NCBI GenBank assembly: GCA_003228175.2
Contig: QGNQ01000009.1
Span: forward strand, 1 to 64,000
Length of the DNA: 64,000 nt
From: Chloroflexota bacterium
Lineage (GTDB): Bacteria; Chloroflexota; Dehalococcoidia; Bin125
Direction of reading: 5' to 3'
Shown piece after piece: positions 1-64,000 of this stretch. The position numbers and the translations under genes were made by a program. Under the pieces are notes generated by a model. It was given only the letters and a program-made list of their open reading frames with translations, did no database searches and had not been told where the DNA came from. The stretch's first letter is position 1, and each line of letters begins with the position of its first letter.

Positions 1-407
1 AAGAGATGCCGGTGGAGCTCTCACCTGGGCGCACGGCCATCGTCAAGTTCCTCACCGTGGGCGACGCCAATCGTGACGGCACCCGTCCCGTCTTCTTCGA
101 GCTCAACGGCGAGCCTCGTCAGGTGACTGTGCGCGACCAGGCGCTCAAGGCGGAGGTCCGCAACCAACCCAAGGTGACCCCCGGCGAAGCGGGGCACGTG
201 GGCGCGCCCACGCCGGGGCTGATCACCGGCGTCTACGTGAAGCGCGGCGCCGTGGTGACGCGCAACGACAAGCTCCTGGACCTGGAGGCGATGAAAATCC
301 AATCGACCATCTACGCCCCCTTCGACGGTCGTGTTGAGGACGTGCTGGTCGAACCCGGGCAGCAGGTCGAGCCGAAAGATTTGCTTGTCGTCGTGACCAG
401 CACCTGA
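1..407 (+). CDS. Pyruvate carboxylase-type biotin carboxyl-carrier C-terminus (5' truncated)
   Basis: Only the last ~135 residues are in the window; the reading frame is open to base 1, so the gene starts upstream. The tail has a short conserved-carboxylase segment (VFFELNGEPRQVTV) and then a biotinyl/lipoyl domain with the biotin attachment motif EAMKIQ, where Lys is the expected biotinylated residue, followed by APFDGRVEDVLVEPGQQV. This order matches the C-terminus of pyruvate carboxylase or its B subunit, which carboxylates pyruvate to oxaloacetate. An oxaloacetate decarboxylase alpha subunit cannot be excluded without the upstream part. Confidence 0.85.
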   Translation, partial: EMPVELSPGRTAIVKFLTVGDANRDGTRPVFFELNGEPRQVTVRDQALKAEVRNQPKVTPGEAGHVGAPTPGLITGVYVKRGAVVTRNDKLLDLEAMKIQSTIYAPFDGRVEDVLVEPGQQVEPKDLLVVVTST

Positions 408-513
408 GACGCGGCGCCTGCTTGGCGATGGGCGCCTGTCGATCCTGCGTCGCGCCAGGCGTCGTAGTTGCGAGCGCCGGACGACGATCCGGCACACGAA
501 GAGAGGACCTGCG

Positions 514-843
514 ATGCGTTACCTGTTGCTGATCTATGACAACGAAGCCACCGTTGAGCACACACCGGAGATGATGGGGGCCTACGAAGCCTTCACCAAG
601 GAGGTCCAGGACGCGGGCGTCTACATCGTCGGCGAGCCGCTGCAGCCCACCGCCACCACCGTCCGCGTGCGCGGGGGCGCCGCCGCCAACACGGACGGCC
701 CCTTCGCCGAGACGAAGGAACAGCTGGGCGGCTACTACATGCTGGACTGCGCGAACCTGGACCAAGCGCTGGGCTACGCGGCGAAGATCCCGACGGCGAA
801 AACCGGCTCGATCGAGGTGCGCCCGATCATGGAAATGGGCTAA
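514..843 (+). CDS. YCII-related (DGPF) domain protein
   Basis: A 109-residue single-domain protein of the YciI/DGPF family. It begins MRYLLLIYDNE and carries the family hallmark TDGPFAETKEQLGGYY in the middle, then a ferredoxin-like C-terminal strand ending in EVRPIMEMG. A ribosome-binding site (GAGAGGA) lies about 7 nt before the ATG. Its stop is only 29 nt before an ECF sigma gene. DGPF proteins are typically encoded next to this sigma-factor group, so a functional link is likely, but the biochemical role of the family is not established. Confidence 0.9.
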   Translation: MRYLLLIYDNEATVEHTPEMMGAYEAFTKEVQDAGVYIVGEPLQPTATTVRVRGGAAANTDGPFAETKEQLGGYYMLDCANLDQALGYAAKIPTAKTGSIEVRPIMEMG

Positions 844-872
844 CGCCCAGCGACGACCGCAGGGGGGCGTCG

Positions 873-2150
873 ATGACGACGGACGAGCCTCGCGCCCCCA
901 TCCCGAACCCTGCCTCGCGCCTGCTCGACACCGTCGTCCGCGAGGAGTGGGGCCAGATCCTGGCCGCACTGATCGCGACCTTCCGCGACTTCGAGCTGGC
1001 CGAGGACGCACTGCAGGACGCCATCGTCACGGCTCTCGACCACTGGCCGCGCGACGGCGCCCCGGACAACCCCGCGGCGTGGCTAACGACCGTCGCGCGG
1101 CGCAAAGCGATCGACCGCCTGCGCCGCTCGCAGATGGACCGCGAGAAGCGCGCCCTCCTGCCGCGCGATCGCACCATCGATGTCGATGCAGCGGCGATCC
1201 TGGACGAGCACGGCGCCATCCCCGATGAGCGCCTGCGGCTGATCTTCACCTGCTGCCACCCGGCGCTGGCGTCGGAGGCACAGGTCGCCTTGACCCTGAA
1301 GTCGCTCGCCGGGCTGACGACGCGGGAGATCGCGCGCGCCTTCCTCGTCAGCAACGCCACCATGGCCCAGCGTCTGGTCCGCGCCAAGCGCAAGATCCGC
1401 GACGCCGGCATCCCCTTCGAGGTGCCGGCGCCGGACCGGCTGGGCGAGCGCATCGATGACGTGCTCTCGGTCCTGTACCTGATTTTCAACGAGGGCTACC
1501 TGGCCGCCGAGGGCAAGGACGTTGTCCGCGCCGAGCTCTGCGGCGAGGCCACCCGGCTGGCGCGCATGCTCGTGGAACTCACGCCGGAGCGGGCCGAGCC
1601 ACGCGGCCTGCTCGCTCTGATGCTCCTGCACGACGCCCGCCGCGAAGTCCGCACGGGCGCCGATGGGGCCATCGTCACGCTGGAGGACCAAGACCGCTCG
1701 CGCTGGGATCAGGCCAAGATTCGCACCGGTGTCGCCGTCCTTGATCGCGCCCTGGAACTGCGACAGCCGGGGCCGTATCAGATCCAGGCCGCGATCGCGG
1801 CGCTGCACGGCGAAGCGAACACGGCCGCCGCGACGGACTGGGCGCAGATCGCTGCCCTCTACGGTCGCCTGCTACAGCTGCAGCCGACACCCGTCGTCGC
1901 GCTGAACCGGGCCGCGGCCGTCGCCATGGCGGACGGGCCCCGCGCCGGCCTCGCCCTGCTCGCCGACCCGGACCTGGCCGAGCGGCTGTCGGACTACCAC
2001 CTCTACCACTCCGCCCGGGCCGACCTGCTGCGCCGGGCCGGCGATGGCTGGGCCGCCGCGGGCGCCTACAAGCGCGCCCTGGAACTCACCCATAATCGTG
2101 GCGAGCGCCTCTACCTGGAGCGTCGTTTGGCGGAGGTGGGGGGTGGTTAG
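873..2150 (+). CDS. ECF-type RNA polymerase sigma factor with C-terminal TPR-like extension (ECF42-like)
   Basis: A 425-residue ECF sigma factor. Region 2 (residues ~25-90) includes ALIATFRDFELAEDALQDA and WLTTVARRKAIDRLRR. Region 4 (~125-180) includes FTCCHPAL and the helix-turn-helix LTTREIARAFLVSNATMAQRL. After it comes a ~230-residue extension (DDVLSVLYLIFNEGY onward) with alpha-helical, TPR-like pairs such as ALNRAAAVAMADG, as in ECF42-type factors. It sits directly downstream of the DGPF gene, the standard arrangement for this group. No anti-sigma factor is adjacent, in keeping with control through the C-terminal extension. Confidence 0.92.
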   Translation: MTTDEPRAPIPNPASRLLDTVVREEWGQILAALIATFRDFELAEDALQDAIVTALDHWPRDGAPDNPAAWLTTVARRKAIDRLRRSQMDREKRALLPRDRTIDVDAAAILDEHGAIPDERLRLIFTCCHPALASEAQVALTLKSLAGLTTREIARAFLVSNATMAQRLVRAKRKIRDAGIPFEVPAPDRLGERIDDVLSVLYLIFNEGYLAAEGKDVVRAELCGEATRLARMLVELTPERAEPRGLLALMLLHDARREVRTGADGAIVTLEDQDRSRWDQAKIRTGVAVLDRALELRQPGPYQIQAAIAALHGEANTAAATDWAQIAALYGRLLQLQPTPVVALNRAAAVAMADGPRAGLALLADPDLAERLSDYHLYHSARADLLRRAGDGWAAAGAYKRALELTHNRGERLYLERRLAEVGGG

Positions 2151-2192
2151 TCGGGCTCGAAGAATGACTGGTCGCGGCTAGCGCCCCTGCCA

Positions 2193-2966
2193 CTAGCGTC
2201 CTTCCCATTGGGGCGCGCGCTTCTCCCGATACGCCGCGGGGCCGGCCTTGGCATCCTGCGTGGCGCCGGCGACCTTGCGCATGGTCTCGCCGAAGCGGAC
2301 CGCGTTGACGAAGTCGGACTCCTGGCCGCGGTAGGCGACTTCCTTCGTCGCGCGCACCGCCAGCGGGGCGGAGAGCAAGAGCCGATCGGCGAGCGTGCGC
2401 GCCGCGTCCATCAGCTCGTCGTGCGGGGTGATCTTCCAGACCAGGCCCATCTCCTTGGCCCGCACCGCATCGACGCGCTCGCCGATCAGCAGGAGCTCCA
2501 TCGCGTTCTGCCAGCCGATCCGCTTGGGCATGCGAATCGCGCCCTGGATCGTTGGCACGCCGATCCGCACCTCCGGGAAGCCGAACTGTGCCCGTTCACT
2601 CGCGATCACGAAATCACAGGCCGCCACGAGCGTGCAGGCGAAGCCCAGGCAGTACCCATTGACCGCCGCGATCGTCGGCTTCCAGACCTCCAGCCCGCTC
2701 TCCAGCGATGTCATGGACGGCACCTCCCAGAACGACCCCTGGGCCTGCGCGCCACCGAAACCACTCACGTCGGCGCCGGCGCTGAATGCCCGTCCCGTGC
2801 CCGTCACGATGCCGACCCAGGCCTCGTCGTCCTCGCGGAACGTGCGCCATGCGTCGTTGAGATCTTGGCGCAGCTCCGCGTTGATCGCGTTCAGCGCCTC
2901 GGGCCGGTTGTAGGTGATCGTCGCGACACGGCCGTCGCGTTCATACAGGACCGTCTCGCCCATCAT
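2193..2966 (-). CDS. Enoyl-CoA hydratase/isomerase family protein (crotonase)
   Basis: A 257-residue crotonase-fold enzyme. The N-terminus (VLYERDGRVATITYNRPEALNAIN) and the oxyanion-hole segments GRAFSAGADVSGF and AVNGYCLGFACTLVAACDF are all present. The positions of the two catalytic Glu residues of classical enoyl-CoA hydratase are not clearly conserved: the sequence around residue 130 reads FGFPEVRIGVPT, keeping one Glu. Hydratase, isomerase or related acyl-CoA activity is therefore possible. An AAGGAG site precedes ATG by 6 nt. It is convergent with the sigma-factor gene and divergent from trmH. Confidence 0.9.
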   Translation of the reverse strand: MMGETVLYERDGRVATITYNRPEALNAINAELRQDLNDAWRTFREDDEAWVGIVTGTGRAFSAGADVSGFGGAQAQGSFWEVPSMTSLESGLEVWKPTIAAVNGYCLGFACTLVAACDFVIASERAQFGFPEVRIGVPTIQGAIRMPKRIGWQNAMELLLIGERVDAVRAKEMGLVWKITPHDELMDAARTLADRLLLSAPLAVRATKEVAYRGQESDFVNAVRFGETMRKVAGATQDAKAGPAAYREKRAPQWEGR

Positions 2967-3075
2967 TGACTCCTTATCCGCAGGCGTTCGCTGCTCGCGG
3001 CGCAGGCTGCGGCCGGCCCAGCACGAACGAAGATCGGGAGTGGATGCTACCGCAGCCGCGCCGCGTGCCCGCTGC

Positions 3076-3081
3076 TAGCCT
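3076..3081 (+). promoter_or_regulatory. -10 element TAGCCT of a probable leaderless trmH transcript
   Basis: TAGCCT ends 6 nt before the ATG at 3088, and no Shine-Dalgarno sequence is visible. The spacing puts the expected transcription start on or next to the start codon. The same layout recurs at seven other genes in this window. Confidence 0.55.
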
Positions 3082-3087
3082 CCGGCC

Positions 3088-3675
3088 ATGTCCACGTCCC
3101 GACGCCGCCAGCGCCTGCGACACGTCCTCGAGCGCCGCCAGGACGATGTCACTGTCGTGTTGGACAACGTTCACGACGCGCACAACGCCTCCGCCGTGCT
3201 GCGCAGCGCCGATGGCTTCGGCGTGGGCCGCATCGCCTTGCTGTACACCGACAACCCCATGCCGGTCCTCTCCGACGGCGTCTCCGGATTCACGCGCAAA
3301 TGGATGCAAATCGACAGTTACGACGACCCACAGGCCTGCATCAGTGAGATACGCGCTCGTGGTGAGTGCATCATCGCAACACACCTTCAGGAAGACACCA
3401 CCAGCCAGCTCGAAGTCGATTGGACGGGGCCCGTGGCGCTCATCCTGGGCAATGAGCACCAAGGCTGCACACCCGAAATGCGCGCCGCCGCCGACGCCAC
3501 CGTCGCCATTCCGATGCTGGGCATGGCGCAAAGCTTCAATGTTTCGGTGGCGGGCGCTATCATCCTGGCCGAGCTGTACCGCCAACGCGCGGCACAGGGG
3601 ATGTATCAGCCGAAATGGAACCGCGTCAAAGAGGCGCTCTACCGTTCCTGGCTGGCGAGAGAATCCCCCCAGTGA
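3088..3675 (+). CDS. trmH: TrmH-like tRNA/rRNA (ribose 2'-O) methyltransferase, SPOUT family
   Basis: A 195-residue SPOUT (SpoU) methylase. Motif 1 is DNVHDAHNASAVLRSADGFG, motif 2 LILGNEHQGCTPEM, and motif 3 IPMLGMAQSFNVSVAGAIIL; together these form the knotted AdoMet site and contain the conserved Asn/Arg, Glu and Ser/Asn residues. Length and motifs fit TrmH, which methylates the 2'-OH of G18 in the tRNA D-loop, although exact substrate is not decidable from sequence alone. The start is supported by a TAGCCT -10 box 6 nt upstream (leaderless arrangement). A second, longer SpoU methylase lies at 11.8 kb. Confidence 0.9.
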   Translation: MSTSRRRQRLRHVLERRQDDVTVVLDNVHDAHNASAVLRSADGFGVGRIALLYTDNPMPVLSDGVSGFTRKWMQIDSYDDPQACISEIRARGECIIATHLQEDTTSQLEVDWTGPVALILGNEHQGCTPEMRAAADATVAIPMLGMAQSFNVSVAGAIILAELYRQRAAQGMYQPKWNRVKEALYRSWLARESPQ

Positions 3676-3794
3676 CGGCTGTCACATCTCGGGCTCGCAG
3701 AGTCGGACGCCTGCAGCGGTAGCGGATACGCTGCGCAAACCAGCCATGCCGCGACGCGGCGCACACACATTGTGTGACTAGAGGAGTACAGAGA

Positions 3795-5096
3795 ATGGAA
3801 CTGCAAAGCGTAGTACTGGTAGATGGTGTGCGATCGCCGTTCGCCAAGGGGGGCCGCGGCGGCTTCGCCGCCACCCGGCTGGACGATATCGCCGTCACGG
3901 TGCTGAAGGCGCTGCTGGCGCGCAACCCGAAGCTCGACCCGAACGAGATCGAAGAGATCGGCGTCGGCAACGTTGGCGGCGTGGCGGAGTTCGCCGGACT
4001 CGCGGGGAACCACATCGGCCGGCTGGCCGGGCTGCCCGAGTCCGTCTGCTCCTTCGATGTCTCTCGCCAGTGCGGCAGCAGCATGGAATCCCTGCACCGC
4101 ATCGCGCAGAGCATCATGGTCGGCGCGACAGAGGTCGGTATCTCCATGGGCGCCGAGCGCATGGGCCGCCAGCTGGGCGGCGCCGCCGCCGAAGGCAACC
4201 GCATCACGGAGTTCAACACCGATCGCCACGACATGACCCCGCTGCAGCGCAACATGGCGTCGGATCACGCGGCCAGCTTCTCCCAGCCGATTCCGGATTT
4301 CATCCTGGACTCGGACCCGGTGCTCTCGATGACGCAGACGGCGCAGAACGTCGCCGACACCTACAACCTCACGCGTGAGCAACTGGACGGATTCGCGGTC
4401 GAGAGCCACCGCAAGTACGGCGAGGCCCTGGCCGCCGGCTTCTACGACGACGAGCTCGTCCCGTATGAGACCGAGAAGCCCGTCATGAACGACGACGGCT
4501 CCGTGGACCTCAGCCAGCACGGCGAGAAAATCCTGGTCTCGCAGGACGAGGGCTACCGCGCCGGCACGAACATGGAGACCCTGGCCACGCTGGGCCCCGT
4601 CAAGGGCATCAAGAGCTATGGCGACCGGGATCTCATGATCACGGCCGGCAACTCCTGCCCCACCAACGATGGAGTCACCGCCGCGCTGATCATGAGCGAG
4701 GCCAAGGCCAAGGGCCTTGGCCTTGAGCCGCTGGCCCGCATCATTGGCTTCGGTGTCGCCGGCGTGAAGCCGCAGCTGATGGGCCTGGGCCCCGTGCCGG
4801 CGACCCGCAAGGCGCTCGCGAACGCGGGCATCACCGCCGACCAGCTCGACCGCGTGGAGTTCAACGAAGCCTTCGCGGCGCAGGTCATCCCGAGCATGGC
4901 GGAGCTGGGCATCCCCCTGGAGAAGGTCAACGTCAACGGCGGCTCGGTCGCGATCGGCCACCCGCTGGGCGCGACGGGCACCCGCCTGGTCCACACCCTG
5001 GGCCGGGAGATGAAGCGCTCCGGCGCAAAGTACGGCCTGGCCACCCAGTGCATCGGCGCTGGCATGGGCATCTCCACGATCCTCGAATCCGTCTAG
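3795..5096 (+). CDS. Thiolase (acetyl-CoA acyltransferase)
   Basis: A 433-residue thiolase with all catalytic elements: nucleophilic Cys in FDVSRQCGSSMESLH, NEAFAAQ, GGSVAIGHPLGATG (His) and the C-terminal Cys in ATQCIGAGMGI. It catalyses reversible thiolytic cleavage or condensation of acyl-CoAs, as in beta-oxidation or acetoacetyl-CoA formation. I chose the ATG at 3795 rather than the ORF-track start at 3774, because the GAGGAG site at 3781 is correctly spaced from it. A strong terminator-like hairpin follows the stop codon. Confidence 0.95.
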   Translation: MELQSVVLVDGVRSPFAKGGRGGFAATRLDDIAVTVLKALLARNPKLDPNEIEEIGVGNVGGVAEFAGLAGNHIGRLAGLPESVCSFDVSRQCGSSMESLHRIAQSIMVGATEVGISMGAERMGRQLGGAAAEGNRITEFNTDRHDMTPLQRNMASDHAASFSQPIPDFILDSDPVLSMTQTAQNVADTYNLTREQLDGFAVESHRKYGEALAAGFYDDELVPYETEKPVMNDDGSVDLSQHGEKILVSQDEGYRAGTNMETLATLGPVKGIKSYGDRDLMITAGNSCPTNDGVTAALIMSEAKAKGLGLEPLARIIGFGVAGVKPQLMGLGPVPATRKALANAGITADQLDRVEFNEAFAAQVIPSMAELGIPLEKVNVNGGSVAIGHPLGATGTRLVHTLGREMKRSGAKYGLATQCIGAGMGISTILESV

Positions 5097-5104
5097 TCAG
5101 TTCC

Positions 5105-5137
5105 GACCGGCCGCCCACAGACCCGGGGCGGCCGGTC
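5105..5137 (+). terminator. Terminator-like hairpin after the thiolase gene
   Basis: GACCGGCCGCCC pairs perfectly with GGGCGGCCGGTC: a 12-bp stem with a 9-nt loop, starting 8 nt after the thiolase stop. No T-tract follows, so termination efficiency is uncertain. Confidence 0.6.
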
Positions 5138-5160
5138 CGCTGACCGGCACGAAACGGGTC

Positions 5161-5940
5161 ATGCGTATCGAAGTCGCGGCGGACACGGATGTCGGACGGC
5201 TGCGCGCCGTCAACCAAGACGCCGTGCACGCCGCGACTTTTCGATCCCGCCCCGATGGCCCGGTGGATCGCGCTTGTCTGATCGTCGCCGACGGACTGGG
5301 CGGACACGCTGCGGGCGAAATCGCCAGCGCCCTCGCGATCGAGACGATCGCGGACGCCAGCGCGTCGCTGCTCTCCCGCCCTGACGTGTCCCTGGACTCG
5401 CCAGACAGCGCCAGCGCGATCGCGGACGCCGTGCAGGAGGCGCACACGCGCATCCTCGCCCGCGCCACCCAAGAGCCTCGGCTGGCAGGCATGGGCACCG
5501 TGATCGTCGTCGCCTGGCTCGTCGTCCGCGAAGGGGAGGCCGGCATGCTGCTCGCCCACGCCGGCGACTCGCGGGCCTACCACCTGGCCGATGGCGCGCT
5601 CCGCCAAGCCACGCCGGACCATTCCTGGGTGGGGGAGGCCGTGCGCGAGGGCCGCCTGACCGCCGACGAGGCCCGCACCGACCCGCGACGCAACGTCGTC
5701 ACGCGCTCGCTGGGCGCGCAGGAGACCGTCGAGGTCGAGCTGAACGGCCCCACGCGCCTCAGTCCAGGCGACCGCATCCTGCTCTGCAGCGACGGCCTGC
5801 ACGGCGTTGTCGACAACGACGCACTACGCGACCTTCTGGGCCAGGGAGACCCCTCGGCGACCGCGCGCGCCCTGATCGACGCCGCCAACGCGGGCGGTGG
5901 GCCCGACAATATTGGTGTCGCGATCGCCGCCATCGGATGA
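5161..5940 (+). CDS. PP2C-family serine/threonine protein phosphatase
   Basis: A 259-residue stand-alone PP2C (PPM) phosphatase domain. Metal-binding motifs are visible in order: NQDAVHA near residue 20, ADGLGGHAAGE near 42, GDSRAYHL near 137, SDGLHGVVDND near 217 and the final GGPDNIGV. It dephosphorylates phospho-Ser/Thr, usually to reverse a Hanks-type kinase. No kinase is adjacent in this window. There is no membrane segment, so it is cytoplasmic. No good Shine-Dalgarno is seen before the ATG. Confidence 0.93.
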   Translation: MRIEVAADTDVGRLRAVNQDAVHAATFRSRPDGPVDRACLIVADGLGGHAAGEIASALAIETIADASASLLSRPDVSLDSPDSASAIADAVQEAHTRILARATQEPRLAGMGTVIVVAWLVVREGEAGMLLAHAGDSRAYHLADGALRQATPDHSWVGEAVREGRLTADEARTDPRRNVVTRSLGAQETVEVELNGPTRLSPGDRILLCSDGLHGVVDNDALRDLLGQGDPSATARALIDAANAGGGPDNIGVAIAAIG

Positions 5941-5962
5941 GCCCGGCCGCGCCCAGCGGGGG

Positions 5963-6472
5963 CTAGTCTCGCGACAAGGCCAGCCCCGGCACGACCTCGA
6001 GGTTTGGGATCTTGCGCAGCTCCGACGGATGCAGCCGCAGCTTGCAGGAACGACTGCCCCCGCCGATCACGATCTCCGGCAGATCCAGCAGGCGCGGATC
6101 GATGTACTTGGACAGATCTTCCGGCAGTCCGAACAGCGTCACGCCGCCGATCAACATGCCCGTCAGCGCCACCGTGTCCTCACCGCTCGCGAACGACAGT
6201 TTGCGCACGCCCATCAGCTTGCGCATCGTCTTATTGACGTCGAGGCGCTGGTTCGCCGTCACGCAGGCCGCCGAAAACACCCGTGGCTCCTTGCGCGACG
6301 CCACGATGATCGTGTTGCCAGACGACCCCGGATCGATCCCGTAGTGCGCGCAGAACTGCTCCGTGTCGGCCAGGGCCGGGTCGCAGGCCATGCGCTCGTA
6401 GCGCACACTCAGGGCGTCCAACTGCGCGAACACGGTCGATTCGGCGGCTTGCATCGAGAGATCGTCGGGCAT
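5963..6472 (-). CDS. YbaK/EbsC family aminoacyl-tRNA deacylase
   Basis: A 169-residue YbaK/ProX-type editing domain. Recognisable parts include the N-terminal strand ALSVRYERMAC, the central TIIVASRKEPRVFSAACV, the conserved LDVNKTMRKLMGVRKLSFAS containing the catalytic-type Lys, and the glycine-rich LTGMLIGGVTLFGLP. Proteins of this family hydrolyse mischarged aminoacyl-tRNAs such as Ala- or Cys-tRNA(Pro). A TATTCT box lies 10 nt upstream of the ATG, suggesting an almost leaderless transcript. It ends 22 nt from the converging PP2C gene. Confidence 0.85.
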   Translation of the reverse strand: MPDDLSMQAAESTVFAQLDALSVRYERMACDPALADTEQFCAHYGIDPGSSGNTIIVASRKEPRVFSAACVTANQRLDVNKTMRKLMGVRKLSFASGEDTVALTGMLIGGVTLFGLPEDLSKYIDPRLLDLPEIVIGGGSRSCKLRLHPSELRKIPNLEVVPGLALSRD

Positions 6473-6577
6473 GATGCGGCCCAGAATACCGCGACCGCAT
6501 CCCCGCTCCAGTCGCGACTGTATTGCTGCGCCCGATCGGCCCTCCTAGGCTGAGCAGCGCGCCACGAAGGAGGCCCC

Positions 6578-7651
6578 ATGCGATATCGCCGCATCGCCGG
6601 AACAGACATCGACGTGTCCGAGATCGGCTTCGGCGTCTGGACGGTCGCCGCCGGCTGGTGGGGCGACTTCAGCGACGACGAAGCCGCCGCCCTGCTGCGC
6701 GAAGCGCGGGAGCTTGGCATCACCTTCTTCGACACCGCGGAGACCTACGGCAACGGTCGCGGCGAGACGGTGCTGGCCCACGCCTTTCCCGGGGCCGAGC
6801 GCGACAAGATCGTCATCGGCACCAAGTTCGGCTACGACTGGCAGCATCGGGCGGCGGACAAGCAAGCCGGCCACCAGGAGGCGGAGCACAACTGGGATCC
6901 TGCCTTCCTCGAAACCGCCCTGCGCGGCTCCCTGGAGCGGCTGGGCACTGACCGTATCGACCACTGGCAGCTGCACAACCCGCGCATGGACGCCCTGCAA
7001 CGCGACGACCTCTGGACCTTCCTCGAGAAAATTCAGCGCGAGGGGCATGTTCGCTCCATCGGTGTCGCCCTGGGCCCCGCGATTGGTTGGCAGGAGGAGG
7101 GCGAGTATGCGATGGCGCATCGGCCTGCCCACACCGTGCAGATGATCTATAACGCGCTGGAGCTGGACCCCGGTCGCGCCCTGCTGCGTGCCGCCAAGGA
7201 GTCCGGCACGTCGCTGCTCGTGCGCGTGCCGCACTCCTCCGGCATGCTCGAAGGGCAGTACACGGCGGACACCGTCTTCGCCGAGAACGACCATCGACGC
7301 CACCGCCCTCGCGCCTGGCTGCTCAACGGCCTCAAGAAGATCGATCAGCTCGGCTTCCTGACCGACGACGGCGCGACCCTGGGCCAGAAGGCGCTGCGCT
7401 ACGTGCTGCGTGACCCGGCGATCGTCAGTGCCCTGCCCAACATCTACAACCGTGAGCAACTCCTGGAGTTCGCGGCGGCCTCCGACGTGGCCGATATCGA
7501 CGACGCCCAGGAGGCCACCATCACCTCCCTGTTCGAGGCCAACTACGGCCTGCCCGTCGAGCAGGAGGCAGGGCTGAATCCCGAGACGCAGCGTCGGCAC
7601 GAGGCCGCGAAGGCGCCCGCCCAAACGGCAGAAGGATCGGCCTCCCGATGA
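6578..7651 (+). CDS. Aldo/keto reductase
   Basis: A 357-residue NAD(P)H-dependent aldo/keto reductase with a TIM-barrel pattern. The N-terminus is IAGTDIDVSEIGFGVWTV; the catalytic-Tyr region is FFDTAETYGNGRGE; KFGYDW gives the conserved Lys, and HWQLHNPR the barrel His. The length and C-terminal DPAIVSALPNIYNREQL fit the AKR superfamily. The substrate is not predictable. An AAGGAGG site precedes the ATG, and a TAGGCT -10 box lies at 6546. Its last codons overlap hemQ by 4 nt (ATGA), so the two are translationally coupled. Confidence 0.92.
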   Translation: MRYRRIAGTDIDVSEIGFGVWTVAAGWWGDFSDDEAAALLREARELGITFFDTAETYGNGRGETVLAHAFPGAERDKIVIGTKFGYDWQHRAADKQAGHQEAEHNWDPAFLETALRGSLERLGTDRIDHWQLHNPRMDALQRDDLWTFLEKIQREGHVRSIGVALGPAIGWQEEGEYAMAHRPAHTVQMIYNALELDPGRALLRAAKESGTSLLVRVPHSSGMLEGQYTADTVFAENDHRRHRPRAWLLNGLKKIDQLGFLTDDGATLGQKALRYVLRDPAIVSALPNIYNREQLLEFAAASDVADIDDAQEATITSLFEANYGLPVEQEAGLNPETQRRHEAAKAPAQTAEGSASR

Positions 7652-8460
7652 CCACCACCGAATCCGCACAGGCCTCCCACCCGCATCAGGGCGAGCATCC
7701 GCCGGCGGCGGCCGGCGCCCAGGCGCATCAGCACGGCGCTGGTCCGGCCCACGGCAAGCAGTTCGTCAAGTTCAGCTTCTTCCGCGTCCGCGACGCCGTC
7801 CGCTCCGCCTGCGCCGATGACCGGGCCGCGTTGGCCGCCCAGCTCGCGACGCTGCTGGACGCCTCCGCCGAACGCATGTTGACCCGGACGTACAGCACCG
7901 TCGGTACGCGCGCCGACACGGACTTCCTCGTTTGGCAGGTCTCCGACGAGCTCTCCGAGATCCAGGATTGGCACGGGGCGCTGCTGGGCTCGCCGCTCGG
8001 CGCTGCCCTCACCCGGCCGCACTCCTTCCTCTCGATGACGATGCGCTCCATGTACAGCAACCCGCTGCACCCCGAGACGAAGGGCCGCGAGACCCTGCGC
8101 GAGGACGGCGGCACCGCTGACTACCTCTTCCTCTACCCCATGGTCAAAACCAAGGACTGGTACAAGCTCCCCCTGGACGAGCGCCAGGCGATGATGAACG
8201 AGCACATCGCCGTGGGGCACAAGTACCACAACATCAAGATCAACACGACGTACTCCTACGGCCTCGATGACCAGGAGTTCGTCGTCGCGTTCGAGGGCGA
8301 CAGCCCGGGCGAGTTCCTGGCCCTGGTGCGGGAGCTGCGTACCTCGCGATCGACCAGCTACACGGAGCGCGACACGCCCATGTTCACCTGCCGACGCGTT
8401 GCGCCGGCCGCGCTGGCCCAGTCGATCGGACTTCGCGGCGAAATCGATCAGGCCCAGTAG
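7648..8460 (+). CDS. hemQ: Chlorite dismutase-family protein, probable coproheme decarboxylase HemQ
   Basis: A 270-residue chlorite dismutase-fold protein with a His-rich, low-complexity N-terminus (residues 1-35). The C-terminal half holds DWYKLPLDERQAMMNEHI, where a conserved His region serves as the haem ligand, and NTTYSYGLDDQEFVVAFE. The Gln in the latter occupies the region where true chlorite dismutases carry Arg, so HemQ (last step of coproporphyrin-dependent haem synthesis) is the better call. It overlaps the upstream aldo/keto reductase by 4 nt. No other haem-pathway gene is in the window. Confidence 0.85.
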   Translation: MTTTESAQASHPHQGEHPPAAAGAQAHQHGAGPAHGKQFVKFSFFRVRDAVRSACADDRAALAAQLATLLDASAERMLTRTYSTVGTRADTDFLVWQVSDELSEIQDWHGALLGSPLGAALTRPHSFLSMTMRSMYSNPLHPETKGRETLREDGGTADYLFLYPMVKTKDWYKLPLDERQAMMNEHIAVGHKYHNIKINTTYSYGLDDQEFVVAFEGDSPGEFLALVRELRTSRSTSYTERDTPMFTCRRVAPAALAQSIGLRGEIDQAQ

Positions 8461-8549
8461 CGAACTGCGCCCGCGCGACAGCCCCACAAGCCGGGCGGGC
8501 GGCTATCCTGGCGCACGTCCGTCCCCCCGCGCATTCGACAGGAGCCCCC

Positions 8550-9395
8550 ATGGTCAGCTTCGGCGTCACGATTTTCGCCACCGACTACTCCATTCAGCCC
8601 GTGCCGCTGGCCAAGGCGCTGGAGGAGCGCGGCTTCGATTCCGTGTTCGTCACGGAGCACACGCACATCCCCGCCAGCCGCACCTCGCCCTGGCCCGGTG
8701 GCGCCGACCTGCCGCCGGAATACTGGCATACGCACGACCCGTTCGTCGCGCTGGGCGCGATGGCCGCCGTGACGGAGAACCTGAAGCTGGGCACCGGCAT
8801 CACCCTGATCCCGGAACGCGACCCGATCCTGATGGCCAAGGTCGTCGCCTCGCTGGACTTCATCTCCAACGGGCGCGTGCTGCTGGGCATCGGCGCCGGC
8901 TGGAACGCGGAGGAGATGGGGAACCACGGCACCGCCTTCGCGGACCGCTGGAAGGTCACCAAGGAACGCATCCTCGCCATGCGTGAGATCTGGAACAACG
9001 AGGAGGCCGAGTTCCACGGCGACTTCGTCAACTTCGACAAGATCTGGGCGCACCCCAAGCCCGTCCAGGAGGGCGGCCCGCCGATCCTGATCGGCGCCGA
9101 CACCAAGTGGGCCTACCCGCGCGTCGTCGACTACGCCGACGGCTGGTTTCCGATCTACGGCCGCAACGACCTGGCGCAGAGCATGGCCCAGATGCGCGCC
9201 GTCGCCGACGAGGCCGGTCGCGACATGGCGACGATTCAGACCGGCGTCTTCGGCGTGCCGGCCCGCGAAGAGATCGTCTCCGAGCTCACCGAGATCGGCT
9301 TCGAGCGCATCGCGTTCCGGCTGCCGTCCGAGACCGAGGCCGAGATCATGCCCCGCCTCGACAAGTACGCCGCGCTGATCGCGTCGATGAGTTAG
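8550..9395 (+). CDS. LLM-class (probably F420-dependent) oxidoreductase
   Basis: A 281-residue bacterial-luciferase-like TIM-barrel protein. Typical features are FGVTIFATDYSIQPVPLAKALEERGFDSVFVTEHTHIP, LGTGITLIPERDPILMAK, and GRVLLGIGAGWNAEEMGNHG, with a C-terminal RIAFRLPSE segment. It resembles the TIGR03619-type F420-dependent group; the flavin-versus-F420 choice is inference from family resemblance. A CAGGAG site lies 6 nt before the ATG and a TATCCT -10 box at 8504. The stop is 3 nt before the CoA-transferase start, so the two form an operon. Confidence 0.9.
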   Translation: MVSFGVTIFATDYSIQPVPLAKALEERGFDSVFVTEHTHIPASRTSPWPGGADLPPEYWHTHDPFVALGAMAAVTENLKLGTGITLIPERDPILMAKVVASLDFISNGRVLLGIGAGWNAEEMGNHGTAFADRWKVTKERILAMREIWNNEEAEFHGDFVNFDKIWAHPKPVQEGGPPILIGADTKWAYPRVVDYADGWFPIYGRNDLAQSMAQMRAVADEAGRDMATIQTGVFGVPAREEIVSELTEIGFERIAFRLPSETEAEIMPRLDKYAALIASMS

Positions 9396-9398
9396 CAC

Positions 9399-11786
9399 AT
9401 GGTGGACGCGCCTTCCGGCCCCCTCGACGGTATCCGCGTGCTCGATGCGAGCGTCGGCGTGGCCGGACCCATGGCGGCCATGTACCTGGCCGACTTCGGC
9501 GCCGACGTCGTCAAGGTGGAGTCGCCCGGCGGCGACCCGGCGCGGCGCGAGCCCGGCTTCGCGATGTGGAATCGCAACAAGCGCGGCATCGTCATTGACC
9601 GTGAGGACCCCGCCGGCCGCGAACGGCTCGCGGGCTTGATCGCCGGCGCCGACATCTGCCTGTTCAGCGAGACGCTGGAGGTCCTGCGCGCGCAAGGCCT
9701 CGATCCGGAGATGCTGACCGCGAGCAACGGCCGCCTCATCTTCCTGCACATGCCCCCCTTCCTCGCCAACCACACCCCCTGGGCCGGCGGCGCCGAATCC
9801 TCCGCCCTCATCGGAGCCGCGACCGGCGTCGCCATGGGCCAGAGCAGCTTCGAGGTCGGCCCCGTCGACAGCATCTATCCGCACGTCCTCTACTCGCAGG
9901 CGATCTGGGGCGCGACCACCGCGGTCGCCGCACTGATTGAACGCGAACGCTCGGGCGCCGGGCAGACGGTCACCGTCGGCGGGCTGCACGGCATGCTGCA
10001 GGCCATGACCGGCTCCACCCATATCCCCGGCGCCGTGCTCGAACACCGGCCCGGCGGCCCCGGCGGGACCGTCCCCTTCTACCGCACCTACCAGGGCAGC
10101 GACGGCGACTGGCTCTTCCTCGCCAGCCTCACGCCCGCCTTCTTCTTCCGCGTCTTCGAGGCGCTCGAATTGACCCACGTGCTGGCCGACGAGCGGCTCA
10201 ACGGCGAACCGCTCTCCATGGCCCTGCCAGAGAACGCCCCCTGGGTGATCGAGATCCTGCGCGAGACCTTCAAGCAACGTGCCCGCGACGCCTGGCGCAC
10301 GACACTCACGGAGATTGGCTGCCCCTCCGGCCCCGTCGACGATCGCGACGACTGGCTGGACCATCCCCAAGTCCGCGCCATCGGCATGCGCGCCGAACTC
10401 GAAGACCCGGAGCGCGGCCACATCGTCATGCCTGGCCTGCCCCTGCAGATGGGCGCAACCCCCGCCTCGATCCGCATGCCCGCGCCCAGGCTCGGACAAC
10501 ACAACGCCGACCCGTCCGCCTGGCCTGCACAAGCGGGCGCTCCCGCCAGCCCGCCGCGCAGCGCCGGCCCCCTGACGGGCGTCGGAACTGTGACCGGCGC
10601 CGGGACGGTGAGGAGCATCCGCGTCCTGGACTTGGGCGCGATTATCGCCGGAACCTACTCCGGCTCCCTGCTGGCGGAGCTCGGCGCCGACGTGATCAAG
10701 GTGGAACCGCTCAGCGGCGACAACCTGCGGCAGTTCGCGCCCACGTTCCCCGGCTTCAACAAGGGCAAGCGCGGCATCGCTATCGACCTGCGCACTGAGG
10801 CCGGACACGCGGTCTTCCTGGACCTTGTGCGCGACGCCGACATCGTCATCGACAACTATCGCCAGGGGGTTCTGGAGCGCCTCAAGATCGACTACGCGTC
10901 GCTGCGCGCCGTCAATCCGGACATCGTCAGCATCTCCCTGACCGGCTTCGGCGAGGGCGGCACGATGGACGGCGACCCCGGCTTCGATCCCGTGCTCCAG
11001 GCCCATAGCGGCATGATGCGCGCGCAGGGCGGCGACAGCGAGCCCGTCTTCTTCACCCTGCCCGTCAACGACGTTTCCAGCGCCGTCACTCTGGCCCTGG
11101 GCGCGGTGCTGGCGATCTTCCACCGCCAGCGCGGGGGCGCCGGCCAGCGCATCTGGACCTCGCTCGCCGGGCAGTCCTGCATGATGCAGAGCGGCGAGTT
11201 GGTCCGCTTCCAGGGGCGCGTCCCGGCCCACCGCGGCGGCCGCGATTTCCGCGGACCCACCGCCCTGGACCGCTACTACGAGACCGCCGACGGCTGGCTG
11301 CGCCTACAGGCCCTGCGACCCGGCATCGATCGCGCCGCCGCGATCGCCGCCCTGCGGGCCGCCGCGCTGCTTCCGCCCAACTCCGCCGACGACGACGCGG
11401 CGCTGGAGTCCGCGCTCACCGCCGCCCTGGCCGCAATGAACGCCGACGACGCCGTCGCGACGCTCGCCGCGCACGATCTCGCCGCGATACGCGCGCGCAC
11501 GATCTACGAACTGCCCAACGACCCCCTCTTCGAGGGCGCCGAGGCCATGCATCTGATCGTGCCGGATTTCCATCCACCGGGCGGGGCGGAGCCGTTCTAC
11601 ACGATGGGCCGCTACGCGCGCTTCTCCCGCACGGAGCGCGCCGACGTGCTGACCGCGCCCGGGCTCGGCGAGCACACCCTGGAGGTGCTGGCGGAGATCG
11701 GTCGCGACGACGCGGCCAGCGCCGACCTGCTGGCCTCAGGCGTGGTGGCCGCCGGCGACCCCTTCGTCATGCCGCCGGTCGTGTAG
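9399..11786 (+). CDS. Double-length CaiB/BaiF family CoA-transferase (two fused class III domains)
   Basis: A 795-residue protein made of two consecutive class III CoA-transferase domains, ~1-365 and ~405-790, each starting with the family signature (GIRVLDASVGVAGPMAAMYL and SIRVLDLGAIIAGTYSGSLL). The second domain retains the expected catalytic Asp in GDPGFDPVLQAHSGMM; at the matching place the first has GGAESSALIGAATG with no Asp. The protein therefore looks like a single-chain dimer with one active half. It would move CoA between acyl-CoA and a free acid of unknown identity. Coupled to the LLM oxidoreductase upstream (3-nt gap). Confidence 0.92.
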   Translation: MVDAPSGPLDGIRVLDASVGVAGPMAAMYLADFGADVVKVESPGGDPARREPGFAMWNRNKRGIVIDREDPAGRERLAGLIAGADICLFSETLEVLRAQGLDPEMLTASNGRLIFLHMPPFLANHTPWAGGAESSALIGAATGVAMGQSSFEVGPVDSIYPHVLYSQAIWGATTAVAALIERERSGAGQTVTVGGLHGMLQAMTGSTHIPGAVLEHRPGGPGGTVPFYRTYQGSDGDWLFLASLTPAFFFRVFEALELTHVLADERLNGEPLSMALPENAPWVIEILRETFKQRARDAWRTTLTEIGCPSGPVDDRDDWLDHPQVRAIGMRAELEDPERGHIVMPGLPLQMGATPASIRMPAPRLGQHNADPSAWPAQAGAPASPPRSAGPLTGVGTVTGAGTVRSIRVLDLGAIIAGTYSGSLLAELGADVIKVEPLSGDNLRQFAPTFPGFNKGKRGIAIDLRTEAGHAVFLDLVRDADIVIDNYRQGVLERLKIDYASLRAVNPDIVSISLTGFGEGGTMDGDPGFDPVLQAHSGMMRAQGGDSEPVFFTLPVNDVSSAVTLALGAVLAIFHRQRGGAGQRIWTSLAGQSCMMQSGELVRFQGRVPAHRGGRDFRGPTALDRYYETADGWLRLQALRPGIDRAAAIAALRAAALLPPNSADDDAALESALTAALAAMNADDAVATLAAHDLAAIRARTIYELPNDPLFEGAEAMHLIVPDFHPPGGAEPFYTMGRYARFSRTERADVLTAPGLGEHTLEVLAEIGRDDAASADLLASGVVAAGDPFVMPPVV

Positions 11787-11798
11787 GGCCAGGCAGGC

Positions 11799-12605
11799 AT
11801 GGCGCTGAACGCCGGACACCTCAAAGACCTGCGCGCGCTGCAAACGCCCAAGGGCCGTCGTGAGCACGGCTGCTTCCTGATCGAGGGGGAGAAGCTGATC
11901 CGTGAGGCGGTCGCGGCCGGCGCGCCGATCGTGGAGCTGCTCGCCACCGAGGCTCGCGCGACCGAGCTGGCGCTCGCTGCGCCCCAAGCGCCCACCCTGA
12001 TGAGCCCCAAGGACGCGGAACGCCTCTCCGACACGCGCACGCCGCAGGGCTGCTTCGCCGTCCTGCGGGACACCGTGCCGGACGCCGAATCAGCGATCGC
12101 CACGCTCCCCTCCGCGGGCCCCGCCACCGTCGTCGCGCTGGATGGCGTCCAGGACCCGGGCAACGCCGGCGCCTTGATCCGCGTCGCCGCCGCGTTTGGC
12201 GCCGCCCTGGTGCTCGCAGGCCCGGGCAGCGCCGACCCCGCGCAGCCCAAAGTGACCCGCGCCGCCACAGGCGCATGGTTCCACGTCACGGTCGCGCGAT
12301 CGACCGACCTCGCCGCGAACCTCGCGACGCTCGCCGCGCAGGGCTTCGACGTGCTCGGGGCATCCCCGCAAGGCGCGTCCATCTGGGAGCCATCCGCGTC
12401 GGAGCCGGTCGCCACCCCCGCTCCAACCCGGCGCGTCCTCGTGCTGGGCAGTGAGGGGGGCGGATTCTCCGCCCCCGTCGAGGCGCTGCTGACGCAGCGC
12501 GTCGGCGTGCCCATCGCCCCCAGCGTCGAGTCGTTGAACGTCGCCGTGGCCGCGGGAATCATCCTTGGGGCCTGGTCACGAATCCCCTCAGCGCAGAACG
12601 CCTAA
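11799..12605 (+). CDS. SpoU-family RNA 2'-O-ribose methyltransferase
   Basis: A 268-residue SPOUT methylase with an N-terminal substrate-binding domain (REHGCFLIEGEKLIREA, residues ~20-95) and a C-terminal catalytic knot: VVALDGVQDPGNAGALIRVA, LVLGSEGGGFSAP and VPIAPSVESLNVAVAAGIIL. This two-domain architecture is that of 23S rRNA methylases of the RlmB/TsnR type. It starts 12 nt after the CoA-transferase stop. It is distinct from the single-domain TrmH at 3.1 kb. Confidence 0.9.
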   Translation: MALNAGHLKDLRALQTPKGRREHGCFLIEGEKLIREAVAAGAPIVELLATEARATELALAAPQAPTLMSPKDAERLSDTRTPQGCFAVLRDTVPDAESAIATLPSAGPATVVALDGVQDPGNAGALIRVAAAFGAALVLAGPGSADPAQPKVTRAATGAWFHVTVARSTDLAANLATLAAQGFDVLGASPQGASIWEPSASEPVATPAPTRRVLVLGSEGGGFSAPVEALLTQRVGVPIAPSVESLNVAVAAGIILGAWSRIPSAQNA

Positions 12606-12650
12606 GGCGTCTTTGACGGCGAGCGCCGCACCCGATACCCAGGAACAGTC

Positions 12651-13412
12651 ATGCGCATCGTCAGCTGGAACGTCAACTCTATCCGCGCTCGAGAGAATCG
12701 CGTCCTCAACTGGCTGGACCAGGAGCGGCCCGACGTGCTCTGCCTGCAAGAGCTCAAGTGCACCGAGGAGCAGTTCCCCTTCGATGGGTTCGACGCGCTG
12801 GGCTACGAAGTCGCCATGCAGGGGCAGAAGACGTACAACGGCGTCGCCATCCTCTCCCTGGAGCCCATCGAGGAGGTGGAGACCGGCCTGCCCTGGCCCG
12901 ACGACGCGGCCGCGCGGGGCATCGCCGGGACCATCGCCGGGGTCCGCGTCGTCAACCTCTACGTGCCCAACGGCAGTGCCGTGGACAGCGACAAGTACGA
13001 CTACAAACTGGCCTGGCTGGATCAGCTCGCGCGCTGGCTGGGTGCGCAAGATCGCGCGGGAGAGCTGGTCGCCTGCGGCGACTACAACATCGCCCCCGCC
13101 GACATCGACTGTTCGGAGCCGGAGCGCTGGGCCGGCGGTGTGCTTGTCTCCGACCCAGAACGCGAACGCTTCCGCGGCCTGCTCTCGCTCGGCCTGCACG
13201 ACGCGCTGCGCGCGTTGCGCCCCGACACTCGCGAATGGACCTGGTGGGACTTCAAGACCTCAATGTTTGAGCGCGGCGAGGGACTGCGCATTGATCACCA
13301 CTTGGTGACCGAGCGCCTGCTGGCTCGCTGCGAGGATGTCGTCATCGATGTCGCGGAGCGGGCCGGCGATAAGCCGTCGGATCATGCTCCCGTGACGCTC
13401 GTGCTCGGCTAG
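12651..13412 (+). CDS. xthA: Exodeoxyribonuclease III
   Basis: A 253-residue member of the exonuclease III/AP endonuclease family. Characteristic segments in order are MRIVSWNVNSIRAR, RPDVLCLQELKCTEEQFP (metal-binding Glu), YVPNGS, CGDYNIAPADIDC (catalytic Asp/Asn), DALRALRPDTREWTWWDF and the C-terminal DKPSDHAPVTLVL (catalytic His). It removes abasic sites and degrades DNA 3' to 5' in base excision repair. An AGGAAC site precedes the ATG. Full family length. Confidence 0.95.
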   Translation: MRIVSWNVNSIRARENRVLNWLDQERPDVLCLQELKCTEEQFPFDGFDALGYEVAMQGQKTYNGVAILSLEPIEEVETGLPWPDDAAARGIAGTIAGVRVVNLYVPNGSAVDSDKYDYKLAWLDQLARWLGAQDRAGELVACGDYNIAPADIDCSEPERWAGGVLVSDPERERFRGLLSLGLHDALRALRPDTREWTWWDFKTSMFERGEGLRIDHHLVTERLLARCEDVVIDVAERAGDKPSDHAPVTLVLG

Positions 13413-13416
13413 AAGC

Positions 13417-13947
13417 CTACGACTGGCTCGACCCACCGGACTGGCTCGACCCACCCGACTGGCTCGACCCACCCGACTGACCGCTTTGCTCCGGTACCTC
13501 TCCGGCCACGGGACACGCGGTCAAGCTGATTTGATTGGTTTCCAGGCGCATCGTGGCGGAGGCGTCGTAGTCCAAGGAGGTCAGATCATCCATGAACGGT
13601 GTCAGCCAATTGTGGCGGAAGGTGCCCGAAACCGTGAAGTCGTCGCCACTCTTCACGCCCGCCCGCGACGATATCTCCAGGTCCGTGATGTCCGCGAAGG
13701 CAGCGCCCTCTCCGACCCGCTCAGTCACAGCGGCGTCGTCGCCACCAACAATGCCGCAGCGCGCGCCCTCGGCGACTGCGTGGCTGGCACTCGTATGTCC
13801 ATAGGCGAACAGGCCGAGGTCCGCGAGCATCATCACAAACACCACGACGATCGGCATAATCAGCGCGGTCTCCAGCAGAGCGAGTCCGCTTCGATCGCGA
13901 TGCAGCCGGCGGACCGTAGCGGCGTGAACCACATTGAGAAATCGCAC
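13417..13947 (-). CDS. TadE-like pilus/secretion pseudopilin with Ser-Gly-Gln repeat tail
   Basis: A TadE-like protein with the N-terminal signature DRSGLALLETALIMPIVVVFVMMLADLGLFAYG, a type IV-pilin-like membrane helix processed in Tad/Flp systems. The rest is an ~80-residue extracytoplasmic domain. The last ~22 residues are (S-Q/G-S-G-G-S)-like repeats encoded by three 18-nt DNA repeats. I moved the start to GTG 13947 (176 aa) because GGAGG lies ~8 nt before it; the track start at 14028 adds 27 non-conserved residues. It is the last gene of a three-gene minus-strand cluster with a TadG-like protein. Confidence 0.75.
   Translation of the reverse strand: MRFLNVVHAATVRRLHRDRSGLALLETALIMPIVVVFVMMLADLGLFAYGHTSASHAVAEGARCGIVGGDDAAVTERVGEGAAFADITDLEISSRAGVKSGDDFTVSGTFRHNWLTPFMDDLTSLDYDASATMRLETNQISLTACPVAGEVPEQSGQSGGSSQSGGSSQSGGSSQS
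13421..13474 (+). repeat. 18-nt tandem repeat, three copies, in the TadE-like gene
   Basis: Unit GACTGGCTCGACCCACCC is repeated three times with one mismatch, and a partial fourth unit (GACTG) follows. It encodes the Ser/Gly/Gln-rich C-terminal tail on the minus strand, so copy-number change would keep the frame. Confidence 0.9.
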
Positions 13948-14092
13948 GACGACGTCCTCCGCCCGCGCTCTGGCCGGCCCGTGGCCAGCCTCGCTACTGC
14001 GGGCATTCCCTTGATGATCGACCGCCACCGGAGTTTCCGTAGGGGAACGGGCGAACGCTCCTAGGTCCCTATCTCATCCGCCGCGACGCCCA

Positions 14093-14881
14093 CTAGGCGC
14101 TGCGCTCGAACGGCGACCGGATCGCCGCCGACTCCGCCTCGCTCGCCTCCGGCACGACATCCGTCCCGCCTGCCCCGAGGGAGAGCGTGATCCGGCCATC
14201 CCGGCCCAGGTAATCGATCAGCGCGTGGATCAGCACCACAATGCCCAGCATCTCCGCCGCCTCCTCCGGCACGACGGCCAGGTTGTAGCCCAGGCTGTTG
14301 ATCAGCCCGGCATCGGCGATCGGATTTTGCACGTACTCGATCACCACCGCCCCCGTCACGAAGATCATCCCCGCGATCAGCAAGCGGCTGCGGAAGGGAT
14401 CCGGCAACTGCTGCAAGAAGCGCGCATAGATCGCGAATACCCCCACCACCAGCGGCCCACCCACCAGCGTCCAGGAGAAGTCCGTCTCGCTATTCAGCGT
14501 CTCGTGCAGTCCCACCACCTCGTCCATCGACAACAGCACGAAGCCCAACGCCAGCCCCAGCCAATGCCAGCGCCAGCGGTCCCCCTCGCCGCGCTTGCGC
14601 GCCGCCACCACGAACAACAGCACCGACGCGGCGAGCAGCGCCACCGCCGAGTACCAGGTTGGGAAGCTGTCCTCCTCGTCCAGGTGGAAGAGCTCCCGAT
14701 ATAGCCAGGGCGTTGGCGTGATCAGATAGTTCACAATCTGAAACGCCACATGCACCAGCACCAGCGCCACGATCACGGAGATCAGCGTGCGGCGCACGCC
14801 ATTGGCGCTGAGCGTCAACCGTGATGGGGCGGTTGGGGCGCCCGCGGTCGCGGGGAGGGCGCTGGACGCATGTGATCGCAT
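14093..14881 (-). CDS. Conserved multi-pass membrane protein of unknown function
   Basis: A 262-residue hydrophobic protein with about six to seven membrane helices, for example LISVIVALVLVHVAFQIVNYL, AVALLAASVLLFVVAA and WLGLALGFVLLSM. The acidic/histidine motif SMDEVVGLHETLN between helices and an acidic LDEEDSFPTWYS loop stand out. I recognise no named family. It lies between the TadE-like and TadG-like genes on the same strand, starting 6 nt after the TadG-like stop, which suggests co-transcription; a role in envelope or pilus function is only inferred from that position. Confidence 0.75.
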   Translation of the reverse strand: MRSHASSALPATAGAPTAPSRLTLSANGVRRTLISVIVALVLVHVAFQIVNYLITPTPWLYRELFHLDEEDSFPTWYSAVALLAASVLLFVVAARKRGEGDRWRWHWLGLALGFVLLSMDEVVGLHETLNSETDFSWTLVGGPLVVGVFAIYARFLQQLPDPFRSRLLIAGMIFVTGAVVIEYVQNPIADAGLINSLGYNLAVVPEEAAEMLGIVVLIHALIDYLGRDGRITLSLGAGGTDVVPEASEAESAAIRSPFERSA

Positions 14882-14887
14882 ACCTGA

Positions 14888-15838
14888 CTATCGGATCAGG
14901 GCCGCGGTCCGTTGATAGCCAATGTCGTCCACCGCGCCTGACCCCACGAATTCGACCTCCATGTACGTGATCCCCTCCACGCCGTCGATGAAGCGCACGG
15001 CCATGGACCCGTCCGTCACAGCCGTCACGAACTCCGTATGAACCAGGACCGCGCCCTGGTACAGGCGCACGGTCACGTCCTCCTCCGCGTCGATGATTGC
15101 CATGGACTCCACCGTCACGGCGCCCGTCCCGAAGAAGCTGAAGTCGAACGTGATCGTCCCGCCGGCGCCCAGGTCATCCGGATCGCCGGCGTCGCCGTCC
15201 TCGCTGATAATCAACAGGTTGCCCTGCTCGGGTTGATAGAGATCAGCATCCCCGCCGCTGCAGTTCGACGCGGGCCCGCCGCCGCACTCCCCGTCGAAGA
15301 TCATCGCGCCGTAGTTGTCGTCTTCGACGATCGTTGCGACCGTCACGAAGCCAGGAATCTGCAAGCCGGAGATTCCCTGGCCCACGCTGAGCTGCGTGAT
15401 GGTCTCACCGGGGGAGAGCCCGTCCTCAAAGTCGATATGCATATCCGTGACGTACGCCGTCGCACTCGCAATGATCTCCTCGGGCAGCATCGAGTCCGTG
15501 AAGCCCGGCATGATCTTGTCCCAGGTCTTGCGCACCGTGACCGTGATCTGCTGTTGGTCGCCGGACACGACGACTTCCGTGGTCACGCCCTCCACGTTCG
15601 TCTCCGCATACAACTCCGCATCCGCGATCGCCTCCGCAGTGCCATCGCGCAGCGCCCACGCGCCGGCCAGCGCCGCCGAATCCGCCGCGCCCTGTAAATC
15701 CCGCCGCAGCGCGAACACCGTTCCCACGTCCATCACCATGATCGCGAGCGCGAAGATGAAGGGCAGAAAGACGATCGCGAATAGCACGGTCGCGACACCG
15801 CGGTCATCGTCCCGGAAACGAAGCAAGCGCTTGAACAC
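14888..15838 (-). CDS. TadG-like Tad/Flp pilus-assembly protein
   Basis: A 316-residue protein starting with the TadG N-terminal pattern DDDRGVATVLFAIVFLPFIFALAIMVMDVG (one membrane helix) followed by LRRDLQGAADSAALAGAWAL, diagnostic for the TadG/TadE family. The remaining ~240 residues are an acidic extracytoplasmic beta-rich domain with two Cys near CGGGPASNC. No TadA/B/C secretion ATPase or platform is in the window, so the machinery must be elsewhere. GTG start. Tad systems build adhesive pili. Confidence 0.85.
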   Translation of the reverse strand: MFKRLLRFRDDDRGVATVLFAIVFLPFIFALAIMVMDVGTVFALRRDLQGAADSAALAGAWALRDGTAEAIADAELYAETNVEGVTTEVVVSGDQQQITVTVRKTWDKIMPGFTDSMLPEEIIASATAYVTDMHIDFEDGLSPGETITQLSVGQGISGLQIPGFVTVATIVEDDNYGAMIFDGECGGGPASNCSGGDADLYQPEQGNLLIISEDGDAGDPDDLGAGGTITFDFSFFGTGAVTVESMAIIDAEEDVTVRLYQGAVLVHTEFVTAVTDGSMAVRFIDGVEGITYMEVEFVGSGAVDDIGYQRTAALIR

Positions 15839-16056
15839 AAATGGCCCCTATCCCCTGCATCGCACAAACGAACCCGGACGACCCTCGTAGGGGGAGTCCT
15901 CAAGGGATCGTCGGTAGATCCGGAGATTTTCCGTAGGGTGCGTCCGGGGCCTGATCGGTCGGGAGGGATGGCCCGCCTGTCCGATCCGGACGCAAGACAA
16001 TGGCCGCATGGGCAGGCCCGAACACGGTCAGGCCCACATGATCACACCCCGCGTGG

Positions 16057-18063
16057 TCACAGAGGCGCTGCCGGCGTGATCTCAACCGGCGGCACGTCCC
16101 CGGCCGGCTCGAAGCCGAACACCTGGCCGTAGAACGACAGCTCCGCCTCCAGCGCCCGCACCCGATTCTCGGCCTGGCGAAAGCCGTGCCGCTCGCCCGC
16201 GAATTCCAAGGACGCCACCGGCACACCGCGCTCCCGCAGCGCCGCGACGATCTGGCGGGTCTGCTCGGGCGGCACCACCCGGTCCTCGCTGCCCTGGAAG
16301 AAAATTATCGGCGTGTTGATCGCCGGCACGTTGTACAGCGGCGACCGCGCGCGATACAGCTCCGGCCGCTCGTGGTACGGCGCCAGCAGCTGATCCAGAT
16401 AGCGCGACTCGAACTTGTGCGTATCCAGCGCCAGCGACTCCATATCGCTGATCCCGTAGTAGCTCGCGCCTGCCGCGAAGACGTTGTGGAAGGTCAGCGC
16501 GGCCAGCGTGGTATATCCGCCCGCGCTGCGTCCCGCGATCGCCAGCCGCCGCCGATCGACATCACCGCGATCGAGCAGATAGCGCGCCGCCGAAATGCAG
16601 TCCTCCACATCCACCAGCCCCCAGCGACCGCGCAGCGCGTTGCGGAACTCGCGGCCGTAGCCGCTGCTACCGCGATAGTTCACATCCACCAGTGCGAAGC
16701 CCCGGCTGGTCCAGAACTGGATCTCCAAGCGCAGCGTGTCGCTCGTTGCGGAGGTCGGCCCGCCGTGACTCCGCACGATCAGCGGCGGCAGCTCGCCTGG
16801 GGGGCCGCGAAAGTGCGGATTCTGCGGTGCGTAGTAGAACCCGTGCGCCGTCGCGTCGTCCGTCGTCGGAAATGTGATCGACTCGGGCGCGGAGATGAAC
16901 GCCGGCGAGACGCGCGCGTCCGCGGCGGGCGGCGGCCGCAGGTCCATAAACCGGCCGCTCCCGTCGAACCCCACCACCGCCGTCGGCCGGTCCGGCGCGC
17001 CTCCCAGGAAGGCCACGCCGCCGCGCGTCGCGTGCACCTGATGGATTTCGCCAAACGGCGCCTCCAGCGTCCGCAGCAGGCCGCTCTCCACACTGAGCAC
17101 CGCCAGCCGCCACGAGCCCGCGTTGGCGAAGCTGCAGATCAAGCGTCGGTCCGAGAGGAATGCGTATGACGAGTCGCCGAAGACCCAGTGTGGGCGCCCG
17201 AAGTCGTGCGGCGACCGATGCACCACCCGCGGCCCCTGACCGGAATCCCGGTACAAGTTCCACCAGCCGGCACGATCGGAGACGAAGAACAGTGTCCCCC
17301 CGGGCGACCAGGCCGGGTGCGCCACCGCCTCCTCCGGCCCGCCCGCCACGCGGGCGCGCTCCTGGATCCCGCCGTTCTCTCGCAGCGAGGCTCGCCACAG
17401 ATCGCTCCGGTCCCAGGGCATGTTCGGATGGTCCCAGCTCAGCCAGGCCAGCTGATCGCCATCCGGACTCAACCGCGGCGCCGCGTAGAAGTCGTTGCCA
17501 GCATACAGCGTCTGGGGCTCCGTCTGCCCGCTGGTCGGCACCGCCACCAGTGATGCCCCCGCCTCGGACCGGTTCCCTGACGCCGCCCCCCGGTGGTCCT
17601 CGCAAACCGCGATCAACCGGCTGCGCTTCGCGTCTACCACCAGATCCGCGTAGCGCCGATCGTCGGGCGGCGTCAACGGTCGCAGCGGATCGCCCGGCGC
17701 CTGCGCATAGATCCGTTGATCCGTCTCATTGACGAAGTAGATCACCCCCGCGTAGACCGTGAAGGCGCCGCCGCCGTACTCGTGCACACGGCTGCGCGCG
17801 CTGTACCCGTCCGGCGTCCGATCGACCACGCGGCCTTCCGCGCCGTACCGTACGATCACCCCGCGGCCACCCTCGTCCGGCCGCGACTCCAGCCAGTAGA
17901 CCCCGGCCATCGGGTCACCGCTCGCGTCGAAAGCGGCGGCATCCGTGGCGATCTCCTGCACTTCCGCCGCCTGCCGCACCACCCGCGCCGCCGTGATCGG
18001 CGAGACCCAGGACCCGTACGGCGCGACCCGCGGCGCGGGCGCCTCGTCCGCCAACGGAGTCAC
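16057..18063 (-). CDS. S9-family (prolyl oligopeptidase-type) serine peptidase
   Basis: A 668-residue S9 peptidase. Residues 1-400 form WD40-like beta-propeller repeats (for example RLSPDGDQLAWLSWDHPNMPW and HPAWSPGGTLFFVSDRAGWWNLY). The C-terminal alpha/beta-hydrolase domain has the nucleophile motif GRSAGGYTTLAAL (Ser), the Asp in QGSEDRVVPPEQ and the His in AGERHGFRQ. These make a complete catalytic triad. No signal peptide is seen. The GTG start overlaps the stop of the peroxiredoxin gene by 4 nt, so the two are translationally coupled. Confidence 0.95.
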   Translation of the reverse strand: MTPLADEAPAPRVAPYGSWVSPITAARVVRQAAEVQEIATDAAAFDASGDPMAGVYWLESRPDEGGRGVIVRYGAEGRVVDRTPDGYSARSRVHEYGGGAFTVYAGVIYFVNETDQRIYAQAPGDPLRPLTPPDDRRYADLVVDAKRSRLIAVCEDHRGAASGNRSEAGASLVAVPTSGQTEPQTLYAGNDFYAAPRLSPDGDQLAWLSWDHPNMPWDRSDLWRASLRENGGIQERARVAGGPEEAVAHPAWSPGGTLFFVSDRAGWWNLYRDSGQGPRVVHRSPHDFGRPHWVFGDSSYAFLSDRRLICSFANAGSWRLAVLSVESGLLRTLEAPFGEIHQVHATRGGVAFLGGAPDRPTAVVGFDGSGRFMDLRPPPAADARVSPAFISAPESITFPTTDDATAHGFYYAPQNPHFRGPPGELPPLIVRSHGGPTSATSDTLRLEIQFWTSRGFALVDVNYRGSSGYGREFRNALRGRWGLVDVEDCISAARYLLDRGDVDRRRLAIAGRSAGGYTTLAALTFHNVFAAGASYYGISDMESLALDTHKFESRYLDQLLAPYHERPELYRARSPLYNVPAINTPIIFFQGSEDRVVPPEQTRQIVAALRERGVPVASLEFAGERHGFRQAENRVRALEAELSFYGQVFGFEPAGDVPPVEITPAAPL

Positions 18064-18527
18064 TTCTCGCCCAGCAGCTCACGACGCAGGCGTGCCACGT
18101 GGCCCTTCGCCCGTACGTTCGCGTAGAGCCGCTCCACCTTGCCCGCCGCGTCCACCACCACGGTCGAGCGAATCAGCCCCTCATATTCGCGACCGTAGTT
18201 CTTCTTCGTTCCCCAGGCGCCGTACTTCTCCGACACCGTGTGGTCCGGGTCTGAGAGCAGGTCGAAAGGCAGGTGGTATTCGGCCTTGAACTGCGCCAGC
18301 TTCTCCACCGGATCCGGACTGATCCCCACGATCGTGAATCCGGCCGCCCGCAGTGGCGCATCCGAATCGCGAAAATCGCAGCTCTCCCCGGTACAGCCCG
18401 GCGTGAACGCTTTCGGATAGAAGTAGAGGATCAACCCACTCCCGGCGTACCCCTTCAGTGCGCGTTTCTCCCCGTCCTGATTGCGCAAGCTGAAGGCGGG
18501 CGCCCTCTTCCCAATCTCGATCGCCAT
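18060..18527 (-). CDS. bcp: Thioredoxin-dependent peroxiredoxin (BCP/PrxQ type)
   Basis: A 155-residue atypical peroxiredoxin: APAFSLRNQDGEKRALKGYAGSGLILYFYPKAFTPGCTGESCDFRD contains the peroxidatic Cys in PGCTGESC plus the resolving Cys five residues later, as in the BCP/PrxQ group. It reduces H2O2 and organic peroxides with thioredoxin. The internal ATG at 18527 is preferred over the track start 18587 since GAGGGGAG lies 5 nt upstream of it and the extra 20 residues are not family-like. It is the first gene of an operon with the S9 peptidase. Confidence 0.93.
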   Translation of the reverse strand: MAIEIGKRAPAFSLRNQDGEKRALKGYAGSGLILYFYPKAFTPGCTGESCDFRDSDAPLRAAGFTIVGISPDPVEKLAQFKAEYHLPFDLLSDPDHTVSEKYGAWGTKKNYGREYEGLIRSTVVVDAAGKVERLYANVRAKGHVARLRRELLGEK

Positions 18528-18720
18528 CGCCACTCCCCTCGAATCTGCGCCGGACTGGTGACGCCGTTCCCGAGCCAGCCCGGCCACGACCTCATGATCC
18601 CGGTTGCATAAAGCGCCCCAAAAACCCGCGTCCCGCGAACCGCCGGTGGACGCAAGGTAAACCCCCAGGGGCCGCTCACACGTACATGACCATAGGGCGA
18701 GTCAGGAGGCAGGACGAGTC

Positions 18721-19107
18721 GTGCGAGTGTATGCGTCACAGGAGAAATGCCCGGTCGCGCGGACCTTAGCCATGATCGGCGATCGTTGGACGATCCTGAT
18801 CTTGCGTGATTTGTTTCGCGGCTACCGGCGCTACAAAGACCTATTGCGATCATTGGAAGGGATCTCCCCGAACTTACTGGCGGAGCGGCTCAAACGCCTG
18901 GAAGAGCACGGGCTCGTAGAGCGGCAGCTGTACTGTCAGCGCCCCCCACGGGGCGACTACCGGCTCACTGTGCGCGGCAAGCGCCTGGCCCCGGTCCTGG
19001 AAGCCATGCGCCAATGGGGCGACGCCTACACCGCCTGCGAGGCGGCGGCCACCGAGGCTGATCTGGCCGCACCCGCGACCGGTGAAGCCCTCCCCCTGCA
19101 CGTGTAG
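18721..19107 (+). CDS. HxlR-family winged-helix transcriptional regulator
   Basis: A 128-residue HxlR-type regulator. The family opening EKCPVARTLAMIGDRWTILILRDLF holds the conserved Cys, followed by the winged helix (YKDLLRSLEGISPNLLAERLKRLEEHGLVERQ) and Y-x-LT-x-G-K (DYRLTVRGKRL). Such regulators often sense electrophiles or redox state through the N-terminal Cys. It is transcribed divergently from the peroxiredoxin gene, so it might regulate that operon; this is inferred from position only. GTG start with AGGAGG somewhat far upstream (~12 nt). Confidence 0.92.
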   Translation: MRVYASQEKCPVARTLAMIGDRWTILILRDLFRGYRRYKDLLRSLEGISPNLLAERLKRLEEHGLVERQLYCQRPPRGDYRLTVRGKRLAPVLEAMRQWGDAYTACEAAATEADLAAPATGEALPLHV

Positions 19108-19233
19108 AGACAGGGCCCGGCCGCCCTCCAAGCCGACGAAGCGTCCGTCTGCCCATCGCTGGGCGGGCGGAACGCCTCCGGCTGCGTCGCTGGCCCGGGC
19201 CCCAGGCCGGGCCGGGCCCAATGACACGGCCTC

Positions 19234-19647
19234 CTAGGCCGGGTGGAACAGGGGGATCGCGACCTCGTCGTGGTCTTCCCACTCCAGCGCCACCCGCTGG
19301 CCCACACGGAGCTGCGCCACCGGGTCGTCCACGCCCACGACGTTGGAGAGGATGCGGAAGCCCTCGTCCAAGTCGATCAGCGCGACCGCGTAGGGCACCT
19401 TCTGTCCAAAGAACGGGTGTCGGCTGAGCTGCACCACGCTGAAGCTATAGATCTCGCCGGCGCCGGCGGAGACCTTCCAGCTGAGCGCGCTGCCCAGACA
19501 GGAGGTGCAGTGCCGCCGCGGGTAGAAGACCACCGCGTCGCAGTCGTCGCAGACCTGGAAGCGCAGTTCGTGCGATTTCGTGGCCTGCCAGAACGGCGCG
19601 GTGTCCGGGTCGGCAAGGCTGGGGAGCGGTCGGGTTGCGTCTGCCAT
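19234..19647 (-). CDS. DUF35 / OB-fold acyl-CoA-associated protein with zinc ribbon
   Basis: A 137-residue protein with the DUF35 layout: an N-terminal helix (APFWQATKSHELRFQVC), a rubredoxin-like zinc ribbon CDDC...CTSC and a C-terminal OB fold (EIYSFSVVQLSRHPFFGQKVPYAVALIDLDEG). DUF35 proteins bind CoA esters and partner thiolase-like enzymes. It follows the thiolase-like gene by 12 nt on the same strand, so the two proteins probably form a complex, as known for ChsH2/Ltp2-type aldolases. Confidence 0.88.
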   Translation of the reverse strand: MADATRPLPSLADPDTAPFWQATKSHELRFQVCDDCDAVVFYPRRHCTSCLGSALSWKVSAGAGEIYSFSVVQLSRHPFFGQKVPYAVALIDLDEGFRILSNVVGVDDPVAQLRVGQRVALEWEDHDEVAIPLFHPA

Positions 19648-19659
19648 CGTCGTCTCTCC

Positions 19660-20847
19660 CTAGTCCCGTGCCAGCAGGATGGTGCCGCCGGAGTGCCGGC
19701 CGGCCAACTGGCCGCCGTTCCCGTGCGCGACGGCCAATTTCGCGCCCTCCACCTGCGACGTGGACTCGCCGCGCAACTGTCGCGCCGCCTCCAGCAGCAG
19801 GAAGATGCCACGCATACCGGGGTGGTTCGAGGATAGGCCGCCACCGTCCGTGTTCAGCGCCGGACCGTTGGGGTTGTCCCAGCGCAGCCGGCCCCCCTCC
19901 ACCCAGGCGCCGCCTTCGCCCTTGGCGCAGAAGCCCAGGTCCTCCAGCAGAATCATGACCGTGATCGAGAACGAGTCGTAGACCATCGCGATGTCAAGCT
20001 CGTCCGGGCGGATGCCCGCCTGACCGAAGGCGATCGGCGCCGATTGCGCGCCCGCGCTGGTCGTGATGTCGCCGCCACTCTGTTGGTATTGCGTGGCCTC
20101 ACCGGCGCCAATAATCCAGACCGGCGGCTTGGCGCAGGTGCGCGCCACCTCCGGTGACGCGATCACGACCGCACCGCCACCGTCCGAGACCATGCAGCAT
20201 TCCAGCAGGCGCAGCGGATCGGCGATCATCCGCGAGGACAGCACGTCATCAATCGTTGTCTCGCGGATGTTTTGGAAGAGCAGGTCCTCCATCGCCTTGA
20301 CCGCCTGCGGGTTGCGCATCGCGTGCGCGCGCGTCGCGGTGGAGATCTCCGCCAGCTGCGCGCTCGTTGTGCCGTACTGGTGCATGTGCCGCCGGGCCGC
20401 CATCGCGTACATCGATATCAGCGTCTGCCCCCAGGGGCCCTCCATGTTCGAGCCCGGGTCCGGCGAACCGCCGCCGACCGCCGTGCCCGTGTGTCGCGAC
20501 GCCGACGCCTGCGTGGAGCCGTAGGTCAGCAATCCGACCTTCGCCCGCCCGGCCGCGATGTCCGTGCGGGCGTGCGCCGCGTGGAACTCGTATGAGGAGC
20601 CACCCACGCCCGTCGTGTCGATCACGGTGGGGTGGATGCCGAAATACTCCGCCACGTTCAGGCCGCTAAAGCCGCCGCCCTCGCCCGCGTCGTAGAGCGC
20701 GTCCACGTCGGACCAGCCCAGTCCGGCGTCGGCCAGCGCCTTGGCGGCGCACTCGGCCTTGATTTGCAGCGGGCTGAGCCCGTCCACCTTGCGTTCGGGC
20801 AATTCGTAGATGCCGACGATGGCCGCGTCGCGCGACTGGGAAGCCAT
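19660..20847 (-). CDS. Thiolase-like (lipid-transfer/Ltp2-type) enzyme lacking the nucleophilic Cys
   Basis: A 395-residue thiolase-fold protein related to SCP-x/lipid-transfer thiolases: AAIVGIYELPERKVDGLSPL at the start and AVAHGNGGQLAGRHSGGTIL near the end (HGNGG, GGR-type His). The place of the nucleophilic Cys reads TTGVGGSSYEFHAAHA, with Ser and no Cys, so classic thiolase chemistry is unlikely. Partnering with the adjacent DUF35 protein is typical of retro-aldolases that cleave steroid-like side chains (Ltp2), which makes a C-C lyase a better guess than thiolase. The substrate is unknown. Confidence 0.85.
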   Translation of the reverse strand: MASQSRDAAIVGIYELPERKVDGLSPLQIKAECAAKALADAGLGWSDVDALYDAGEGGGFSGLNVAEYFGIHPTVIDTTGVGGSSYEFHAAHARTDIAAGRAKVGLLTYGSTQASASRHTGTAVGGGSPDPGSNMEGPWGQTLISMYAMAARRHMHQYGTTSAQLAEISTATRAHAMRNPQAVKAMEDLLFQNIRETTIDDVLSSRMIADPLRLLECCMVSDGGGAVVIASPEVARTCAKPPVWIIGAGEATQYQQSGGDITTSAGAQSAPIAFGQAGIRPDELDIAMVYDSFSITVMILLEDLGFCAKGEGGAWVEGGRLRWDNPNGPALNTDGGGLSSNHPGMRGIFLLLEAARQLRGESTSQVEGAKLAVAHGNGGQLAGRHSGGTILLARD

Positions 20848-20966
20848 AGAGATCCTGTCTGCTAAGTCGTGTGCTGAGAAGTGGGACCGTGGGGGCCCGA
20901 GCCGTCGGCGAGTCTAACGGCTGCCGCCTGAGTGAGAAACCACCCCGCTGGACTTTCCTGCCAGAC

Positions 20967-20990
20967 GGGGCGTCCCAGAGAGGACGCCCC
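20967..20990 (-). terminator. Hairpin downstream of the DUF885 gene
   Basis: GGGGCGTCC and GGACGCCCC form a perfect 9-bp stem with a 6-nt loop, 7 nt beyond the DUF885 stop on the minus strand. No T-tract on either strand; candidate terminator or mRNA 3' stabiliser. Confidence 0.55.
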
Positions 20991-20996
20991 GCGCCG

Positions 20997-22676
20997 CTAC
21001 GACGCCGGCGCCGCCATCTCCCGCTCCAACTGTTCCAGCCCCATCGGCCCCAGCGCCAGCGCCCGGTCGTGGAAGGCCTTCAGCACGAAGCCATCGCCCG
21101 CCGCCGCGCGCGCGTTGTCGCGCGCCCGCAGCCAGGCCCGCTCGCCCACCTTGTAGCTGATCGCTTGCCCCGGCCAGCCCAAGTACCGATCGACCTCGCT
21201 CGCCAGCATGTCGTCGGGGAAGAAGCAGTGCTTGCGCAGAAACGGCAGTGCGAACGACGACTGCCACACCTCGCCCGGTTGATCCAACTCGTCCGCCGGG
21301 ATCGTCAGCCCCAGGTGCAGTCCGATATCCACCACCACGCGCGCCGCGCGCAGGCCCTGACTGCTCAGGTAGCCCAGGTAGTAGTCCGGGTTCTCCAGAT
21401 AGCCCAGCTCCGACATCAGCCGCTCGGCATACAACGCCCAACCCTCGATGTACCCGGAGGTGCCCGCCATCAAGCGCTGGTAGCGGGTCAGCGCCTCGCC
21501 CTGATAGCGCGTGATCGCGATCTGCAAGTGGTGACCGGGCACCCCCTCGTGGTAGGCCACCGAGAGCTCCGCCCAGAGCGGGAACCGCGTCCGACCGCCG
21601 GTGGGGTACCACGTGCGCCCCGGTCGAGAAAAATCCTCGCTGGGGCCCGTGTAGTACATCGCCAGCGCTCCGCCCGGTGGCGCGATCATCGCTTCCACGC
21701 TGCGCACCGGCTGCGGGATCGCGAAGTGCGTTTCGCCCAACTCCCCGATCGTGCGGTCCTGCACGTCCTGCATCCATTGCCGAAACGGCTCCTCGCCCTC
21801 AATCGCGCGCGCCGGGTCCGTGTCGAGCCGTTGCACCGCCTCCGCCAGGCTGCCGCCCGGCACGATCCGCGCCGCCGTCTTGGCCATCTCAGCCCGGATC
21901 CGACGCAGCTCCTCCCAGCCCCAGGCGTACGTCTCCTGCAAATCCAAGGCCAGGCCCGTGAACACCCGCGACCGCAACGCGTAGCGCTCTGCCCCCACCC
22001 CGTCCTCGGCGCTCGCGTGTGGCAGGTACGACGACTCCAGATACGCGGCCCAACCGTCGTAGGCGGCCGCCGCGGCCAGCGCTGCGTCCCGCAACCGCGT
22101 CGACAGCGCGCCCTCCCTCGGCGCTGCCGGCTTCGCGATCAGCGTCGCGAAGAAGCTGGGGCGCCCTCCCGCCGTGCCCGCCCAGGTGCGTGCCTGCTGG
22201 ACCGTCGCCCGCACCTGCCGCGTGGCCACGACACGCCCGTCCCCGCGTCCCGCCTCCAGCGAGGCCTGCATCCCCCGTAGCGCCTCCGGCACGCCCTCCA
22301 GCCGCGCCGCGATGTTCTCCCAGTCGCCCGCGCTTGCGACCGGCATCAGGTCGAACGCGCCGCGCAGCCGCTGCATCGGGGAGGCGATGATGTTGAGGTC
22401 CATCGAATGCTCCCCCGCCGCGTACAGCTCCGCACTCAGCAGTAGACGCTCCGCCATCACGTCACGCGCCAGCCGATCGCGTCCGGATTCCGCCGGGGCC
22501 GCGTTGAGTTCGCGCAGCGTCGACGCGTCCAGCGCCGCGCGCGCCTGCGCCCCGTCCGGGGAGTAGTCCGTCACCTCATGGTCGTGGCCGGGCACGCCCA
22601 TGCTGGTCGCCGCCAGCGGATCCAGGGCGGCCACGCGGTCCACATAGTCGTGCGCGATCTCGTGCAGGGTCGGCAT
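20997..22676 (-). CDS. DUF885 family protein (putative metallopeptidase-like)
   Basis: A 559-residue DUF885 protein. The diagnostic motif SVAYHEGVPGHHLQ near residue 365 is a zinc-peptidase-like HExxxHH pattern, followed by EGWALYAERLMSELGY, also conserved in the family. The N-terminus (HEIAHDYVDRVAALDPLAATSMGVPGHD) fits as well. No signal peptide is evident, so it is predicted cytoplasmic. Members are thought to act as carboxypeptidase-like enzymes, but the function is not firmly established. An AAGGAG site lies before the ATG. Confidence 0.9.
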   Translation of the reverse strand: MPTLHEIAHDYVDRVAALDPLAATSMGVPGHDHEVTDYSPDGAQARAALDASTLRELNAAPAESGRDRLARDVMAERLLLSAELYAAGEHSMDLNIIASPMQRLRGAFDLMPVASAGDWENIAARLEGVPEALRGMQASLEAGRGDGRVVATRQVRATVQQARTWAGTAGGRPSFFATLIAKPAAPREGALSTRLRDAALAAAAAYDGWAAYLESSYLPHASAEDGVGAERYALRSRVFTGLALDLQETYAWGWEELRRIRAEMAKTAARIVPGGSLAEAVQRLDTDPARAIEGEEPFRQWMQDVQDRTIGELGETHFAIPQPVRSVEAMIAPPGGALAMYYTGPSEDFSRPGRTWYPTGGRTRFPLWAELSVAYHEGVPGHHLQIAITRYQGEALTRYQRLMAGTSGYIEGWALYAERLMSELGYLENPDYYLGYLSSQGLRAARVVVDIGLHLGLTIPADELDQPGEVWQSSFALPFLRKHCFFPDDMLASEVDRYLGWPGQAISYKVGERAWLRARDNARAAAGDGFVLKAFHDRALALGPMGLEQLEREMAAPAS

Positions 22677-22827
22677 AGCAGGACTCCTTCCGGAAACGAC
22701 CCTACTTGGCCCCGGCCGGCGGCTCAGTCGTCCGTCGAACCAAGCGCAGCCGCCCGCCGATCAGCCGCTTGCTGCACGACAGCCGCGCCCACCCAACCGC
22801 GCCCGCCTCAGCGACCCTCGATCCTCC

Positions 22828-22833
22828 TAGACT
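22828..22833 (+). promoter_or_regulatory. -10 element TAGACT before an acyl-CoA dehydrogenase gene
   Basis: TAGACT matches the TANNNT box seen throughout the window. It lies 22 nt before ATG 22856, leaving a short leader that contains the AGGAGG ribosome site. Confidence 0.45.
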
Positions 22834-22855
22834 TCCCACGACGCAGGAGGCCCCG

Positions 22856-24061
22856 ATGCGACCCGCTTCGCCCGAAGAACGACGCCTCCTGCGCGACACC
22901 CTGCATCGCTTCGTTCGCCGCGAACTCTGGCAGCAGGAGAAACGGCTCGAGAGCAACGCCTTCGCCCTGCCCGCCGATGTCTCCGCGACGCTGTCCGCGA
23001 AGGTCGAATCGATGGGGCTCGCACTGCTGCGCGAGCCGGAGGCGCTGGGCGGCCCCCCGCTCGACGGCGCCACGCGCGCCCTACTCATCGAGGAGCTGTC
23101 GCAGCACCGCGCCGGCGTGCTCGCCCCCGGCTACGGACTCTTCGGCCCGGAAGTCCCGCCCGCGCTCTACGGCGCGACGCCCGAGCAGCAGCAGCGCTTC
23201 CTGCTGCCGCTCTTGCGCGGTCAGCGGCGTTGTTTCACCGCCCTGCACGAGCCGTGGGCGGACGCGGCGCAGGACGGCATCCGCATCCGCGCCCGTCGCA
23301 CCGCGGAGGGCTGGATGCTGGACGGCACCAAGCTCTTCGTCGCCGGGGCCGGGCCCAACGCCGGCGGCGCGGACTTCGGCGTCGTGCATGCGCGGGCCGA
23401 AAGCGAGACCGGCGAGCCGCTCGGCGCCGTGCGCTTGCTTGTCGAAACGACGCGCGTCGGGTTCCAGCGCTGGCGCCCATATCCCACGCTGGCTGTCGGG
23501 CGCGACACCCAGGAGCTGAATCTGAGCAACCTCCGCCTCCCGGCGGAGAACCAGCTCGCATCGAACGACGCGGCGACCGCGGCACACACACGGCACGACA
23601 TCTTCGTCGCCGCCCAACTGGCCGGGGTGGGGCGAGCGGCCCTCGCGATCATGCGCGCCCGCCTGCGAAGCGCCCCGATCGGTGGGAGCGCGGAGGCGGA
23701 TCGCTGGGCGCTTGCGGACTGCGACGTCGCCCTGTCTGCCGCCAGCGCGTTCACACAGGCCGTCGCCATCAGCGCCCCCTGGGCGGCCCAGGAGGCCTCT
23801 GACGAGGACACAGACGCGACGCGCGCACCCGCCGCCCCCTGGGGGGCCGAACAAGTCGCCGGGGCGCGCCTCGCGGTACAAGACGCGGCCGGCCGAGCCG
23901 TGGATGCCGCGATCACGGCCATGGGGCCCGCCGGCGTCAGCACGGACCTGCCGCTGGAACGCTGGTGGCGAGAGCTCCGCGTGATGCGTGAATCGGACGG
24001 CGGCCCGGCCCGATTGCGCGCCGCCACGGCCGATCGATTGCTGACGGACTTCGGCCCCTAA
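22856..24061 (+). CDS. Acyl-CoA dehydrogenase-family protein
   Basis: A 401-residue acyl-CoA dehydrogenase-fold flavoprotein. It has the helical N-terminus (LLRDTLHRFVRRELWQQEKRL), a middle beta domain (GIRIRARRTAEGWMLDGTKLFVAGAGPNAG) and the C-terminal helical bundle ending AITAMGPAGVSTDLPLERWWRELRVMRESDG. The start at ATG 22856 is set by AGGAGG 5 nt upstream; the track start at 22706 is non-conserved. The catalytic base is not obvious, so the substrate and even activity are open. It has a divergent promoter region with DUF885. Confidence 0.88.
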   Translation: MRPASPEERRLLRDTLHRFVRRELWQQEKRLESNAFALPADVSATLSAKVESMGLALLREPEALGGPPLDGATRALLIEELSQHRAGVLAPGYGLFGPEVPPALYGATPEQQQRFLLPLLRGQRRCFTALHEPWADAAQDGIRIRARRTAEGWMLDGTKLFVAGAGPNAGGADFGVVHARAESETGEPLGAVRLLVETTRVGFQRWRPYPTLAVGRDTQELNLSNLRLPAENQLASNDAATAAHTRHDIFVAAQLAGVGRAALAIMRARLRSAPIGGSAEADRWALADCDVALSAASAFTQAVAISAPWAAQEASDEDTDATRAPAAPWGAEQVAGARLAVQDAAGRAVDAAITAMGPAGVSTDLPLERWWRELRVMRESDGGPARLRAATADRLLTDFGP

Positions 24062-24175
24062 CCCTCCGCGTGACCCCGTCCGCGCCCCTGTCCGTCGCGC
24101 CACGCGGCCCGATGATCCTGTGAGCGCCGGCGACCGTCTCAGCCCCCGCCCGGCATCGCTCGGCAGGAGAGCTTC

Positions 24176-25303
24176 GTGGCGTTTCTTCCGGACCATGCGT
24201 CGATCAGTCCGTTGGGCGATCGCATCCAACGCGACGACCAGCGCCCGTCCTGCGCCCTGGACTGGGACACCCGCTGGAACCTGCGCATCGTTGATGCCAA
24301 CGCCGTCCACGGCGAGGGGCTGCCGCGCGGCGCCCTGCAGGCGATCGACGCGCCCCAGATGATCGATCTCAGCGCCGTCGGCGCGGACCTCCTGCCCAAC
24401 TCGCCCATCGCCCGCGTGCGGCACGGCGGCAAAGTCGCGGCCTTTCCCCTGCAAGTGCTCGCCTGGCATCGCGCCTGCAACGCGGAGCTGGGCGGCCAGC
24501 CGGTCCTGGTCCTGTTCTGCCCGCTCTCCGACCGTGTGGAGGCCTACAGCCGCACACTGAACGGCCAGGCCCTGCACTTCTCCGCCTCCGGTCTCGTGCA
24601 TCGCGGCGCGTCATTGTTCTACGACACGGAAACGCAGAGCCTCTGGCGGCTATTCGATGGCAAGTGCATCGTTGGCGAGTACGTCGGCGCGCAGTTGGAA
24701 CGCCTGCCCCTACTGCGCGGCTCTTGGAGCGAGTTCCAGCGCCAATACCCGCAAGCGCAAGCCCTCTCCCGCCAGACCGGCTTCCTGCGCGACTACGACC
24801 GCTCGCCCCTGCCCGATTACGACCGCGGCTCCGCCGCCGCCACGCTGCTCGATGCACCCGATCGCCGCTTGCCCGCGCTGGAACGCGTGATCGCCGTGCA
24901 GTCGCCCAACGAACTCACGGTCTACCCCATTGCCGCATTGGAGAATCGTCGCGTCTACGAAGACCAGCGGGGCGCCGATGCCTTCGTCGTCCTCTGGACG
25001 CCCGGCACCGTCTCGGTCCTGAATCACGAGGTTCTAGCCAACGCCCGCGATGTCGGCACCGCCGCCGCCTTCAAGCGCCCTGCCGTCAACGGGCGCTTGC
25101 TCTCGTTGCGCCCACACCCCACCGAGCCCCAGCAGTTCGTCGACGCCGAAACGCAGAGCAGCTGGAACGTCTTCGGCGCCGCCGTTGATGGGCCCTTGGC
25201 CGGCAAAGCCCTGCCCGCCGCCTCGTTCGAGACATCGTTCTGGTTCGCCCTGGCGGCCGCGCGGCCCCAGGCATCGCCCCAACCGCGCCTGCGCGCCGCC
25301 TAG
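24176..25303 (+). CDS. DUF3179 domain-containing protein
   Basis: A 375-residue DUF3179 protein. Family-type segments are FLPDHASISPLGD..., the repeated GGKVAAFPLQVLAWHRACNAELGG and VLVLFCPLSDRVEAYSR (FCPLS motif), SASGLVHRGASLFYDTETQSLW and TGFLRDYDRSPLPDYD. The function is unknown. No clear signal peptide is visible, although many relatives are exported. GTG start with GGAGAG 6 nt upstream. It is separated from the upstream acyl-CoA dehydrogenase by 114 nt. Confidence 0.85.
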   Translation: MAFLPDHASISPLGDRIQRDDQRPSCALDWDTRWNLRIVDANAVHGEGLPRGALQAIDAPQMIDLSAVGADLLPNSPIARVRHGGKVAAFPLQVLAWHRACNAELGGQPVLVLFCPLSDRVEAYSRTLNGQALHFSASGLVHRGASLFYDTETQSLWRLFDGKCIVGEYVGAQLERLPLLRGSWSEFQRQYPQAQALSRQTGFLRDYDRSPLPDYDRGSAAATLLDAPDRRLPALERVIAVQSPNELTVYPIAALENRRVYEDQRGADAFVVLWTPGTVSVLNHEVLANARDVGTAAAFKRPAVNGRLLSLRPHPTEPQQFVDAETQSSWNVFGAAVDGPLAGKALPAASFETSFWFALAAARPQASPQPRLRAA

Positions 25304-25349
25304 CAGCCCGCCTCCGGTCCCCACAACCCGCATCACGACGCCCGAGCGC

Positions 25350-25649
25350 TTAGGCCGCGCGGAGCTCGTCCAGCAGCCGCCCGGTATGACTCACCACCCG
25401 CGGCCACACCACGAACGTGAAGCTGGCCGCCGGGTCATCGTTGACCGCATCAAGCAGACGCTCGCCCGGCGAGAGATGCCGCATCGCGATGATCCGCGCC
25501 TGATCCTCGTGCAGCGGCGCGCCGCGCACCGTCAGGCTCAGCCGCGCGCCGCGGCGCCGCAGATCGACGCGGCGCCCGCCGACATCGATCGTCGTGTCGA
25601 AATCATCGGCGTCGTTGGGCTCCGGCCGTCGCGGCCCGGTCATCACCAT
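25350..25649 (-). CDS. Small conserved-looking hypothetical protein
   Basis: A 99-residue open frame with convincing codon use and a GGGAG site 6 nt before the ATG. I recognise no family. It has a mostly beta-type pattern (DTTIDVGGRRVDLRRRGARLSLTVRG) followed by an acidic/helical half (SPGERLLDAVNDDPAASFTFVVWPR). No membrane segment or Cys. It is convergent with DUF3179 and divergent from the leaderless acyl-CoA dehydrogenase gene. Confidence 0.6.
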   Translation of the reverse strand: MVMTGPRRPEPNDADDFDTTIDVGGRRVDLRRRGARLSLTVRGAPLHEDQARIIAMRHLSPGERLLDAVNDDPAASFTFVVWPRVVSHTGRLLDELRAA

Positions 25650-25755
25650 TGCGGCTCCCTCGGCGTTCAGCGTAGGCCGCGGCCACGCGACGCAACGTTG
25701 GGGCCCGCCCCGCTCCCGCGCGGGCGGCGTCCCATCCTCCGCTGGGACACGCCCG

Positions 25756-25761
25756 TAGACT
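25756..25761 (+). promoter_or_regulatory. -10 element TAGACT of a probable leaderless transcript
   Basis: TAGACT ends 7 nt before ATG 25769 and no Shine-Dalgarno is present between them, so transcription should begin at or beside the start codon. Confidence 0.6.
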
Positions 25762-25768
25762 GGCGACC

Positions 25769-26947
25769 ATGGAGCCCCGAACCGACGCCCAACGACGCCT
25801 CCTCGCCACGCTCGAGCCGCTGCTGCCCGCCTTCGCGCAGCGGTCGGCAGAGCTGGATCGCAGCGGCGGCTTCTTTTTCCAGAACTTCGCCGCGCTGCAG
25901 GCGACCGGCTACATGGCCGCTCCCCTGCCCGCCGAGTCGGGCGGCGGCGGTCACGGCCTCACCGACCTCGTTTATGCCCAGCGCGCGATCGCCCGGGCCG
26001 ACGGCTCGACCGCCTACGCCGTGGGCATGCACCTGATGACCGCCGGCCAGGAAGTCGCCGCCGCATCCTGGCCGCCGCACCTGCGCGAGCGCGTCTTCGC
26101 CGCCATCGTGCGTGACGGCGCCACCATCAACTCCGTCGTTACCGAGCCGGAACTCGGCTCGATCCAGGGAGGCGGCCTGCCCAGCTCCAGCTTCCGGCCC
26201 GATGGCGAGGGCCGCTGGCGACTCAACGGGCACAAGACGTTCTCCACGCTCTCGCCCGTGCTCAGCTTCTTCCTCACCGCCGCCAGCTTCCAGGACGGCA
26301 GCGGCGAAATGGGCCGCGCGATCATCCCGCGCGAGCGCGGTGGCATCCGCGTCGCGGAGACCTGGGACGCGCTGGGGCTGCGCGGCACCGGGTCGCACGA
26401 TGTCTACTTCGAAGACACCCCCGTCACCAGCGACGACTTTCTCGTCCGGCACCCGCCTGGCGCAGGCGGGCAGCCGCAGCACGATTTCGCCTGGTTCGCC
26501 CTGCTCGTCTCCGCCGCCAGCCTGGGCGTGGCGGAAGCCGCGCGCGACTACGCGGTGTACTTCGCACGCACCCGCCGGCCCACCGGACTCGGCGGCCCGA
26601 TCGCCCAGGTGCCCTACGTCCGCCACGAGATCGGCCGCATCGATGCGGACGTGATCACGGCCCAAGCGCTGCTCTTCGCGACGGCCGAAGCCTGGGACCG
26701 GGCCAACCAACAGGACAGCGACGCACGGGCCCGACTCGCGCCCCGCGTGGCCACCGCAAAGCTGCGTGTCACCGATCTGGCCGTCGCCATCGTGGACCGC
26801 TGTATGCGCGTCGTGGGAGGCGTCAGTTTGCAACGCAGCGAGCCCCTGGAGCGCTACTACCGCGATGTCCGTGGCCCCCTCGCCAATCCGCCCATCACCC
26901 CGCGCGGCCTGGAGATAATCGCCCAAGCAGCCTTGGACGATGACTAG
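25769..26947 (+). CDS. Acyl-CoA dehydrogenase-family protein
   Basis: A 392-residue acyl-CoA dehydrogenase-type flavoprotein. It has the N-terminal helical domain (FFFQNFAALQATGYMAAPLP), the FAD/substrate motif INSVVTEPELGS and GRWRLNGHKTFSTLSPVLSFFL in the beta domain, and the C-terminal DRCMRVVGGVSLQRSEPLERYYRDVRGPLANPP. This resembles the flavin-dependent monooxygenase-like branch of the superfamily as well as true dehydrogenases. The start is fixed by a TAGACT box 7 nt upstream. It ends ~140 nt before selD. Confidence 0.9.
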   Translation: MEPRTDAQRRLLATLEPLLPAFAQRSAELDRSGGFFFQNFAALQATGYMAAPLPAESGGGGHGLTDLVYAQRAIARADGSTAYAVGMHLMTAGQEVAAASWPPHLRERVFAAIVRDGATINSVVTEPELGSIQGGGLPSSSFRPDGEGRWRLNGHKTFSTLSPVLSFFLTAASFQDGSGEMGRAIIPRERGGIRVAETWDALGLRGTGSHDVYFEDTPVTSDDFLVRHPPGAGGQPQHDFAWFALLVSAASLGVAEAARDYAVYFARTRRPTGLGGPIAQVPYVRHEIGRIDADVITAQALLFATAEAWDRANQQDSDARARLAPRVATAKLRVTDLAVAIVDRCMRVVGGVSLQRSEPLERYYRDVRGPLANPPITPRGLEIIAQAALDDD

Positions 26948-27087
26948 CCTCTCGAACATTCCAAACGATCGTTATGCTGAGAATTGGCGGGGCCCAGGGC
27001 ACCGGTCTATGACACGGAGTCCGAGGCGGTCGGGCTCGTCGTAGTGTTCGCGAGAGAACCGTGGTTCGTGGGGAGGAGGGCGGCGCC

Positions 27088-28155
27088 GTGACAGGCCAGG
27101 ACAGCGTCCAGCAAACGAAGATCCGATTGACCGATCTCGCGACCTGCGGGGGTTGAGCGTCCAAGTATGGGCCGGAGGCCCTCGCGCAGGTCGTGCGCGC
27201 CCTGGGAAAGCAGTTTCCGGAGCATGAGCACCCAGAGCTCCTCGTTGGGCTGAACAAGGCCGACGATGCCGCCGTCTATCGCCTCAACGCGGAGCAGGCG
27301 ATCGTGCAGACGCTCGACTTCTTCGCCCCCACCGTCGACGACCCGTTCCAATACGGCGCGATCGCCGCAGCCAACGCCCTCAACGACATCTACGCGATGG
27401 GCGCCGACGTCCTCTTCGCCCTCAACATCGCCGCGTTTCCCGACGACCTGCCGGTCGAAATGCTGGCGGCGGTGCTGGAGGGCGGCGCAAGCAAAGTGCG
27501 CGAGGCGGGTGGCGCCATCGCCGGCGGCCACACGATCATCGATCGGGAGCCGAAGTACGGCCTCTGCGTCACCGGCCTCGTGCACCCCGACGCGATCCGC
27601 AGCAACGCCAGCGCACAACCGGGGGACGCGATCCTTCTCACGAAACCCCTCGGCACGGGTGTCCTGCTCAATGCCATTCGCGACGGCCACGCCTCAGACG
27701 CGGACGAAGCCTTCGCCGTCGCGCAGATGTCCGGCCTCAATAAGACGGCGGCCGAGGTTGCGCGCGACTACGACGTCCACGCCATGACGGACGTCACCGG
27801 CTTCGGCATCGCCGGGCACGGTGTCGAGGTCGCCACCAACAGCGAGGTCGCCGTGGAGCTGTCGCTGGCGGCGCTGCCCGCGATGCCCGGCCTGGAGCAA
27901 TACGTCGAGCTCGATATCGACACCGGCGGCCAGACCCGCAACCGCGAGTACTTCTCCACCCGCGTCTCCGCGACGCGAGAGTTCTCGCGGCTCGAAGACA
28001 CCCTGCTCTACGACCCCCAGACGGCGGGCGGGATGCTGATCACCCTGCCCGAGGCCGACGCCGCCCAGATCGCGACCCGGCTCAGCGACGCCGGCGTCCA
28101 AAACTGGCGCGTCGGCACGGTCAGGGAGGGGTCGGGGCTGCGCGTCATCGACTAA
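27088..28155 (+). CDS. selD: Selenide, water dikinase SelD, a selenoprotein with in-frame UGA at codon 23
   Basis: SelD makes selenophosphate from selenide and ATP for Sec-tRNA and selenouridine synthesis. The ORF track starts at 27193, but the frame continues upstream through one TGA (27154-27156) to a GTG at 27088 with GGAGGAGG 8 nt before it. The added N-terminus reads RLTDLATCGG-U-ASKYGPEALAQ, where the family normally has Cys or Sec followed two residues later by the catalytic Lys. The rest is complete: NKADDAAVYRL, ANALNDIYAMGADVLFALN, GGHTIIDREPKYGL and MTDVTGFGIAGHG. Total 355 aa. A SECIS-like hairpin follows the UGA. Confidence 0.93.
27154..27156 (+). other. selD: In-frame UGA selenocysteine codon of selD
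   Basis: TGA in frame with both the upstream GTG start and the downstream conserved SelD body; it falls exactly at the catalytic Cys/Sec position of the family (context GG-U-ASK). Confidence 0.9.
27169..27181 (+). promoter_or_regulatory. Candidate bacterial SECIS hairpin in selD
   Basis: GGGCC-GGA-GGCCC forms a perfect 5-bp stem with a G-containing triloop, its apex about 18-20 nt downstream of the UGA, within the usual distance for SelB recognition. The outer GCG/CGC bases could extend it. Confidence 0.55.
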
Positions 28156-28213
28156 CGCCCGATCGATTGGCTACGGCGCGTCGCCCCGGCGCGAACGCAA
28201 GCGCCCACACGAC

Positions 28214-28219
28214 TAGCAT
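28214..28219 (+). promoter_or_regulatory. -10 element TAGCAT of a probable leaderless lhgO transcript
   Basis: TAGCAT ends 6 nt before ATG 28226; no Shine-Dalgarno in between. Confidence 0.55.
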
Positions 28220-28225
28220 TCCTGC

Positions 28226-29560
28226 ATGACGCAAGCGCCCCCTGCACCAACCGCGCCCCCGCAGCCCCGCCCCGATCGCGCGACCCCAGACGACACCACT
28301 CGCTACGACGTCGCCGTGGTCGGCGGCGGCATCATTGGGCTGGCCACCGCCCTGGCACTGGTGCAGCGCTTCTCTGGCATTGCCGTCGTCGTGCTGGAGA
28401 AGGAATCGGATGTCGGCCAGCATCAGACCGGCCACAACAGCGGCGTCATCCACAGCGGGCTCTACTACCGCCCTGGCTCCGCCAAGGCCCGGCTGGCCGT
28501 CCGCGGGGCCGAGCAGATGCTGGAGTTCTGCCAGGAGCACGACATCGCCCACGAGCGCTGCGGCAAGGTGGTCGTCGCGACGCGGGAGTCGCAACTCGAT
28601 CGCCTCGCCAACCTGGCTGAGCGCGGCGCCGCCAACGGCGTGCCCGACATTCGCGAGCTCGGCCCCGACGAACTGCACGAGCTGGAACCCGCCGCCGCCG
28701 GCCTGCGCGCCCTCCACGTCCCCTCCACCGGCATCGCCGACTATCCCGCCGTCACCCAGACCTACCGCGCCCTGGTCGAGGCGGCCGGGGGCGTAGTGCG
28801 CACCGGCGTCGAGGTCACCGGGCTGGGCTCGACGGCCGGCGGCATCCAGATCACGACGTCCGCCGGACCCGTCCGCGCCGGCCGACTCGTCAATTGCGGC
28901 GGCCTCATGGCCGACCGCGTGGCCCGGCTGGCCGGGTTCAAGCCCAGCCTGCGCATCGTCCCCTTCCGCGGCGAGTACTACGCCCTGCGCCCGCAAGCCG
29001 CCGGCCTCGTCCGCAACCTGATCTACCCAGTGCCGGACCCGGACTTTCCCTTCCTGGGCGTGCACTTCACCCGCCGCGTCGACGGCCAGGTGGAGGCCGG
29101 ACCCAACGCCGTCCTCGCCCTGCGGCGCGAGGGCTACCGCTGGCGGGACGTCAGTGCGCGCGACCTCTGGGACTCGCTCAGCTTCTCTGGCTTCCAGCGC
29201 CTGGCCCTGCGCTACTGGCGCACCGGCGCCGGCGAGATCTACCGCTCGGCCAGCCGCGGCGCCTTCACCAAGGCGCTACAAGAGCTCGTCCCGGAAGTGC
29301 GTTCGCAAGACCTCGTGCGCGCCGGCGCCGGCGTCCGCGCCCAAGCCCTCGACGCCGACGGCAGCCTCGTCGACGACTTCCGTCTCATCGCCGAGGAGGG
29401 CATGATCCACGTCCTCAACGCCCCCTCGCCGGGGGCCACCGCCTCGCTGGGCATCGGCCAGGAGATCGCCAGCATGGCCGGCGACTGGTTCAGCGCCGGC
29501 CAGTTTCAGCGTCCCGCGCCACCCCAATCCGCGCCACCCCAGACTGCACCGCAGACCTAG
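28226..29560 (+). CDS. lhgO: L-2-hydroxyglutarate oxidase-type FAD-dependent oxidoreductase
   Basis: A 444-residue DAO-fold flavoprotein. After a ~30-residue Pro-rich extension comes the dinucleotide-binding motif YDVAVVGGGIIGLATALALV. Then come the LhgO-type segments HQTGHNSGVIHSGLYYRPGSAKARL, GCGKVVVA-like HERCGKVVVATRESQL, IVPFRGEYYALRPQ and the C-terminal NAPSPGATASLGIGQEIA. These match L-2-hydroxyglutarate oxidase, which oxidises L-2-HG to 2-oxoglutarate and passes electrons to the respiratory chain. It ends 9 nt before recF. The start is supported by a TAGCAT box 6 nt upstream. Confidence 0.9.
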   Translation: MTQAPPAPTAPPQPRPDRATPDDTTRYDVAVVGGGIIGLATALALVQRFSGIAVVVLEKESDVGQHQTGHNSGVIHSGLYYRPGSAKARLAVRGAEQMLEFCQEHDIAHERCGKVVVATRESQLDRLANLAERGAANGVPDIRELGPDELHELEPAAAGLRALHVPSTGIADYPAVTQTYRALVEAAGGVVRTGVEVTGLGSTAGGIQITTSAGPVRAGRLVNCGGLMADRVARLAGFKPSLRIVPFRGEYYALRPQAAGLVRNLIYPVPDPDFPFLGVHFTRRVDGQVEAGPNAVLALRREGYRWRDVSARDLWDSLSFSGFQRLALRYWRTGAGEIYRSASRGAFTKALQELVPEVRSQDLVRAGAGVRAQALDADGSLVDDFRLIAEEGMIHVLNAPSPGATASLGIGQEIASMAGDWFSAGQFQRPAPPQSAPPQTAPQT

Positions 29561-29569
29561 CCGGCCGAC

Positions 29570-30853
29570 GTGTATCTGCGCACGCTGGAGCTGGACGCCT
29601 TCCGCTCCTACGACCACCTGCGCCTCACGCTCCCGCCCGGCCTCACGCTCTTCATCGGTGACAACGCCGCCGGCAAGTCGAACCTCCTGGAGGCCATCGC
29701 CGTGCTGGCCATGACGCGCTCCCCGCGCGCCACTACCGAGGGCGAGATGATCGGCTGGCCCGCGATCACGGCCGCGACCCGCGAGGAGCCCGCCGTCGCG
29801 CGCATCGCCGGGCAAGCGGAACGCAGCCAGGGTCCCGTGCAGGTGGAGATCGCGCTCGTGGCCCGCGCCGACGCCCAGGGCCGCCCCCTCAAATCGCGAT
29901 CGGGCGCGCCCCTCAGCAGCAAGCGCCTGCGACTGAACGGCATCGCCCGCCGCGCCACGGAGATCGTGGGCCAGATCGGCGCGGTGCTCTTCACCACCCT
30001 CGACATCGAAATCCTGACCGGCCCTCCCTCCCGTCGGCGCCGCTTCCTGGACCTCCTCATCGCCCAATCGGACCGTGGCTACGCCCGCGCCTACAGCACC
30101 TACGACAAGGCCGTCACGCAGCGCAACGCCGTCCTCAAGCACATGGGCGCCGGCGACGCGACGGCGGCCGAGCTGGCCCCCTGGGACGACGTCCTCGCCC
30201 ACGAGGGAGGCATCATCCTGGCCGCGCGGGCTTCGGCCGTTGCGGCGCTGGCGGAGCTGGCCCCGGAGCGACACCGATTCCTGACCTCCGGCGACGAGGC
30301 GGGCGCGCTCCGCCTCGCCTATCTTCCCGCCTTGGGTCCTCCGGCCCTGGGTCTTCCCGCCTTGGGCCCGCCCACCTTGGCGAGGGGGGTCGCTCCCGCA
30401 GGCGATCCGCCCGACGCCGCCGCCGCGTCCGGCCTGCTCCGCGACGCGATGGCCGCCGTGCGGCGACGCGAGGTCGGCGCCGGCACAACGCTGGTCGGAC
30501 CCCACCGCGACGACCTCTCGCTCACGATCGACGCCCGTCCCGCCGGGGCCTACGCATCCCGCGCCCAGCAGCGATCCGTCGCGCTGGCGCTGCGCCTAGC
30601 CGAGGCGGACCTGCTGCGCCAGCGCACTGGCGAAGCGCCGATCCTGCTACTCGACGACCTCTTCTCAGAGCTCGACGTCGCGCGACGTGAGGCCACCGCC
30701 GCCGCGCTCGCGGACACATTGGGCGCGTCGCCCGGAACGGCCCAATTGCTCGTCACCACCGCGGATGCGCGCGCCCTGCCCGATGCCCTCCCGGGAGCGA
30801 CGGCCGGTTTCCGCATCGCGGACGGCCGCGTCGAGACCGACGACGCCCTCTAG
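29570..30853 (+). CDS. recF: DNA replication and repair protein RecF
   Basis: A 427-residue SMC-like ATPase that loads RecA at gaps through RecFOR. Walker A is FIGDNAAGKSNLLEAIAVLA, the ABC signature region YASRAQQRSVALALRLAEAD, and Walker B PILLLDDLFSELD. It starts at GTG (YLRTLELDAFRSYDHL is typical), 9 nt after lhgO. It is somewhat longer than the usual ~370 residues because of a Pro/Leu/Gly-rich insertion of four near-identical five-residue units (LPALG, PPALG...) before the HTLVGPHRDDL region. It overlaps the converging lipid-kinase gene by 4 nt. Confidence 0.93.
   Translation: MYLRTLELDAFRSYDHLRLTLPPGLTLFIGDNAAGKSNLLEAIAVLAMTRSPRATTEGEMIGWPAITAATREEPAVARIAGQAERSQGPVQVEIALVARADAQGRPLKSRSGAPLSSKRLRLNGIARRATEIVGQIGAVLFTTLDIEILTGPPSRRRRFLDLLIAQSDRGYARAYSTYDKAVTQRNAVLKHMGAGDATAAELAPWDDVLAHEGGIILAARASAVAALAELAPERHRFLTSGDEAGALRLAYLPALGPPALGLPALGPPTLARGVAPAGDPPDAAAASGLLRDAMAAVRRREVGAGTTLVGPHRDDLSLTIDARPAGAYASRAQQRSVALALRLAEADLLRQRTGEAPILLLDDLFSELDVARREATAAALADTLGASPGTAQLLVTTADARALPDALPGATAGFRIADGRVETDDAL
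30323..30382 (+). repeat. 15-nt tandem repeat, four copies, inside recF
   Basis: Unit CTTCCCGCCTTGGGT occurs four times with substitutions (positions 30323, 30338, 30353, 30368). It codes for repeated LPALG/PPALG pentapeptides, so expansion or contraction is frame-neutral. Confidence 0.85.
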
Positions 30854-31827
30854 GGCGCCACGGACGGCGGTCTGAACAGGCCCTGATCCGGCTTCGGCAC
30901 CAGCATCCGCACCGCGGACGGCTCCACCGACAGCTCGATCGGCCCCGGCGACGGCGGCAAGCCGATCTCCCCGTCGAGCTGGAGATGCGGCAACAGCCCG
31001 CCCTCGCGCGGCACGATCAATCCATGACCCGCCCGACGGAAGATCACCTGCCGCGAGCCCAGATGGCGACGCAGCAGCAATTGCGGCGCAAGCCGCGCGG
31101 TCGTCCAGAAGCCATGGCCCAGCAGGCCCACGTAGTCGAGCTGTCCATCGATCGCGGAGGCCGCCACCGTCACTGCGCCGCTGCCGCCGTAGTTCCGCGT
31201 GTTGCCCACGACCAGCATGGAGGTATGCACGCGCTCCGGCGTCGCCCCGTCCAGCACCAGATCCGCGTCGAAGCCGGGGTAGCGCCAGAACGTTCGCAGC
31301 CCCGCCCACATATAGGCCAGCGGTCCGACCCGACGCTTCAGCCCCGGGTTGACCGACGCCACCGCGGCCGCGTCGAAGCCAAAGCTGACCATCAGCAGGA
31401 ATCGCCGGCCGGCCTCGCCCTGCGGGCCCACCCGCCCCAGATCGACGGCCAGAGGCGTCGCGCGCAACTGGGCCCGGATCGCCTCCCCCGGTCGCCGACG
31501 CGCGATTCCCGCTTCGCGCGCCCAGACGTTCACGGTCCCCCCCGGCACGACCCCTATCGGCGGGAGGTCCGCCGGGGCGCGATCGGGCAGGCCGTTCAGC
31601 ACCTCGTTGAGCGTGCCGTCGCCGCCACAGGCGAAGATCAGGTCGCTGCCGTCCTCCGCCGCCGCATGTGCTAACTCCCCCGCGTGGCCGGGACGCGCGG
31701 TCCAAACCAGGCGCGCATCCAGGTCGGCCTCGGCAGCGACCGCCTCGACAGCCGCCTCCAAGCGCTTCGCCCGCGCCAGCCCACGCGCCCTGGGATTAGC
31801 GATGAAGAGGACACGACGTCTGGTCAC
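30850..31827 (-). CDS. Diacylglycerol kinase-family lipid kinase (YegS/DgkB type)
   Basis: A 325-residue lipid kinase: N-terminal RRVLFIANPRARGLARAKRLE, the nucleotide-binding GGDGTLNEVLNGL, PIGVVPGGTVNVWAREAGI (the PxGTxN-like motif) and the beta-sandwich C-terminal half (HTSMLVVGNTRNYGG, PHLQLDGEIGLPP). It phosphorylates diacylglycerol or related lipids. I place the start at GTG 31827, where homology begins; the track start at 31968 adds 47 low-complexity residues. Its 3' end overlaps that of recF by 4 nt in convergent orientation. Confidence 0.9.
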   Translation of the reverse strand: MTRRRVLFIANPRARGLARAKRLEAAVEAVAAEADLDARLVWTARPGHAGELAHAAAEDGSDLIFACGGDGTLNEVLNGLPDRAPADLPPIGVVPGGTVNVWAREAGIARRRPGEAIRAQLRATPLAVDLGRVGPQGEAGRRFLLMVSFGFDAAAVASVNPGLKRRVGPLAYMWAGLRTFWRYPGFDADLVLDGATPERVHTSMLVVGNTRNYGGSGAVTVAASAIDGQLDYVGLLGHGFWTTARLAPQLLLRRHLGSRQVIFRRAGHGLIVPREGGLLPHLQLDGEIGLPPSPGPIELSVEPSAVRMLVPKPDQGLFRPPSVAP

Positions 31828-32000
31828 CGCGCGCCTCCCACCCCCCCAGCGACATCCGCGCAGCGTCCGGTCGCGTTGACCGGCCCGTGCGATGGAGGGA
31901 TCATGCGGGACGCGAGGAGCGCCCCTTGCTCCATGATGCCGAGCGCTCCCCCAAACTGGAAGTGGCACCGCGAGCGGGCAACCGACGAGGGAGGCGAGAC

Positions 32001-32468
32001 ATGGCGAAGTCGCTGGGCTGGGTGCGGTTCGATCACTATTCGATCGCCGTACCCGACGCGGACAAAGCGATCGACTTCCACGAGAAGCTGTTCGGCCTGG
32101 AGCTCGACCACGCCTTCAACTCCCCCTCGGAAGGCTTCCGCGGCGGCCTGCTCGACATGCCCAACGGCCAGGGCCAGGTTGAGCTGATGTCCCCCTTGGG
32201 TGACGATTCGTTCCTACACGGCTTCCTGGCCAAGCACGGGCCCGGCCTGCACCACATCACGGTGGAGGTGGAAGACATCGAGGCCGCCGTCGCCTATCTG
32301 CGCGAGGAACTGGGCATTGAGCCCTATCGCGGCATCTGGTCCGACCACCAGTGGCGCCAGACCTTCATCCACCCCCGCGACAGCGGTGGCGTGCTCTACC
32401 AGCTCTTCGAATGGCTGCCGGGGCACGGCCCGGACAACTCGGTGACGGACGCCCAGCCCGCCGAGTAG
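32001..32468 (+). CDS. VOC-family (glyoxalase/dioxygenase-fold) protein
   Basis: A 155-residue VOC metalloprotein. The two beta-alpha-beta modules are visible: FDHYSIAVPDADKAIDFHEKLFGLELDH with an N-terminal metal-ligand His, and GLHHITVEVEDIEAAVAYLREELGIEP with the second His. A Glu-containing VLYQLFEW closes the site. The pattern is close to methylmalonyl-CoA epimerase and glyoxalase I-like proteins; the substrate is undefined. ATG 32001 is chosen because GAGGGAGG lies 7 nt upstream; the track start at 31887 is non-conserved. Confidence 0.88.
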   Translation: MAKSLGWVRFDHYSIAVPDADKAIDFHEKLFGLELDHAFNSPSEGFRGGLLDMPNGQGQVELMSPLGDDSFLHGFLAKHGPGLHHITVEVEDIEAAVAYLREELGIEPYRGIWSDHQWRQTFIHPRDSGGVLYQLFEWLPGHGPDNSVTDAQPAE

Positions 32469-32531
32469 CACACTAGGGATCCACGACACGGACGGCCGGC
32501 GGCGTGCCGCGCCCCTCCCCGGGAGACCGTC

Positions 32532-33080
32532 ATGGCCGCCACCGGCGACCCCACCTCCGCTCCCCCCCAGCCCACCATCGTCGATGGGGAGTTCGTCCCC
32601 ACCCATGACGTGCCCTTCAGCGAGGCGCTGGATGCGATGATCGCGGAGGTTCGCGCCGGCAACGCGCCCAACCTGGGTCGCTTCTGCGGCTACTGCTACA
32701 CCCCGCTCGACCAGGGGCTCGACAGCTGCCCCACCTGCACCACCACCGTCGACGCGGTCCCCGCGCGCGACAAGATCTCGCGCGCCCTCGCGCACGTCTA
32801 CACCGCCAAGCGCAAGCGCGAGGGGCGGTACGTGCACAGTGCCGCCTGGGCCGGCATCCTCTTCGGCGCCGCCGTCTCCGTGGGACTGATCATCGTCCTG
32901 CCGGACTGGACGAAAGTCTTCGCCGTCATCTTCCTGATCGTGGGCTCGTACTACATCGCCTCGTACCTGGGCAACGTCGCGATTCAGGACTACGCCTACC
33001 GGCGCGGCCTGCAGCAATTCTCCGTCGCCTGGCAGGAGTTTCTCGAGTTGCGCGCCCGCGGCGCCGCTGAAGATGACTAA
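32532..33080 (+). CDS. Zinc-ribbon membrane protein of unknown function
   Basis: A 182-residue protein. Residues ~50-75 form a zinc ribbon (FCGYCYTPLDQGLDSCPTC, i.e. CxxC...CxxC), and residues ~105-150 give two closely spaced membrane helices (AAWAGILFGAAVSVGLIIVLP and VFAVIFLIVGSYYIASYLG). The C-terminus is charged and helical. I recognise no named family. GGGAGA lies 8 nt before the ATG. The gene stands alone, 63 nt after the VOC gene. Confidence 0.75.
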   Translation: MAATGDPTSAPPQPTIVDGEFVPTHDVPFSEALDAMIAEVRAGNAPNLGRFCGYCYTPLDQGLDSCPTCTTTVDAVPARDKISRALAHVYTAKRKREGRYVHSAAWAGILFGAAVSVGLIIVLPDWTKVFAVIFLIVGSYYIASYLGNVAIQDYAYRRGLQQFSVAWQEFLELRARGAAEDD

Positions 33081-33147
33081 CGCGGCAGGCGTGGCCGGCG
33101 CCGAGCGCCGCAGGTGCGGGAATCAGTGGGCCGCCGAGGCGGCGCCA

Positions 33148-34200
33148 TCACCGGCGATCGATGGGGGCGCCCGTGAACGACGACAGCGCCTCGATCTCCT
33201 CCGTGCGGCCGTAGACCATCAACGACATCCCCGCCGCCAGTTCCTGCCTGCCACTCGGCGCGACGTCCAGAGGGCCGCCGGCCGCGCGCAGCCCGAGCAC
33301 CCGGGTCGGTCGCTCCGCGAACGCCTGCGCGATCGTCATTCCCTCCCAGGCAGCGCCGGCGCTGATATCGATCTGCGCGATCACCGGTTCATCCCCACCG
33401 CCCCGCAAGACCGTCTCTGCGAAATCCACGACGGAGGGGTGCACGATCGCCAGCGCCATCCGTCGCCCGGCGATCGTGGTGGGTGAGATCACGCGATCGG
33501 CGCCAGCCTGCGCGAACGTCGCTTCCGCCTCCGGATCAGCGCTACGCGCCACCACGTACAGACTTGGATTCACCCCCTTCGCCGTCAGCGTGATGAAGGT
33601 GTTCTGCGCATCGCTATCCGTCGCCACCACGAGTCCGCTGGCACGATCCGCCCCCGCCTGACGCAGCACATCGTGATTGCTCGCATCCCCCTCCACGACG
33701 GGCCAGCCCTCCGCCAGGCAAATCCCCACCGACTCCGGGCGCCGATCCACGATCACAAACTCACGGTGTCGCGCCGCCAGTTCCCGCACTACCTCCCGGC
33801 CCACGCGCCCCGCGCCGCAGACGATGACGTGATCGCGCAACGCATCGATTTGCCGTGTCATACGCCATGCTCCCCAGTCGCGACGCACGTCGCCCTCAAA
33901 GATTACCGTCGCCGCCGACCCCATCACGAACAACACCATCGTCACGCCCACGATCGACAGCACGATCGTGAACGCCCGACCGTCCCGCCCCATTGGATTC
34001 ACCTCTTGGAAGCCGATGGTCGTGACCGTCAGCACCGTCTGATAGAGCGCATCGAAGGGGCTGAAGTCGGCGATCCAGACGTAGCCGCCAACGCCGATCC
34101 CGACGACCAGCAGCAGCCCCGCCAGCGAGTAGCGCAGCTTCGCCACCGCCGGCCCCGTTGGCAGCCGTGATCCCAGTTGGCTCGGCAGGTGCGGGCGCAT
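33148..34200 (-). CDS. Potassium channel/TrkA-N (RCK) domain protein
   Basis: A 350-residue ion channel. The first ~100 residues hold TM1 (LRYSLAGLLLVVGIGVGGYVW), a pore loop with filter-like TVTTIGFQEVNPMG, and TM2 (FTIVLSIVGVTMVLFVMG). Next is the RCK/TrkA-N Rossmann domain (DHVIVCGAGRVGREVVREL) binding NAD or a nucleotide, and a TrkA-C domain (GLRAAGGPLDV...LMVYGRTEEIEAL). The filter reads TIGFQE rather than TVGYGD, so selectivity is uncertain. Start 34200 is supported by a TATCAT box 6 nt upstream; the track start at 34347 is rejected. Confidence 0.92.
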   Translation of the reverse strand: MRPHLPSQLGSRLPTGPAVAKLRYSLAGLLLVVGIGVGGYVWIADFSPFDALYQTVLTVTTIGFQEVNPMGRDGRAFTIVLSIVGVTMVLFVMGSAATVIFEGDVRRDWGAWRMTRQIDALRDHVIVCGAGRVGREVVRELAARHREFVIVDRRPESVGICLAEGWPVVEGDASNHDVLRQAGADRASGLVVATDSDAQNTFITLTAKGVNPSLYVVARSADPEAEATFAQAGADRVISPTTIAGRRMALAIVHPSVVDFAETVLRGGGDEPVIAQIDISAGAAWEGMTIAQAFAERPTRVLGLRAAGGPLDVAPSGRQELAAGMSLMVYGRTEEIEALSSFTGAPIDRR

Positions 34201-34206
34201 AGCGCG

Positions 34207-34212
34207 ATGATA
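34207..34212 (-). promoter_or_regulatory. -10 element TATCAT of a probable leaderless channel transcript
   Basis: On the minus strand TATCAT ends 6 nt before the ATG at 34200. It decides the start of the K+ channel gene against the longer ORF. Confidence 0.6.
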
Positions 34213-34252
34213 CGGGGCCTGCCACGCTGAATCCCGGATCGGAGAGCAGATC

Positions 34253-35089
34253 ATGAGCGAAAGCCAGCCCCTCCCCAGCGTCGGTTCCGCCCAGATCCCT
34301 GCCCTGGGCCTGGGCACCGCCGGCCTCACCGATGACGTCGCCCGCACGCTGGTGCGCGAGGCGCTCGCGATGGGCTACCGCCACCTCGACACCGCCGCCT
34401 TCTATAAGAACGAGGGCCCTGTTGGCCAGGGCATCGCCGACGCGGCCCTACCCCGCGACGAGATCTTCCTGACGACGAAAGTCTGGTTCGACCAGTTCCA
34501 CTCAGACGAGGTGCGCGCCTCCGCGGAGGCCAGCATCGCCCGGCTCGGGGTGGACTACGTCGACCTGCTCCTGCTGCACTGGCCCAACCCGGACATCCCC
34601 CTGGAGGAGACCTTGCGCGGGCTCAACGCCGTCGCCGAGGCGGGGCTGACCAAGCACATCGGCGTCAGTAATTTCTCGCCCGCCTGGATGGCCAACGCCG
34701 TGCGGCTCTCCGAGCGCCCCATCGTCTGCAATCAGGTGGAATATCACGCCCGCCTGAATCAGGATGCCGTCCTGGCGACGAGCCGCGAGCTCGCCATCCC
34801 CATCGTGGCCTACTCACCGCTGGCACAGGGCGCGCTCGTCGACGATCCCCTGCTGACCGAGATCGGCGTCCGGCACGACAAGACCGCCTCCCAGGTCGCC
34901 CTGCGCTGGCTCGTCCAGCAGCCCGGCGTCTGCGCCATCCCCCGCACCAGCAAGGTGGAGCGGGCGAAGGCCAACGCCGCGGTCTTCGACTTCCGCCTCA
35001 GCGACGAAGAAATGTCCGCCGTCGCCGGCCTCGCCCGCCCCGATGGGCGCCGGATCAATCCTGAGCGCATGGCCGCCCTCTGGGGCTGA
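34253..35089 (+). CDS. Aldo/keto reductase (2,5-diketo-D-gluconate reductase-like)
   Basis: A 278-residue AKR. Visible motifs are GLGTAGLTDDVARTLVREALAMGYRHLDTAAFYKNEGPVG with catalytic Asp/Tyr, TTKVWFDQFHSDEV (Lys), LLLHWPNPDIPLEETL (His) and the cofactor signature IPRTSKVERAKANAAVFDF. It reduces aldehydes or ketones with NADPH; the closest functional type is 2,5-diketo-D-gluconic acid reductase, but the substrate is unproven. GGAGAG lies before the ATG. Confidence 0.92.
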   Translation: MSESQPLPSVGSAQIPALGLGTAGLTDDVARTLVREALAMGYRHLDTAAFYKNEGPVGQGIADAALPRDEIFLTTKVWFDQFHSDEVRASAEASIARLGVDYVDLLLLHWPNPDIPLEETLRGLNAVAEAGLTKHIGVSNFSPAWMANAVRLSERPIVCNQVEYHARLNQDAVLATSRELAIPIVAYSPLAQGALVDDPLLTEIGVRHDKTASQVALRWLVQQPGVCAIPRTSKVERAKANAAVFDFRLSDEEMSAVAGLARPDGRRINPERMAALWG

Positions 35090-35115
35090 GCTTGGGCCGG
35101 TCGATGGCGCGCCGG

Positions 35116-35907
35116 CTAGATCTTGGCCGCGCAACCCCCGTCGATGTTGATCAGCTCACCGGTCAGGAAGCGCGATTCGTCCGAGGCCAGGAACAGCACC
35201 ACGTTGGCCACGTCCTCCGGCAGGCCCGGCCCCTCTAGGATCTGGAAGGCGTCGAAACCGGTCTTGAAATAGTGATTGCCGGTCTGCGGGTTGACGGCGC
35301 CCGGCGTCAGGATTTGGCCGGGGCGCACGCAGTTGACGCGAATGTTGTCGCGACCGCCCATCCCCGCCGCGTAGCGCGTGAACGCATCGACGCCCGCCTT
35401 GGCCGCGTAGTACGACGCTGATGCGGTCCCGCCCGCCGACTCCTGCATCGCCTCGCTGAAGCCGCGCTGCGCCGCCAGCGACGACATGTTAATCACGGCG
35501 CCGCCCCCAGCCGAGACCAGATGCGGCCAGACCGTCTGGGTCATCAGAAACGTGCCCGTCAGGTTGACGTTGATGATGTCGCGCCAGTTCTCCTCCGACT
35601 CGTTGGGGAAGCTCTCGCCGGAGCCGTAGCCCGCGTTGTTGAACAGGATGTCGACCCCGCCCAGCAGGTCCACCGCCCCCGCCACGGCCGTTTCTACCGA
35701 GGCGCTGTCGGAGATGTCACAGGCCACGAAGCTGGCCTCGCCGCCCTCGGCCCGGATCGCGTCCTGCACGGTCGCGCCCTGCTCCGGCCGTCGCGCCATG
35801 ATCACCACCCGCGCGCCCTCCCGAGCGAAGGTGTGCGCCGTCGTCTCGCCAATGCCGCTGTTGCCGCCCGTGATGATCGCGCGTCGTCCATCGAGCCGTC
35901 CTGCCAT
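35116..35907 (-). CDS. Short-chain dehydrogenase/reductase (SDR)
   Basis: A 263-residue classical SDR: cofactor motif RRAIITGGNSGIGETTAHTF, the structural NNAGYGSGE, catalytic Ser region AVINMSSLAAQRG and the active-site SYYAAKAGVDAFTRYAAG (YxxxK). The C-terminal DVANVVLFLASDESRFLTGELINIDGG is standard. The substrate is unknown. ATG 35907 is chosen (AGAAGGGA upstream) over the track start 35967. A TATCCT -10 box lies ~45 nt upstream on the minus strand. Confidence 0.93.
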   Translation of the reverse strand: MAGRLDGRRAIITGGNSGIGETTAHTFAREGARVVIMARRPEQGATVQDAIRAEGGEASFVACDISDSASVETAVAGAVDLLGGVDILFNNAGYGSGESFPNESEENWRDIINVNLTGTFLMTQTVWPHLVSAGGGAVINMSSLAAQRGFSEAMQESAGGTASASYYAAKAGVDAFTRYAAGMGGRDNIRVNCVRPGQILTPGAVNPQTGNHYFKTGFDAFQILEGPGLPEDVANVVLFLASDESRFLTGELINIDGGCAAKI

Positions 35908-35981
35908 GCCGCGGTCCCTTCTGCACACCCAGCTGAAGGCCGGACCCGCGGCAGGATACAGCCTCACCCAGCGCCCGCGGG

Positions 35982-38201
35982 CTAGGACGTGGAGAGGTTC
36001 TTGCGCTTGTTGCTCACAAAGTCCACCAGGATGTACTCGCCCAGCTCATCTGGCGTGGTGTAGAACACCCGCCCGCGATTGATCTTGGCGACGCGGGAGA
36101 CGAACTCCTTGAGGTGGTAGTTGCGGTCCAGCATGAAGATGTTGATCACGATGTCCTTCTTCGTGCAGTTCTGGACCTCTTTGAGCGTCTCCCGAATCGT
36201 CATCTCGCTGGGCGGATAGGAGAAATGACTGACGCCGTTCTGCAGGTGCGCGGTGGGCTCCCCGTCCGAGATCATGATGATCTGGCGCGTCCCCACCTTG
36301 TGCTTGGAGAGCAGCCGCTGCGCGATCAGCAGCGCGTGGTGCATGTTCGTGCCCAGCACCGTCTCATCCCAGCGGGCGTAGGGCAGGTCCTCCGTCTTGA
36401 GCTCGCGCGCGTAGGCGCTGAAGCCCACCAGGTAGAGGTCGTCGCGGGGGTACTTCATCCGAATCAGGTTGTTCAGCGCCAGCGCGACTTTCTTCGCCGC
36501 CTGGAATGACCCTCGCAGCGCCATCGACCAGGACAGGTCCAGCATCAGCACCGTCGCTGTCTGGGTCAGCGTCTCGGAGCGATACACCTCGAAGTCGTCC
36601 GGGCGCAAGGACACCGGCACCTGCGGGCCCTCGCGCTGCATCGAGTTCATCAGCGTTTGCCGCAGGTCCAGGTGGAACGGGTCACCAAACTCGTAGCGCT
36701 TCGTATCGTCGGCGCGCTCCCCGGAGCGACCGAACTCCGTCACGTTGTGCTTGCCGAAGCTCTGCTGCTTGAGGTTGGCGTAGATCTCCGACAACGCCCG
36801 CTCCCCGATCTTGCGATTGCCGCGCGGGGTCAGCTCCCAGGAATTGCCCTTCTTGCGGATGTAGCCCGCGTCTTCCAGGATCTTCAGGAGCTCGCGCAGC
36901 TGATCCAGCGTCTCGCGTGACTCCGGGCCCAGCAACTCCTCCAGCTTGTCCGCGTCGATCTCGTCCAGGTCACCGCCGTACTGCGTGCGCTCCAGCTGGC
37001 GCTCCAGCTGATCCATGTTCTGCATGTCGCCCATGAGGTTCATGGCCGCCTGCAGGTCGAGCTCCTCGTCGCCGCGAAACGGATACTGATTGCGCAGGTC
37101 GCGCATGGGCATCAGCGCTTCCAGGTTCGATGCCAGTTGCGACAACTCCTGCTGCAGCGCGGGGTCCCCCAAGCGCTCCCCCACCATGTCCTGGAGCTGC
37201 TGGCGCATGTCCCCCGGCAGCGAGTCCATCAGGTTCTGCATCGCCGCGCCCTGCTGCTGCATGCGCTCCAGCAGCTCGTCCAGCGACTGTGGCGGGTTCT
37301 CGCCGAACAGGTCGCCGTGCTTGTCCATGAAGCCGTCGAAGTCCGGCTCCTGCCCCTCCAGCCGTTGCCGCATCATCTCGTTGAGATCGCGGATCATCTC
37401 CTGCATGCGATCCATGTCGTCCGCCGACATGTCCTGGATCGATTGCGCCATGTCCTTGAAGAACGCGTTCATCATCTGCTGCCGCAGCGAGTCCATCAGC
37501 TCCTGATACTTCTCGGCGGCTTCCGGGTTCATGAACTCGTAGTCCTGCAACGACTTCATCCGCCCCGGCGCGTCGTCCGGGAGATCGTCCAGGAATCCCT
37601 GCTTGCGCTCCACGATCGAGCGCAGCATGTCGCCAAACTCGGCCGCGGGATCGCTCCCGCCCCCATCCGGCGGCGGCTCGCCACTCGGCGGCGACTGTCC
37701 ACTCGGCTGCGCCCTGCCCGGCTGTCCGCCCTCCTGCGCCGCACCCGCGTTTGCAGAGCCCTCGTTGGCCTCACCCGCGGCGGCCTCACCCGCGTTGGTA
37801 GAGCCCTCCGTCCCATCGGAGCTTGCGTCGTCGCCGCTGCCGTGGGGGGACGGGCTCTCGGGCGGCGGTCCGGCCTCTTCCAGCCGGTCGTCCAGGGTGT
37901 CGCGCTCCAGATCGACGATCTCATCGACCTGCCGCTGGATATCGTCGAACACGGAGCCCAGGTCGAAGCGGTCCAGCGCCTGACGTCGTTGTTGCCGCAG
38001 CTTCTGCAGCAGGTCACGCAGCCCCTGCGTCCGCGCACCATCCGGCGAACGCATCCCGCGCTGCATCAGGTTGCGCAGCGCGTGCTGCAGATCACCGAAG
38101 TTCATCAGGTCGTCGGTCAGGCCCGCCAGCACCTCGTCCGGGTCCAGCTCCGCGACGTCCTGGCTGCCGTCCCAGCGGGTGTAGCGATAGCGCAGCGCCA
38201 T
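35982..38201 (-). CDS. VWA-domain protein of the MoxR/VWA (Mg-chelatase-like) pair
   Basis: A 739-residue protein. Residues ~1-190 include an acidic Ser/Gly/Pro-rich linker, ~190-430 form long Met/Gln-rich helical segments (MNAFFKDMAQSIQDMSADDMDRMQEM), and ~530-735 form a VWA domain with an intact MIDAS: DLSWS, GTNMHHAL and MISDGEPTAH. This architecture resembles the ChlD/CobT-like partners of AAA+ MoxR ATPases. The MoxR gene lies 29 nt upstream on the same strand. Such pairs assemble or metallate client proteins; the client here is unknown. AAGGAG precedes the ATG. Confidence 0.9.
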   Translation of the reverse strand: MALRYRYTRWDGSQDVAELDPDEVLAGLTDDLMNFGDLQHALRNLMQRGMRSPDGARTQGLRDLLQKLRQQRRQALDRFDLGSVFDDIQRQVDEIVDLERDTLDDRLEEAGPPPESPSPHGSGDDASSDGTEGSTNAGEAAAGEANEGSANAGAAQEGGQPGRAQPSGQSPPSGEPPPDGGGSDPAAEFGDMLRSIVERKQGFLDDLPDDAPGRMKSLQDYEFMNPEAAEKYQELMDSLRQQMMNAFFKDMAQSIQDMSADDMDRMQEMIRDLNEMMRQRLEGQEPDFDGFMDKHGDLFGENPPQSLDELLERMQQQGAAMQNLMDSLPGDMRQQLQDMVGERLGDPALQQELSQLASNLEALMPMRDLRNQYPFRGDEELDLQAAMNLMGDMQNMDQLERQLERTQYGGDLDEIDADKLEELLGPESRETLDQLRELLKILEDAGYIRKKGNSWELTPRGNRKIGERALSEIYANLKQQSFGKHNVTEFGRSGERADDTKRYEFGDPFHLDLRQTLMNSMQREGPQVPVSLRPDDFEVYRSETLTQTATVLMLDLSWSMALRGSFQAAKKVALALNNLIRMKYPRDDLYLVGFSAYARELKTEDLPYARWDETVLGTNMHHALLIAQRLLSKHKVGTRQIIMISDGEPTAHLQNGVSHFSYPPSEMTIRETLKEVQNCTKKDIVINIFMLDRNYHLKEFVSRVAKINRGRVFYTTPDELGEYILVDFVSNKRKNLSTS

Positions 38202-38230
38202 GGCGTCTCCTTGCCCTGCCTGCCGCCCGC

Positions 38231-39646
38231 TCAGCCGCGGTACTGGATGCGCGCGCCGACCTGGTCCTTGTTGAGCCGCTTGTTGAGGTGCAGCCCCTCC
38301 AGGAGGAACTCGACCGCGGCCGCCACATCCGCCGCGTCCTCACCGACCTGCAACGGCTCCAGCGCCTCGCGCAGGCCTTCGACTTGGGTCAGCAGCGCCG
38401 GGTAATCGACCGAGGCCACGCTCTCGCCCACCTCCACCGAGACGCCCTCTTTGAACACGTTCACGACCTCTTCCAGGTCGACCACGTTGAAGCGGCGGTT
38501 GAAGACGGTCGCCACGCCGCCTTGCAGCATCTTCTCCAGGATCTGCTCGTCCTTGCCGTCCTCGACGGTCTCCATCTCCATCTTGCCCTGGATCGCCGGC
38601 ACGATGTGCGGCAGGTCGCTGACCCGTGGCACGACGTGCGTCTCGCCCAGCGTGAGCGCGCGACGGGCCGCATTCGCCAGCAGCGTCTCCAGCCCCGCGA
38701 TCGACGCACGCACTGAGACGCCGGAGCGCTGGCTCACGTCCGGGCTGCGACGCGCCAGCCGCGTGACCTCCGCCACCACCTCCTCCATGTAGCCCGGCAC
38801 ATCCACCCGCAGCCCCTCGATCTCGAGCGGCGCGGCCTCCTGCCGCATGATCGCCATCTCCGTCTCGACCGACTCCGGGTAGTGCGTCCGAATCTGCGCC
38901 CCGTAGCGGTCCTTCAGCGGCGTGATGATCCGGCCGCGGTTCGTGTAGTCCTCCGGGTTGGCGCTAGCGACGATCAGGATGTCCAGCGGCAGCCGCACCC
39001 GGAAGCCGCGGATCTGGACGTCGCGCTCCTCCATGATGTTCAGCAGCCCCACCTGGATCCGCTCCGCCAGGTCCGGCAGCTCGTTGATGCAGAAGATGCC
39101 CCGGTTCGTGCGCGGCACCAGCCCGTAGTGAATCGTCAGCTCATCCGACAGGTAGCGCCCCTCCGCGACCTTGATCGGGTCAACTTCACCGATCAGGTCG
39201 GCGATCGTGATGTCCGGCGTGGCCAGCTTCTCGCCGTAGCGCTCGTCAGCCCCGACCCAGCGAACCGGCGCCGCATCGCCCTGCTCGGCGATCAGCTGCC
39301 GGCCCTGCTCCGAGATCGGATCGAACGGATTCTCCGGGATCTCGGGCCCATCCAGCACGGGCGTCTCCGCGTCGAGCAGGGTTGCCAGCGCACGAATGAT
39401 CCGACTCTTTGCCTGCCCGCGCTCGCCCAGCAAGATCATGTCCTGCCCGGCCAGGATCGCGTTCTGCAGCGCCGGGATCACCGTGTCGTCGTATCCCTCG
39501 ATGCCGGGGAACAGCGGGCCGCCCTGGCGCATCCGCGCCACCAGGTTGCTGCGCATCTCGTCGCGCAAGGGGCGCGGGGTGTAGCCACTGGCGCGCAATG
39601 CGCCCACCGTGTCCGGACGCGATTGCTCTGTGGTCGGAATGGCCAC
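38231..39646 (-). CDS. MoxR/ChlI-type AAA+ ATPase
   Basis: A ~471-residue AAA+ ATPase of the magnesium-chelatase/MoxR clade. It has the Walker A-like LLGERGQAKSRIIRALATLL, Walker B GIFCINELPDLAERIQ, sensor-type LDILIVASANPEDYTNRGR and the arginine finger region PLKDRYGAQIRTHYP. It forms a unit with the downstream VWA gene. I prefer the GTG at 39646 (AAGGGA about 8 nt upstream) over the track start 39688, whose Shine-Dalgarno would be too close; the difference is 14 residues. Confidence 0.9.
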   Translation of the reverse strand: MAIPTTEQSRPDTVGALRASGYTPRPLRDEMRSNLVARMRQGGPLFPGIEGYDDTVIPALQNAILAGQDMILLGERGQAKSRIIRALATLLDAETPVLDGPEIPENPFDPISEQGRQLIAEQGDAAPVRWVGADERYGEKLATPDITIADLIGEVDPIKVAEGRYLSDELTIHYGLVPRTNRGIFCINELPDLAERIQVGLLNIMEERDVQIRGFRVRLPLDILIVASANPEDYTNRGRIITPLKDRYGAQIRTHYPESVETEMAIMRQEAAPLEIEGLRVDVPGYMEEVVAEVTRLARRSPDVSQRSGVSVRASIAGLETLLANAARRALTLGETHVVPRVSDLPHIVPAIQGKMEMETVEDGKDEQILEKMLQGGVATVFNRRFNVVDLEEVVNVFKEGVSVEVGESVASVDYPALLTQVEGLREALEPLQVGEDAADVAAAVEFLLEGLHLNKRLNKDQVGARIQYRG

Positions 39647-39766
39647 GGGCGGATCCCTTCGAGCGCGCGGGGCGCGCGCCTCGCTCACGCCTCCCCGTCG
39701 TCACGGCAATCGGACGAGTCAAAGACACGCCCACGGCAGCGACGGAAGACGCCCGGGGCCGACCGG

Positions 39767-40807
39767 TCAGCCCTTCGGACGGAGGACCCGCAGCGCCTCG
39801 TCACGCGTGAACCGCGGAAGCGCGCGGGGACCCTCGGACGCCCGGAGTATAGCCGCTTCCGCATCATCCTCTGGCGTCCGATTGAAGTGACCAACCTGCG
39901 CCGACGGGTAGCCGGCCGCACCCATCCGCCCCACGAACGCCTCGGCGTCCGCGCCCGCGACCCCTGCCAGCAGGCAGCCGGATGCCAGCAGCCCCCGCCA
40001 ATCGATTCCCATCGCCGCCGCCACCAGCAGGGTCAAGGGATGCGCGATCAGCGCCGATTCCTCCACCTCCAAGCCCAGGCCGGCCGCCTGCGCCATCTCC
40101 CAGGCGGCCGTCGCCACGCCTCCCTCGGTCGGATCGTGCAGCGCGCGCAGTCCCGGCGCCCCCCAGGCCGCGCGGGCCATCGCCACGACGCTGATCCCGG
40201 GCTCCTCCCCCAGCGCCGCCGCCGCCGCAATCTCCCCAGCCGCCACTCCCGCCCGGCCCAGCGCCTCCACGGCCTGCGACGCCAGCAGGGCCGTCCCCTC
40301 GATCGCCGCCGCGCCGATCTGGACCAAAGCGTCCCCCGGCCGAATCGCGGTGGGCGTATAGAGACGGTCGTTCGGGGCCAGCCCCACCATCGTCCCCGCC
40401 ACGACGGGGCGCGTGACGGCGTCGCTGACTTCCGTGTGCCCACCGACGAGCGTCGCGCCGACCGACGCGCAAGCGGCCCCCAGAGACGCGAACGCCGCCT
40501 CGACCTCCGCCTCTGCGACTCCCGGCGGGAACAGCATCGTGGCAAGGAACCAGCTCGGGGCCGCTCCCAAGCAGACGACATCGTTCGCGTTCACATGCAC
40601 CACGGCGGCGCCGGCCCGGCCCGGCAAGGCATCGAACGTGATCGGGTCCGCCGCGAGGACCAGGTAGCTCTCGCCCAGACGGACCGCCGCCGCGTCCCGG
40701 CCAATGCCCGGCCCCAACGCGACGGCCGCTCCGTTCGTCGGCGCATGGCGGAGCAGCGCCTCCAGCAGGGCCGGGTCCAGCTTGCCGCTGCGCACGCCAA
40801 TCCTCAT
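39767..40807 (-). CDS. AIR synthase-related (HypE-like) ATP-binding protein
   Basis: A 346-residue protein of the PurM/HypE/SelD/ThiL superfamily. N-terminal half: GIGRDAAAVRLGESYLVLAADPITF, VHVNANDVVCLGAAPSWFLATMLFP and GGHTEVSDAVTRPVVAGTMVG. C-terminal AIRS_C half: ALHDPTEGGVATAAWEMAQAAGLG. It lacks the HypE C-terminal PRIC-type Cys tail, so it is probably not a hydrogenase maturase; the family member's reaction is unknown. It is divergent from the PEP-utilising protein gene. Confidence 0.87.
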   Translation of the reverse strand: MRIGVRSGKLDPALLEALLRHAPTNGAAVALGPGIGRDAAAVRLGESYLVLAADPITFDALPGRAGAAVVHVNANDVVCLGAAPSWFLATMLFPPGVAEAEVEAAFASLGAACASVGATLVGGHTEVSDAVTRPVVAGTMVGLAPNDRLYTPTAIRPGDALVQIGAAAIEGTALLASQAVEALGRAGVAAGEIAAAAALGEEPGISVVAMARAAWGAPGLRALHDPTEGGVATAAWEMAQAAGLGLEVEESALIAHPLTLLVAAAMGIDWRGLLASGCLLAGVAGADAEAFVGRMGAAGYPSAQVGHFNRTPEDDAEAAILRASEGPRALPRFTRDEALRVLRPKG

Positions 40808-40840
40808 CCCCGCCTCGCCGTCCGTCGAACAGCCCTCGAG

Positions 40841-40866
40841 TGGCCCCTCTGAATGGCCCCTCTGAA
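40841..40866 (+). repeat. 13-bp perfect tandem duplication upstream of the PEP-utilising protein gene
   Basis: TGGCCCCTCTGAA is directly repeated (40841-40853 and 40854-40866). Because 13 is not a multiple of three, it produces two MAPLN-starting ORFs in different frames at 40840 and 40853; neither is the preferred start. Confidence 0.9.
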
Positions 40867-40880
40867 TCGCAAGGCGCGAC

Positions 40881-40886
40881 TATCCT
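40881..40886 (+). promoter_or_regulatory. -10 element TATCCT of a probable leaderless transcript
   Basis: TATCCT ends 8 nt before ATG 40895. It argues for 40895, not 40853, as the start of the downstream gene. Confidence 0.5.
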
Positions 40887-40894
40887 ACGCGGCG

Positions 40895-43438
40895 ATGAGC
40901 CTGCCCCATTCCGCAACCACGCTCCCGGACGCCATCGATCCGGCCCGCTTCGGCGGAGACATCGCGCTGCTGGCGTTGCTCGCGTCCGAACCCACACTGT
41001 GCGTCCCTCCCGGGCTCGCTTTCGACGCCGATGCCCTCTCCGCGCACGGACCGACCTCGCAGGAGTCCACCGCACAGGGATCGTTCGCCGGGGCCTGGGC
41101 GGCGCTGGGCGCGCCTTCGCGCGTCCTCGTGCGATCCCGGCCTGCAGATGCCCCCGCCGGTCCCGATACGCAGCCCGCGCCGGGGACGCGCATCCCCACC
41201 GCCGCCGCCTTCGCCGCGACGATCGCCGACGCCGCCGTCCTGGACGCACCGTTGCTCGTGCTCGCCGATCATCCCCACGAGGTGCGCGGTGTCGCCTACA
41301 GCGAAGACCCGCGCGAGGATCGCAGCGACGAGATCCACATCGATGCCTGGGCCGCAACCACGCCCACCGGCGCACCTGTGCGCTATCGTCGCCCACGGCA
41401 GACCGGCCCGGATGCACCCGACGCAAATACCGCTCGCCACGCGAACAACGAGGGCGGCCACTGGCACACCACCATCGGCGAGGGCGCATTCCCCGTCCTG
41501 CCCAGCCCGGCGCTGGCCTCGATCGCGCGGGCGCTGCGCACGGCCGAGCGCGTCCTGGGCGACGCGATCGCGCTGGAGTGGCGCTGGTCGTCAGACCACG
41601 GCCTCACGATCGTCGGCGTCGAGCCGCAACGCACCCCCATGCCCTGGGCCGTCTACCGCGACTCGCCACAGCCCCACGACGGCTGGAGCCGGGCCAACGC
41701 CGGCGAAGTCCTGGCGGCACCCGTGACGCCGCTGACCTGGGACATGATGAACGAGCCGCTGAACAGCGGCTTCGCCGCCATGTACCCGCCGGGCTGGTCC
41801 CAAGGCCGGCGCTTCTTCGCCCTCTTCAACAGCTACGCCTACTTCAACCTGGGGCTCGTCTACCACCTGGTCGTGGAGCGCATGGGCGGGCCCGCCCGCG
41901 CCATGCTCGACGTGGTGGGTGGCCCCGGCGACCCCCAATCGCTCGGCGTTCCCGATCGCGGCCTGCGCTGGCGGACGATCCTGCGCAGCCTCCCCACCAT
42001 CATCCGCTCGACAGCCAGCCAGGGCGGCCTCCCCAACCGCTGGCTCTGGGAAGAGCGGCAACTCGAAGCCTTGCGTGCCGAGATCACCAGCGTCGATCCG
42101 GCGGGCGTCGACTCCTCAACGATCATGGTCGCACTGGACCACATCTACCAGCGCCAGCTTCCGCACGTGCGCTTCTTCATGGAGGCGCAGGGGGCGGCCT
42201 TCTCCAACTACGCCATGCTGCGCCACATGCTGGACTGGTTCCTCAGCGATCCCGCCTTGGCGAACCGGCTCGTGCAGGGGCTCCCGGAAGTCTCGACAGC
42301 GGCACTCAACTTGCGCCTCTGGCGACTGGGCCAGCGCGCCGCCGCCCAAGCCACGGTCGCCGCGATCGTGCGCGACACGCCCCCCGCCTCCCTGCGCGAC
42401 GCCCTGCGCGCGACGCCCGACGGCGTCTGGCTCGCCAACGCGCTGGACGACTTCCTGCGCGACCACGCGCACCGCGGCGCGGCCGAGCTGGAGCTCATGT
42501 CGCCGCGCTGGGGCGATGACCCCACGCCGGTCCTCACTAGCTTCCGCTCCTACGTCACGAACCCCCGGGCGACCAGCGTGCGCGCCCTGGCCCAACGCCA
42601 GCAGGACGACCGCGAAGCCGCCCAACACGAGCTTGACGTCCGGCTCTCGCAGCGCTGGTGGGAGCGCCTGCTCCCGCTCCGACGGGCCGTCGTGCGCCAC
42701 TACGCGCGCCTGGCGCAGCGCTACGCGCCGCTGCGGGAGAACCCCAAGGCTGCCGTGCTCGCCGTCGCCTACGAAACGCGCAGCCTGGTCCTCGTCGTGG
42801 GCGAACGCCTCACCACAACCGGCGTCTTGGCCGATCCCAACGACGTCTTCTTCCTGGACCGGCGCGAACTCAGCCAGCTCGTCAATGCGGCGGAATCTGA
42901 CGCGGCGGAATCTCACGACCGCGATGCGGACGCCGCCAGCATCGGCCGCTTGCGACGCCGCATCTGGCGTCGGCGGCGCTTCTACCAGCAGGCGCTGGAG
43001 ACCGAGCCCCAGCCCTTCGCGGGCGAGTCGACGGCCCAAACGAACGCAGCCGAGCCCCAGTCGGCCGCCACAGCCGAGAGCGCCCCGCCCGGACCACTCC
43101 CCGGGCTGGCCGCCCCGGCCGGCGTCGCGAAAGGCCTGGGGGCATCCGCCGGCGTCGCGGAGGGCCTGGCGCGCATCCTCAACTCCCCCGCCGACGGGGC
43201 CCGGCTCGGCCCCGGCGAGATCCTCGTCGCCCGCTTCACCGACCCCGGCTGGACCCACCTCTTCCCCATCGCCGGGGCGGTCGTCACCGAGATCGGCGGC
43301 GTCCTCTCCCACGGCGCAATCGTGGCGCGCGAGTACGGGTTGCCCGCCGTCGTCAACGTGCCCGGCGCGACCTCGATCCCGGACGGCGCCCGCATCCGCG
43401 TCGATGGCTCCGCCGGCCGCGTCGAACGGCTGGCCTGA
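40895..43438 (+). CDS. PEP-utilising (rifampicin phosphotransferase-like) enzyme with degenerate ATP-binding half
   Basis: An 847-residue protein. The C-terminal ~80 residues are a clear PEP-utilising mobile domain: GEILVARFTDPGWTHLFPIAGAVVTEIGG and LSHGAIVAREYGLPAVVN with the phospho-carrier His. The middle (VTPLTWDMMNEPLNSGF, FFALFNSYAYFNLGLVYHL) resembles the central domain of rifampicin phosphotransferase-like enzymes. The N-terminal ~300 residues keep a PPDK_N outline (VLVRSRPAD, EVRGVAYSEDP) but seem short and poorly conserved. A repeat-like linker (GVAKGLGASAGVAEGLAR) precedes the mobile domain. The substrate is unknown. A hairpin follows the stop. Confidence 0.8.
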   Translation: MSLPHSATTLPDAIDPARFGGDIALLALLASEPTLCVPPGLAFDADALSAHGPTSQESTAQGSFAGAWAALGAPSRVLVRSRPADAPAGPDTQPAPGTRIPTAAAFAATIADAAVLDAPLLVLADHPHEVRGVAYSEDPREDRSDEIHIDAWAATTPTGAPVRYRRPRQTGPDAPDANTARHANNEGGHWHTTIGEGAFPVLPSPALASIARALRTAERVLGDAIALEWRWSSDHGLTIVGVEPQRTPMPWAVYRDSPQPHDGWSRANAGEVLAAPVTPLTWDMMNEPLNSGFAAMYPPGWSQGRRFFALFNSYAYFNLGLVYHLVVERMGGPARAMLDVVGGPGDPQSLGVPDRGLRWRTILRSLPTIIRSTASQGGLPNRWLWEERQLEALRAEITSVDPAGVDSSTIMVALDHIYQRQLPHVRFFMEAQGAAFSNYAMLRHMLDWFLSDPALANRLVQGLPEVSTAALNLRLWRLGQRAAAQATVAAIVRDTPPASLRDALRATPDGVWLANALDDFLRDHAHRGAAELELMSPRWGDDPTPVLTSFRSYVTNPRATSVRALAQRQQDDREAAQHELDVRLSQRWWERLLPLRRAVVRHYARLAQRYAPLRENPKAAVLAVAYETRSLVLVVGERLTTTGVLADPNDVFFLDRRELSQLVNAAESDAAESHDRDADAASIGRLRRRIWRRRRFYQQALETEPQPFAGESTAQTNAAEPQSAATAESAPPGPLPGLAAPAGVAKGLGASAGVAEGLARILNSPADGARLGPGEILVARFTDPGWTHLFPIAGAVVTEIGGVLSHGAIVAREYGLPAVVNVPGATSIPDGARIRVDGSAGRVERLA

Positions 43439-43453
43439 CCCGGCCCTGCCGGG
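43439..43453 (+). terminator. Terminator-like hairpin after the PEP-utilising protein gene
   Basis: CCCGGC-CCT-GCCGGG starts directly after the stop codon: perfect 6-bp stem, 3-nt loop, no T-run. The whole gap 43439-43767 (329 nt) otherwise holds a 15-nt repeat and a TAGACT promoter box; I see no gene in it. Confidence 0.45.
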
Positions 43454-43558
43454 CCGATGCCGCTTTACAGGATTCGTACGCGCCGCTCACGCCGCCTTGA
43501 CACCCCCGCTGCACACTGACATCTGTCGCCCCTGTCCCCAGCCCGCCCATTACACGGC

Positions 43559-43603
43559 GGTCCCGACCGCGGCGGTCCCGACAGGGGTGGTCCCGACGGG
43601 GGT
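43559..43603 (+). repeat. 15-nt tandem repeat, three copies, intergenic
   Basis: Unit GGTCCCGACNGGGGT is repeated at 43559, 43574 and 43589, followed by a partial GGCCCAG. It lies upstream of the response-regulator gene, outside any confident ORF. Confidence 0.8.
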
Positions 43604-43662
43604 GGCCCAGCCGCTCCCCATGTGGGCAGCCCATCTAGGCACGAGGCCGCGGTGGTGCTCGA

Positions 43663-43668
43663 TAGACT
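43663..43668 (+). promoter_or_regulatory. -10 element TAGACT upstream of the two-component operon
   Basis: TAGACT matches the window-wide TANNNT box. A start ~7 nt downstream would give a leader of roughly 90 nt before ATG 43768. Confidence 0.4.
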
Positions 43669-43767
43669 GGAACACACGGCGTCTGCCGCCCAGCCGGCCT
43701 GCCCTGGCCCGCTGGGCGCGGACCCGCCACGTATTGGCATGCCATGCGGGGGCAAGGGAGTGACTCG

Positions 43768-44445
43768 ATGAAAACCGTCCTCGTCGTCGACGACGAAGCC
43801 AACATCCGCGAGCTGGCGACGCTCTACCTCGAAAAGGAGGGCTACGGCGTCCAAACCGCCGCCGACGGCGCCGCCGCCCTCGAAGCCGTGCGCGTTCACG
43901 AGCCCGACCTGATCGTGCTCGACGTGATGATGCCGGAGATGGACGGTCTCGAAGTCTGCCGCACGATCCGGCGCGGCTCCGACGTGCCCATCCTCATGCT
44001 CACCGCCCGCGCCGACGACATCGACAAGATCGTCGGCCTAGAGCTCGGCGCCGACGACTACATGGGCAAGCCCTTCAACCCGCGCGAGCTCGCCGCCCGC
44101 GTCAAGGCCATCCTGCGCCGCGCCGAGGGCGGCAGCGGCCCCGCTCGCAGCACCGTCTCCGTAGGCCCCCTGTCCATCGACTGGCAGCGCCGTGAGGCCA
44201 GTATCGGCGAGGAACAGCTCACCCTCCGCACCAAGGAGTTCGATCTGCTCCGCGCCCTCGCCGAACACGAGGGCGTCGTGCTCACGCGTGATCAACTGCT
44301 GGAGCGCGTCTGGGGCTACGACTACTTCGGCGAGACCCGCACCGTCGATGTCCACGTCACTCAGGTGCGGCGCAAGATCGGCGAACGCGGCGTCGCCATC
44401 CAGACCGTCCGCGGAGTCGGTTACAAGCTGGTCGCGACCGGCTGA
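43768..44445 (+). CDS. OmpR/PhoB-family response regulator
   Basis: A 225-residue response regulator: receiver domain (KTVLVVDDEANIRELATLYL, phospho-acceptor Asp in LIVLDVMMPEMDG, conserved Thr in MLTARADD and Lys in GKPFNPREL) then a winged-helix Trans_reg_C domain (LTLRTKEFDLLRALAEHEG, RTVDVHVTQVRRKIG). It binds DNA when phosphorylated by the histidine kinase 59 nt downstream. The ATG at 43768 is preferred; the 43744 start adds eight non-family residues. Confidence 0.96.
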   Translation: MKTVLVVDDEANIRELATLYLEKEGYGVQTAADGAAALEAVRVHEPDLIVLDVMMPEMDGLEVCRTIRRGSDVPILMLTARADDIDKIVGLELGADDYMGKPFNPRELAARVKAILRRAEGGSGPARSTVSVGPLSIDWQRREASIGEEQLTLRTKEFDLLRALAEHEGVVLTRDQLLERVWGYDYFGETRTVDVHVTQVRRKIGERGVAIQTVRGVGYKLVATG

Positions 44446-44504
44446 TGCGTCGTCCCGCCGCCCAGCGCCAGGATTCCTAACGTGCGCATCGCAGGCACAA
44501 CACG

Positions 44505-45953
44505 ATGAGGGGTGGCAGCCTGGGGCTGCGGATCTACGGCGGCTTCGGCGTCGTCATCGTGCTCACGCTGGGCGTGGCCGGGATCGTCTTCTTCTCCTTG
44601 CTCGGCGGCTATCGCGCTGAGCTGGACCGCAACTCCCTGCAGACCATCGCCGACCAGGTCCTGTTCGGCGTCGAGCAGTTCCGCCAGCGCAACGTCACCG
44701 CCGTGCAGCTTGGCGCCTACCTGCAGACGCAATCCAGCGAGACCGGCGCACTCGTCTTCTTCCTCGACGGGGATGGCCGCGTCCAACGCGACCTCTCGCC
44801 CGCCGCCGAGTACGAAGACCTGCAACTCCCCGTCAAGCTCAGCGACGCACGCGTCCGGCCCAACATCTGGATCCCCGGCGATGTCGAAGTCAACGGCGAC
44901 GAGCTCCCGTTCGTGGCCCGGCTCGTGCTCGTCGATCAGCGCGACAACGGCGTCTTCGTCGCCATCGCCCTGCCGGACGCCGAGAACTCCGATGTTGTCA
45001 GTGACCTCGTCCCACGACTCCTGATCAGCGGGCTCGCCGGCCTCGGCGTGGCGCTGCTCGTCGGTCTCGTCATCACCCGCTCGATCTATAACCCCCTGCG
45101 CCGCATCACCGGCGCCGTCCACGCCGTCGGCAGCGGTCGCTACGACACGCGCGTCCCGGAAGAGGGCCCGGAGGAGACCCGCGAGCTGGGCCGCGCCCTC
45201 AACCGCATGGCCGAGCAGGTGCAGGAGAACGAGCAAACGCTGCAGGACTTCATGGCCGACGTCAGCCATGAACTGCGCACGCCCCTGACCTCAATCCGCG
45301 GCTTCACCCAGGCCCTGCTCGATGGCACCGTCCGGGACGAGGAACAACGCCAGCACTCCGCCCAGGTGATCGATGATGAGGCCCGTCGCATGCTGCGCCT
45401 CGTCAACGACCTGCTGGACTTGGCCCGCATGCAGGCCGGCGAATTCCGCCTGCAACGCGAACCCATCGCCCCCACGGAGCTGCTGGAACACATCGTCGAG
45501 GTCTTCGCGCCGCGCGCGGAAGAGGCGGGCATCGCCCTGCGCACGGAGGTGCAGGGCACGCTGCCGCCCGTCTCCATGGACTTCGACCGCATGGTCCAGG
45601 TGCTCAACAACCTCGTCGCCAACGCCATCCAGTACACCCGCCAGGGCTCCGTCACCCTTGACGCCCGGATCGACAGCGCCAACGTCGGTAGCAACCAGCT
45701 CGGGGGCGACCAGCTCGTCATCACGATCGCCGACACCGGCGATGGCATCCCGCCCAACGAACTCGCCTTCCTGTTCGAGCGCTTCTACCGCGGCGACAGC
45801 ACGGCCCGCCGTCGCGGCACCGGCCTGGGCCTCGCGATCACCCGCGAGATCGCCCGTGCCCACGGCGGCGATGTGGACGTGCACACCGTTGTCGGCGAAG
45901 GCACCAGCTTCCGCATCGCCATCCCCGTCGCGCCCGCCTCGGAGCCCGCGTAG
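44505..45953 (+). CDS. Membrane sensor histidine kinase
   Basis: A 482-residue sensor kinase: TM1 (~residues 8-33), an extracytoplasmic sensor of ~130 residues, TM2 (LLISGLAGLGVALLVGLVIT), a HAMP linker, HisKA with the phospho-His in FMADVSHELRTPLTSIRGFTQ, and HATPase with the N box VLNNLVANAIQYT, G1 ADTGDGIPP and G2 GTGLGLAITREI. It is the cognate partner of the OmpR-type regulator upstream. The signal is unknown. The stop is followed by three tandem hairpin repeats. Confidence 0.96.
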   Translation: MRGGSLGLRIYGGFGVVIVLTLGVAGIVFFSLLGGYRAELDRNSLQTIADQVLFGVEQFRQRNVTAVQLGAYLQTQSSETGALVFFLDGDGRVQRDLSPAAEYEDLQLPVKLSDARVRPNIWIPGDVEVNGDELPFVARLVLVDQRDNGVFVAIALPDAENSDVVSDLVPRLLISGLAGLGVALLVGLVITRSIYNPLRRITGAVHAVGSGRYDTRVPEEGPEETRELGRALNRMAEQVQENEQTLQDFMADVSHELRTPLTSIRGFTQALLDGTVRDEEQRQHSAQVIDDEARRMLRLVNDLLDLARMQAGEFRLQREPIAPTELLEHIVEVFAPRAEEAGIALRTEVQGTLPPVSMDFDRMVQVLNNLVANAIQYTRQGSVTLDARIDSANVGSNQLGGDQLVITIADTGDGIPPNELAFLFERFYRGDSTARRRGTGLGLAITREIARAHGGDVDVHTVVGEGTSFRIAIPVAPASEPA

Positions 45954-45960
45954 CCCATGG

Positions 45961-46050
45961 GCTCACCCCCCGGCGTCTCGCCGGGCTCGAGGTGCCCCCC
46001 CGGCGTCTCGCCGGGCTCGAGCTGCCCCCCCGGCGTCTCGCCGGGCTGGA
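45961..46050 (+). repeat. 30-nt tandem repeat, three copies, each a perfect hairpin
   Basis: Unit GCTGCCCCCCCGGCGTCTCG-CCGGGCTCGA is present three times with few mismatches, starting 7 nt after the histidine kinase stop. Every unit contains CCCGGCG-TCT-CGCCGGG, a perfect 7-bp stem with a triloop. It may act as a multi-hairpin terminator or 3'-end stabiliser. Confidence 0.9.
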
Positions 46051-46086
46051 GATGAAGCCGGAGTGGCCCGCCGGCTGAGCGCTGGT

Positions 46087-46092
46087 TAGGCT
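46087..46092 (+). promoter_or_regulatory. -10 element TAGGCT of a probable leaderless transcript
   Basis: TAGGCT ends 7 nt before ATG 46100, with no Shine-Dalgarno. Confidence 0.55.
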
Positions 46093-46099
46093 CGCCGGG

Positions 46100-47104
46100 A
46101 TGAGCGATCCCCTCTCGCCCTACGTCGACGTTGGCGTCGCACGCACGCGGCAATGGCTGCGCGACGATCGCGGCGTCCGCAGCGAACTCCGCGACCTGCA
46201 AGCCGTCGATGGCATCACCGTGGCCTCGCTCGCCCTCTCCGACCCCGGCGCCGGCAGCGACGCCCTCAGCCGCCGGGCGGCGCTCGCCGTCGTGCCCCTC
46301 TTCGCCCCCCCGGAAGAGACCCCCCCTCAAGAAACCCCCGACGACGAAACGAACACGCGCAGCGAGGCGCTGACGCAGGCCTTGTCGGATCAAGACGGGC
46401 TCGTCCTCTGGACGCCGCCCGGCGCAACGCTACCGCCACCCAGCAACGACGCCGCCCTCCGCCAGATCCGCGATGCGGCGGCCGCGCTGGCCCCCGGCCA
46501 CAGCGGTGAGGTCGCCTTCCCCGTCACGCTCGCGATCCGCAAGGTCGGCGACGAGGGCTCGTACCTCAGCGTGCAGGGCGGCCTCTCCCCCCATTGGGCG
46601 CGATTCACCAATCAGGTCTTCGGGCAGTTCCAGCTCGATAGCAACGCCATCCATCGCCTGCCCGCGGACCCGGCCAAAGTCACCCAACTCGTCGACTTCC
46701 TGGTCCTCATCGCCAACGGCGTGCGTACGACCGGCCATACCGCCGACGCGCCCGCCGAGGACCACTGGAGTCTGCAGCGACTCGACGGGATCAGCGGCGT
46801 CCGCATCATCGCCGCCGCCCCGGCCTCAGAGCCGGAGGCCGGCACGCCCGTGCGCAAGGCGCTGCGAACTGGCACCCGCGCCGCCCTGCGCGCCCTCGCC
46901 CGGGCCGACACTTCCCTGCGGCTGCTGACCTATGTGGGGATCTTCCGCTCGATCGAGGAGGAGACGGCGTCCATCGCCCTGCGCGGCCTGGACCCCACGA
47001 CCTTCGCCCAGCTCGACGCGATCTGCTTGGTCGCGGACGCGCAACTGCGCGTGCTCTTTGGGCCAGCGCCCCAATCCGGGCTGGGCGACTCGCAGCCGCG
47101 CTGA
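46100..47104 (+). CDS. Hypothetical protein, unknown function
   Basis: A 334-residue protein that I cannot assign. It is soluble, with an N-terminal alpha/beta half (TRQWLRDDRGVRSELRDLQ), an acidic Pro/Glu/Thr linker near residues 70-95 (PPEETPPQETPDDETNT) and a central beta-rich part (GSYLSVQGGLSPHWARFTNQVFGQFQL). The C-terminus (TSLRLLTYVGIFRSIEEETASIAL) has no transmembrane segment. Codon usage is normal for the window and the leaderless TAGGCT box supports expression. It converges on rpsU. Confidence 0.75.
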   Translation: MSDPLSPYVDVGVARTRQWLRDDRGVRSELRDLQAVDGITVASLALSDPGAGSDALSRRAALAVVPLFAPPEETPPQETPDDETNTRSEALTQALSDQDGLVLWTPPGATLPPPSNDAALRQIRDAAAALAPGHSGEVAFPVTLAIRKVGDEGSYLSVQGGLSPHWARFTNQVFGQFQLDSNAIHRLPADPAKVTQLVDFLVLIANGVRTTGHTADAPAEDHWSLQRLDGISGVRIIAAAPASEPEAGTPVRKALRTGTRAALRALARADTSLRLLTYVGIFRSIEEETASIALRGLDPTTFAQLDAICLVADAQLRVLFGPAPQSGLGDSQPR

Positions 47105-47137
47105 GCGGGATCGACGGAACGGAGGAGGCGGAGGAGG

Positions 47138-47335
47138 CTAGCGGTCCGGCTTCAGCACGGAGCGCCGCCGCCGCCGCGCCGCGCGGCGTTCCGCCTGGCG
47201 CTGCTTCTCGCGATTCGAGATGAAGTGCCGGCGTCGGCGCGCCTCCTGCAGGACCCCGTCGCGCTGGACCATTTTGTTGAAGCGACGCAGGAGGCCTTCG
47301 CCATCCTCGCCGTCCTTGCGCGTCACCTGCAGCAC
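47138..47335 (-). CDS. rpsU: 30S ribosomal protein bS21
   Basis: A 65-residue, strongly basic protein with the bS21 pattern: MLQVTRKDGEDGEGLLRRFNKMVQRDGVLQEARRRRHFI, then an Arg-rich tail. bS21 binds the 16S rRNA platform near the anti-Shine-Dalgarno region and helps start translation. GTG start with GGGAGA upstream. The gene is convergent with the hypothetical protein and is preceded by the 875-nt interval that lacks convincing genes. Confidence 0.9.
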   Translation of the reverse strand: MLQVTRKDGEDGEGLLRRFNKMVQRDGVLQEARRRRHFISNREKQRQAERRAARRRRRSVLKPDR

Positions 47336-47500
47336 TCAGTCATCTCCCAGAATGGTCCCGGATTGGCCGGGCCCTCTCGGCGCGATCTCTTGCGCGCAAC
47401 CGGACAACGGTAACAAAGCCGCGTCGACCCGGCAATCGGGGGACAACATCCACCGATCGGCCCGATACACCAAGCATCCAGACCGCCGCCTTAACGACAG

Positions 47501-47556
47501 CAGCCCAGCGGTTGCCTGTGGACTTCGGCCGAAGTCCGCGGGCGCCCGCCGGGCTG
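47501..47556. other. Nested imperfect hairpin (candidate structured RNA element)
   Basis: CAGCCCAGCGG pairs with CCGCCGGGCTG (one A-C mismatch) and encloses GGACTTCGGCCGAAGTCC, an 18-nt perfect palindrome. A competing palindrome GCGGGCGCCCGC lies at 47538-47549. The strand is undetermined. Confidence 0.4.
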
Positions 47557-47580
47557 TATCCGGAGTTCCGACCGTCCCTG

Positions 47581-47618
47581 CGTTTCGCCAGGGATCGACA
47601 CGCATCCCCATCGAAACG
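47581..47618. other. Two-step hairpin (candidate structured RNA element)
   Basis: CGTTTCG...CGAAACG (7 bp) encloses GGGAT-CGACACGC-ATCCC (5 bp) across a symmetric 3x3 internal loop. A mutually exclusive stem TCCCTG/CAGGGA (47575-47594) overlaps it. Confidence 0.35.
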
Positions 47619-48210
47619 GAGGGCCGGTATGGCTGGGCGCCGGATAGTCGGCGCAGTTGCGGGTCTCCAGCCCGCTGCTCAAGGCCCCAGGCGACTCCCG
47701 GCAGATTCGGCCCTCACGGGCCCCGAGCGTCGGGACGGCCTGGTCGCGGTCACGGCTCAGGGGTGCTATCTCGGCTGCAGCCGACATCCCCAAGTATTGT
47801 GCCGCGCCCCGGGCGGATGTGTGCCACACCCGCGTCCTGGACCGCTTCCCCCTCGGAGCTTCAGCGTCGCGCTTGCGCGTCTCCCTGAAGCCACAATCAA
47901 CGTACCAGCGGCGCCAATCCCACAGCGACGCGAATTCGCGCCCATCGATGAGATAACGCGACTCCCTACGAGTCAGCGCCAGCTCTTCGATCCTGCCGGA
48001 CGACCATCCCATGCCCCTGCCTGAAGACACTGATCATGATCTTCTGTCGCGTATCGAAGAGTGATTCCCCGTGGACGAATGGGACCGCGAAAGTGCACAG
48101 CCAGGGGATAAACGGTGCAGAACTCTGCGTGCTCTGTCGTTCAGCACCTCAGGCGCTGAACCCCCCCGCCCGGAACCACGAGGCCCAGAACTCCCGTCGC
48201 CCGCCGACGC

Positions 48211-48792
48211 TCAGACGTCGAAGCCCAGGTAGCGCAAGAATCCGGGCCGCGTCTTGCGCCCCTTGCGACGCCGGTTCCAGCGCCCCACATCGTCCAGGAA
48301 CACGTCCGACTGCTTCTCGTTCCAGCGCGATGTCTTGATCACATCGCGACGGCTGATGTTGCCGTCCCAATCGTGCGGGCACTCAACGATGTCGCTCAGT
48401 GCAATGAAGTTGAGCGCGCCCGTGTCGGAGAGCTCCACCTCGAAGGGATGCTCCCGGCAGGTCACCGGCCGATGTTCGTAGATCGTGCAGCGCTGCTCCT
48501 CGTCCAGGAACATGCAGGCCCCCCCCGGTCGGTGCCGCAGCGCCATCGCCCCCCGCCCACTGTCGAAGCGGACCCACCAAGCGCTGCGCTTCTCCAGCTT
48601 CAGATCCGCCTCCGGCACAAAGTGGACGAAGTCCGCCACCGGCAGCCCCACCCCTCGCTCAATCCGCCGCAGATCCTCGTCCGTCACCAGTACGTGCGTG
48701 CGACGACAGCAGTTGCCGCAGCCCGTGCAGCGGAAGTTGAGGTAGCGCTGCCAGTCCCCGTCCGGGGTTCCGTCGCCGCAAGGGTTCGCCAT
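48211..48792 (-). CDS. YkgJ-family cysteine-cluster protein
   Basis: A 193-residue protein of the YkgJ/UPF0153 Fe-S or zinc cluster family. Cys-rich motifs are FRCTGCGNCCRRTHV (CxxCxxCC) near residue 18, then GGACMFLDEEQRCTIYEHRPVTCREHPFE near 90. A charged C-terminus ends LGFDV. The function is unknown; the Cys set suggests metal binding. The ATG is preceded by a TAGGCT box at 6 nt, so the mRNA is probably leaderless. Confidence 0.88.
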   Translation of the reverse strand: MANPCGDGTPDGDWQRYLNFRCTGCGNCCRRTHVLVTDEDLRRIERGVGLPVADFVHFVPEADLKLEKRSAWWVRFDSGRGAMALRHRPGGACMFLDEEQRCTIYEHRPVTCREHPFEVELSDTGALNFIALSDIVECPHDWDGNISRRDVIKTSRWNEKQSDVFLDDVGRWNRRRKGRKTRPGFLRYLGFDV

Positions 48793-48798
48793 CCGCGG

Positions 48799-48804
48799 AG
48801 CCTA
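48799..48804 (-). promoter_or_regulatory. -10 element TAGGCT of a probable leaderless YkgJ transcript
   Basis: On the minus strand TAGGCT ends 6 nt before the ATG at 48792. Confidence 0.55.
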
Positions 48805-48876
48805 TCCCCACCCGGGCGGCTGCGACAGGCACGCCGCCCGGAAATGCCGGCCGCGGGGTGAACCAGACCCGCCCCG

Positions 48877-48882
48877 TATACT
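48877..48882 (+). promoter_or_regulatory. -10 element TATACT upstream of the carboxylase gene
   Basis: TATACT in CCGTATACTCG, with an expected start near 48889 and a leader of about 100 nt before ATG 48991. Confidence 0.45.
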
Positions 48883-48990
48883 CGCCGCGCTGCCGTTGCG
48901 AATCCGCACGCGGTGTCCAAGACAAGATCCAATCCAGGTCGCGCGGCGCGCCAGCGTCGGCGGCGGCCTGAGAAACGCTGGGAGTACGCC

Positions 48991-50550
48991 ATGGCCTGGG
49001 AACGGGAAATCGAAGAACTCGAACAGCGCCGCGCATTCGCCGCCGAGCTCGGGGGCGAAGAGGGCATCGCCCGCCAGCGCCGACGCGGCAAGCTCACCGT
49101 CCGAGAGCGCATCGACCTCATGGCCGACAAGGACTCTTGGCAAGAGTTCCGCAGCCTCCTGGGCCAGGGCGAGTACGACGACGAAGGCAAGCTCACCTCC
49201 TTCACGCCCAAGGGCAGCGTGGAGGGCACCATGCGGCTCAACGACCGCAAGGTCGTGGTCTCCGCCGGCGACTTCACGGTCCGCGGCGGCTCCGGGGGCA
49301 GTATGGGCGGCATCGGCCAAGAGATCCGCGCCAGCGAGCGCGCCCGGCGCTGGCGCCTGCCCTACGTGCGCCTGCTCGACTCCGCCGGCGGCAGCGTGCG
49401 CCACTTCGAAGAGATCGGCCACACGTACCTCCCCGACGGCAACGAGTGGTCGCAAATTGAAGTCGGCTTGCTCAGCCAAGTCCCCGTCGTCTCCGCCGTC
49501 ATGGGCTCCGTCGCCGGCCTGCCCGCCGTCGACGCCTGCATCGCGCACTTCAACCTCATGGTCTCCGGCATCAGCCAGCTCTTCCCCGGGGGCCCGCCCG
49601 TCGTCAAAGCGTCCCTTGGCTATGACATCACCAAGGAAGACTTGGGCGGCGAGGATGTCCACATCCACGGCGCAACCGGCGCCGTGGACAACCTGGCCGA
49701 GACCGAGGACCACGCCTTCGCCATGATCCGCGACTTCCTCAGCTACCTGCCGCCCAGCGTCTGGGAGATGGCCCCCCGGCAGGAGATCGGCGACGACCCC
49801 CAGCGGCGCGACGAGTGGCTGATCGACGCCATCCCGCACAACCGCCGCCGCCCCTACGACATCCGCAAGATCATCGGCTCCGTCGTCGATCAAGGATCGT
49901 TCTTCGAGATCGCCCCGCTGTACGGCAAAGCCCGCGTCACCGGCCTGGCTCGCATTGACGGCTACCCCTGCGCGGTCATGGGCAACAACCCCTACCACCA
50001 GGGCGGCGCCACCGGCCCCCAGGAGGGCGACAAGGTGATTCGCCTGCTCTCCCTGGCCGACACCTTCCACCTGCCCATCATCTCCTTCGCCGACGAGCCC
50101 GGATTCCTCGTCGGCCTGGAGGCCGAGAAGATGGGCATTGAGCGCGCCGGCGCCCGCCTCGTCGCCGCCGTCTGCGAAAGCCGCGCGCCCTGGCTGGCCA
50201 TCGTCACCGGGCAACTGTTCGGCGTCGCCGGGCAGTGTCAGCACCGCCCCAGCGGCATGTTTGAGCGCTTCGTCTGGCCATCCGCGGCCTGGGGCTCCAT
50301 GCACATCGAAGGCGGCACCCACGCCGCCTACCGCCGCCAGATCGATGACGCAGATGACCCAGTCGCGGAGGAGCGCCGTATTGAGGCCACGCTCAAGGCG
50401 ATCGCCTCGCCCTTCCGCACCGCCGAGTCATCCGGCCAAGAGATCATCGACCCGCGCGACAGCCGCCCCCTCGCCGTGGAGTTCGTGCGCGATGCACAGG
50501 CCATTCTGCGGGACCAAGTCGGACCGCCCGTCGCGCCGTACCGCCCCTAG
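48991..50550 (+). CDS. Acyl-CoA carboxylase carboxyltransferase (beta) subunit
   Basis: A 519-residue carboxyltransferase subunit of the propionyl/methylcrotonyl/acetyl-CoA carboxylase type. It has both crotonase-like halves: N-terminal RRRGKLTVRERIDLMADKDSW, VVVSAGDFTVRGGSGGSMGGIGQE, LPYVRLLDSAGGSV; C-terminal FFEIAPLYGKARVTGLARIDGYPCAVMGNNP and LPIISFADEPGFLVG. It moves CO2 from carboxybiotin to an acyl-CoA. ATG 48991 has GGGAG 6 nt upstream; the GTG at 48913 adds 26 basic residues. No biotin carboxylase gene is adjacent. Confidence 0.93.
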   Translation: MAWEREIEELEQRRAFAAELGGEEGIARQRRRGKLTVRERIDLMADKDSWQEFRSLLGQGEYDDEGKLTSFTPKGSVEGTMRLNDRKVVVSAGDFTVRGGSGGSMGGIGQEIRASERARRWRLPYVRLLDSAGGSVRHFEEIGHTYLPDGNEWSQIEVGLLSQVPVVSAVMGSVAGLPAVDACIAHFNLMVSGISQLFPGGPPVVKASLGYDITKEDLGGEDVHIHGATGAVDNLAETEDHAFAMIRDFLSYLPPSVWEMAPRQEIGDDPQRRDEWLIDAIPHNRRRPYDIRKIIGSVVDQGSFFEIAPLYGKARVTGLARIDGYPCAVMGNNPYHQGGATGPQEGDKVIRLLSLADTFHLPIISFADEPGFLVGLEAEKMGIERAGARLVAAVCESRAPWLAIVTGQLFGVAGQCQHRPSGMFERFVWPSAAWGSMHIEGGTHAAYRRQIDDADDPVAEERRIEATLKAIASPFRTAESSGQEIIDPRDSRPLAVEFVRDAQAILRDQVGPPVAPYRP

Positions 50551-50574
50551 GAGCCCGTCGGCCCCGGGGCGCGG

Positions 50575-51492
50575 CTAGCTGCCCGCGACCGGCTCCGCGT
50601 CGCGCGCGCTTTCATAGGTCTCGAAGTACCGCGACGCCGCCGTCTTCTGGTTCTCGTAGATCGAGCCGCCCAGCGGGGCGGGCGGCAGCGGCAACTGCAC
50701 CGGCACCGACTCCAGTCGCGGCCGCAGTGTCGGCTCCCCCGCCACCATCTGCGCATCGAACGCGGCCAAATCGAAGTCCGCGCCCGCGCCCGTCAGCGGC
50801 CAGGCGTCCGCCGCCGTGTATCCGTACAGCAGCAGCCGCCGTGGGTGGTCGGACCGGTTGAGCGAGGACCCGTGCACCATGCGCACGTGGTGCAGCGTGA
50901 TCGTCCCCGCCGGACCTGTCAGCGCCACCGCCTTGTCGAAATCCACCTCCTCCGCGCGCGGATCCATCGCGCCGCAGAAGTGTCCATCCGTGTGGTGATT
51001 GTAGGCAGGCCCCGTGTGGCTGCCCGGGATCACCAGCAGCGGCCCGTTCACCACATCGCAGTCGTCCAGCAGTATTCCAACTTCCAGCACGTCGTCGTTC
51101 GTGTGCGGGTAAAAGGCCCAGTCCGTGTGCCATTCCACCGGCGCGCCGTACTCGGCGTGCTTCATGTTCATCTTGCCGTGGTGGTAGCGAATGTTGTCAC
51201 CCAGGATTGGGCGCAGGATATCTGTGATCGTGTCGCTGCTCGTGAGATCTTTGAACACTGCCGACACCGACACCGGGTTCTTGATCCGACGCACGCGCGG
51301 CGCATCCGGCGAATGCGAGTCCTCGAGATCGTAGAGCCCGTCGCTCTCCGTCAGCGCCGCGCACCCCTGCACGATCCGATCCGTCTCGTCGCGGATCGCC
51401 TGCAGCGTCTCCGCCGGCAGCGCGCCAGGCAACACGAGATATCCGTTCTCGCGGTAGGACTGCACTTGTTCAGCACTCACCGTGTTCGTCAT
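50575..51492 (-). CDS. Phytanoyl-CoA dioxygenase (PhyH) family protein
   Basis: A 305-residue Fe(II)/2-oxoglutarate dioxygenase of the PhyH family. The 2-His-1-Asp metal site is visible: VEWHTDWAFYPHTNDD gives HxD and TLHHVRMVHGSSLNRSDHPRRL the distal His plus the Arg that binds 2-oxoglutarate. The N-terminus (VQSYRENGYLVLPGALP) is typical. It hydroxylates an unknown substrate. A GGAGGAG site and a TAGACT -10 box (51511-51516, minus) precede it. Confidence 0.92.
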   Translation of the reverse strand: MTNTVSAEQVQSYRENGYLVLPGALPAETLQAIRDETDRIVQGCAALTESDGLYDLEDSHSPDAPRVRRIKNPVSVSAVFKDLTSSDTITDILRPILGDNIRYHHGKMNMKHAEYGAPVEWHTDWAFYPHTNDDVLEVGILLDDCDVVNGPLLVIPGSHTGPAYNHHTDGHFCGAMDPRAEEVDFDKAVALTGPAGTITLHHVRMVHGSSLNRSDHPRRLLLYGYTAADAWPLTGAGADFDLAAFDAQMVAGEPTLRPRLESVPVQLPLPPAPLGGSIYENQKTAASRYFETYESARDAEPVAGS

Positions 51493-51605
51493 GATCTCCT
51501 CCGTCGGCCGAGTCTACTCGACGTGAACAAGGGCGTGAACCTCCACCTTCGCCGGCGAAAGACCGCCTCCGGTCCCGAACCGACGCACATCCTGCCCGAT
51601 CCGCC

Positions 51606-51611
51606 TAGCCT
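51606..51611 (+). promoter_or_regulatory. -10 element TAGCCT upstream of the secreted repeat protein
   Basis: TAGCCT, about 40 nt before ATG 51654, which has its own AAGGAG site. Confidence 0.4.
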
Positions 51612-51653
51612 CTCATAACCCTCCGGCAACCCGGCCGGACCAAGGAGCCTGCC

Positions 51654-51893
51654 ATGCGCAGCATCCACCCATCATTCTCCGCCGGACCACGCGCGCTGAT
51701 CATGACCGCCCTGATCACGACCACTCTGATCATGACGGCCCTACTCACCATGGCGGTGGCCATCCTCGCCGCGCCGCCGGTACGCGCCGCCCCCGCCCCG
51801 CGATCCTCGCCCTCACCCCAAGCACGGGCCCCATCGGCGGCGGCGCCAGCGTCATCATCTCCGGCACGAATTTCACCGGCACGACCGGCGTGA
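51654..51893 (+). CDS. Signal-peptide fragment of the frameshifted secreted protein
   Basis: The 79-aa ORF starts with a clear export signal: MRSIHPSFSAGPRALIMTAL..., a long hydrophobic core (TALLTMAVAILAA) and an Ala-rich cleavage region (PVRAAPAP), with AAGGAG 8 nt before the ATG. After that it runs out of frame into low-complexity Ser/Pro/Ala. The correct continuation (ILALTPSTGPIGGG, a TIG/IPT domain) is in the -1 frame, so this is the N-terminus of the next feature separated by a frameshift near 51790-51800, at a run of five C. Confidence 0.7.
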   Translation: MRSIHPSFSAGPRALIMTALITTTLIMTALLTMAVAILAAPPVRAAPAPRSSPSPQARAPSAAAPASSSPARISPARPA

Positions 51894-54088
51894 CCTTCGG
51901 CGGCGTCGCCGCCGCGTTCGCCGAAGACAACGATTCCCAGGTCACCGCCACGGCGCCCGTCTTCGGCGCAGCGAGCGTCGTCGATGTCGTCGTCACCACG
52001 GCCGACGGCCCCAGCGCCAACACCCCCACGGACGACTTCACCTACTTTCAGCCCACCGTGCAGATCATCGAGACGGGTGCTGGCACCGCCGTTACCGAGG
52101 GCGGCCTCATTGACTCCTACTCCGTCCTCCCGACCAGCCTGCCCACCGCGACGGTCACTGTCACCATCTTCGACACCCCCCAGATCGACGCCACCCCCAA
52201 CACCCTCACCTTCACGCCCGGCGATTGGTTCACCGCCCAAGTCGTCACCGTGACCGCCATCGACGACGCGCTGATCGAGGGCACGCACGCCTCCGTGATC
52301 ACGCACACCGTGGCCGGCGGCGGCTTCACCGGCGCCGCCATCTCCCCTGTCCTCGTCACCATCACCGACAACGAACTCGGCACCCCCATCGTCACGCAAG
52401 TCGGCGGATCCACCGCCGTCACAGAGGGCGGCGTCACGGACTCCATCACGGTCAGCCTGGCCCAGCAGCCCAGCACGACCGTGACCGTCACCATCACCGG
52501 CGACGCCCAAGTCGCGGCCTCGCCCACCCTCCTCAGTTTCACCCCGTCCTCCTGGAACACCCCCCAGACGGTCATCGTCAGCGCTATCGACGACGGCGTC
52601 GTGGAGGGCGCCCACACCGGCTTTCTCTCTGTCATCCTCACCGGCGGTGTCGGCATCGTGCCGCCATCGCTCGTGACCGTCACCATCTCCGACAACGACG
52701 CGCGCCGGGTGATCGTCTCCGCCGGCGGCGCGGAGACGATCACCTTCACCCCCATCGACGACGCCCAGATCAGCCGCGGCAGTCGGGACGCAAACTTCGG
52801 GGACGAGTCACTCTTCACGGTCGACGACGATCCCCGCCGCGACGGGCTCCTGCGCTTCGCCGTCACCGGCCTGGCCCAGCGCAGCGTCTCCCGCGTGATC
52901 CTGCGCCTCTACGTCCGCGACCAATCGAACTCCGGCGGCAAGGCCTTCGCCACAACCTCCTCCACCTGGAACGAGCAGAGCGTCACCTGGAACAACGCGC
53001 CCGGCTTCGCCGGCTCCGCGATCGACGAGATCGGATCGGTCTCGGACAACACCTGGGTCGAGTTCAACCTCACGACCTTCGTGACCGGCGACGGAATCGT
53101 CAGCCTGCGGCTCCGCTCGGATTCCGCGAACCGCGTGGACTACGCCGCCAAAGAATTCGGCGGCGGCTTCGCCCCCCAGCTCCTGATCGACGTGGGCGGC
53201 AGCGCCAGCCTCGCGATCAACGAGGGCGGGCCCGCGGGCTCCTACACCGTCGTGCTCAGCAGCGTCCCCGCCGGCGTCGCCACCGTCAGCGTCGTCCCGG
53301 ACCAGGAACTGTCCGTCGCGCCGCCGCAACTCCAATTCACGGTGAGCAACTGGAACCTGCCCCAGACCGTGTTCATGAGCGCCATCGATGACGACGACAT
53401 CGAAGGCGCACACATCGGGACCATCCAGCACAGCGTCAGCGGCGGCGGCTACGCCGGCGTCGTCGTGGCCAGCGTCTCCGCGCAGATCACCGACAACGAC
53501 GCCGCCGGCGTGCGCATCTCCGAGTCGGGCGGCGCCACCAGCACCAACGAAGACGGTCTCACCGACACCTACACCGTTGTCCTGCTGGGCCGGCCCAGCG
53601 GCACAGTCACCATCACCATCGAGCCGGACGGCGAGCTGCGCACCAACCTCAGCCAGATCACCTTCACGACGGCCAACTGGAACATTCCCCAGACCGTCCG
53701 CGTGGAGGCCATGGACGACAGCGCCGATGAGGGCACGCACACGGGGCGCATCTCACACAGCGCCTTCGGCGGTGGCTTCAACGCCGTCTCGATCGCGGAC
53801 GTCATCGTCACCATCACCGACAACGACGAAATCGTCGTGGAAGTGATCACCCTCAGCCGCGGCCTCACGCTCGTCGGCTGGTTCGGCGTTCCCACCACGT
53901 CCCGGGCCATCATTGAAAGCAATGCGCGCATCATCGCCATCTGGTTCTGGGACGACGGCGACCAAGCCTGGCTGCTCGACAGCCCCAACCTGCCCGAAGT
54001 CCTGCGCGTCTTCATCCGCATCTCGCGCGGCGATGGCTTCTTCGTCGACAGCACCAGCGTCACCTTCCTTGAGGTGCCGCTCGCATAG
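51890..54088 (+). CDS. Secreted Calx-beta/TIG/DNRLRE repeat protein (body of a frameshifted gene)
   Basis: A 732-residue body whose frame is open from about 51803. Order: TIG/IPT domain (TGVTFGGVAAAFAEDNDSQVTATAP), two Calx-beta-like repeats (~60-270; hallmark AVTEGGLIDSYSV...TVTAIDD...EGTH...VTITDNE), then a DNRLRE/CBM96-like domain (~285-430; DDAQISRGSRDANFGDE, SSTWNEQSVTWNNAP). Two further Calx-beta repeats follow (~435-645), and a C-terminal domain ending LVGWFGVPTTSRAIIESNARIIAIW. The repeats are beta-sandwich, Ca-binding-type modules of extracellular proteins. The start codon at 51890 is nominal; the true N-terminus is the signal fragment upstream. Confidence 0.82.
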   Translation: MTFGGVAAAFAEDNDSQVTATAPVFGAASVVDVVVTTADGPSANTPTDDFTYFQPTVQIIETGAGTAVTEGGLIDSYSVLPTSLPTATVTVTIFDTPQIDATPNTLTFTPGDWFTAQVVTVTAIDDALIEGTHASVITHTVAGGGFTGAAISPVLVTITDNELGTPIVTQVGGSTAVTEGGVTDSITVSLAQQPSTTVTVTITGDAQVAASPTLLSFTPSSWNTPQTVIVSAIDDGVVEGAHTGFLSVILTGGVGIVPPSLVTVTISDNDARRVIVSAGGAETITFTPIDDAQISRGSRDANFGDESLFTVDDDPRRDGLLRFAVTGLAQRSVSRVILRLYVRDQSNSGGKAFATTSSTWNEQSVTWNNAPGFAGSAIDEIGSVSDNTWVEFNLTTFVTGDGIVSLRLRSDSANRVDYAAKEFGGGFAPQLLIDVGGSASLAINEGGPAGSYTVVLSSVPAGVATVSVVPDQELSVAPPQLQFTVSNWNLPQTVFMSAIDDDDIEGAHIGTIQHSVSGGGYAGVVVASVSAQITDNDAAGVRISESGGATSTNEDGLTDTYTVVLLGRPSGTVTITIEPDGELRTNLSQITFTTANWNIPQTVRVEAMDDSADEGTHTGRISHSAFGGGFNAVSIADVIVTITDNDEIVVEVITLSRGLTLVGWFGVPTTSRAIIESNARIIAIWFWDDGDQAWLLDSPNLPEVLRVFIRISRGDGFFVDSTSVTFLEVPLA

Positions 54089-54128
54089 CAAGGCCGCTGC
54101 CTTACGCTCTCCCTCACGGGAGGAACGC

Positions 54129-55103
54129 TTGCCCAAAGTTCTCGTCACCCGACGCCAGTTCGAAGACCAAATGGACCGGCTCCGCTCCGAAGCGGAAACC
54201 GTCGTCCTCACCCGGCCGGCGCCCGCCCCCCCCCAGGAACTGCGCCAGGCCGCGCGCGGCGCGTCCGCGATTCTCGCGCACGTCACCGACCAGATCGACG
54301 CTGCCGTCATGGATGCGGCCGGAGACTCCCTCAAACTGATCGCGGAGTTCGTCGTGGGATACGACAACGTCGACACCGCGGCCGCCAGTCAGCGCAACAT
54401 CGCCGTCGCCAATACCCCCGGCGTGCTCGCCGAAACCACGGCCGAATTCGCCTTCGCGCTGGTGCAGGCGTCGGCCCGGCGACTGGCCGAGAGCGATCGA
54501 TTCGTGCGCCGCGGCGAGTGGAAGTGGTTCGACCCCCTGGGCCTGCTCGGCATCGACATCCACGGCTCCACTCTGGGGATCGTGGGCATGGGCCGCATCG
54601 GCAGCGCCGTCGCGACGCGCGCCCTCGCCTGCGGCATGCGCGTGATCTACTACAACCGCACCCGGGCCGACGACGAGCACGGCGCCCAACGGGTCGGCTC
54701 TCTCAATGAACTCCTCGCCCAATCGGATTTCGTCACCCTGCACAGCCCCCTCACGCCCGAGACGAAGGGCCTGATCGGCGCCCGCCAACTCAGAACGATG
54801 CGCAGCCACGCCGCCCTGATCAACACCGCGCGCGGTCCCATCGTCGACACGGCGGCGCTCACCGACGCGCTGCGATCCGGGGAGATTGCCTACGCCGCCC
54901 TGGACGTCACCGACCCGGAGCCGCTCCCCACGGACCACCCCCTGCTCTCCATGGAGAACGTCACCCTCCTGCCCCACATGGCGTCGGCCACCGTGGGCAC
55001 CCGGCGCAAAATGACCGCGATGAACGTCGACGACATCCTCGCCGCCCTGCGCGGCGAGCCGCCCCCGAACTGCGTCAACGCCGATCAGATCGACTGGTCC
55101 TGA
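54129..55103 (+). CDS. D-isomer specific 2-hydroxyacid dehydrogenase
   Basis: A 324-residue NAD-dependent D-2-hydroxyacid dehydrogenase, resembling glyoxylate/hydroxypyruvate reductases. The cofactor motif is LGIVGMGRIGSAVATRAL; catalytic Arg in LINTARGPIVDTAAL, Glu in DVTDPEPLP, and His in LLPHMASATVGTR complete the triad. Start is TTG at 54129, with GGGAGGA 5 nt upstream; the track start at 53913 lies inside the preceding gene. It is 40 nt after the secreted protein. Confidence 0.92.
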   Translation: MPKVLVTRRQFEDQMDRLRSEAETVVLTRPAPAPPQELRQAARGASAILAHVTDQIDAAVMDAAGDSLKLIAEFVVGYDNVDTAAASQRNIAVANTPGVLAETTAEFAFALVQASARRLAESDRFVRRGEWKWFDPLGLLGIDIHGSTLGIVGMGRIGSAVATRALACGMRVIYYNRTRADDEHGAQRVGSLNELLAQSDFVTLHSPLTPETKGLIGARQLRTMRSHAALINTARGPIVDTAALTDALRSGEIAYAALDVTDPEPLPTDHPLLSMENVTLLPHMASATVGTRRKMTAMNVDDILAALRGEPPPNCVNADQIDWS

Positions 55104-55126
55104 ATCGGTCCCACGCAGATACCAGA

Positions 55127-55432
<306 letters not shown>

Positions 55433-55442
55433 ACGCCGACCC

Positions 55443-55471
55443 AGAGTACGTGCGCCCACCCAGCCCGACAA
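55443..55471 (-). promoter_or_regulatory. Promoter of tRNA-Pro
   Basis: On the minus strand TTGTCG (-35, 55466-55471), a 17-nt spacer and TACTCT (-10, 55443-55448) lie just upstream of the tRNA 5' end. The spacing is canonical. Confidence 0.65.
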
Positions 55472-55501
55472 GCACGCGCGGTGCGGGAATGAGGCGCCGC
55501 G

Positions 55502-56122
55502 CTAGCCGCGCGGCGAAAGCGGCCCCGTCGCGAAGTCCGTCGACTCGGCATCCTCCGGATCCGGCGGCTGGTAGCCCGGCGGCGGAATCCGCAGCTCCTG
55601 GCCAATCCGCAGCGCATTGGGATTACTCAGCGCGTTGTAGGCGACCAACGCATCCGTCGTCACCGCGAAACGCACCGCAATCTGATGCAGCACATCCCCC
55701 GCGATGACCACGTAGACCTGGCCCAGCTGCGGCGCCGCGTCTGCCGACGCCGCGTCCCCCGCCGCAATGGCGGCGGCGGGCTCCGGGTCGGCCGCGACGG
55801 TCGCCGGCTCCGACGTCGTCAGGACCGTATCGAGCGACTGCGTCGCCTCAGACACGACCGTCGTGATCGAGCTCGCCGCGCTGTCGTTGGTATCCCGCAG
55901 CACGCCGAAGGACGTCAGCATCAGCACCGCGAAGAGGATCGGAATCGCGATCACCAACGACAGCAGGAAACCTAGCATCGGCCCGGACCAGACGGTTTCA
56001 TCCGGCGGCGGCCCGTCGGGACCAATCGCGTCAAGGCCACTGAGGCGGAAGGGCAGCGCGCCCCGACCGTTACCGGCGCCGGTTGGCTTCGCCTTCCATG
56101 ATGGGCTCGTCGATGTAGACAT
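55502..56122 (-). CDS. LysM-domain membrane-anchored protein
   Basis: A 206-residue protein: cytoplasmic N-terminus, one membrane helix ([21 protein letters not shown], ~residues 49-70), a Ser/Thr/Ala-rich linker, and a LysM domain ([28 protein letters not shown]...[11 protein letters not shown], ~135-185). LysM binds peptidoglycan-type glycans, so it probably sits at the cell surface. Its 5' end overlaps the zinc-ribbon gene by 53 nt in another frame, implying coupled translation, though a shorter form is possible. Confidence 0.8.
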
Positions 56123-56282
56123 CGCCGTTCCGAATCTTCAGGTTGTAGCCACAGTGCGCATTCGTGCACACCCAGGCCTTGTACAAAATCGATGCCCCCT
56201 GGCTGCCGAAGTCGGACAGCGGCACCAAGTGCCCCGTGTCACAACGTTGGCAGGGCGGGAACCCAAGTCCCACGTCTTCCAC
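56070..56282 (-). CDS. Small zinc-ribbon protein
   Basis: A 70-residue protein with two Cys pairs: FPPCQRCDTGHL near the N-terminus and [18 protein letters not shown] in the middle, a CxxC...CxxxxC zinc-ribbon. The acidic/basic tail ends EGEANRRR. The function is unknown; such proteins can be transcription or RNA-binding accessories. GTG start. It overlaps the LysM gene by 53 nt and is divergent from the PDZ gene. Confidence 0.7.
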   Translation of the reverse strand: MEDVGLGFPPCQRCDTGHLVPLSDFGSQGASILYKAWVCTNAHCGYNLKIRNGDVYIDEPIMEGEANRRR

Positions 56283-56362
56283 CCATCACCCCCTTCACCC
56301 CCGCACGACGATCAAACGCCGAGAAAGGTTCCCCCAGCGATCCCGTCACGCTGGCGCGTTCC

Positions 56363-56405
56363 TATTCTATCCCGGAGATCGGGCAAGCGCCGCTTACATT
56401 ATTCT
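56363..56405. promoter_or_regulatory. AT-rich divergent promoter region
   Basis: An unusually AT-rich patch in the 265-nt gap (TTACATTATTCTTACAC) with TATTCT boxes at 56363-56368 and 56400-56405 on the plus strand and TAGAAT on the minus strand. It probably drives the PDZ gene rightwards and the zinc-ribbon/LysM genes leftwards. Confidence 0.4.
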
Positions 56406-56533
56406 TACACACCGATCACACGGAGATACCGTCGGCAGCGCATCCTGAGTCATGATCGCGGGCTGGTCTCATCATCGCGATCGTCCGGTGGGGCATGCAT
56501 AGGGGAGACGACCGATCTGATGGAGAGAAACTC

Positions 56534-56551
56534 ATGAACCCAATCTCATGA
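56534..56551 (+). CDS. Five-codon upstream ORF overlapping the PDZ gene start
   Basis: ATG AAC CCA ATC TCA TGA: the stop overlaps the PDZ start codon (ATGA). The GGAGAG site at 56522 is spaced 6 nt from this ATG but 20 nt from the PDZ ATG, so ribosomes may load here and reinitiate. It could also be chance from a local CTCATGAAC duplication. Confidence 0.35.
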   Translation: MNPIS

Positions 56552-57786
56552 ACACTGACTTCCTGCGCCGACCCTGGGCGAGCCTGTCCATGCTCGCGAT
56601 CGCCATCACCGCCATTGGCCTATCAATCGCCGCGCTGATCATCGCCTTGGACGACGACACGCCGCCCGGCCTCAACAACGACGGCGGCAGCCTTGCCGGC
56701 CTCGTCGGCCCCGCGGACCGAACCCCCGATCTCGACACCAACCTCGACCGCCTCGAAGAGAAGGACGCCGCGGCGCCGGCCCGCCGCCAACCGCCCGCTC
56801 CGGTCGCCGCCGTCGCTCGCGCCGCGACAGAGGCCGTCACGACCGCCGCCGATCTGCTCAACGGCGCCCGGCCCCTGCTCGGCCTCCTGGCCCAGCGGGT
56901 CGATGACCTCCTCGTCGTCCGCGCCGTGCTGCCGGGCAGCCCCGCCGACCTTGCCGGCATTCAGCGAGTCGACCACCTCCTCTCGATCAACGACGCGCCC
57001 GTCCTTTCCCTGCCCGAGGTGCATGACATCCTCAGCGCGCTCGAATCGGGCGACACGGTGCGCATCGGCATCGAGCGCGATGGCGCCCCCCAGACCGTCG
57101 AAGTCGAACTCCGCGCCTTCGACCCGGGCGACGCCTTCACCCGGCCAGATGGCGCCCGGCCAGACTTCCGAGGTAGCGCGCCCACGCTGGGACTCCGCGT
57201 CGAATCCAGCGACGATGGCCTGACGGTCACCGGCGTCATGCCCGGCAGCGGCGCAGACGCCGACGGCCTCGCTGAGGGCGACCTCCTGCGTGCGATCAAC
57301 GGCGCCCCCGCGCCCGACACCGAAGCGGTCCGCGCCGCCCTCCGCGAGATCGAGCCGGGCGCAACCGTCACGCTGACCGTCGAGCGCGATGGCGCGACGC
57401 TGGACCTCGCCGTGGCAGTCGGCGAGGGGCTCCGGTCGCTCCCCGGTCCCGGTTTCGCCCGCCCCAACTCTGGTGACGATGAGGGCCGCCGCGGCCCCTT
57501 CGGTCGCGTTGGCATCCCCTTCTCAGGCTTCGGCGGCTCCTTCGACAGCTCTGACCTCTTCGCCGACGGCGAGTTCCGCGTCCTGATCGGTGCGATCACC
57601 GCCCTCAGCAGCAGCGAAATCAGCGTGAGCGGCGGGACGGCCGTCACGATCACCGAAGACACCCGGCAGGCAGGCGAGCTGAACGTCGGCGACCGTGTGT
57701 TCGTCGTCGCCCGCGACGGCGTCGCCCGGCTGATCGTTCCGGCGCCGGACTTCGCGGCATTCACAGGCCCTCCCGGCGACGCCTAA
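56548..57786 (+). CDS. Membrane-anchored tandem PDZ-domain protein
   Basis: A 412-residue protein: one N-terminal membrane anchor (LSMLAIAITAIGLSIAALIIAL), a disordered Ala/Pro linker, two PDZ domains (~105-190: LLVVRAVLPGSPADLAGIQRVDHLLSIND; ~205-295: LTVTGVMPGSGADADGLAEGDLLRAING), and a C-terminal beta-rich domain (VLIGAITALSSSEISVSGGTAVTI). It resembles the PDZ half of HtrA-like proteases but has no protease domain, so it may be a substrate-binding or chaperone adaptor at the outside of the membrane. Confidence 0.88.
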   Translation: MNTDFLRRPWASLSMLAIAITAIGLSIAALIIALDDDTPPGLNNDGGSLAGLVGPADRTPDLDTNLDRLEEKDAAAPARRQPPAPVAAVARAATEAVTTAADLLNGARPLLGLLAQRVDDLLVVRAVLPGSPADLAGIQRVDHLLSINDAPVLSLPEVHDILSALESGDTVRIGIERDGAPQTVEVELRAFDPGDAFTRPDGARPDFRGSAPTLGLRVESSDDGLTVTGVMPGSGADADGLAEGDLLRAINGAPAPDTEAVRAALREIEPGATVTLTVERDGATLDLAVAVGEGLRSLPGPGFARPNSGDDEGRRGPFGRVGIPFSGFGGSFDSSDLFADGEFRVLIGAITALSSSEISVSGGTAVTITEDTRQAGELNVGDRVFVVARDGVARLIVPAPDFAAFTGPPGDA

Positions 57787-57833
57787 GGCCGGACTCGGTC
57801 CCACCTCCGCCGACGGGACGCGCGTGCGCCCCA

Positions 57834-57839
57834 TAGACT
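57834..57839 (+). promoter_or_regulatory. -10 element TAGACT of a probable leaderless transcript
   Basis: TAGACT ends 6 nt before ATG 57846, with no Shine-Dalgarno; the clearest example of the leaderless layout in this window. Confidence 0.6.
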
Positions 57840-57845
57840 GGAGTC

Positions 57846-59186
57846 ATGTCGGACCCGCTCACCGGTCGCCAGCGGCAGGTCGCCGGGCTCGTCGCCGCGG
57901 GACTCACCAATCGTGAAGTCGCAGAGCAGCTGGGCATCTCGCGCGACGGCGTCAAGTACCACGTCTCGGAAATCCTCAGCCGCCTGGGCGTCTCCTCGCG
58001 TGACTCGGTTCGCGAAGCCCTCTGGGGCCCCGCCGACGGCGAAGCCCAGCCAAACGAGACCGGCCGCACTGCCGCCCAGCCCGGCGAAGTCGACTTCGCC
58101 AAGCACCTGCTCGACGCGATGCGCGGCTCCCTCCTGCAGCGCGTGCTGCGTATCGCCACCGAGACCGGGGTGATCCCCGCTCTGCGTGCGCTCCCGCCCG
58201 CCCGCGCCAGCCGCATCGCCGCCGCCGCGGACATCGACGTGCGCTACGCCCGCTCCATCCTCTCCGCCCTCGCCGCGCACCAAGTCGTCGACTACCGCGC
58301 CGCCACCCAGCAGTTCCGGCTCTCGCCCCCCCATCGATCGCTGCTCACCCCGGAGCGCCCCGACTCGTTCCTGGAGCTGATCGACAGCACCACCCCGCGC
58401 GACCCCGATGACGACCTCCTCATCGCGCAGATCCGCCACGATCAGGGCATCCGCTTGGAGGCCGGCATGGCCAACGAGTGGGCGAATCTCATCCACATCC
58501 TGCCCCGGCCCGCGCACGGGCTCGCCGCCGCCTTCAGCGCCGCCCCGCAACTGGCCCAATCGCTAGAGCAGGGCATCAGCGTCGGCGAGGCCGGCTCCGG
58601 CCGCGGGCGCCTGCTGATTGAGCTGGCGCGCACGTACCCGCACAGCCGTTTCAGCGGCTACGACCTCAACCCCACCGCCGTCGAGCTCGCCACTGCCGAC
58701 GCCGACCACGCCGGCGTCGCGAACTGCGAATTCATCGTCGCCGATATCACCCAGCACCCCGTCCAGCACAACCTCATGCTGGCCTTCGGGATGCTGCACG
58801 ACACCCCCAACCCCGCGAAGATCGTCGCCGCCATCGCCCGCATCATCGCCCCCCAAGGCCTCTTCATCGCCACCGAGATCGCCGCCTCCAGCCGGCTCGA
58901 GCGCAACCTGGGCCTGCCCCTCATCGAGGTCATGTACGACCTCTCGCTCATGCACTGCGTGCCCCACTCCGTGGCCTCCGGCGGCGAGGGCCTGGGCGCC
59001 CTCTGGGGCCAAGAAGCGACGCGCGCACTGCTGGAAGCGGCGGGGCTCAGCGTCCAGATCGTGCGCTCAGAGTCGGACGCGTTCCACAACTACTTCATCG
59101 CCACACCGCAGGCCGGCATCGGTCCAGCCGACCCGTCCGGCGCGGTGCGCCGGACGGGCAGCGGCGGCCAGAAAGGTGCGTCCTGA
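57846..59186 (+). CDS. LuxR/GerE-type HTH fused to a SAM-dependent methyltransferase
   Basis: A 446-residue fusion. Residues 1-60 are a complete LuxR/GerE HTH (LTGRQRQVAGLVAAGLTNREVAEQLGISRDGVKYHVSEIL). After a short linker come a winged-helix-like dimerisation part (~75-190; LQRVLRIATETGVIPALRAL) and a class I methyltransferase fold (~235-435). SAM motif I is SVGEAGSGRGRLLIELA, then FSGYDLNPTAVELA and LMLAFGMLHDTPNP. Motif I has an extra Ala compared with GxGxG. The overall type is Rv2258c-like. The gene is followed 2 nt later by a stand-alone paralogue. Confidence 0.88.
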   Translation: MSDPLTGRQRQVAGLVAAGLTNREVAEQLGISRDGVKYHVSEILSRLGVSSRDSVREALWGPADGEAQPNETGRTAAQPGEVDFAKHLLDAMRGSLLQRVLRIATETGVIPALRALPPARASRIAAAADIDVRYARSILSALAAHQVVDYRAATQQFRLSPPHRSLLTPERPDSFLELIDSTTPRDPDDDLLIAQIRHDQGIRLEAGMANEWANLIHILPRPAHGLAAAFSAAPQLAQSLEQGISVGEAGSGRGRLLIELARTYPHSRFSGYDLNPTAVELATADADHAGVANCEFIVADITQHPVQHNLMLAFGMLHDTPNPAKIVAAIARIIAPQGLFIATEIAASSRLERNLGLPLIEVMYDLSLMHCVPHSVASGGEGLGALWGQEATRALLEAAGLSVQIVRSESDAFHNYFIATPQAGIGPADPSGAVRRTGSGGQKGAS

Positions 59187-59188
59187 CC

Positions 59189-60256
59189 ATGGCATCGATC
59201 AACAAAGAGAAGCTGCACGAATCAACGATGGCGTTGCTGGGCCATCTCAACGGCCTCAGCACGGCCATCGCGATCCAACACGGCGTCGAGCTTGGCCTCT
59301 TCGACGCGCTCAGCCAGGGCGGCCCGGCCAGCAGCGGCGAGCTCGCCGATCGGACCGGGCTCAGCGAGCGCTGGGTCCGCGAGTGGCTGCACCTGCAGGC
59401 CGCGGCCGGAGTCGTGGAGCACGAGAACGCCCACCGATTCTCGCTCGCACCGGAGTCGGCGCTGCTCCTGGTCGACGAATCCACCCCCGCCTCGATGGTC
59501 GGGATGTTCGCCACCCTGTCGGCGCTGATCGACGGCTTCGAGCACCTGCCGGAGGCCATGCGCACCGGCCTGGGCCAGCCCTACGACGGCCACGGCGACG
59601 CCGGCGCCAATGCCATCGAGCGGGGGACCGCACCCTGGATCCCCGTCATGATCGACGAGGCGCTGCCGGCCCTGGAGGGGGTCGTGGGCAAGCTGGAAGC
59701 GGGTGGCCACGCCGCCGACATCGGCTGCGGCTCGGGCGCCCGCACGCTCGCCATGGCCCAGGCCTTCCCCAACAGCACCTGGACCGGCTACGACACGTCC
59801 CAGCACGCCATCGCGCGATCCCAGGCCAAACTCGCCGACGCCCCCAGCACGACCAACCTCAGCTTCAAGAACCCCCTGCAGGAGCCCGTGCCCAGCGACG
59901 GCTCACTGGACTTCGTCAGCTTCTGCGACGTCCTCCACGACGCCACCCGCCCGGACCAGCTTCTCGAAATCGCGCGCAAGGCCGTCAAGCCGGACGGGAC
60001 GGTGCTGGTGATAGACATCGCGCAGGCGCCCGCGCTCGTCGACAAGCTGACGCACCCGGCGGCGCCGCTGTTCTATGGCTTCTCGCTGACTTTCTGCATG
60101 TCGTCCAGCGCCGCCACCAAGGACGGCGCCGCCCTGGGCACCCTGGGCCTGGACGCGCCCAAGCTGCAGGAACTCGCCGGCGCCGCGGGCTTCACCCGCG
60201 TCCGGCAGATGGAGGTTGAGGATCCCTTCAACGCCTACTACGAGCTCAGGCCGTAG
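59189..60256 (+). CDS. Class I SAM-dependent methyltransferase (Rv2258c-like)
   Basis: A 355-residue methyltransferase with an N-terminal winged-helix domain (LSTAIAIQHGVELGLFDALSQG, LSERWVREWLHLQAAAGVVEH) and a catalytic domain with motif I ADIGCGSGARTLAMAQAF, post-I WTGYDTSQHAIAR and motif IV DFVSFCDVLHDATRP. The C-terminus (VRQMEVEDPFNAYYELRP) parallels the end of the upstream fusion (SDAFHNYFIATP), so the two are tandem paralogues in one operon. The substrate is unknown. Confidence 0.9.
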   Translation: MASINKEKLHESTMALLGHLNGLSTAIAIQHGVELGLFDALSQGGPASSGELADRTGLSERWVREWLHLQAAAGVVEHENAHRFSLAPESALLLVDESTPASMVGMFATLSALIDGFEHLPEAMRTGLGQPYDGHGDAGANAIERGTAPWIPVMIDEALPALEGVVGKLEAGGHAADIGCGSGARTLAMAQAFPNSTWTGYDTSQHAIARSQAKLADAPSTTNLSFKNPLQEPVPSDGSLDFVSFCDVLHDATRPDQLLEIARKAVKPDGTVLVIDIAQAPALVDKLTHPAAPLFYGFSLTFCMSSSAATKDGAALGTLGLDAPKLQELAGAAGFTRVRQMEVEDPFNAYYELRP

Positions 60257-60268
60257 GGACAGTCGAGA

Positions 60269-61882
60269 CTACTCGGCCGACCACTGCGGCTGCTTGTACA
60301 GGAAGTACTCGTACGCGTCCGACAGCGCGATCCACGACGCCTCGATCACGTCCGTCGACGAGCCCACCGTGTGCCAGATGTGCTCCCCGTCCGACGACTC
60401 AATCAGCACCCGCACCCCGGCCTCCGCGCCGCCCGCCGAATCGAGGATGCGCACCTTGTAGTCGCGCAGATGCACCGTCGCGATCGCCGGGTAGGGCTGC
60501 GTCAGCCCGCGGCGGATCGACGCGTCCATCGCCGACACCGGCCCGTTGCCGTCCGCCGCCGTCTGGAAGATCTCCTCACCGACCGCGATTTTCGTCATCG
60601 CCTCCGCCTGCATGTCGGAGTGCGTGGTCGGGTCGCCGTCGTCCTGATGCCGGCGCCGGTTCACGATCAGGAAGTCCTCCAGATCGAACGGCGGTTGGTA
60701 GTCGGCTCGCAGCCGCAGCGCCAGCAGCTCGAACGAGGCCTCCGCGCCCTCGTACTGGAATCCCCGGCTCTCCATCTGCTTGACGCGATCCAGCAGGGCC
60801 CGGTTCTCCTCCTTGCTGAGCGGCAAATCCAGCCCTCGCTCCGCCAGCTTCACGGAGATGTTGCGCTGCCCCGACAGCTCGCTGACCAAGATCCGACGCC
60901 CATTCCCCACGACATCCGGATCGATGTGCTGGTACGTGTCGGGATCCTTCACGATCGCCGCCACGTGATAGCCCGCCTTGTGCGCGAACGCGCTCGCGCC
61001 CACGTAGGGCGCTTGCCCGTTCAGCGGCAAGTTCGCCAACTCCGCGACGAACAGGCTGGTGTTGGTCAGCTCCGCCAGCTGCGTATCGCTGACCACGCGG
61101 CGATCCATCTTCAGCTGCAGATTGGCGACGACGGTGGACAGGTTGGCGTTGCCGCAGCGCTCGCCGTAGCCGTTCACGCAACCCTGCACCTGCGTCACGC
61201 CCGCCTCCACCGCCGCCAGGCTGTTCCCGACGGCCAGGCCGCAGTCGTCGTGGCAGTGGATACCCAATGCCACGTCGGGCAGCGCCGCCCGCACCGCCGC
61301 GATCGCCCGCCTCAGGTCCGTTGTCATTGCGCCGCCGTTCGTGTCGCACAGGACCAGGTACTGTGCGCCTGCGCGCGCCGCCGTGCGCAGCGCTTGCAGC
61401 GCGTAGTCGGCGTCCTCGCGAAAGCCATCGAAGAAATGCTCCGCGTCGAAATGCACCTCGCGGTCCTGCGCGCGGATGTGCGACACCGACTCCCGGATCA
61501 TCGACAGGTTCTCCTCCTGCGAGGTCCCCAGCGCCACCCGCACCTGATACGCGCTGGCCTTGCCCACCAGCGTCACCACCGGCGTCTCCGCGCCCAGCAG
61601 CGCCTGCATGTTGAAATCACTCGCCGTATCGGAGCCGGGCTTGCGGGTGCCCCCAAATGCGACCAGTTTCGCGTGCGCCAGGGGTCGTTCCTGCATCCGC
61701 TCGAAGAACGCCTTGTCCTTCTCGTTGCTGCCGGGGAAGCCGCCCTCCACGTAGTGCACGCCCAGCGCGTCCAGCCGGTGCGCGATCGCCACCTTGTCGT
61801 CCAGAGAGAAGGCAATGCCCTCCATCTGCGAACCGTCGCGCAGCAGCGTGTCGTAGAGGACAACGGGCGGGGATTCAGCCAT
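60269..61882 (-). CDS. cimA: Citramalate synthase
   Basis: A 537-residue enzyme of the DRE-TIM (HMGL-like) family. DTLLRDGSQMEGIAFSLDDK holds the catalytic Arg-Asp, then VEGGFPGSNEKDKAFFERM, HCHDDCGLAVGNSLAAVEAGVTQVQGCVNGYGERCGNANL with metal His residues, and a C-terminal LeuA allosteric domain (ATVHLRDYKVRILDSAGGAEAG). The length and the FPGSNEKD segment mark the long CimA type, which condenses pyruvate and acetyl-CoA to (R)-citramalate for isoleucine. ATG 61882 has GGAGCG upstream. It is near the leu genes, which catalyse the following steps. Confidence 0.92.
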   Translation of the reverse strand: MAESPPVVLYDTLLRDGSQMEGIAFSLDDKVAIAHRLDALGVHYVEGGFPGSNEKDKAFFERMQERPLAHAKLVAFGGTRKPGSDTASDFNMQALLGAETPVVTLVGKASAYQVRVALGTSQEENLSMIRESVSHIRAQDREVHFDAEHFFDGFREDADYALQALRTAARAGAQYLVLCDTNGGAMTTDLRRAIAAVRAALPDVALGIHCHDDCGLAVGNSLAAVEAGVTQVQGCVNGYGERCGNANLSTVVANLQLKMDRRVVSDTQLAELTNTSLFVAELANLPLNGQAPYVGASAFAHKAGYHVAAIVKDPDTYQHIDPDVVGNGRRILVSELSGQRNISVKLAERGLDLPLSKEENRALLDRVKQMESRGFQYEGAEASFELLALRLRADYQPPFDLEDFLIVNRRRHQDDGDPTTHSDMQAEAMTKIAVGEEIFQTAADGNGPVSAMDASIRRGLTQPYPAIATVHLRDYKVRILDSAGGAEAGVRVLIESSDGEHIWHTVGSSTDVIEASWIALSDAYEYFLYKQPQWSAE

Positions 61883-61991
61883 ATCGCGCTCCAAGCGAAA
61901 GCGCCGGGGCCGGCGGCGCGGTCCGGATGAGTCGGGCGGGACGGTCGTGGGAGAGGGCCGAGAGGCACGACGCCGCTAGGCGGCAATCGAA

Positions 61992-62014
61992 ACCGCCGCG
62001 AAGATCGCGGCGGT
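61992..62014 (-). terminator. Terminator/attenuator hairpin between leuB and cimA
   Basis: On the minus strand ACCGCCGCGA-TCT-TCGCGGCGGT is a perfect 10-bp stem with a triloop, followed by TTTCGATT. It lies in the 305-nt leuB-cimA gap (61883-62187), 110 nt before cimA; otherwise I see only a TANNNT box and a 67-codon ORF there. Confidence 0.6.
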
Positions 62015-62083
62015 CGGGGCTCCTGTCGCGGCTGGCGTCGCGAGCATCCGGGCGTCGCCTCGCTTCCTCATCGGTCACAATCC

Positions 62084-62089
62084 ACCCTA
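62084..62089 (-). promoter_or_regulatory. -10 element TAGGGT upstream of cimA
   Basis: TAGGGT on the minus strand, 5 nt before a GTG at 62078 that opens a 67-codon ORF ending across the cimA start. A transcript from here would carry the hairpin at 61992-62014 in its leader. Confidence 0.35.
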
Positions 62090-62187
62090 CCGAGGGCCCG
62101 CCATCGCGGCAATGTGATCAGTCCCGCTCCAGGGGAAGTCTCGCACGACGAGTCGGTGGCGGCCTCAGCTGGTCGCTGGAGCCGGCC

Positions 62188-63282
62188 TCAGCCCGCCAGC
62201 GCCTCGACGATCAGGTCGCCCATCGCAGTCGTGTCCTTGGGCGTATCGTTCGGTCCCGCCAGGTCCGGCGGTCGATGTCCCGCCGCCAGCACGGCATCGA
62301 CCGCCGCCTCCACCGCCAACGCTTCCGCCTCCAGCCCCAGCGACAGCCGCAGCAGCATCGCCCCGCTGAGCACCTGCGCGATCGGGTTGGCGATGCCCTG
62401 CCCGGCGATATCGGGAGCGGAGCCGTGAATCGGCTCGTACATACCCAGCCCCGTGCCCCCCTCGTCCCGCGCGCCCAGACTGGCGCTGGGCAGCATCCCC
62501 ATCGACCCGGCCAGCATCGACGCCTCATCGCTCAGCACATCGCCGAACAGGTTCTCCGCCACGATCACGTCGAAATCGCCCGGCCGCGAGATCAGATGCA
62601 TCGTGCACGCGTCGACCAGCAGGTGCTCCAGCTCCACGTCCGGGTAGTCCGGCGCGATCTCCAGCACGATCGCCCGCCACAGCCGCGAGCTCTCCATCAC
62701 GTTCGCTTTGTCCACCGACGTCAGCTTCTTGCGACGCCCCTGCGCCAGCGCGAAGCCCACCCGCACGATGCGCTCGATCTCATGCTCGGAGTAGGCCAGC
62801 GTGTCCACGACGTGGCGCTCGCCGTTCTCCACCCATTGCTTCTGCGGCTTCCCGAAGTAGATGCCGCCCGTCAGCTCCCGCAGCACGATCAGGTCCACGC
62901 CGCGCACCACCTCCGGCTTCAACGACGTGCTGTCGGCCAGGAAGTCGTACATCTTCACCGGGCGGATGTTGGCGAACAGCCCCAGCCCTTTGCGCAGCCC
63001 CAGGATCGCCTGCTCAGGCCGGACCTTGGCGTTGGGATCATCCCACTTCGGTCCGCCCACCGCCCCGAAGAAGATCGCGTCCTGCGCCTTGCACATCTCC
63101 AGCGTCTCGTCGCGCAGCGCGAAGCCAAACGCGTCGATCGCCGCCCCGCCCACCGTGTCCGACGTGTACGCGAATTCGTGCCCAAAGCGCGAGCCCACGG
63201 CGTCCAGCACCTTGACGCCTTCCGCCACGACCTCCGGCCCAATCCCGTCGCCGGGCAGCAGGCCAATATTGAAGCTGCTCAT
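62188..63282 (-). CDS. leuB: 3-isopropylmalate dehydrogenase
   Basis: A 364-residue decarboxylating dehydrogenase of the isocitrate/isopropylmalate family: [42 protein letters not shown] (the [11 protein letters not shown] signature of LeuB), [37 protein letters not shown] with metal-binding Asp residues, and [19 protein letters not shown]. It oxidises 3-isopropylmalate to 2-oxoisocaproate in leucine synthesis (and methylmalate in the citramalate route). It follows leuD by 22 nt in the leuCDB operon. Confidence 0.96.
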
Positions 63283-63304
63283 CGTCGCCTCCCGCTCGCC
63301 TCAG

Positions 63305-63898
63305 CTACCCGGTGACCGTCGGCTTGAACGACGGGCGCCGCTCTTCGAACGTGCCGATCGCGTCGACGTGCTGCATCGTCAGGTCGATCGAGTCCAGCCC
63401 GTTCAGCAGCGTGTGCTTCACGAAGCCATCGATCTCGAAGCGGCGCGACCAGCCATCCGGCGTCGACACCGTCTGCGATTCCAGATCCACCGTCAGCTGC
63501 GCCGACGGCGTCTCCGCCGCCCGGGCCATCAGATGCTCCACATCGTTCTGCGGCAGCACCACCGTGAGCAGTCCCATCTTGGCGCTGTTGTTGCGAAAGA
63601 TGTCCGCGAACTTCGGTGCGATCACCACCCCCACGCCCATCTGCTGAATCGCCCAGACAGCGTGCTCACGCGAAGAGCCGCTACCGAAGTTCGGTCCGGC
63701 CAGCAAGATCGGCGCGCCTCCGTACTCCGGCTGATTGACGACGAAGTCCGGATCCTTGCGCCAGCTCTCGAACGCGAAGGGGCCGTAGCCCGTGCGCTCG
63801 ATCTTCTTGAGGTGCTTGGCCGGGATGATCTGGTCAGTGTCCACATCGGCGCGGTCCAGCGGGATCGCGTTGCCGGTGATTCTCGTAACAGGTTCCAT
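63305..63898 (-). CDS. leuD: 3-isopropylmalate dehydratase small subunit
   Basis: A 197-residue small subunit with the swivelling aconitase domain: VTRITGNAIPLDRADVDTDQIIPAKHLKKI, ILLAGPNFGSGSSREHAVWAIQQMGVGVVI (the GSGSSREHA signature) and FRNNSAKMGLLTVVLP. With LeuC it isomerises 2- and 3-isopropylmalate; it can also convert citramalate in the CimA route. It is located between partial leuC and leuB. Confidence 0.96.
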   Translation of the reverse strand: MEPVTRITGNAIPLDRADVDTDQIIPAKHLKKIERTGYGPFAFESWRKDPDFVVNQPEYGGAPILLAGPNFGSGSSREHAVWAIQQMGVGVVIAPKFADIFRNNSAKMGLLTVVLPQNDVEHLMARAAETPSAQLTVDLESQTVSTPDGWSRRFEIDGFVKHTLLNGLDSIDLTMQHVDAIGTFEERRPSFKPTVTG

Positions 63899-63975
63899 GA
63901 TTCACCTTCCCTCGAACGAACGCTCGGACCGCTTCACCTTGGTTGACATTCCTGAGTCCAGGCGTCCCGAGTCGC

Positions 63976-64000
63976 CTAGCTCCAGTCCCGCACATCGACG
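63976..64000 (-). CDS. leuC: C-terminal end of 3-isopropylmalate dehydratase large subunit (truncated by window)
   Basis: Only the last seven codons are inside: VDVRDWS followed by TAG on the minus strand, ~77 nt before leuD. LeuC proteins commonly end in a VDVR-type motif, and leuC is the expected neighbour, but the call rests on this short stretch and context. Confidence 0.55.

Follow-up and report, generated by a model that had tools for sequence, protein, structure and literature searches.

Architecture of the locus

We analyzed a 64-kb stretch of DNA from a Chloroflexota bacterium, referred to here as the window. Around the gene of interest the order in the window is tRNA-Pro, a LysM gene (−), a PDZ gene (+), a gene fusing a GerE HTH to an Rv2258c-like methyltransferase (+), a stand-alone methyltransferase (+), and then cimA, leuB and leuD (all −). 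Coordinates are collected in Table 1. An Rfam scan of the window gave one tRNA and nothing else.

Table 1. Features of the fusion gene and its surroundings in the window, with the evidence for each assignment.
Feature	Position	Strand	Residues	Evidence
Fusion gene, GerE HTH + Rv2258c-like methyltransferase	57846..59186	+	446 aa	ORF, Pfam, sister genome, dN/dS, model
GerE/LuxR-type HTH	57852..58004	+	3–53	Pfam PF00196, E 7e-14; dN/dS; model
Flexible linker	58026..58079	+	61–78	low confidence in model, poorly conserved
Rv2258c-like N-terminal winged-helix/dimerisation domain	58095..58349	+	84–168	Pfam HTH_65 and Dimerisation, alignment
Class I methyltransferase (Rossmann) domain	58569..59108	+	242–421	Pfam, alignment, Foldseek
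Motif I, EAGSGRG, acidic-x-G-x-G-x-G intact	58587..58607	+	248–254	alignment to 5f8c and 36 family members
Candidate -10 element TAGACT, 6 nt before ATG	57834..57839	+		consensus match only; the sister genome has TAAGCT equally far from its ATG
Stand-alone TnmJ-side Rv2258c-like methyltransferase	59189..60256	+	355 aa	Pfam, tree, sister-locus comparison
Protein with two PDZ domains (context, not mechanism)	56548..57786	+		Pfam; absent here in the sister genome, adjoins cimA in genus g5
Citramalate synthase cimA, conserved flank	60269..61894	−		TIGR00977, 631 bits (cut-off 450)

HTH and methyltransferase form one selected protein

The first-pass annotation had described a complete GerE/LuxR HTH ahead of an Rv2258c-like methyltransferase in one chain. 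This description holds: the gene is a single unbroken ORF, and Pfam finds both parts in it. The GerE match reached 51.6 bits against a cut-off of 23.5, i.e., the HTH is intact. The AlphaFold model of the fusion (mean pLDDT 86) predicts the HTH fold with high confidence, with helices at residues 7–17, 22–29, 33–47 and 52–60 corresponding to the four GerE helices. It also predicts a disordered linker at about residues 61–78 and a complete methyltransferase. The Rv2258c-like region spans about residues 84–421 and contains HTH_65 ("Rv2258c-like winged HTH", residues 102–168, E 2e-10) and Methyltransf_31 (residues 242–352, E 2e-18). The fusion thus has the make-up of the Rv2258c-like class, HTH_65 followed by a Rossmann domain with motif I and an acidic residue after strand 2. 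Pfam matched neither a receiver nor an autoinducer-binding domain in the fusion. A Foldseek search with the model returned Rv2258c on top, both apo (5f8c) and SAH-bound (5f8e), with a whole-chain rmsd of 16–20 Å that leaves the relative domain placement uncertain.

The same fusion, 77–79% identical from residue 1 to at least residue 420, is also encoded by another genome of the genus (G019; L007 = L029; contig JAPOXB010000068.1, labelled Chloroflexi MAG), called the sister genome below. Comparing the two genes by the Nei-Gojobori method, we obtained a dN/dS of 0.22 for the entire ORF, about 0.27 for both the linker (dN 0.227, dS 0.85) and the Rossmann part (dN 0.141, dS 0.52), and about 0.11 for the HTH (dN 0.093, dS 0.84; 85% identity), which is the most constrained segment of the fusion in this two-genome comparison. 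From the low ratio in the HTH we conclude that it is a translated and selected piece of the fusion protein. A mis-joined ORF, with the HTH belonging to a separate gene, is ruled out by the conservation in the second genome and by selective constraint that spans the join, and the fusion is a real single protein.

The HTH might still be an inert leftover of the fusion event, carried along by an ordinary methyltransferase. A rare, young fusion confined to one genus would suit this explanation, but the HTH is the best-conserved segment and folds with high confidence in the model, and we hold an inert HTH to be very unlikely.

Distribution of the fusion

The fusion appears to be rare and young and has so far been found in two genomes of one genus (2 of 20 genomes searched in the order). 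Matches to the methyltransferase part were common in 393 sampled genomes from the class and 400 from the phylum, and none outside the two genomes spanned the HTH. Moreover, in the ORFs checked upstream of the methyltransferase at 29 class and family loci no GerE domain was found, and some 36 further Rv2258c-type enzymes inspected across the phylum were all stand-alone. The genome samples of order, class and phylum are not exhaustive, and beyond the phylum only plasmid records were searched; none of the 254 matches there spanned 80% of the fusion. A search of the available literature gave no description of a LuxR-methyltransferase fusion.

The HTH resembles that of N-terminal GerE membrane proteins

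With the HTH alone as query, we found two kinds of matches in the class, i.e., C-terminal GerE domains of the response-regulator type and N-terminal GerE domains. The fusion HTH scored best against the N-terminal GerE proteins and not against the C-terminal GerE of response regulators. Its recognition-helix stretch reads DGVKYH. The G at this position is found in 29 of 43 N-terminal GerE domains (fusion counted) and in 0 of 22 C-terminal ones, where a T precedes the VK in 19 of 22. In nearly all proteins with the N-terminal GerE, a single transmembrane helix is predicted no more than 90 residues past the HTH, followed by an outer domain, which was a PD40 propeller or M23+LysM in three of ten proteins scanned.

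The N-terminal GerE membrane regulators of the class (e.g. L059, L065, L105, L106) thus share with the fusion the GerE subtype, its N-terminal position and a subsequent output or sensor part that is not a receiver. They differ in having a transmembrane helix and extracytoplasmic domains, whereas the fusion is soluble and carries a methyltransferase. NarL/LuxR regulators have the GerE HTH in common with the fusion, but in the fusion it is N-terminal and comes without a receiver or autoinducer-binding domain. The fusion hence looks like an N-terminal GerE type in which a soluble methyltransferase has replaced membrane anchor and outer domain, although a domain of 60 residues gives no firm tree.

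The N-terminal GerE membrane proteins are themselves an expanded, class-wide set, in which a single transmembrane helix is combined with diverse extracytoplasmic domains (PD40 propeller, LysM+M23 and others). Members are L059, L060, L065, L088–L095 and L102–L107, from G128 and other class genomes; G128 has 22 HTH matches at E <1e-10, many of them clustered. These proteins look like ToxR/CadC-style regulators built on GerE. In a survey of transmembrane regulators, LuxR and GerE are absent from the main text (PMC10269533).

The methyltransferase part retains the SAM site and has diverged elsewhere

Rv2258c of Mycobacterium tuberculosis is the closest solved structure to the C-terminal 340 residues of the fusion (E 1.6e-42). 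Both have the winged-helix and Rossmann layout, motif I and the His-Asp pair in register, and the ASSxLExNxGxPL and SLMHC stretches. Rv2258c differs in that it has no GerE domain, and the fusion in that it has lost two family motifs. The REWL motif has become RSIL in the present genome and RAIL in the sister genome, and GGGVPY has become DQGIRL and GEGVRL, respectively.

Motif I of the fusion had at first been read as deviating, i.e., degenerate. Alignment in register with Rv2258c and its relatives rules this out: Rv2258c has VADFGCGSGRAV where the fusion has VGEAGSGRGRLL, and the acidic-x-G-x-G-x-G pattern is intact. Compared with the family, the usual Cys is replaced by Ser and the Asp by Glu, with E248 as acidic residue and G250, G252 and G254 kept. 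Among 39 aligned sequences, the fusion also retains D273 (the acidic residue after strand 2, for the SAM ribose), H318, D319, P323, G338, S367 and C371, of which H318-D319 is the invariant His-Asp of the family. With motif I and the other SAM-site residues kept, SAM binding by the fusion is therefore to be expected.

Of 82 columns conserved among the stand-alone relatives, 34 differ in both fusions, with the REWL and GGGVPY changes among them. The two fusions group together in the maximum-likelihood tree as a single clade, whose stem measures 2.99 changes per site versus a median end branch of 0.36. As judged from alignment and tree, the methyltransferase part has diverged heavily after the fusion with its SAM residues retained; the long stem branch is a sign of change and not proof of a loss of catalysis. 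A DNA methyltransferase with a targeting HTH was ruled out, as the (D/N/S)PP(Y/F/W) motif is absent and the equivalent position reads FGMLHD.

The adjacent stand-alone methyltransferase is not a conserved partner

As the first-pass annotation stated, the next gene encodes a methyltransferase without the HTH. Its ORF begins 2 nt past the stop of the fusion and has HTH_65 and methyltransferase domains but no GerE by Pfam. The two proteins are paralogues in the wide sense only: they share 24–27% identity and belong to different subfamilies, and in the methyltransferase tree the fusion branches with Rv2258c and the stand-alone enzyme with TnmJ. In the maximum-likelihood tree the latter groups with a stand-alone enzyme from another genus of the family (support 100/98), and its closest solved relative is TnmJ (PDB 8g5s, E 6e-49). 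An origin by tandem duplication is ruled out by these different subfamilies.

In the sister genome the gene order is LysM (−), fusion (+), cimA (−), and the stops of fusion and cimA overlap. The stand-alone enzyme is absent from this locus, and no close paralogue was found elsewhere in that incomplete genome. G018 represents the other genus whose cimA is most similar. Its PDZ fragments lie at two contig ends, one by LysM and tRNA-Pro and one by cimA, and the interval from PDZ to cimA contains no fusion and no stand-alone enzyme. Genus g5 has a relative of the stand-alone enzyme without any fusion. G018 and G019 are 79–87% complete, such that absence from the locus is surer than absence elsewhere in the genome. 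A conserved pairing of fusion and stand-alone enzyme is thus ruled out by the sister genome, where the fusion adjoins cimA alone, and by the next genus. From LysM to cimA (55502–60269) the gene content varies, with PDZ only in G018, the fusion only in G019, and PDZ, fusion and methyltransferase in the present genome; we hence conclude that the adjacent enzyme was probably added in this genome.

It had been suggested that the fusion acts as a regulator by forming a heterodimer with this neighbor. The genes are on the same strand and, at a distance of 2 nt, likely co-transcribed in this genome. However, the fusion of the sister genome (77% identical) has no such paralogue at its locus and no close one elsewhere in that genome, the supposed partners are of different subfamilies, and genus g5 has the relative of one without the other. 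We regard such a heterodimer as very unlikely.

The G018 PDZ copy adjoining cimA (L122:1-220) has an in-frame TAG at the contig end and differs from the copy that ends the LysM contig, which may reflect mixed strains or a faulty assembly.

A possible leaderless-type start at the fusion

The sequence before the start codon of the fusion is TAGACT-GGAGTC-ATG in the window versus TAAGCT-GGAGGC-ATG in the sister genome. Both genomes thus have a conserved TANNNT hexamer ending 6 nt from the ATG, which suggests that transcription may start at the fusion itself. With such a leaderless-type start at its own ATG, the HTH would be the true N-terminus of the protein. A pattern scan of the window found TANNNT-N6-ATG five times versus 2.4 expected, and the pattern suggests that leaderless transcripts may be present in this organism. 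The sites are at 57834, 3076, 28214, 34212(−) and 48804(−), and at each of them the ATG is the first or an in-frame start of a long ORF. No sigma-70 consensus promoter was found at the locus, and the upstream regions of the fusion in the two genomes, compared for an operator, shared only the -10-like element and no convincing palindrome.

Possible function of the fusion protein

We propose, with about an even chance of being right, that the fusion is a soluble one-component regulator that would use the methyltransferase fold as a sensor of SAM/SAH or another ligand. Its N-terminal GerE HTH would bind DNA, as the intact domain and its constraint suggest, and its C-terminal half would be a SAM methyltransferase fold of the Rv2258c type. 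The N-terminal winged-helix domain, as judged from the family, may dimerise the chain, and two GerE domains could then meet a two-fold symmetric site. SAM or SAH, possibly also a small molecule bound in the altered substrate pocket, would change the dimer and hence DNA binding. For such a regulator speak the strongest constraint on the HTH, its affiliation with the subtype of N-terminal one-component regulators, and a methyltransferase part that has diverged with the SAM residues kept. A regulator with a repurposed enzyme fold, as proposed in the first-pass annotation, hence is still the best reading, although the reasoning that motif I is broken was wrong. Against it, the intact SAM site and the invariant His-Asp suit an active enzyme equally well; moreover, no operator was found, no SAM-cycle gene lies near the fusion, and the fusion is present in two genomes only.

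The fusion could also be a bifunctional trigger enzyme, i.e., an active small-molecule methyltransferase that binds DNA by its HTH and tunes its own or its neighbor's expression to substrate or SAM supply. The retained glycine motif with its acidic residue, Asp273 and H318-D319 agree with this, as does the purifying selection on the Rossmann part, and in the sister genome, where the fusion adjoins only cimA, no separate target enzyme would be needed. The losses of the substrate-side GGGVPY and the N-terminal REWL motifs, the very long stem branch and the lack of a biosynthetic cluster or evident substrate around the fusion speak against it, and we consider a bifunctional enzyme rather unlikely. 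The evidence thus favors the regulator over the bifunctional enzyme-regulator; sequence cannot separate the two because an intact SAM site serves both.

The first-pass annotation knew of no characterised system with this pairing, which overlooks SahR. In SahR a methyltransferase-like domain probably lies C-terminal to the HTH in one chain. SahR is the nearest working analogue of the fusion. It is an ArsR-family regulator that responds to SAH (PMC4239095). SahR has an ArsR winged HTH and targets SAM-cycle genes, whereas the HTH of the fusion is GerE, and for this reason the fusion is not a SahR. A GerE regulator with a methyltransferase-fold sensor for SAM/SAH balance or a methylatable metabolite would mean that the SahR principle arose a second time, independently and with another HTH, possibly when a soluble Rv2258c-like enzyme replaced the membrane anchor and outer domain of an N-terminal GerE regulator; we put this forward tentatively, as somewhat less than an even prospect. 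If true, it would be a second, unrelated route from methyltransferase to gene switch. As the fusion is young, with free-standing relatives known and the changed positions listed, it lends itself to testing whether a newly captured enzyme had its SAM site turned into a sensor.

Other open reading frames near the fusion

A small ORF of about 70 residues with a GTG start (56070–56282, −), missing from the ORF list of the window, overlaps the start of the LysM gene, has zinc-ribbon cysteines (CQRC...CTNAHCGY) and is strongly conserved in the sister genome. At 51890–54088 (+), an ORF of 732 residues contains repeats of the form EGGxxDxYxVxL...NWxxPQTVxVxAxDDxxxEGxHxGxIxH, Calx-beta-like by resemblance.
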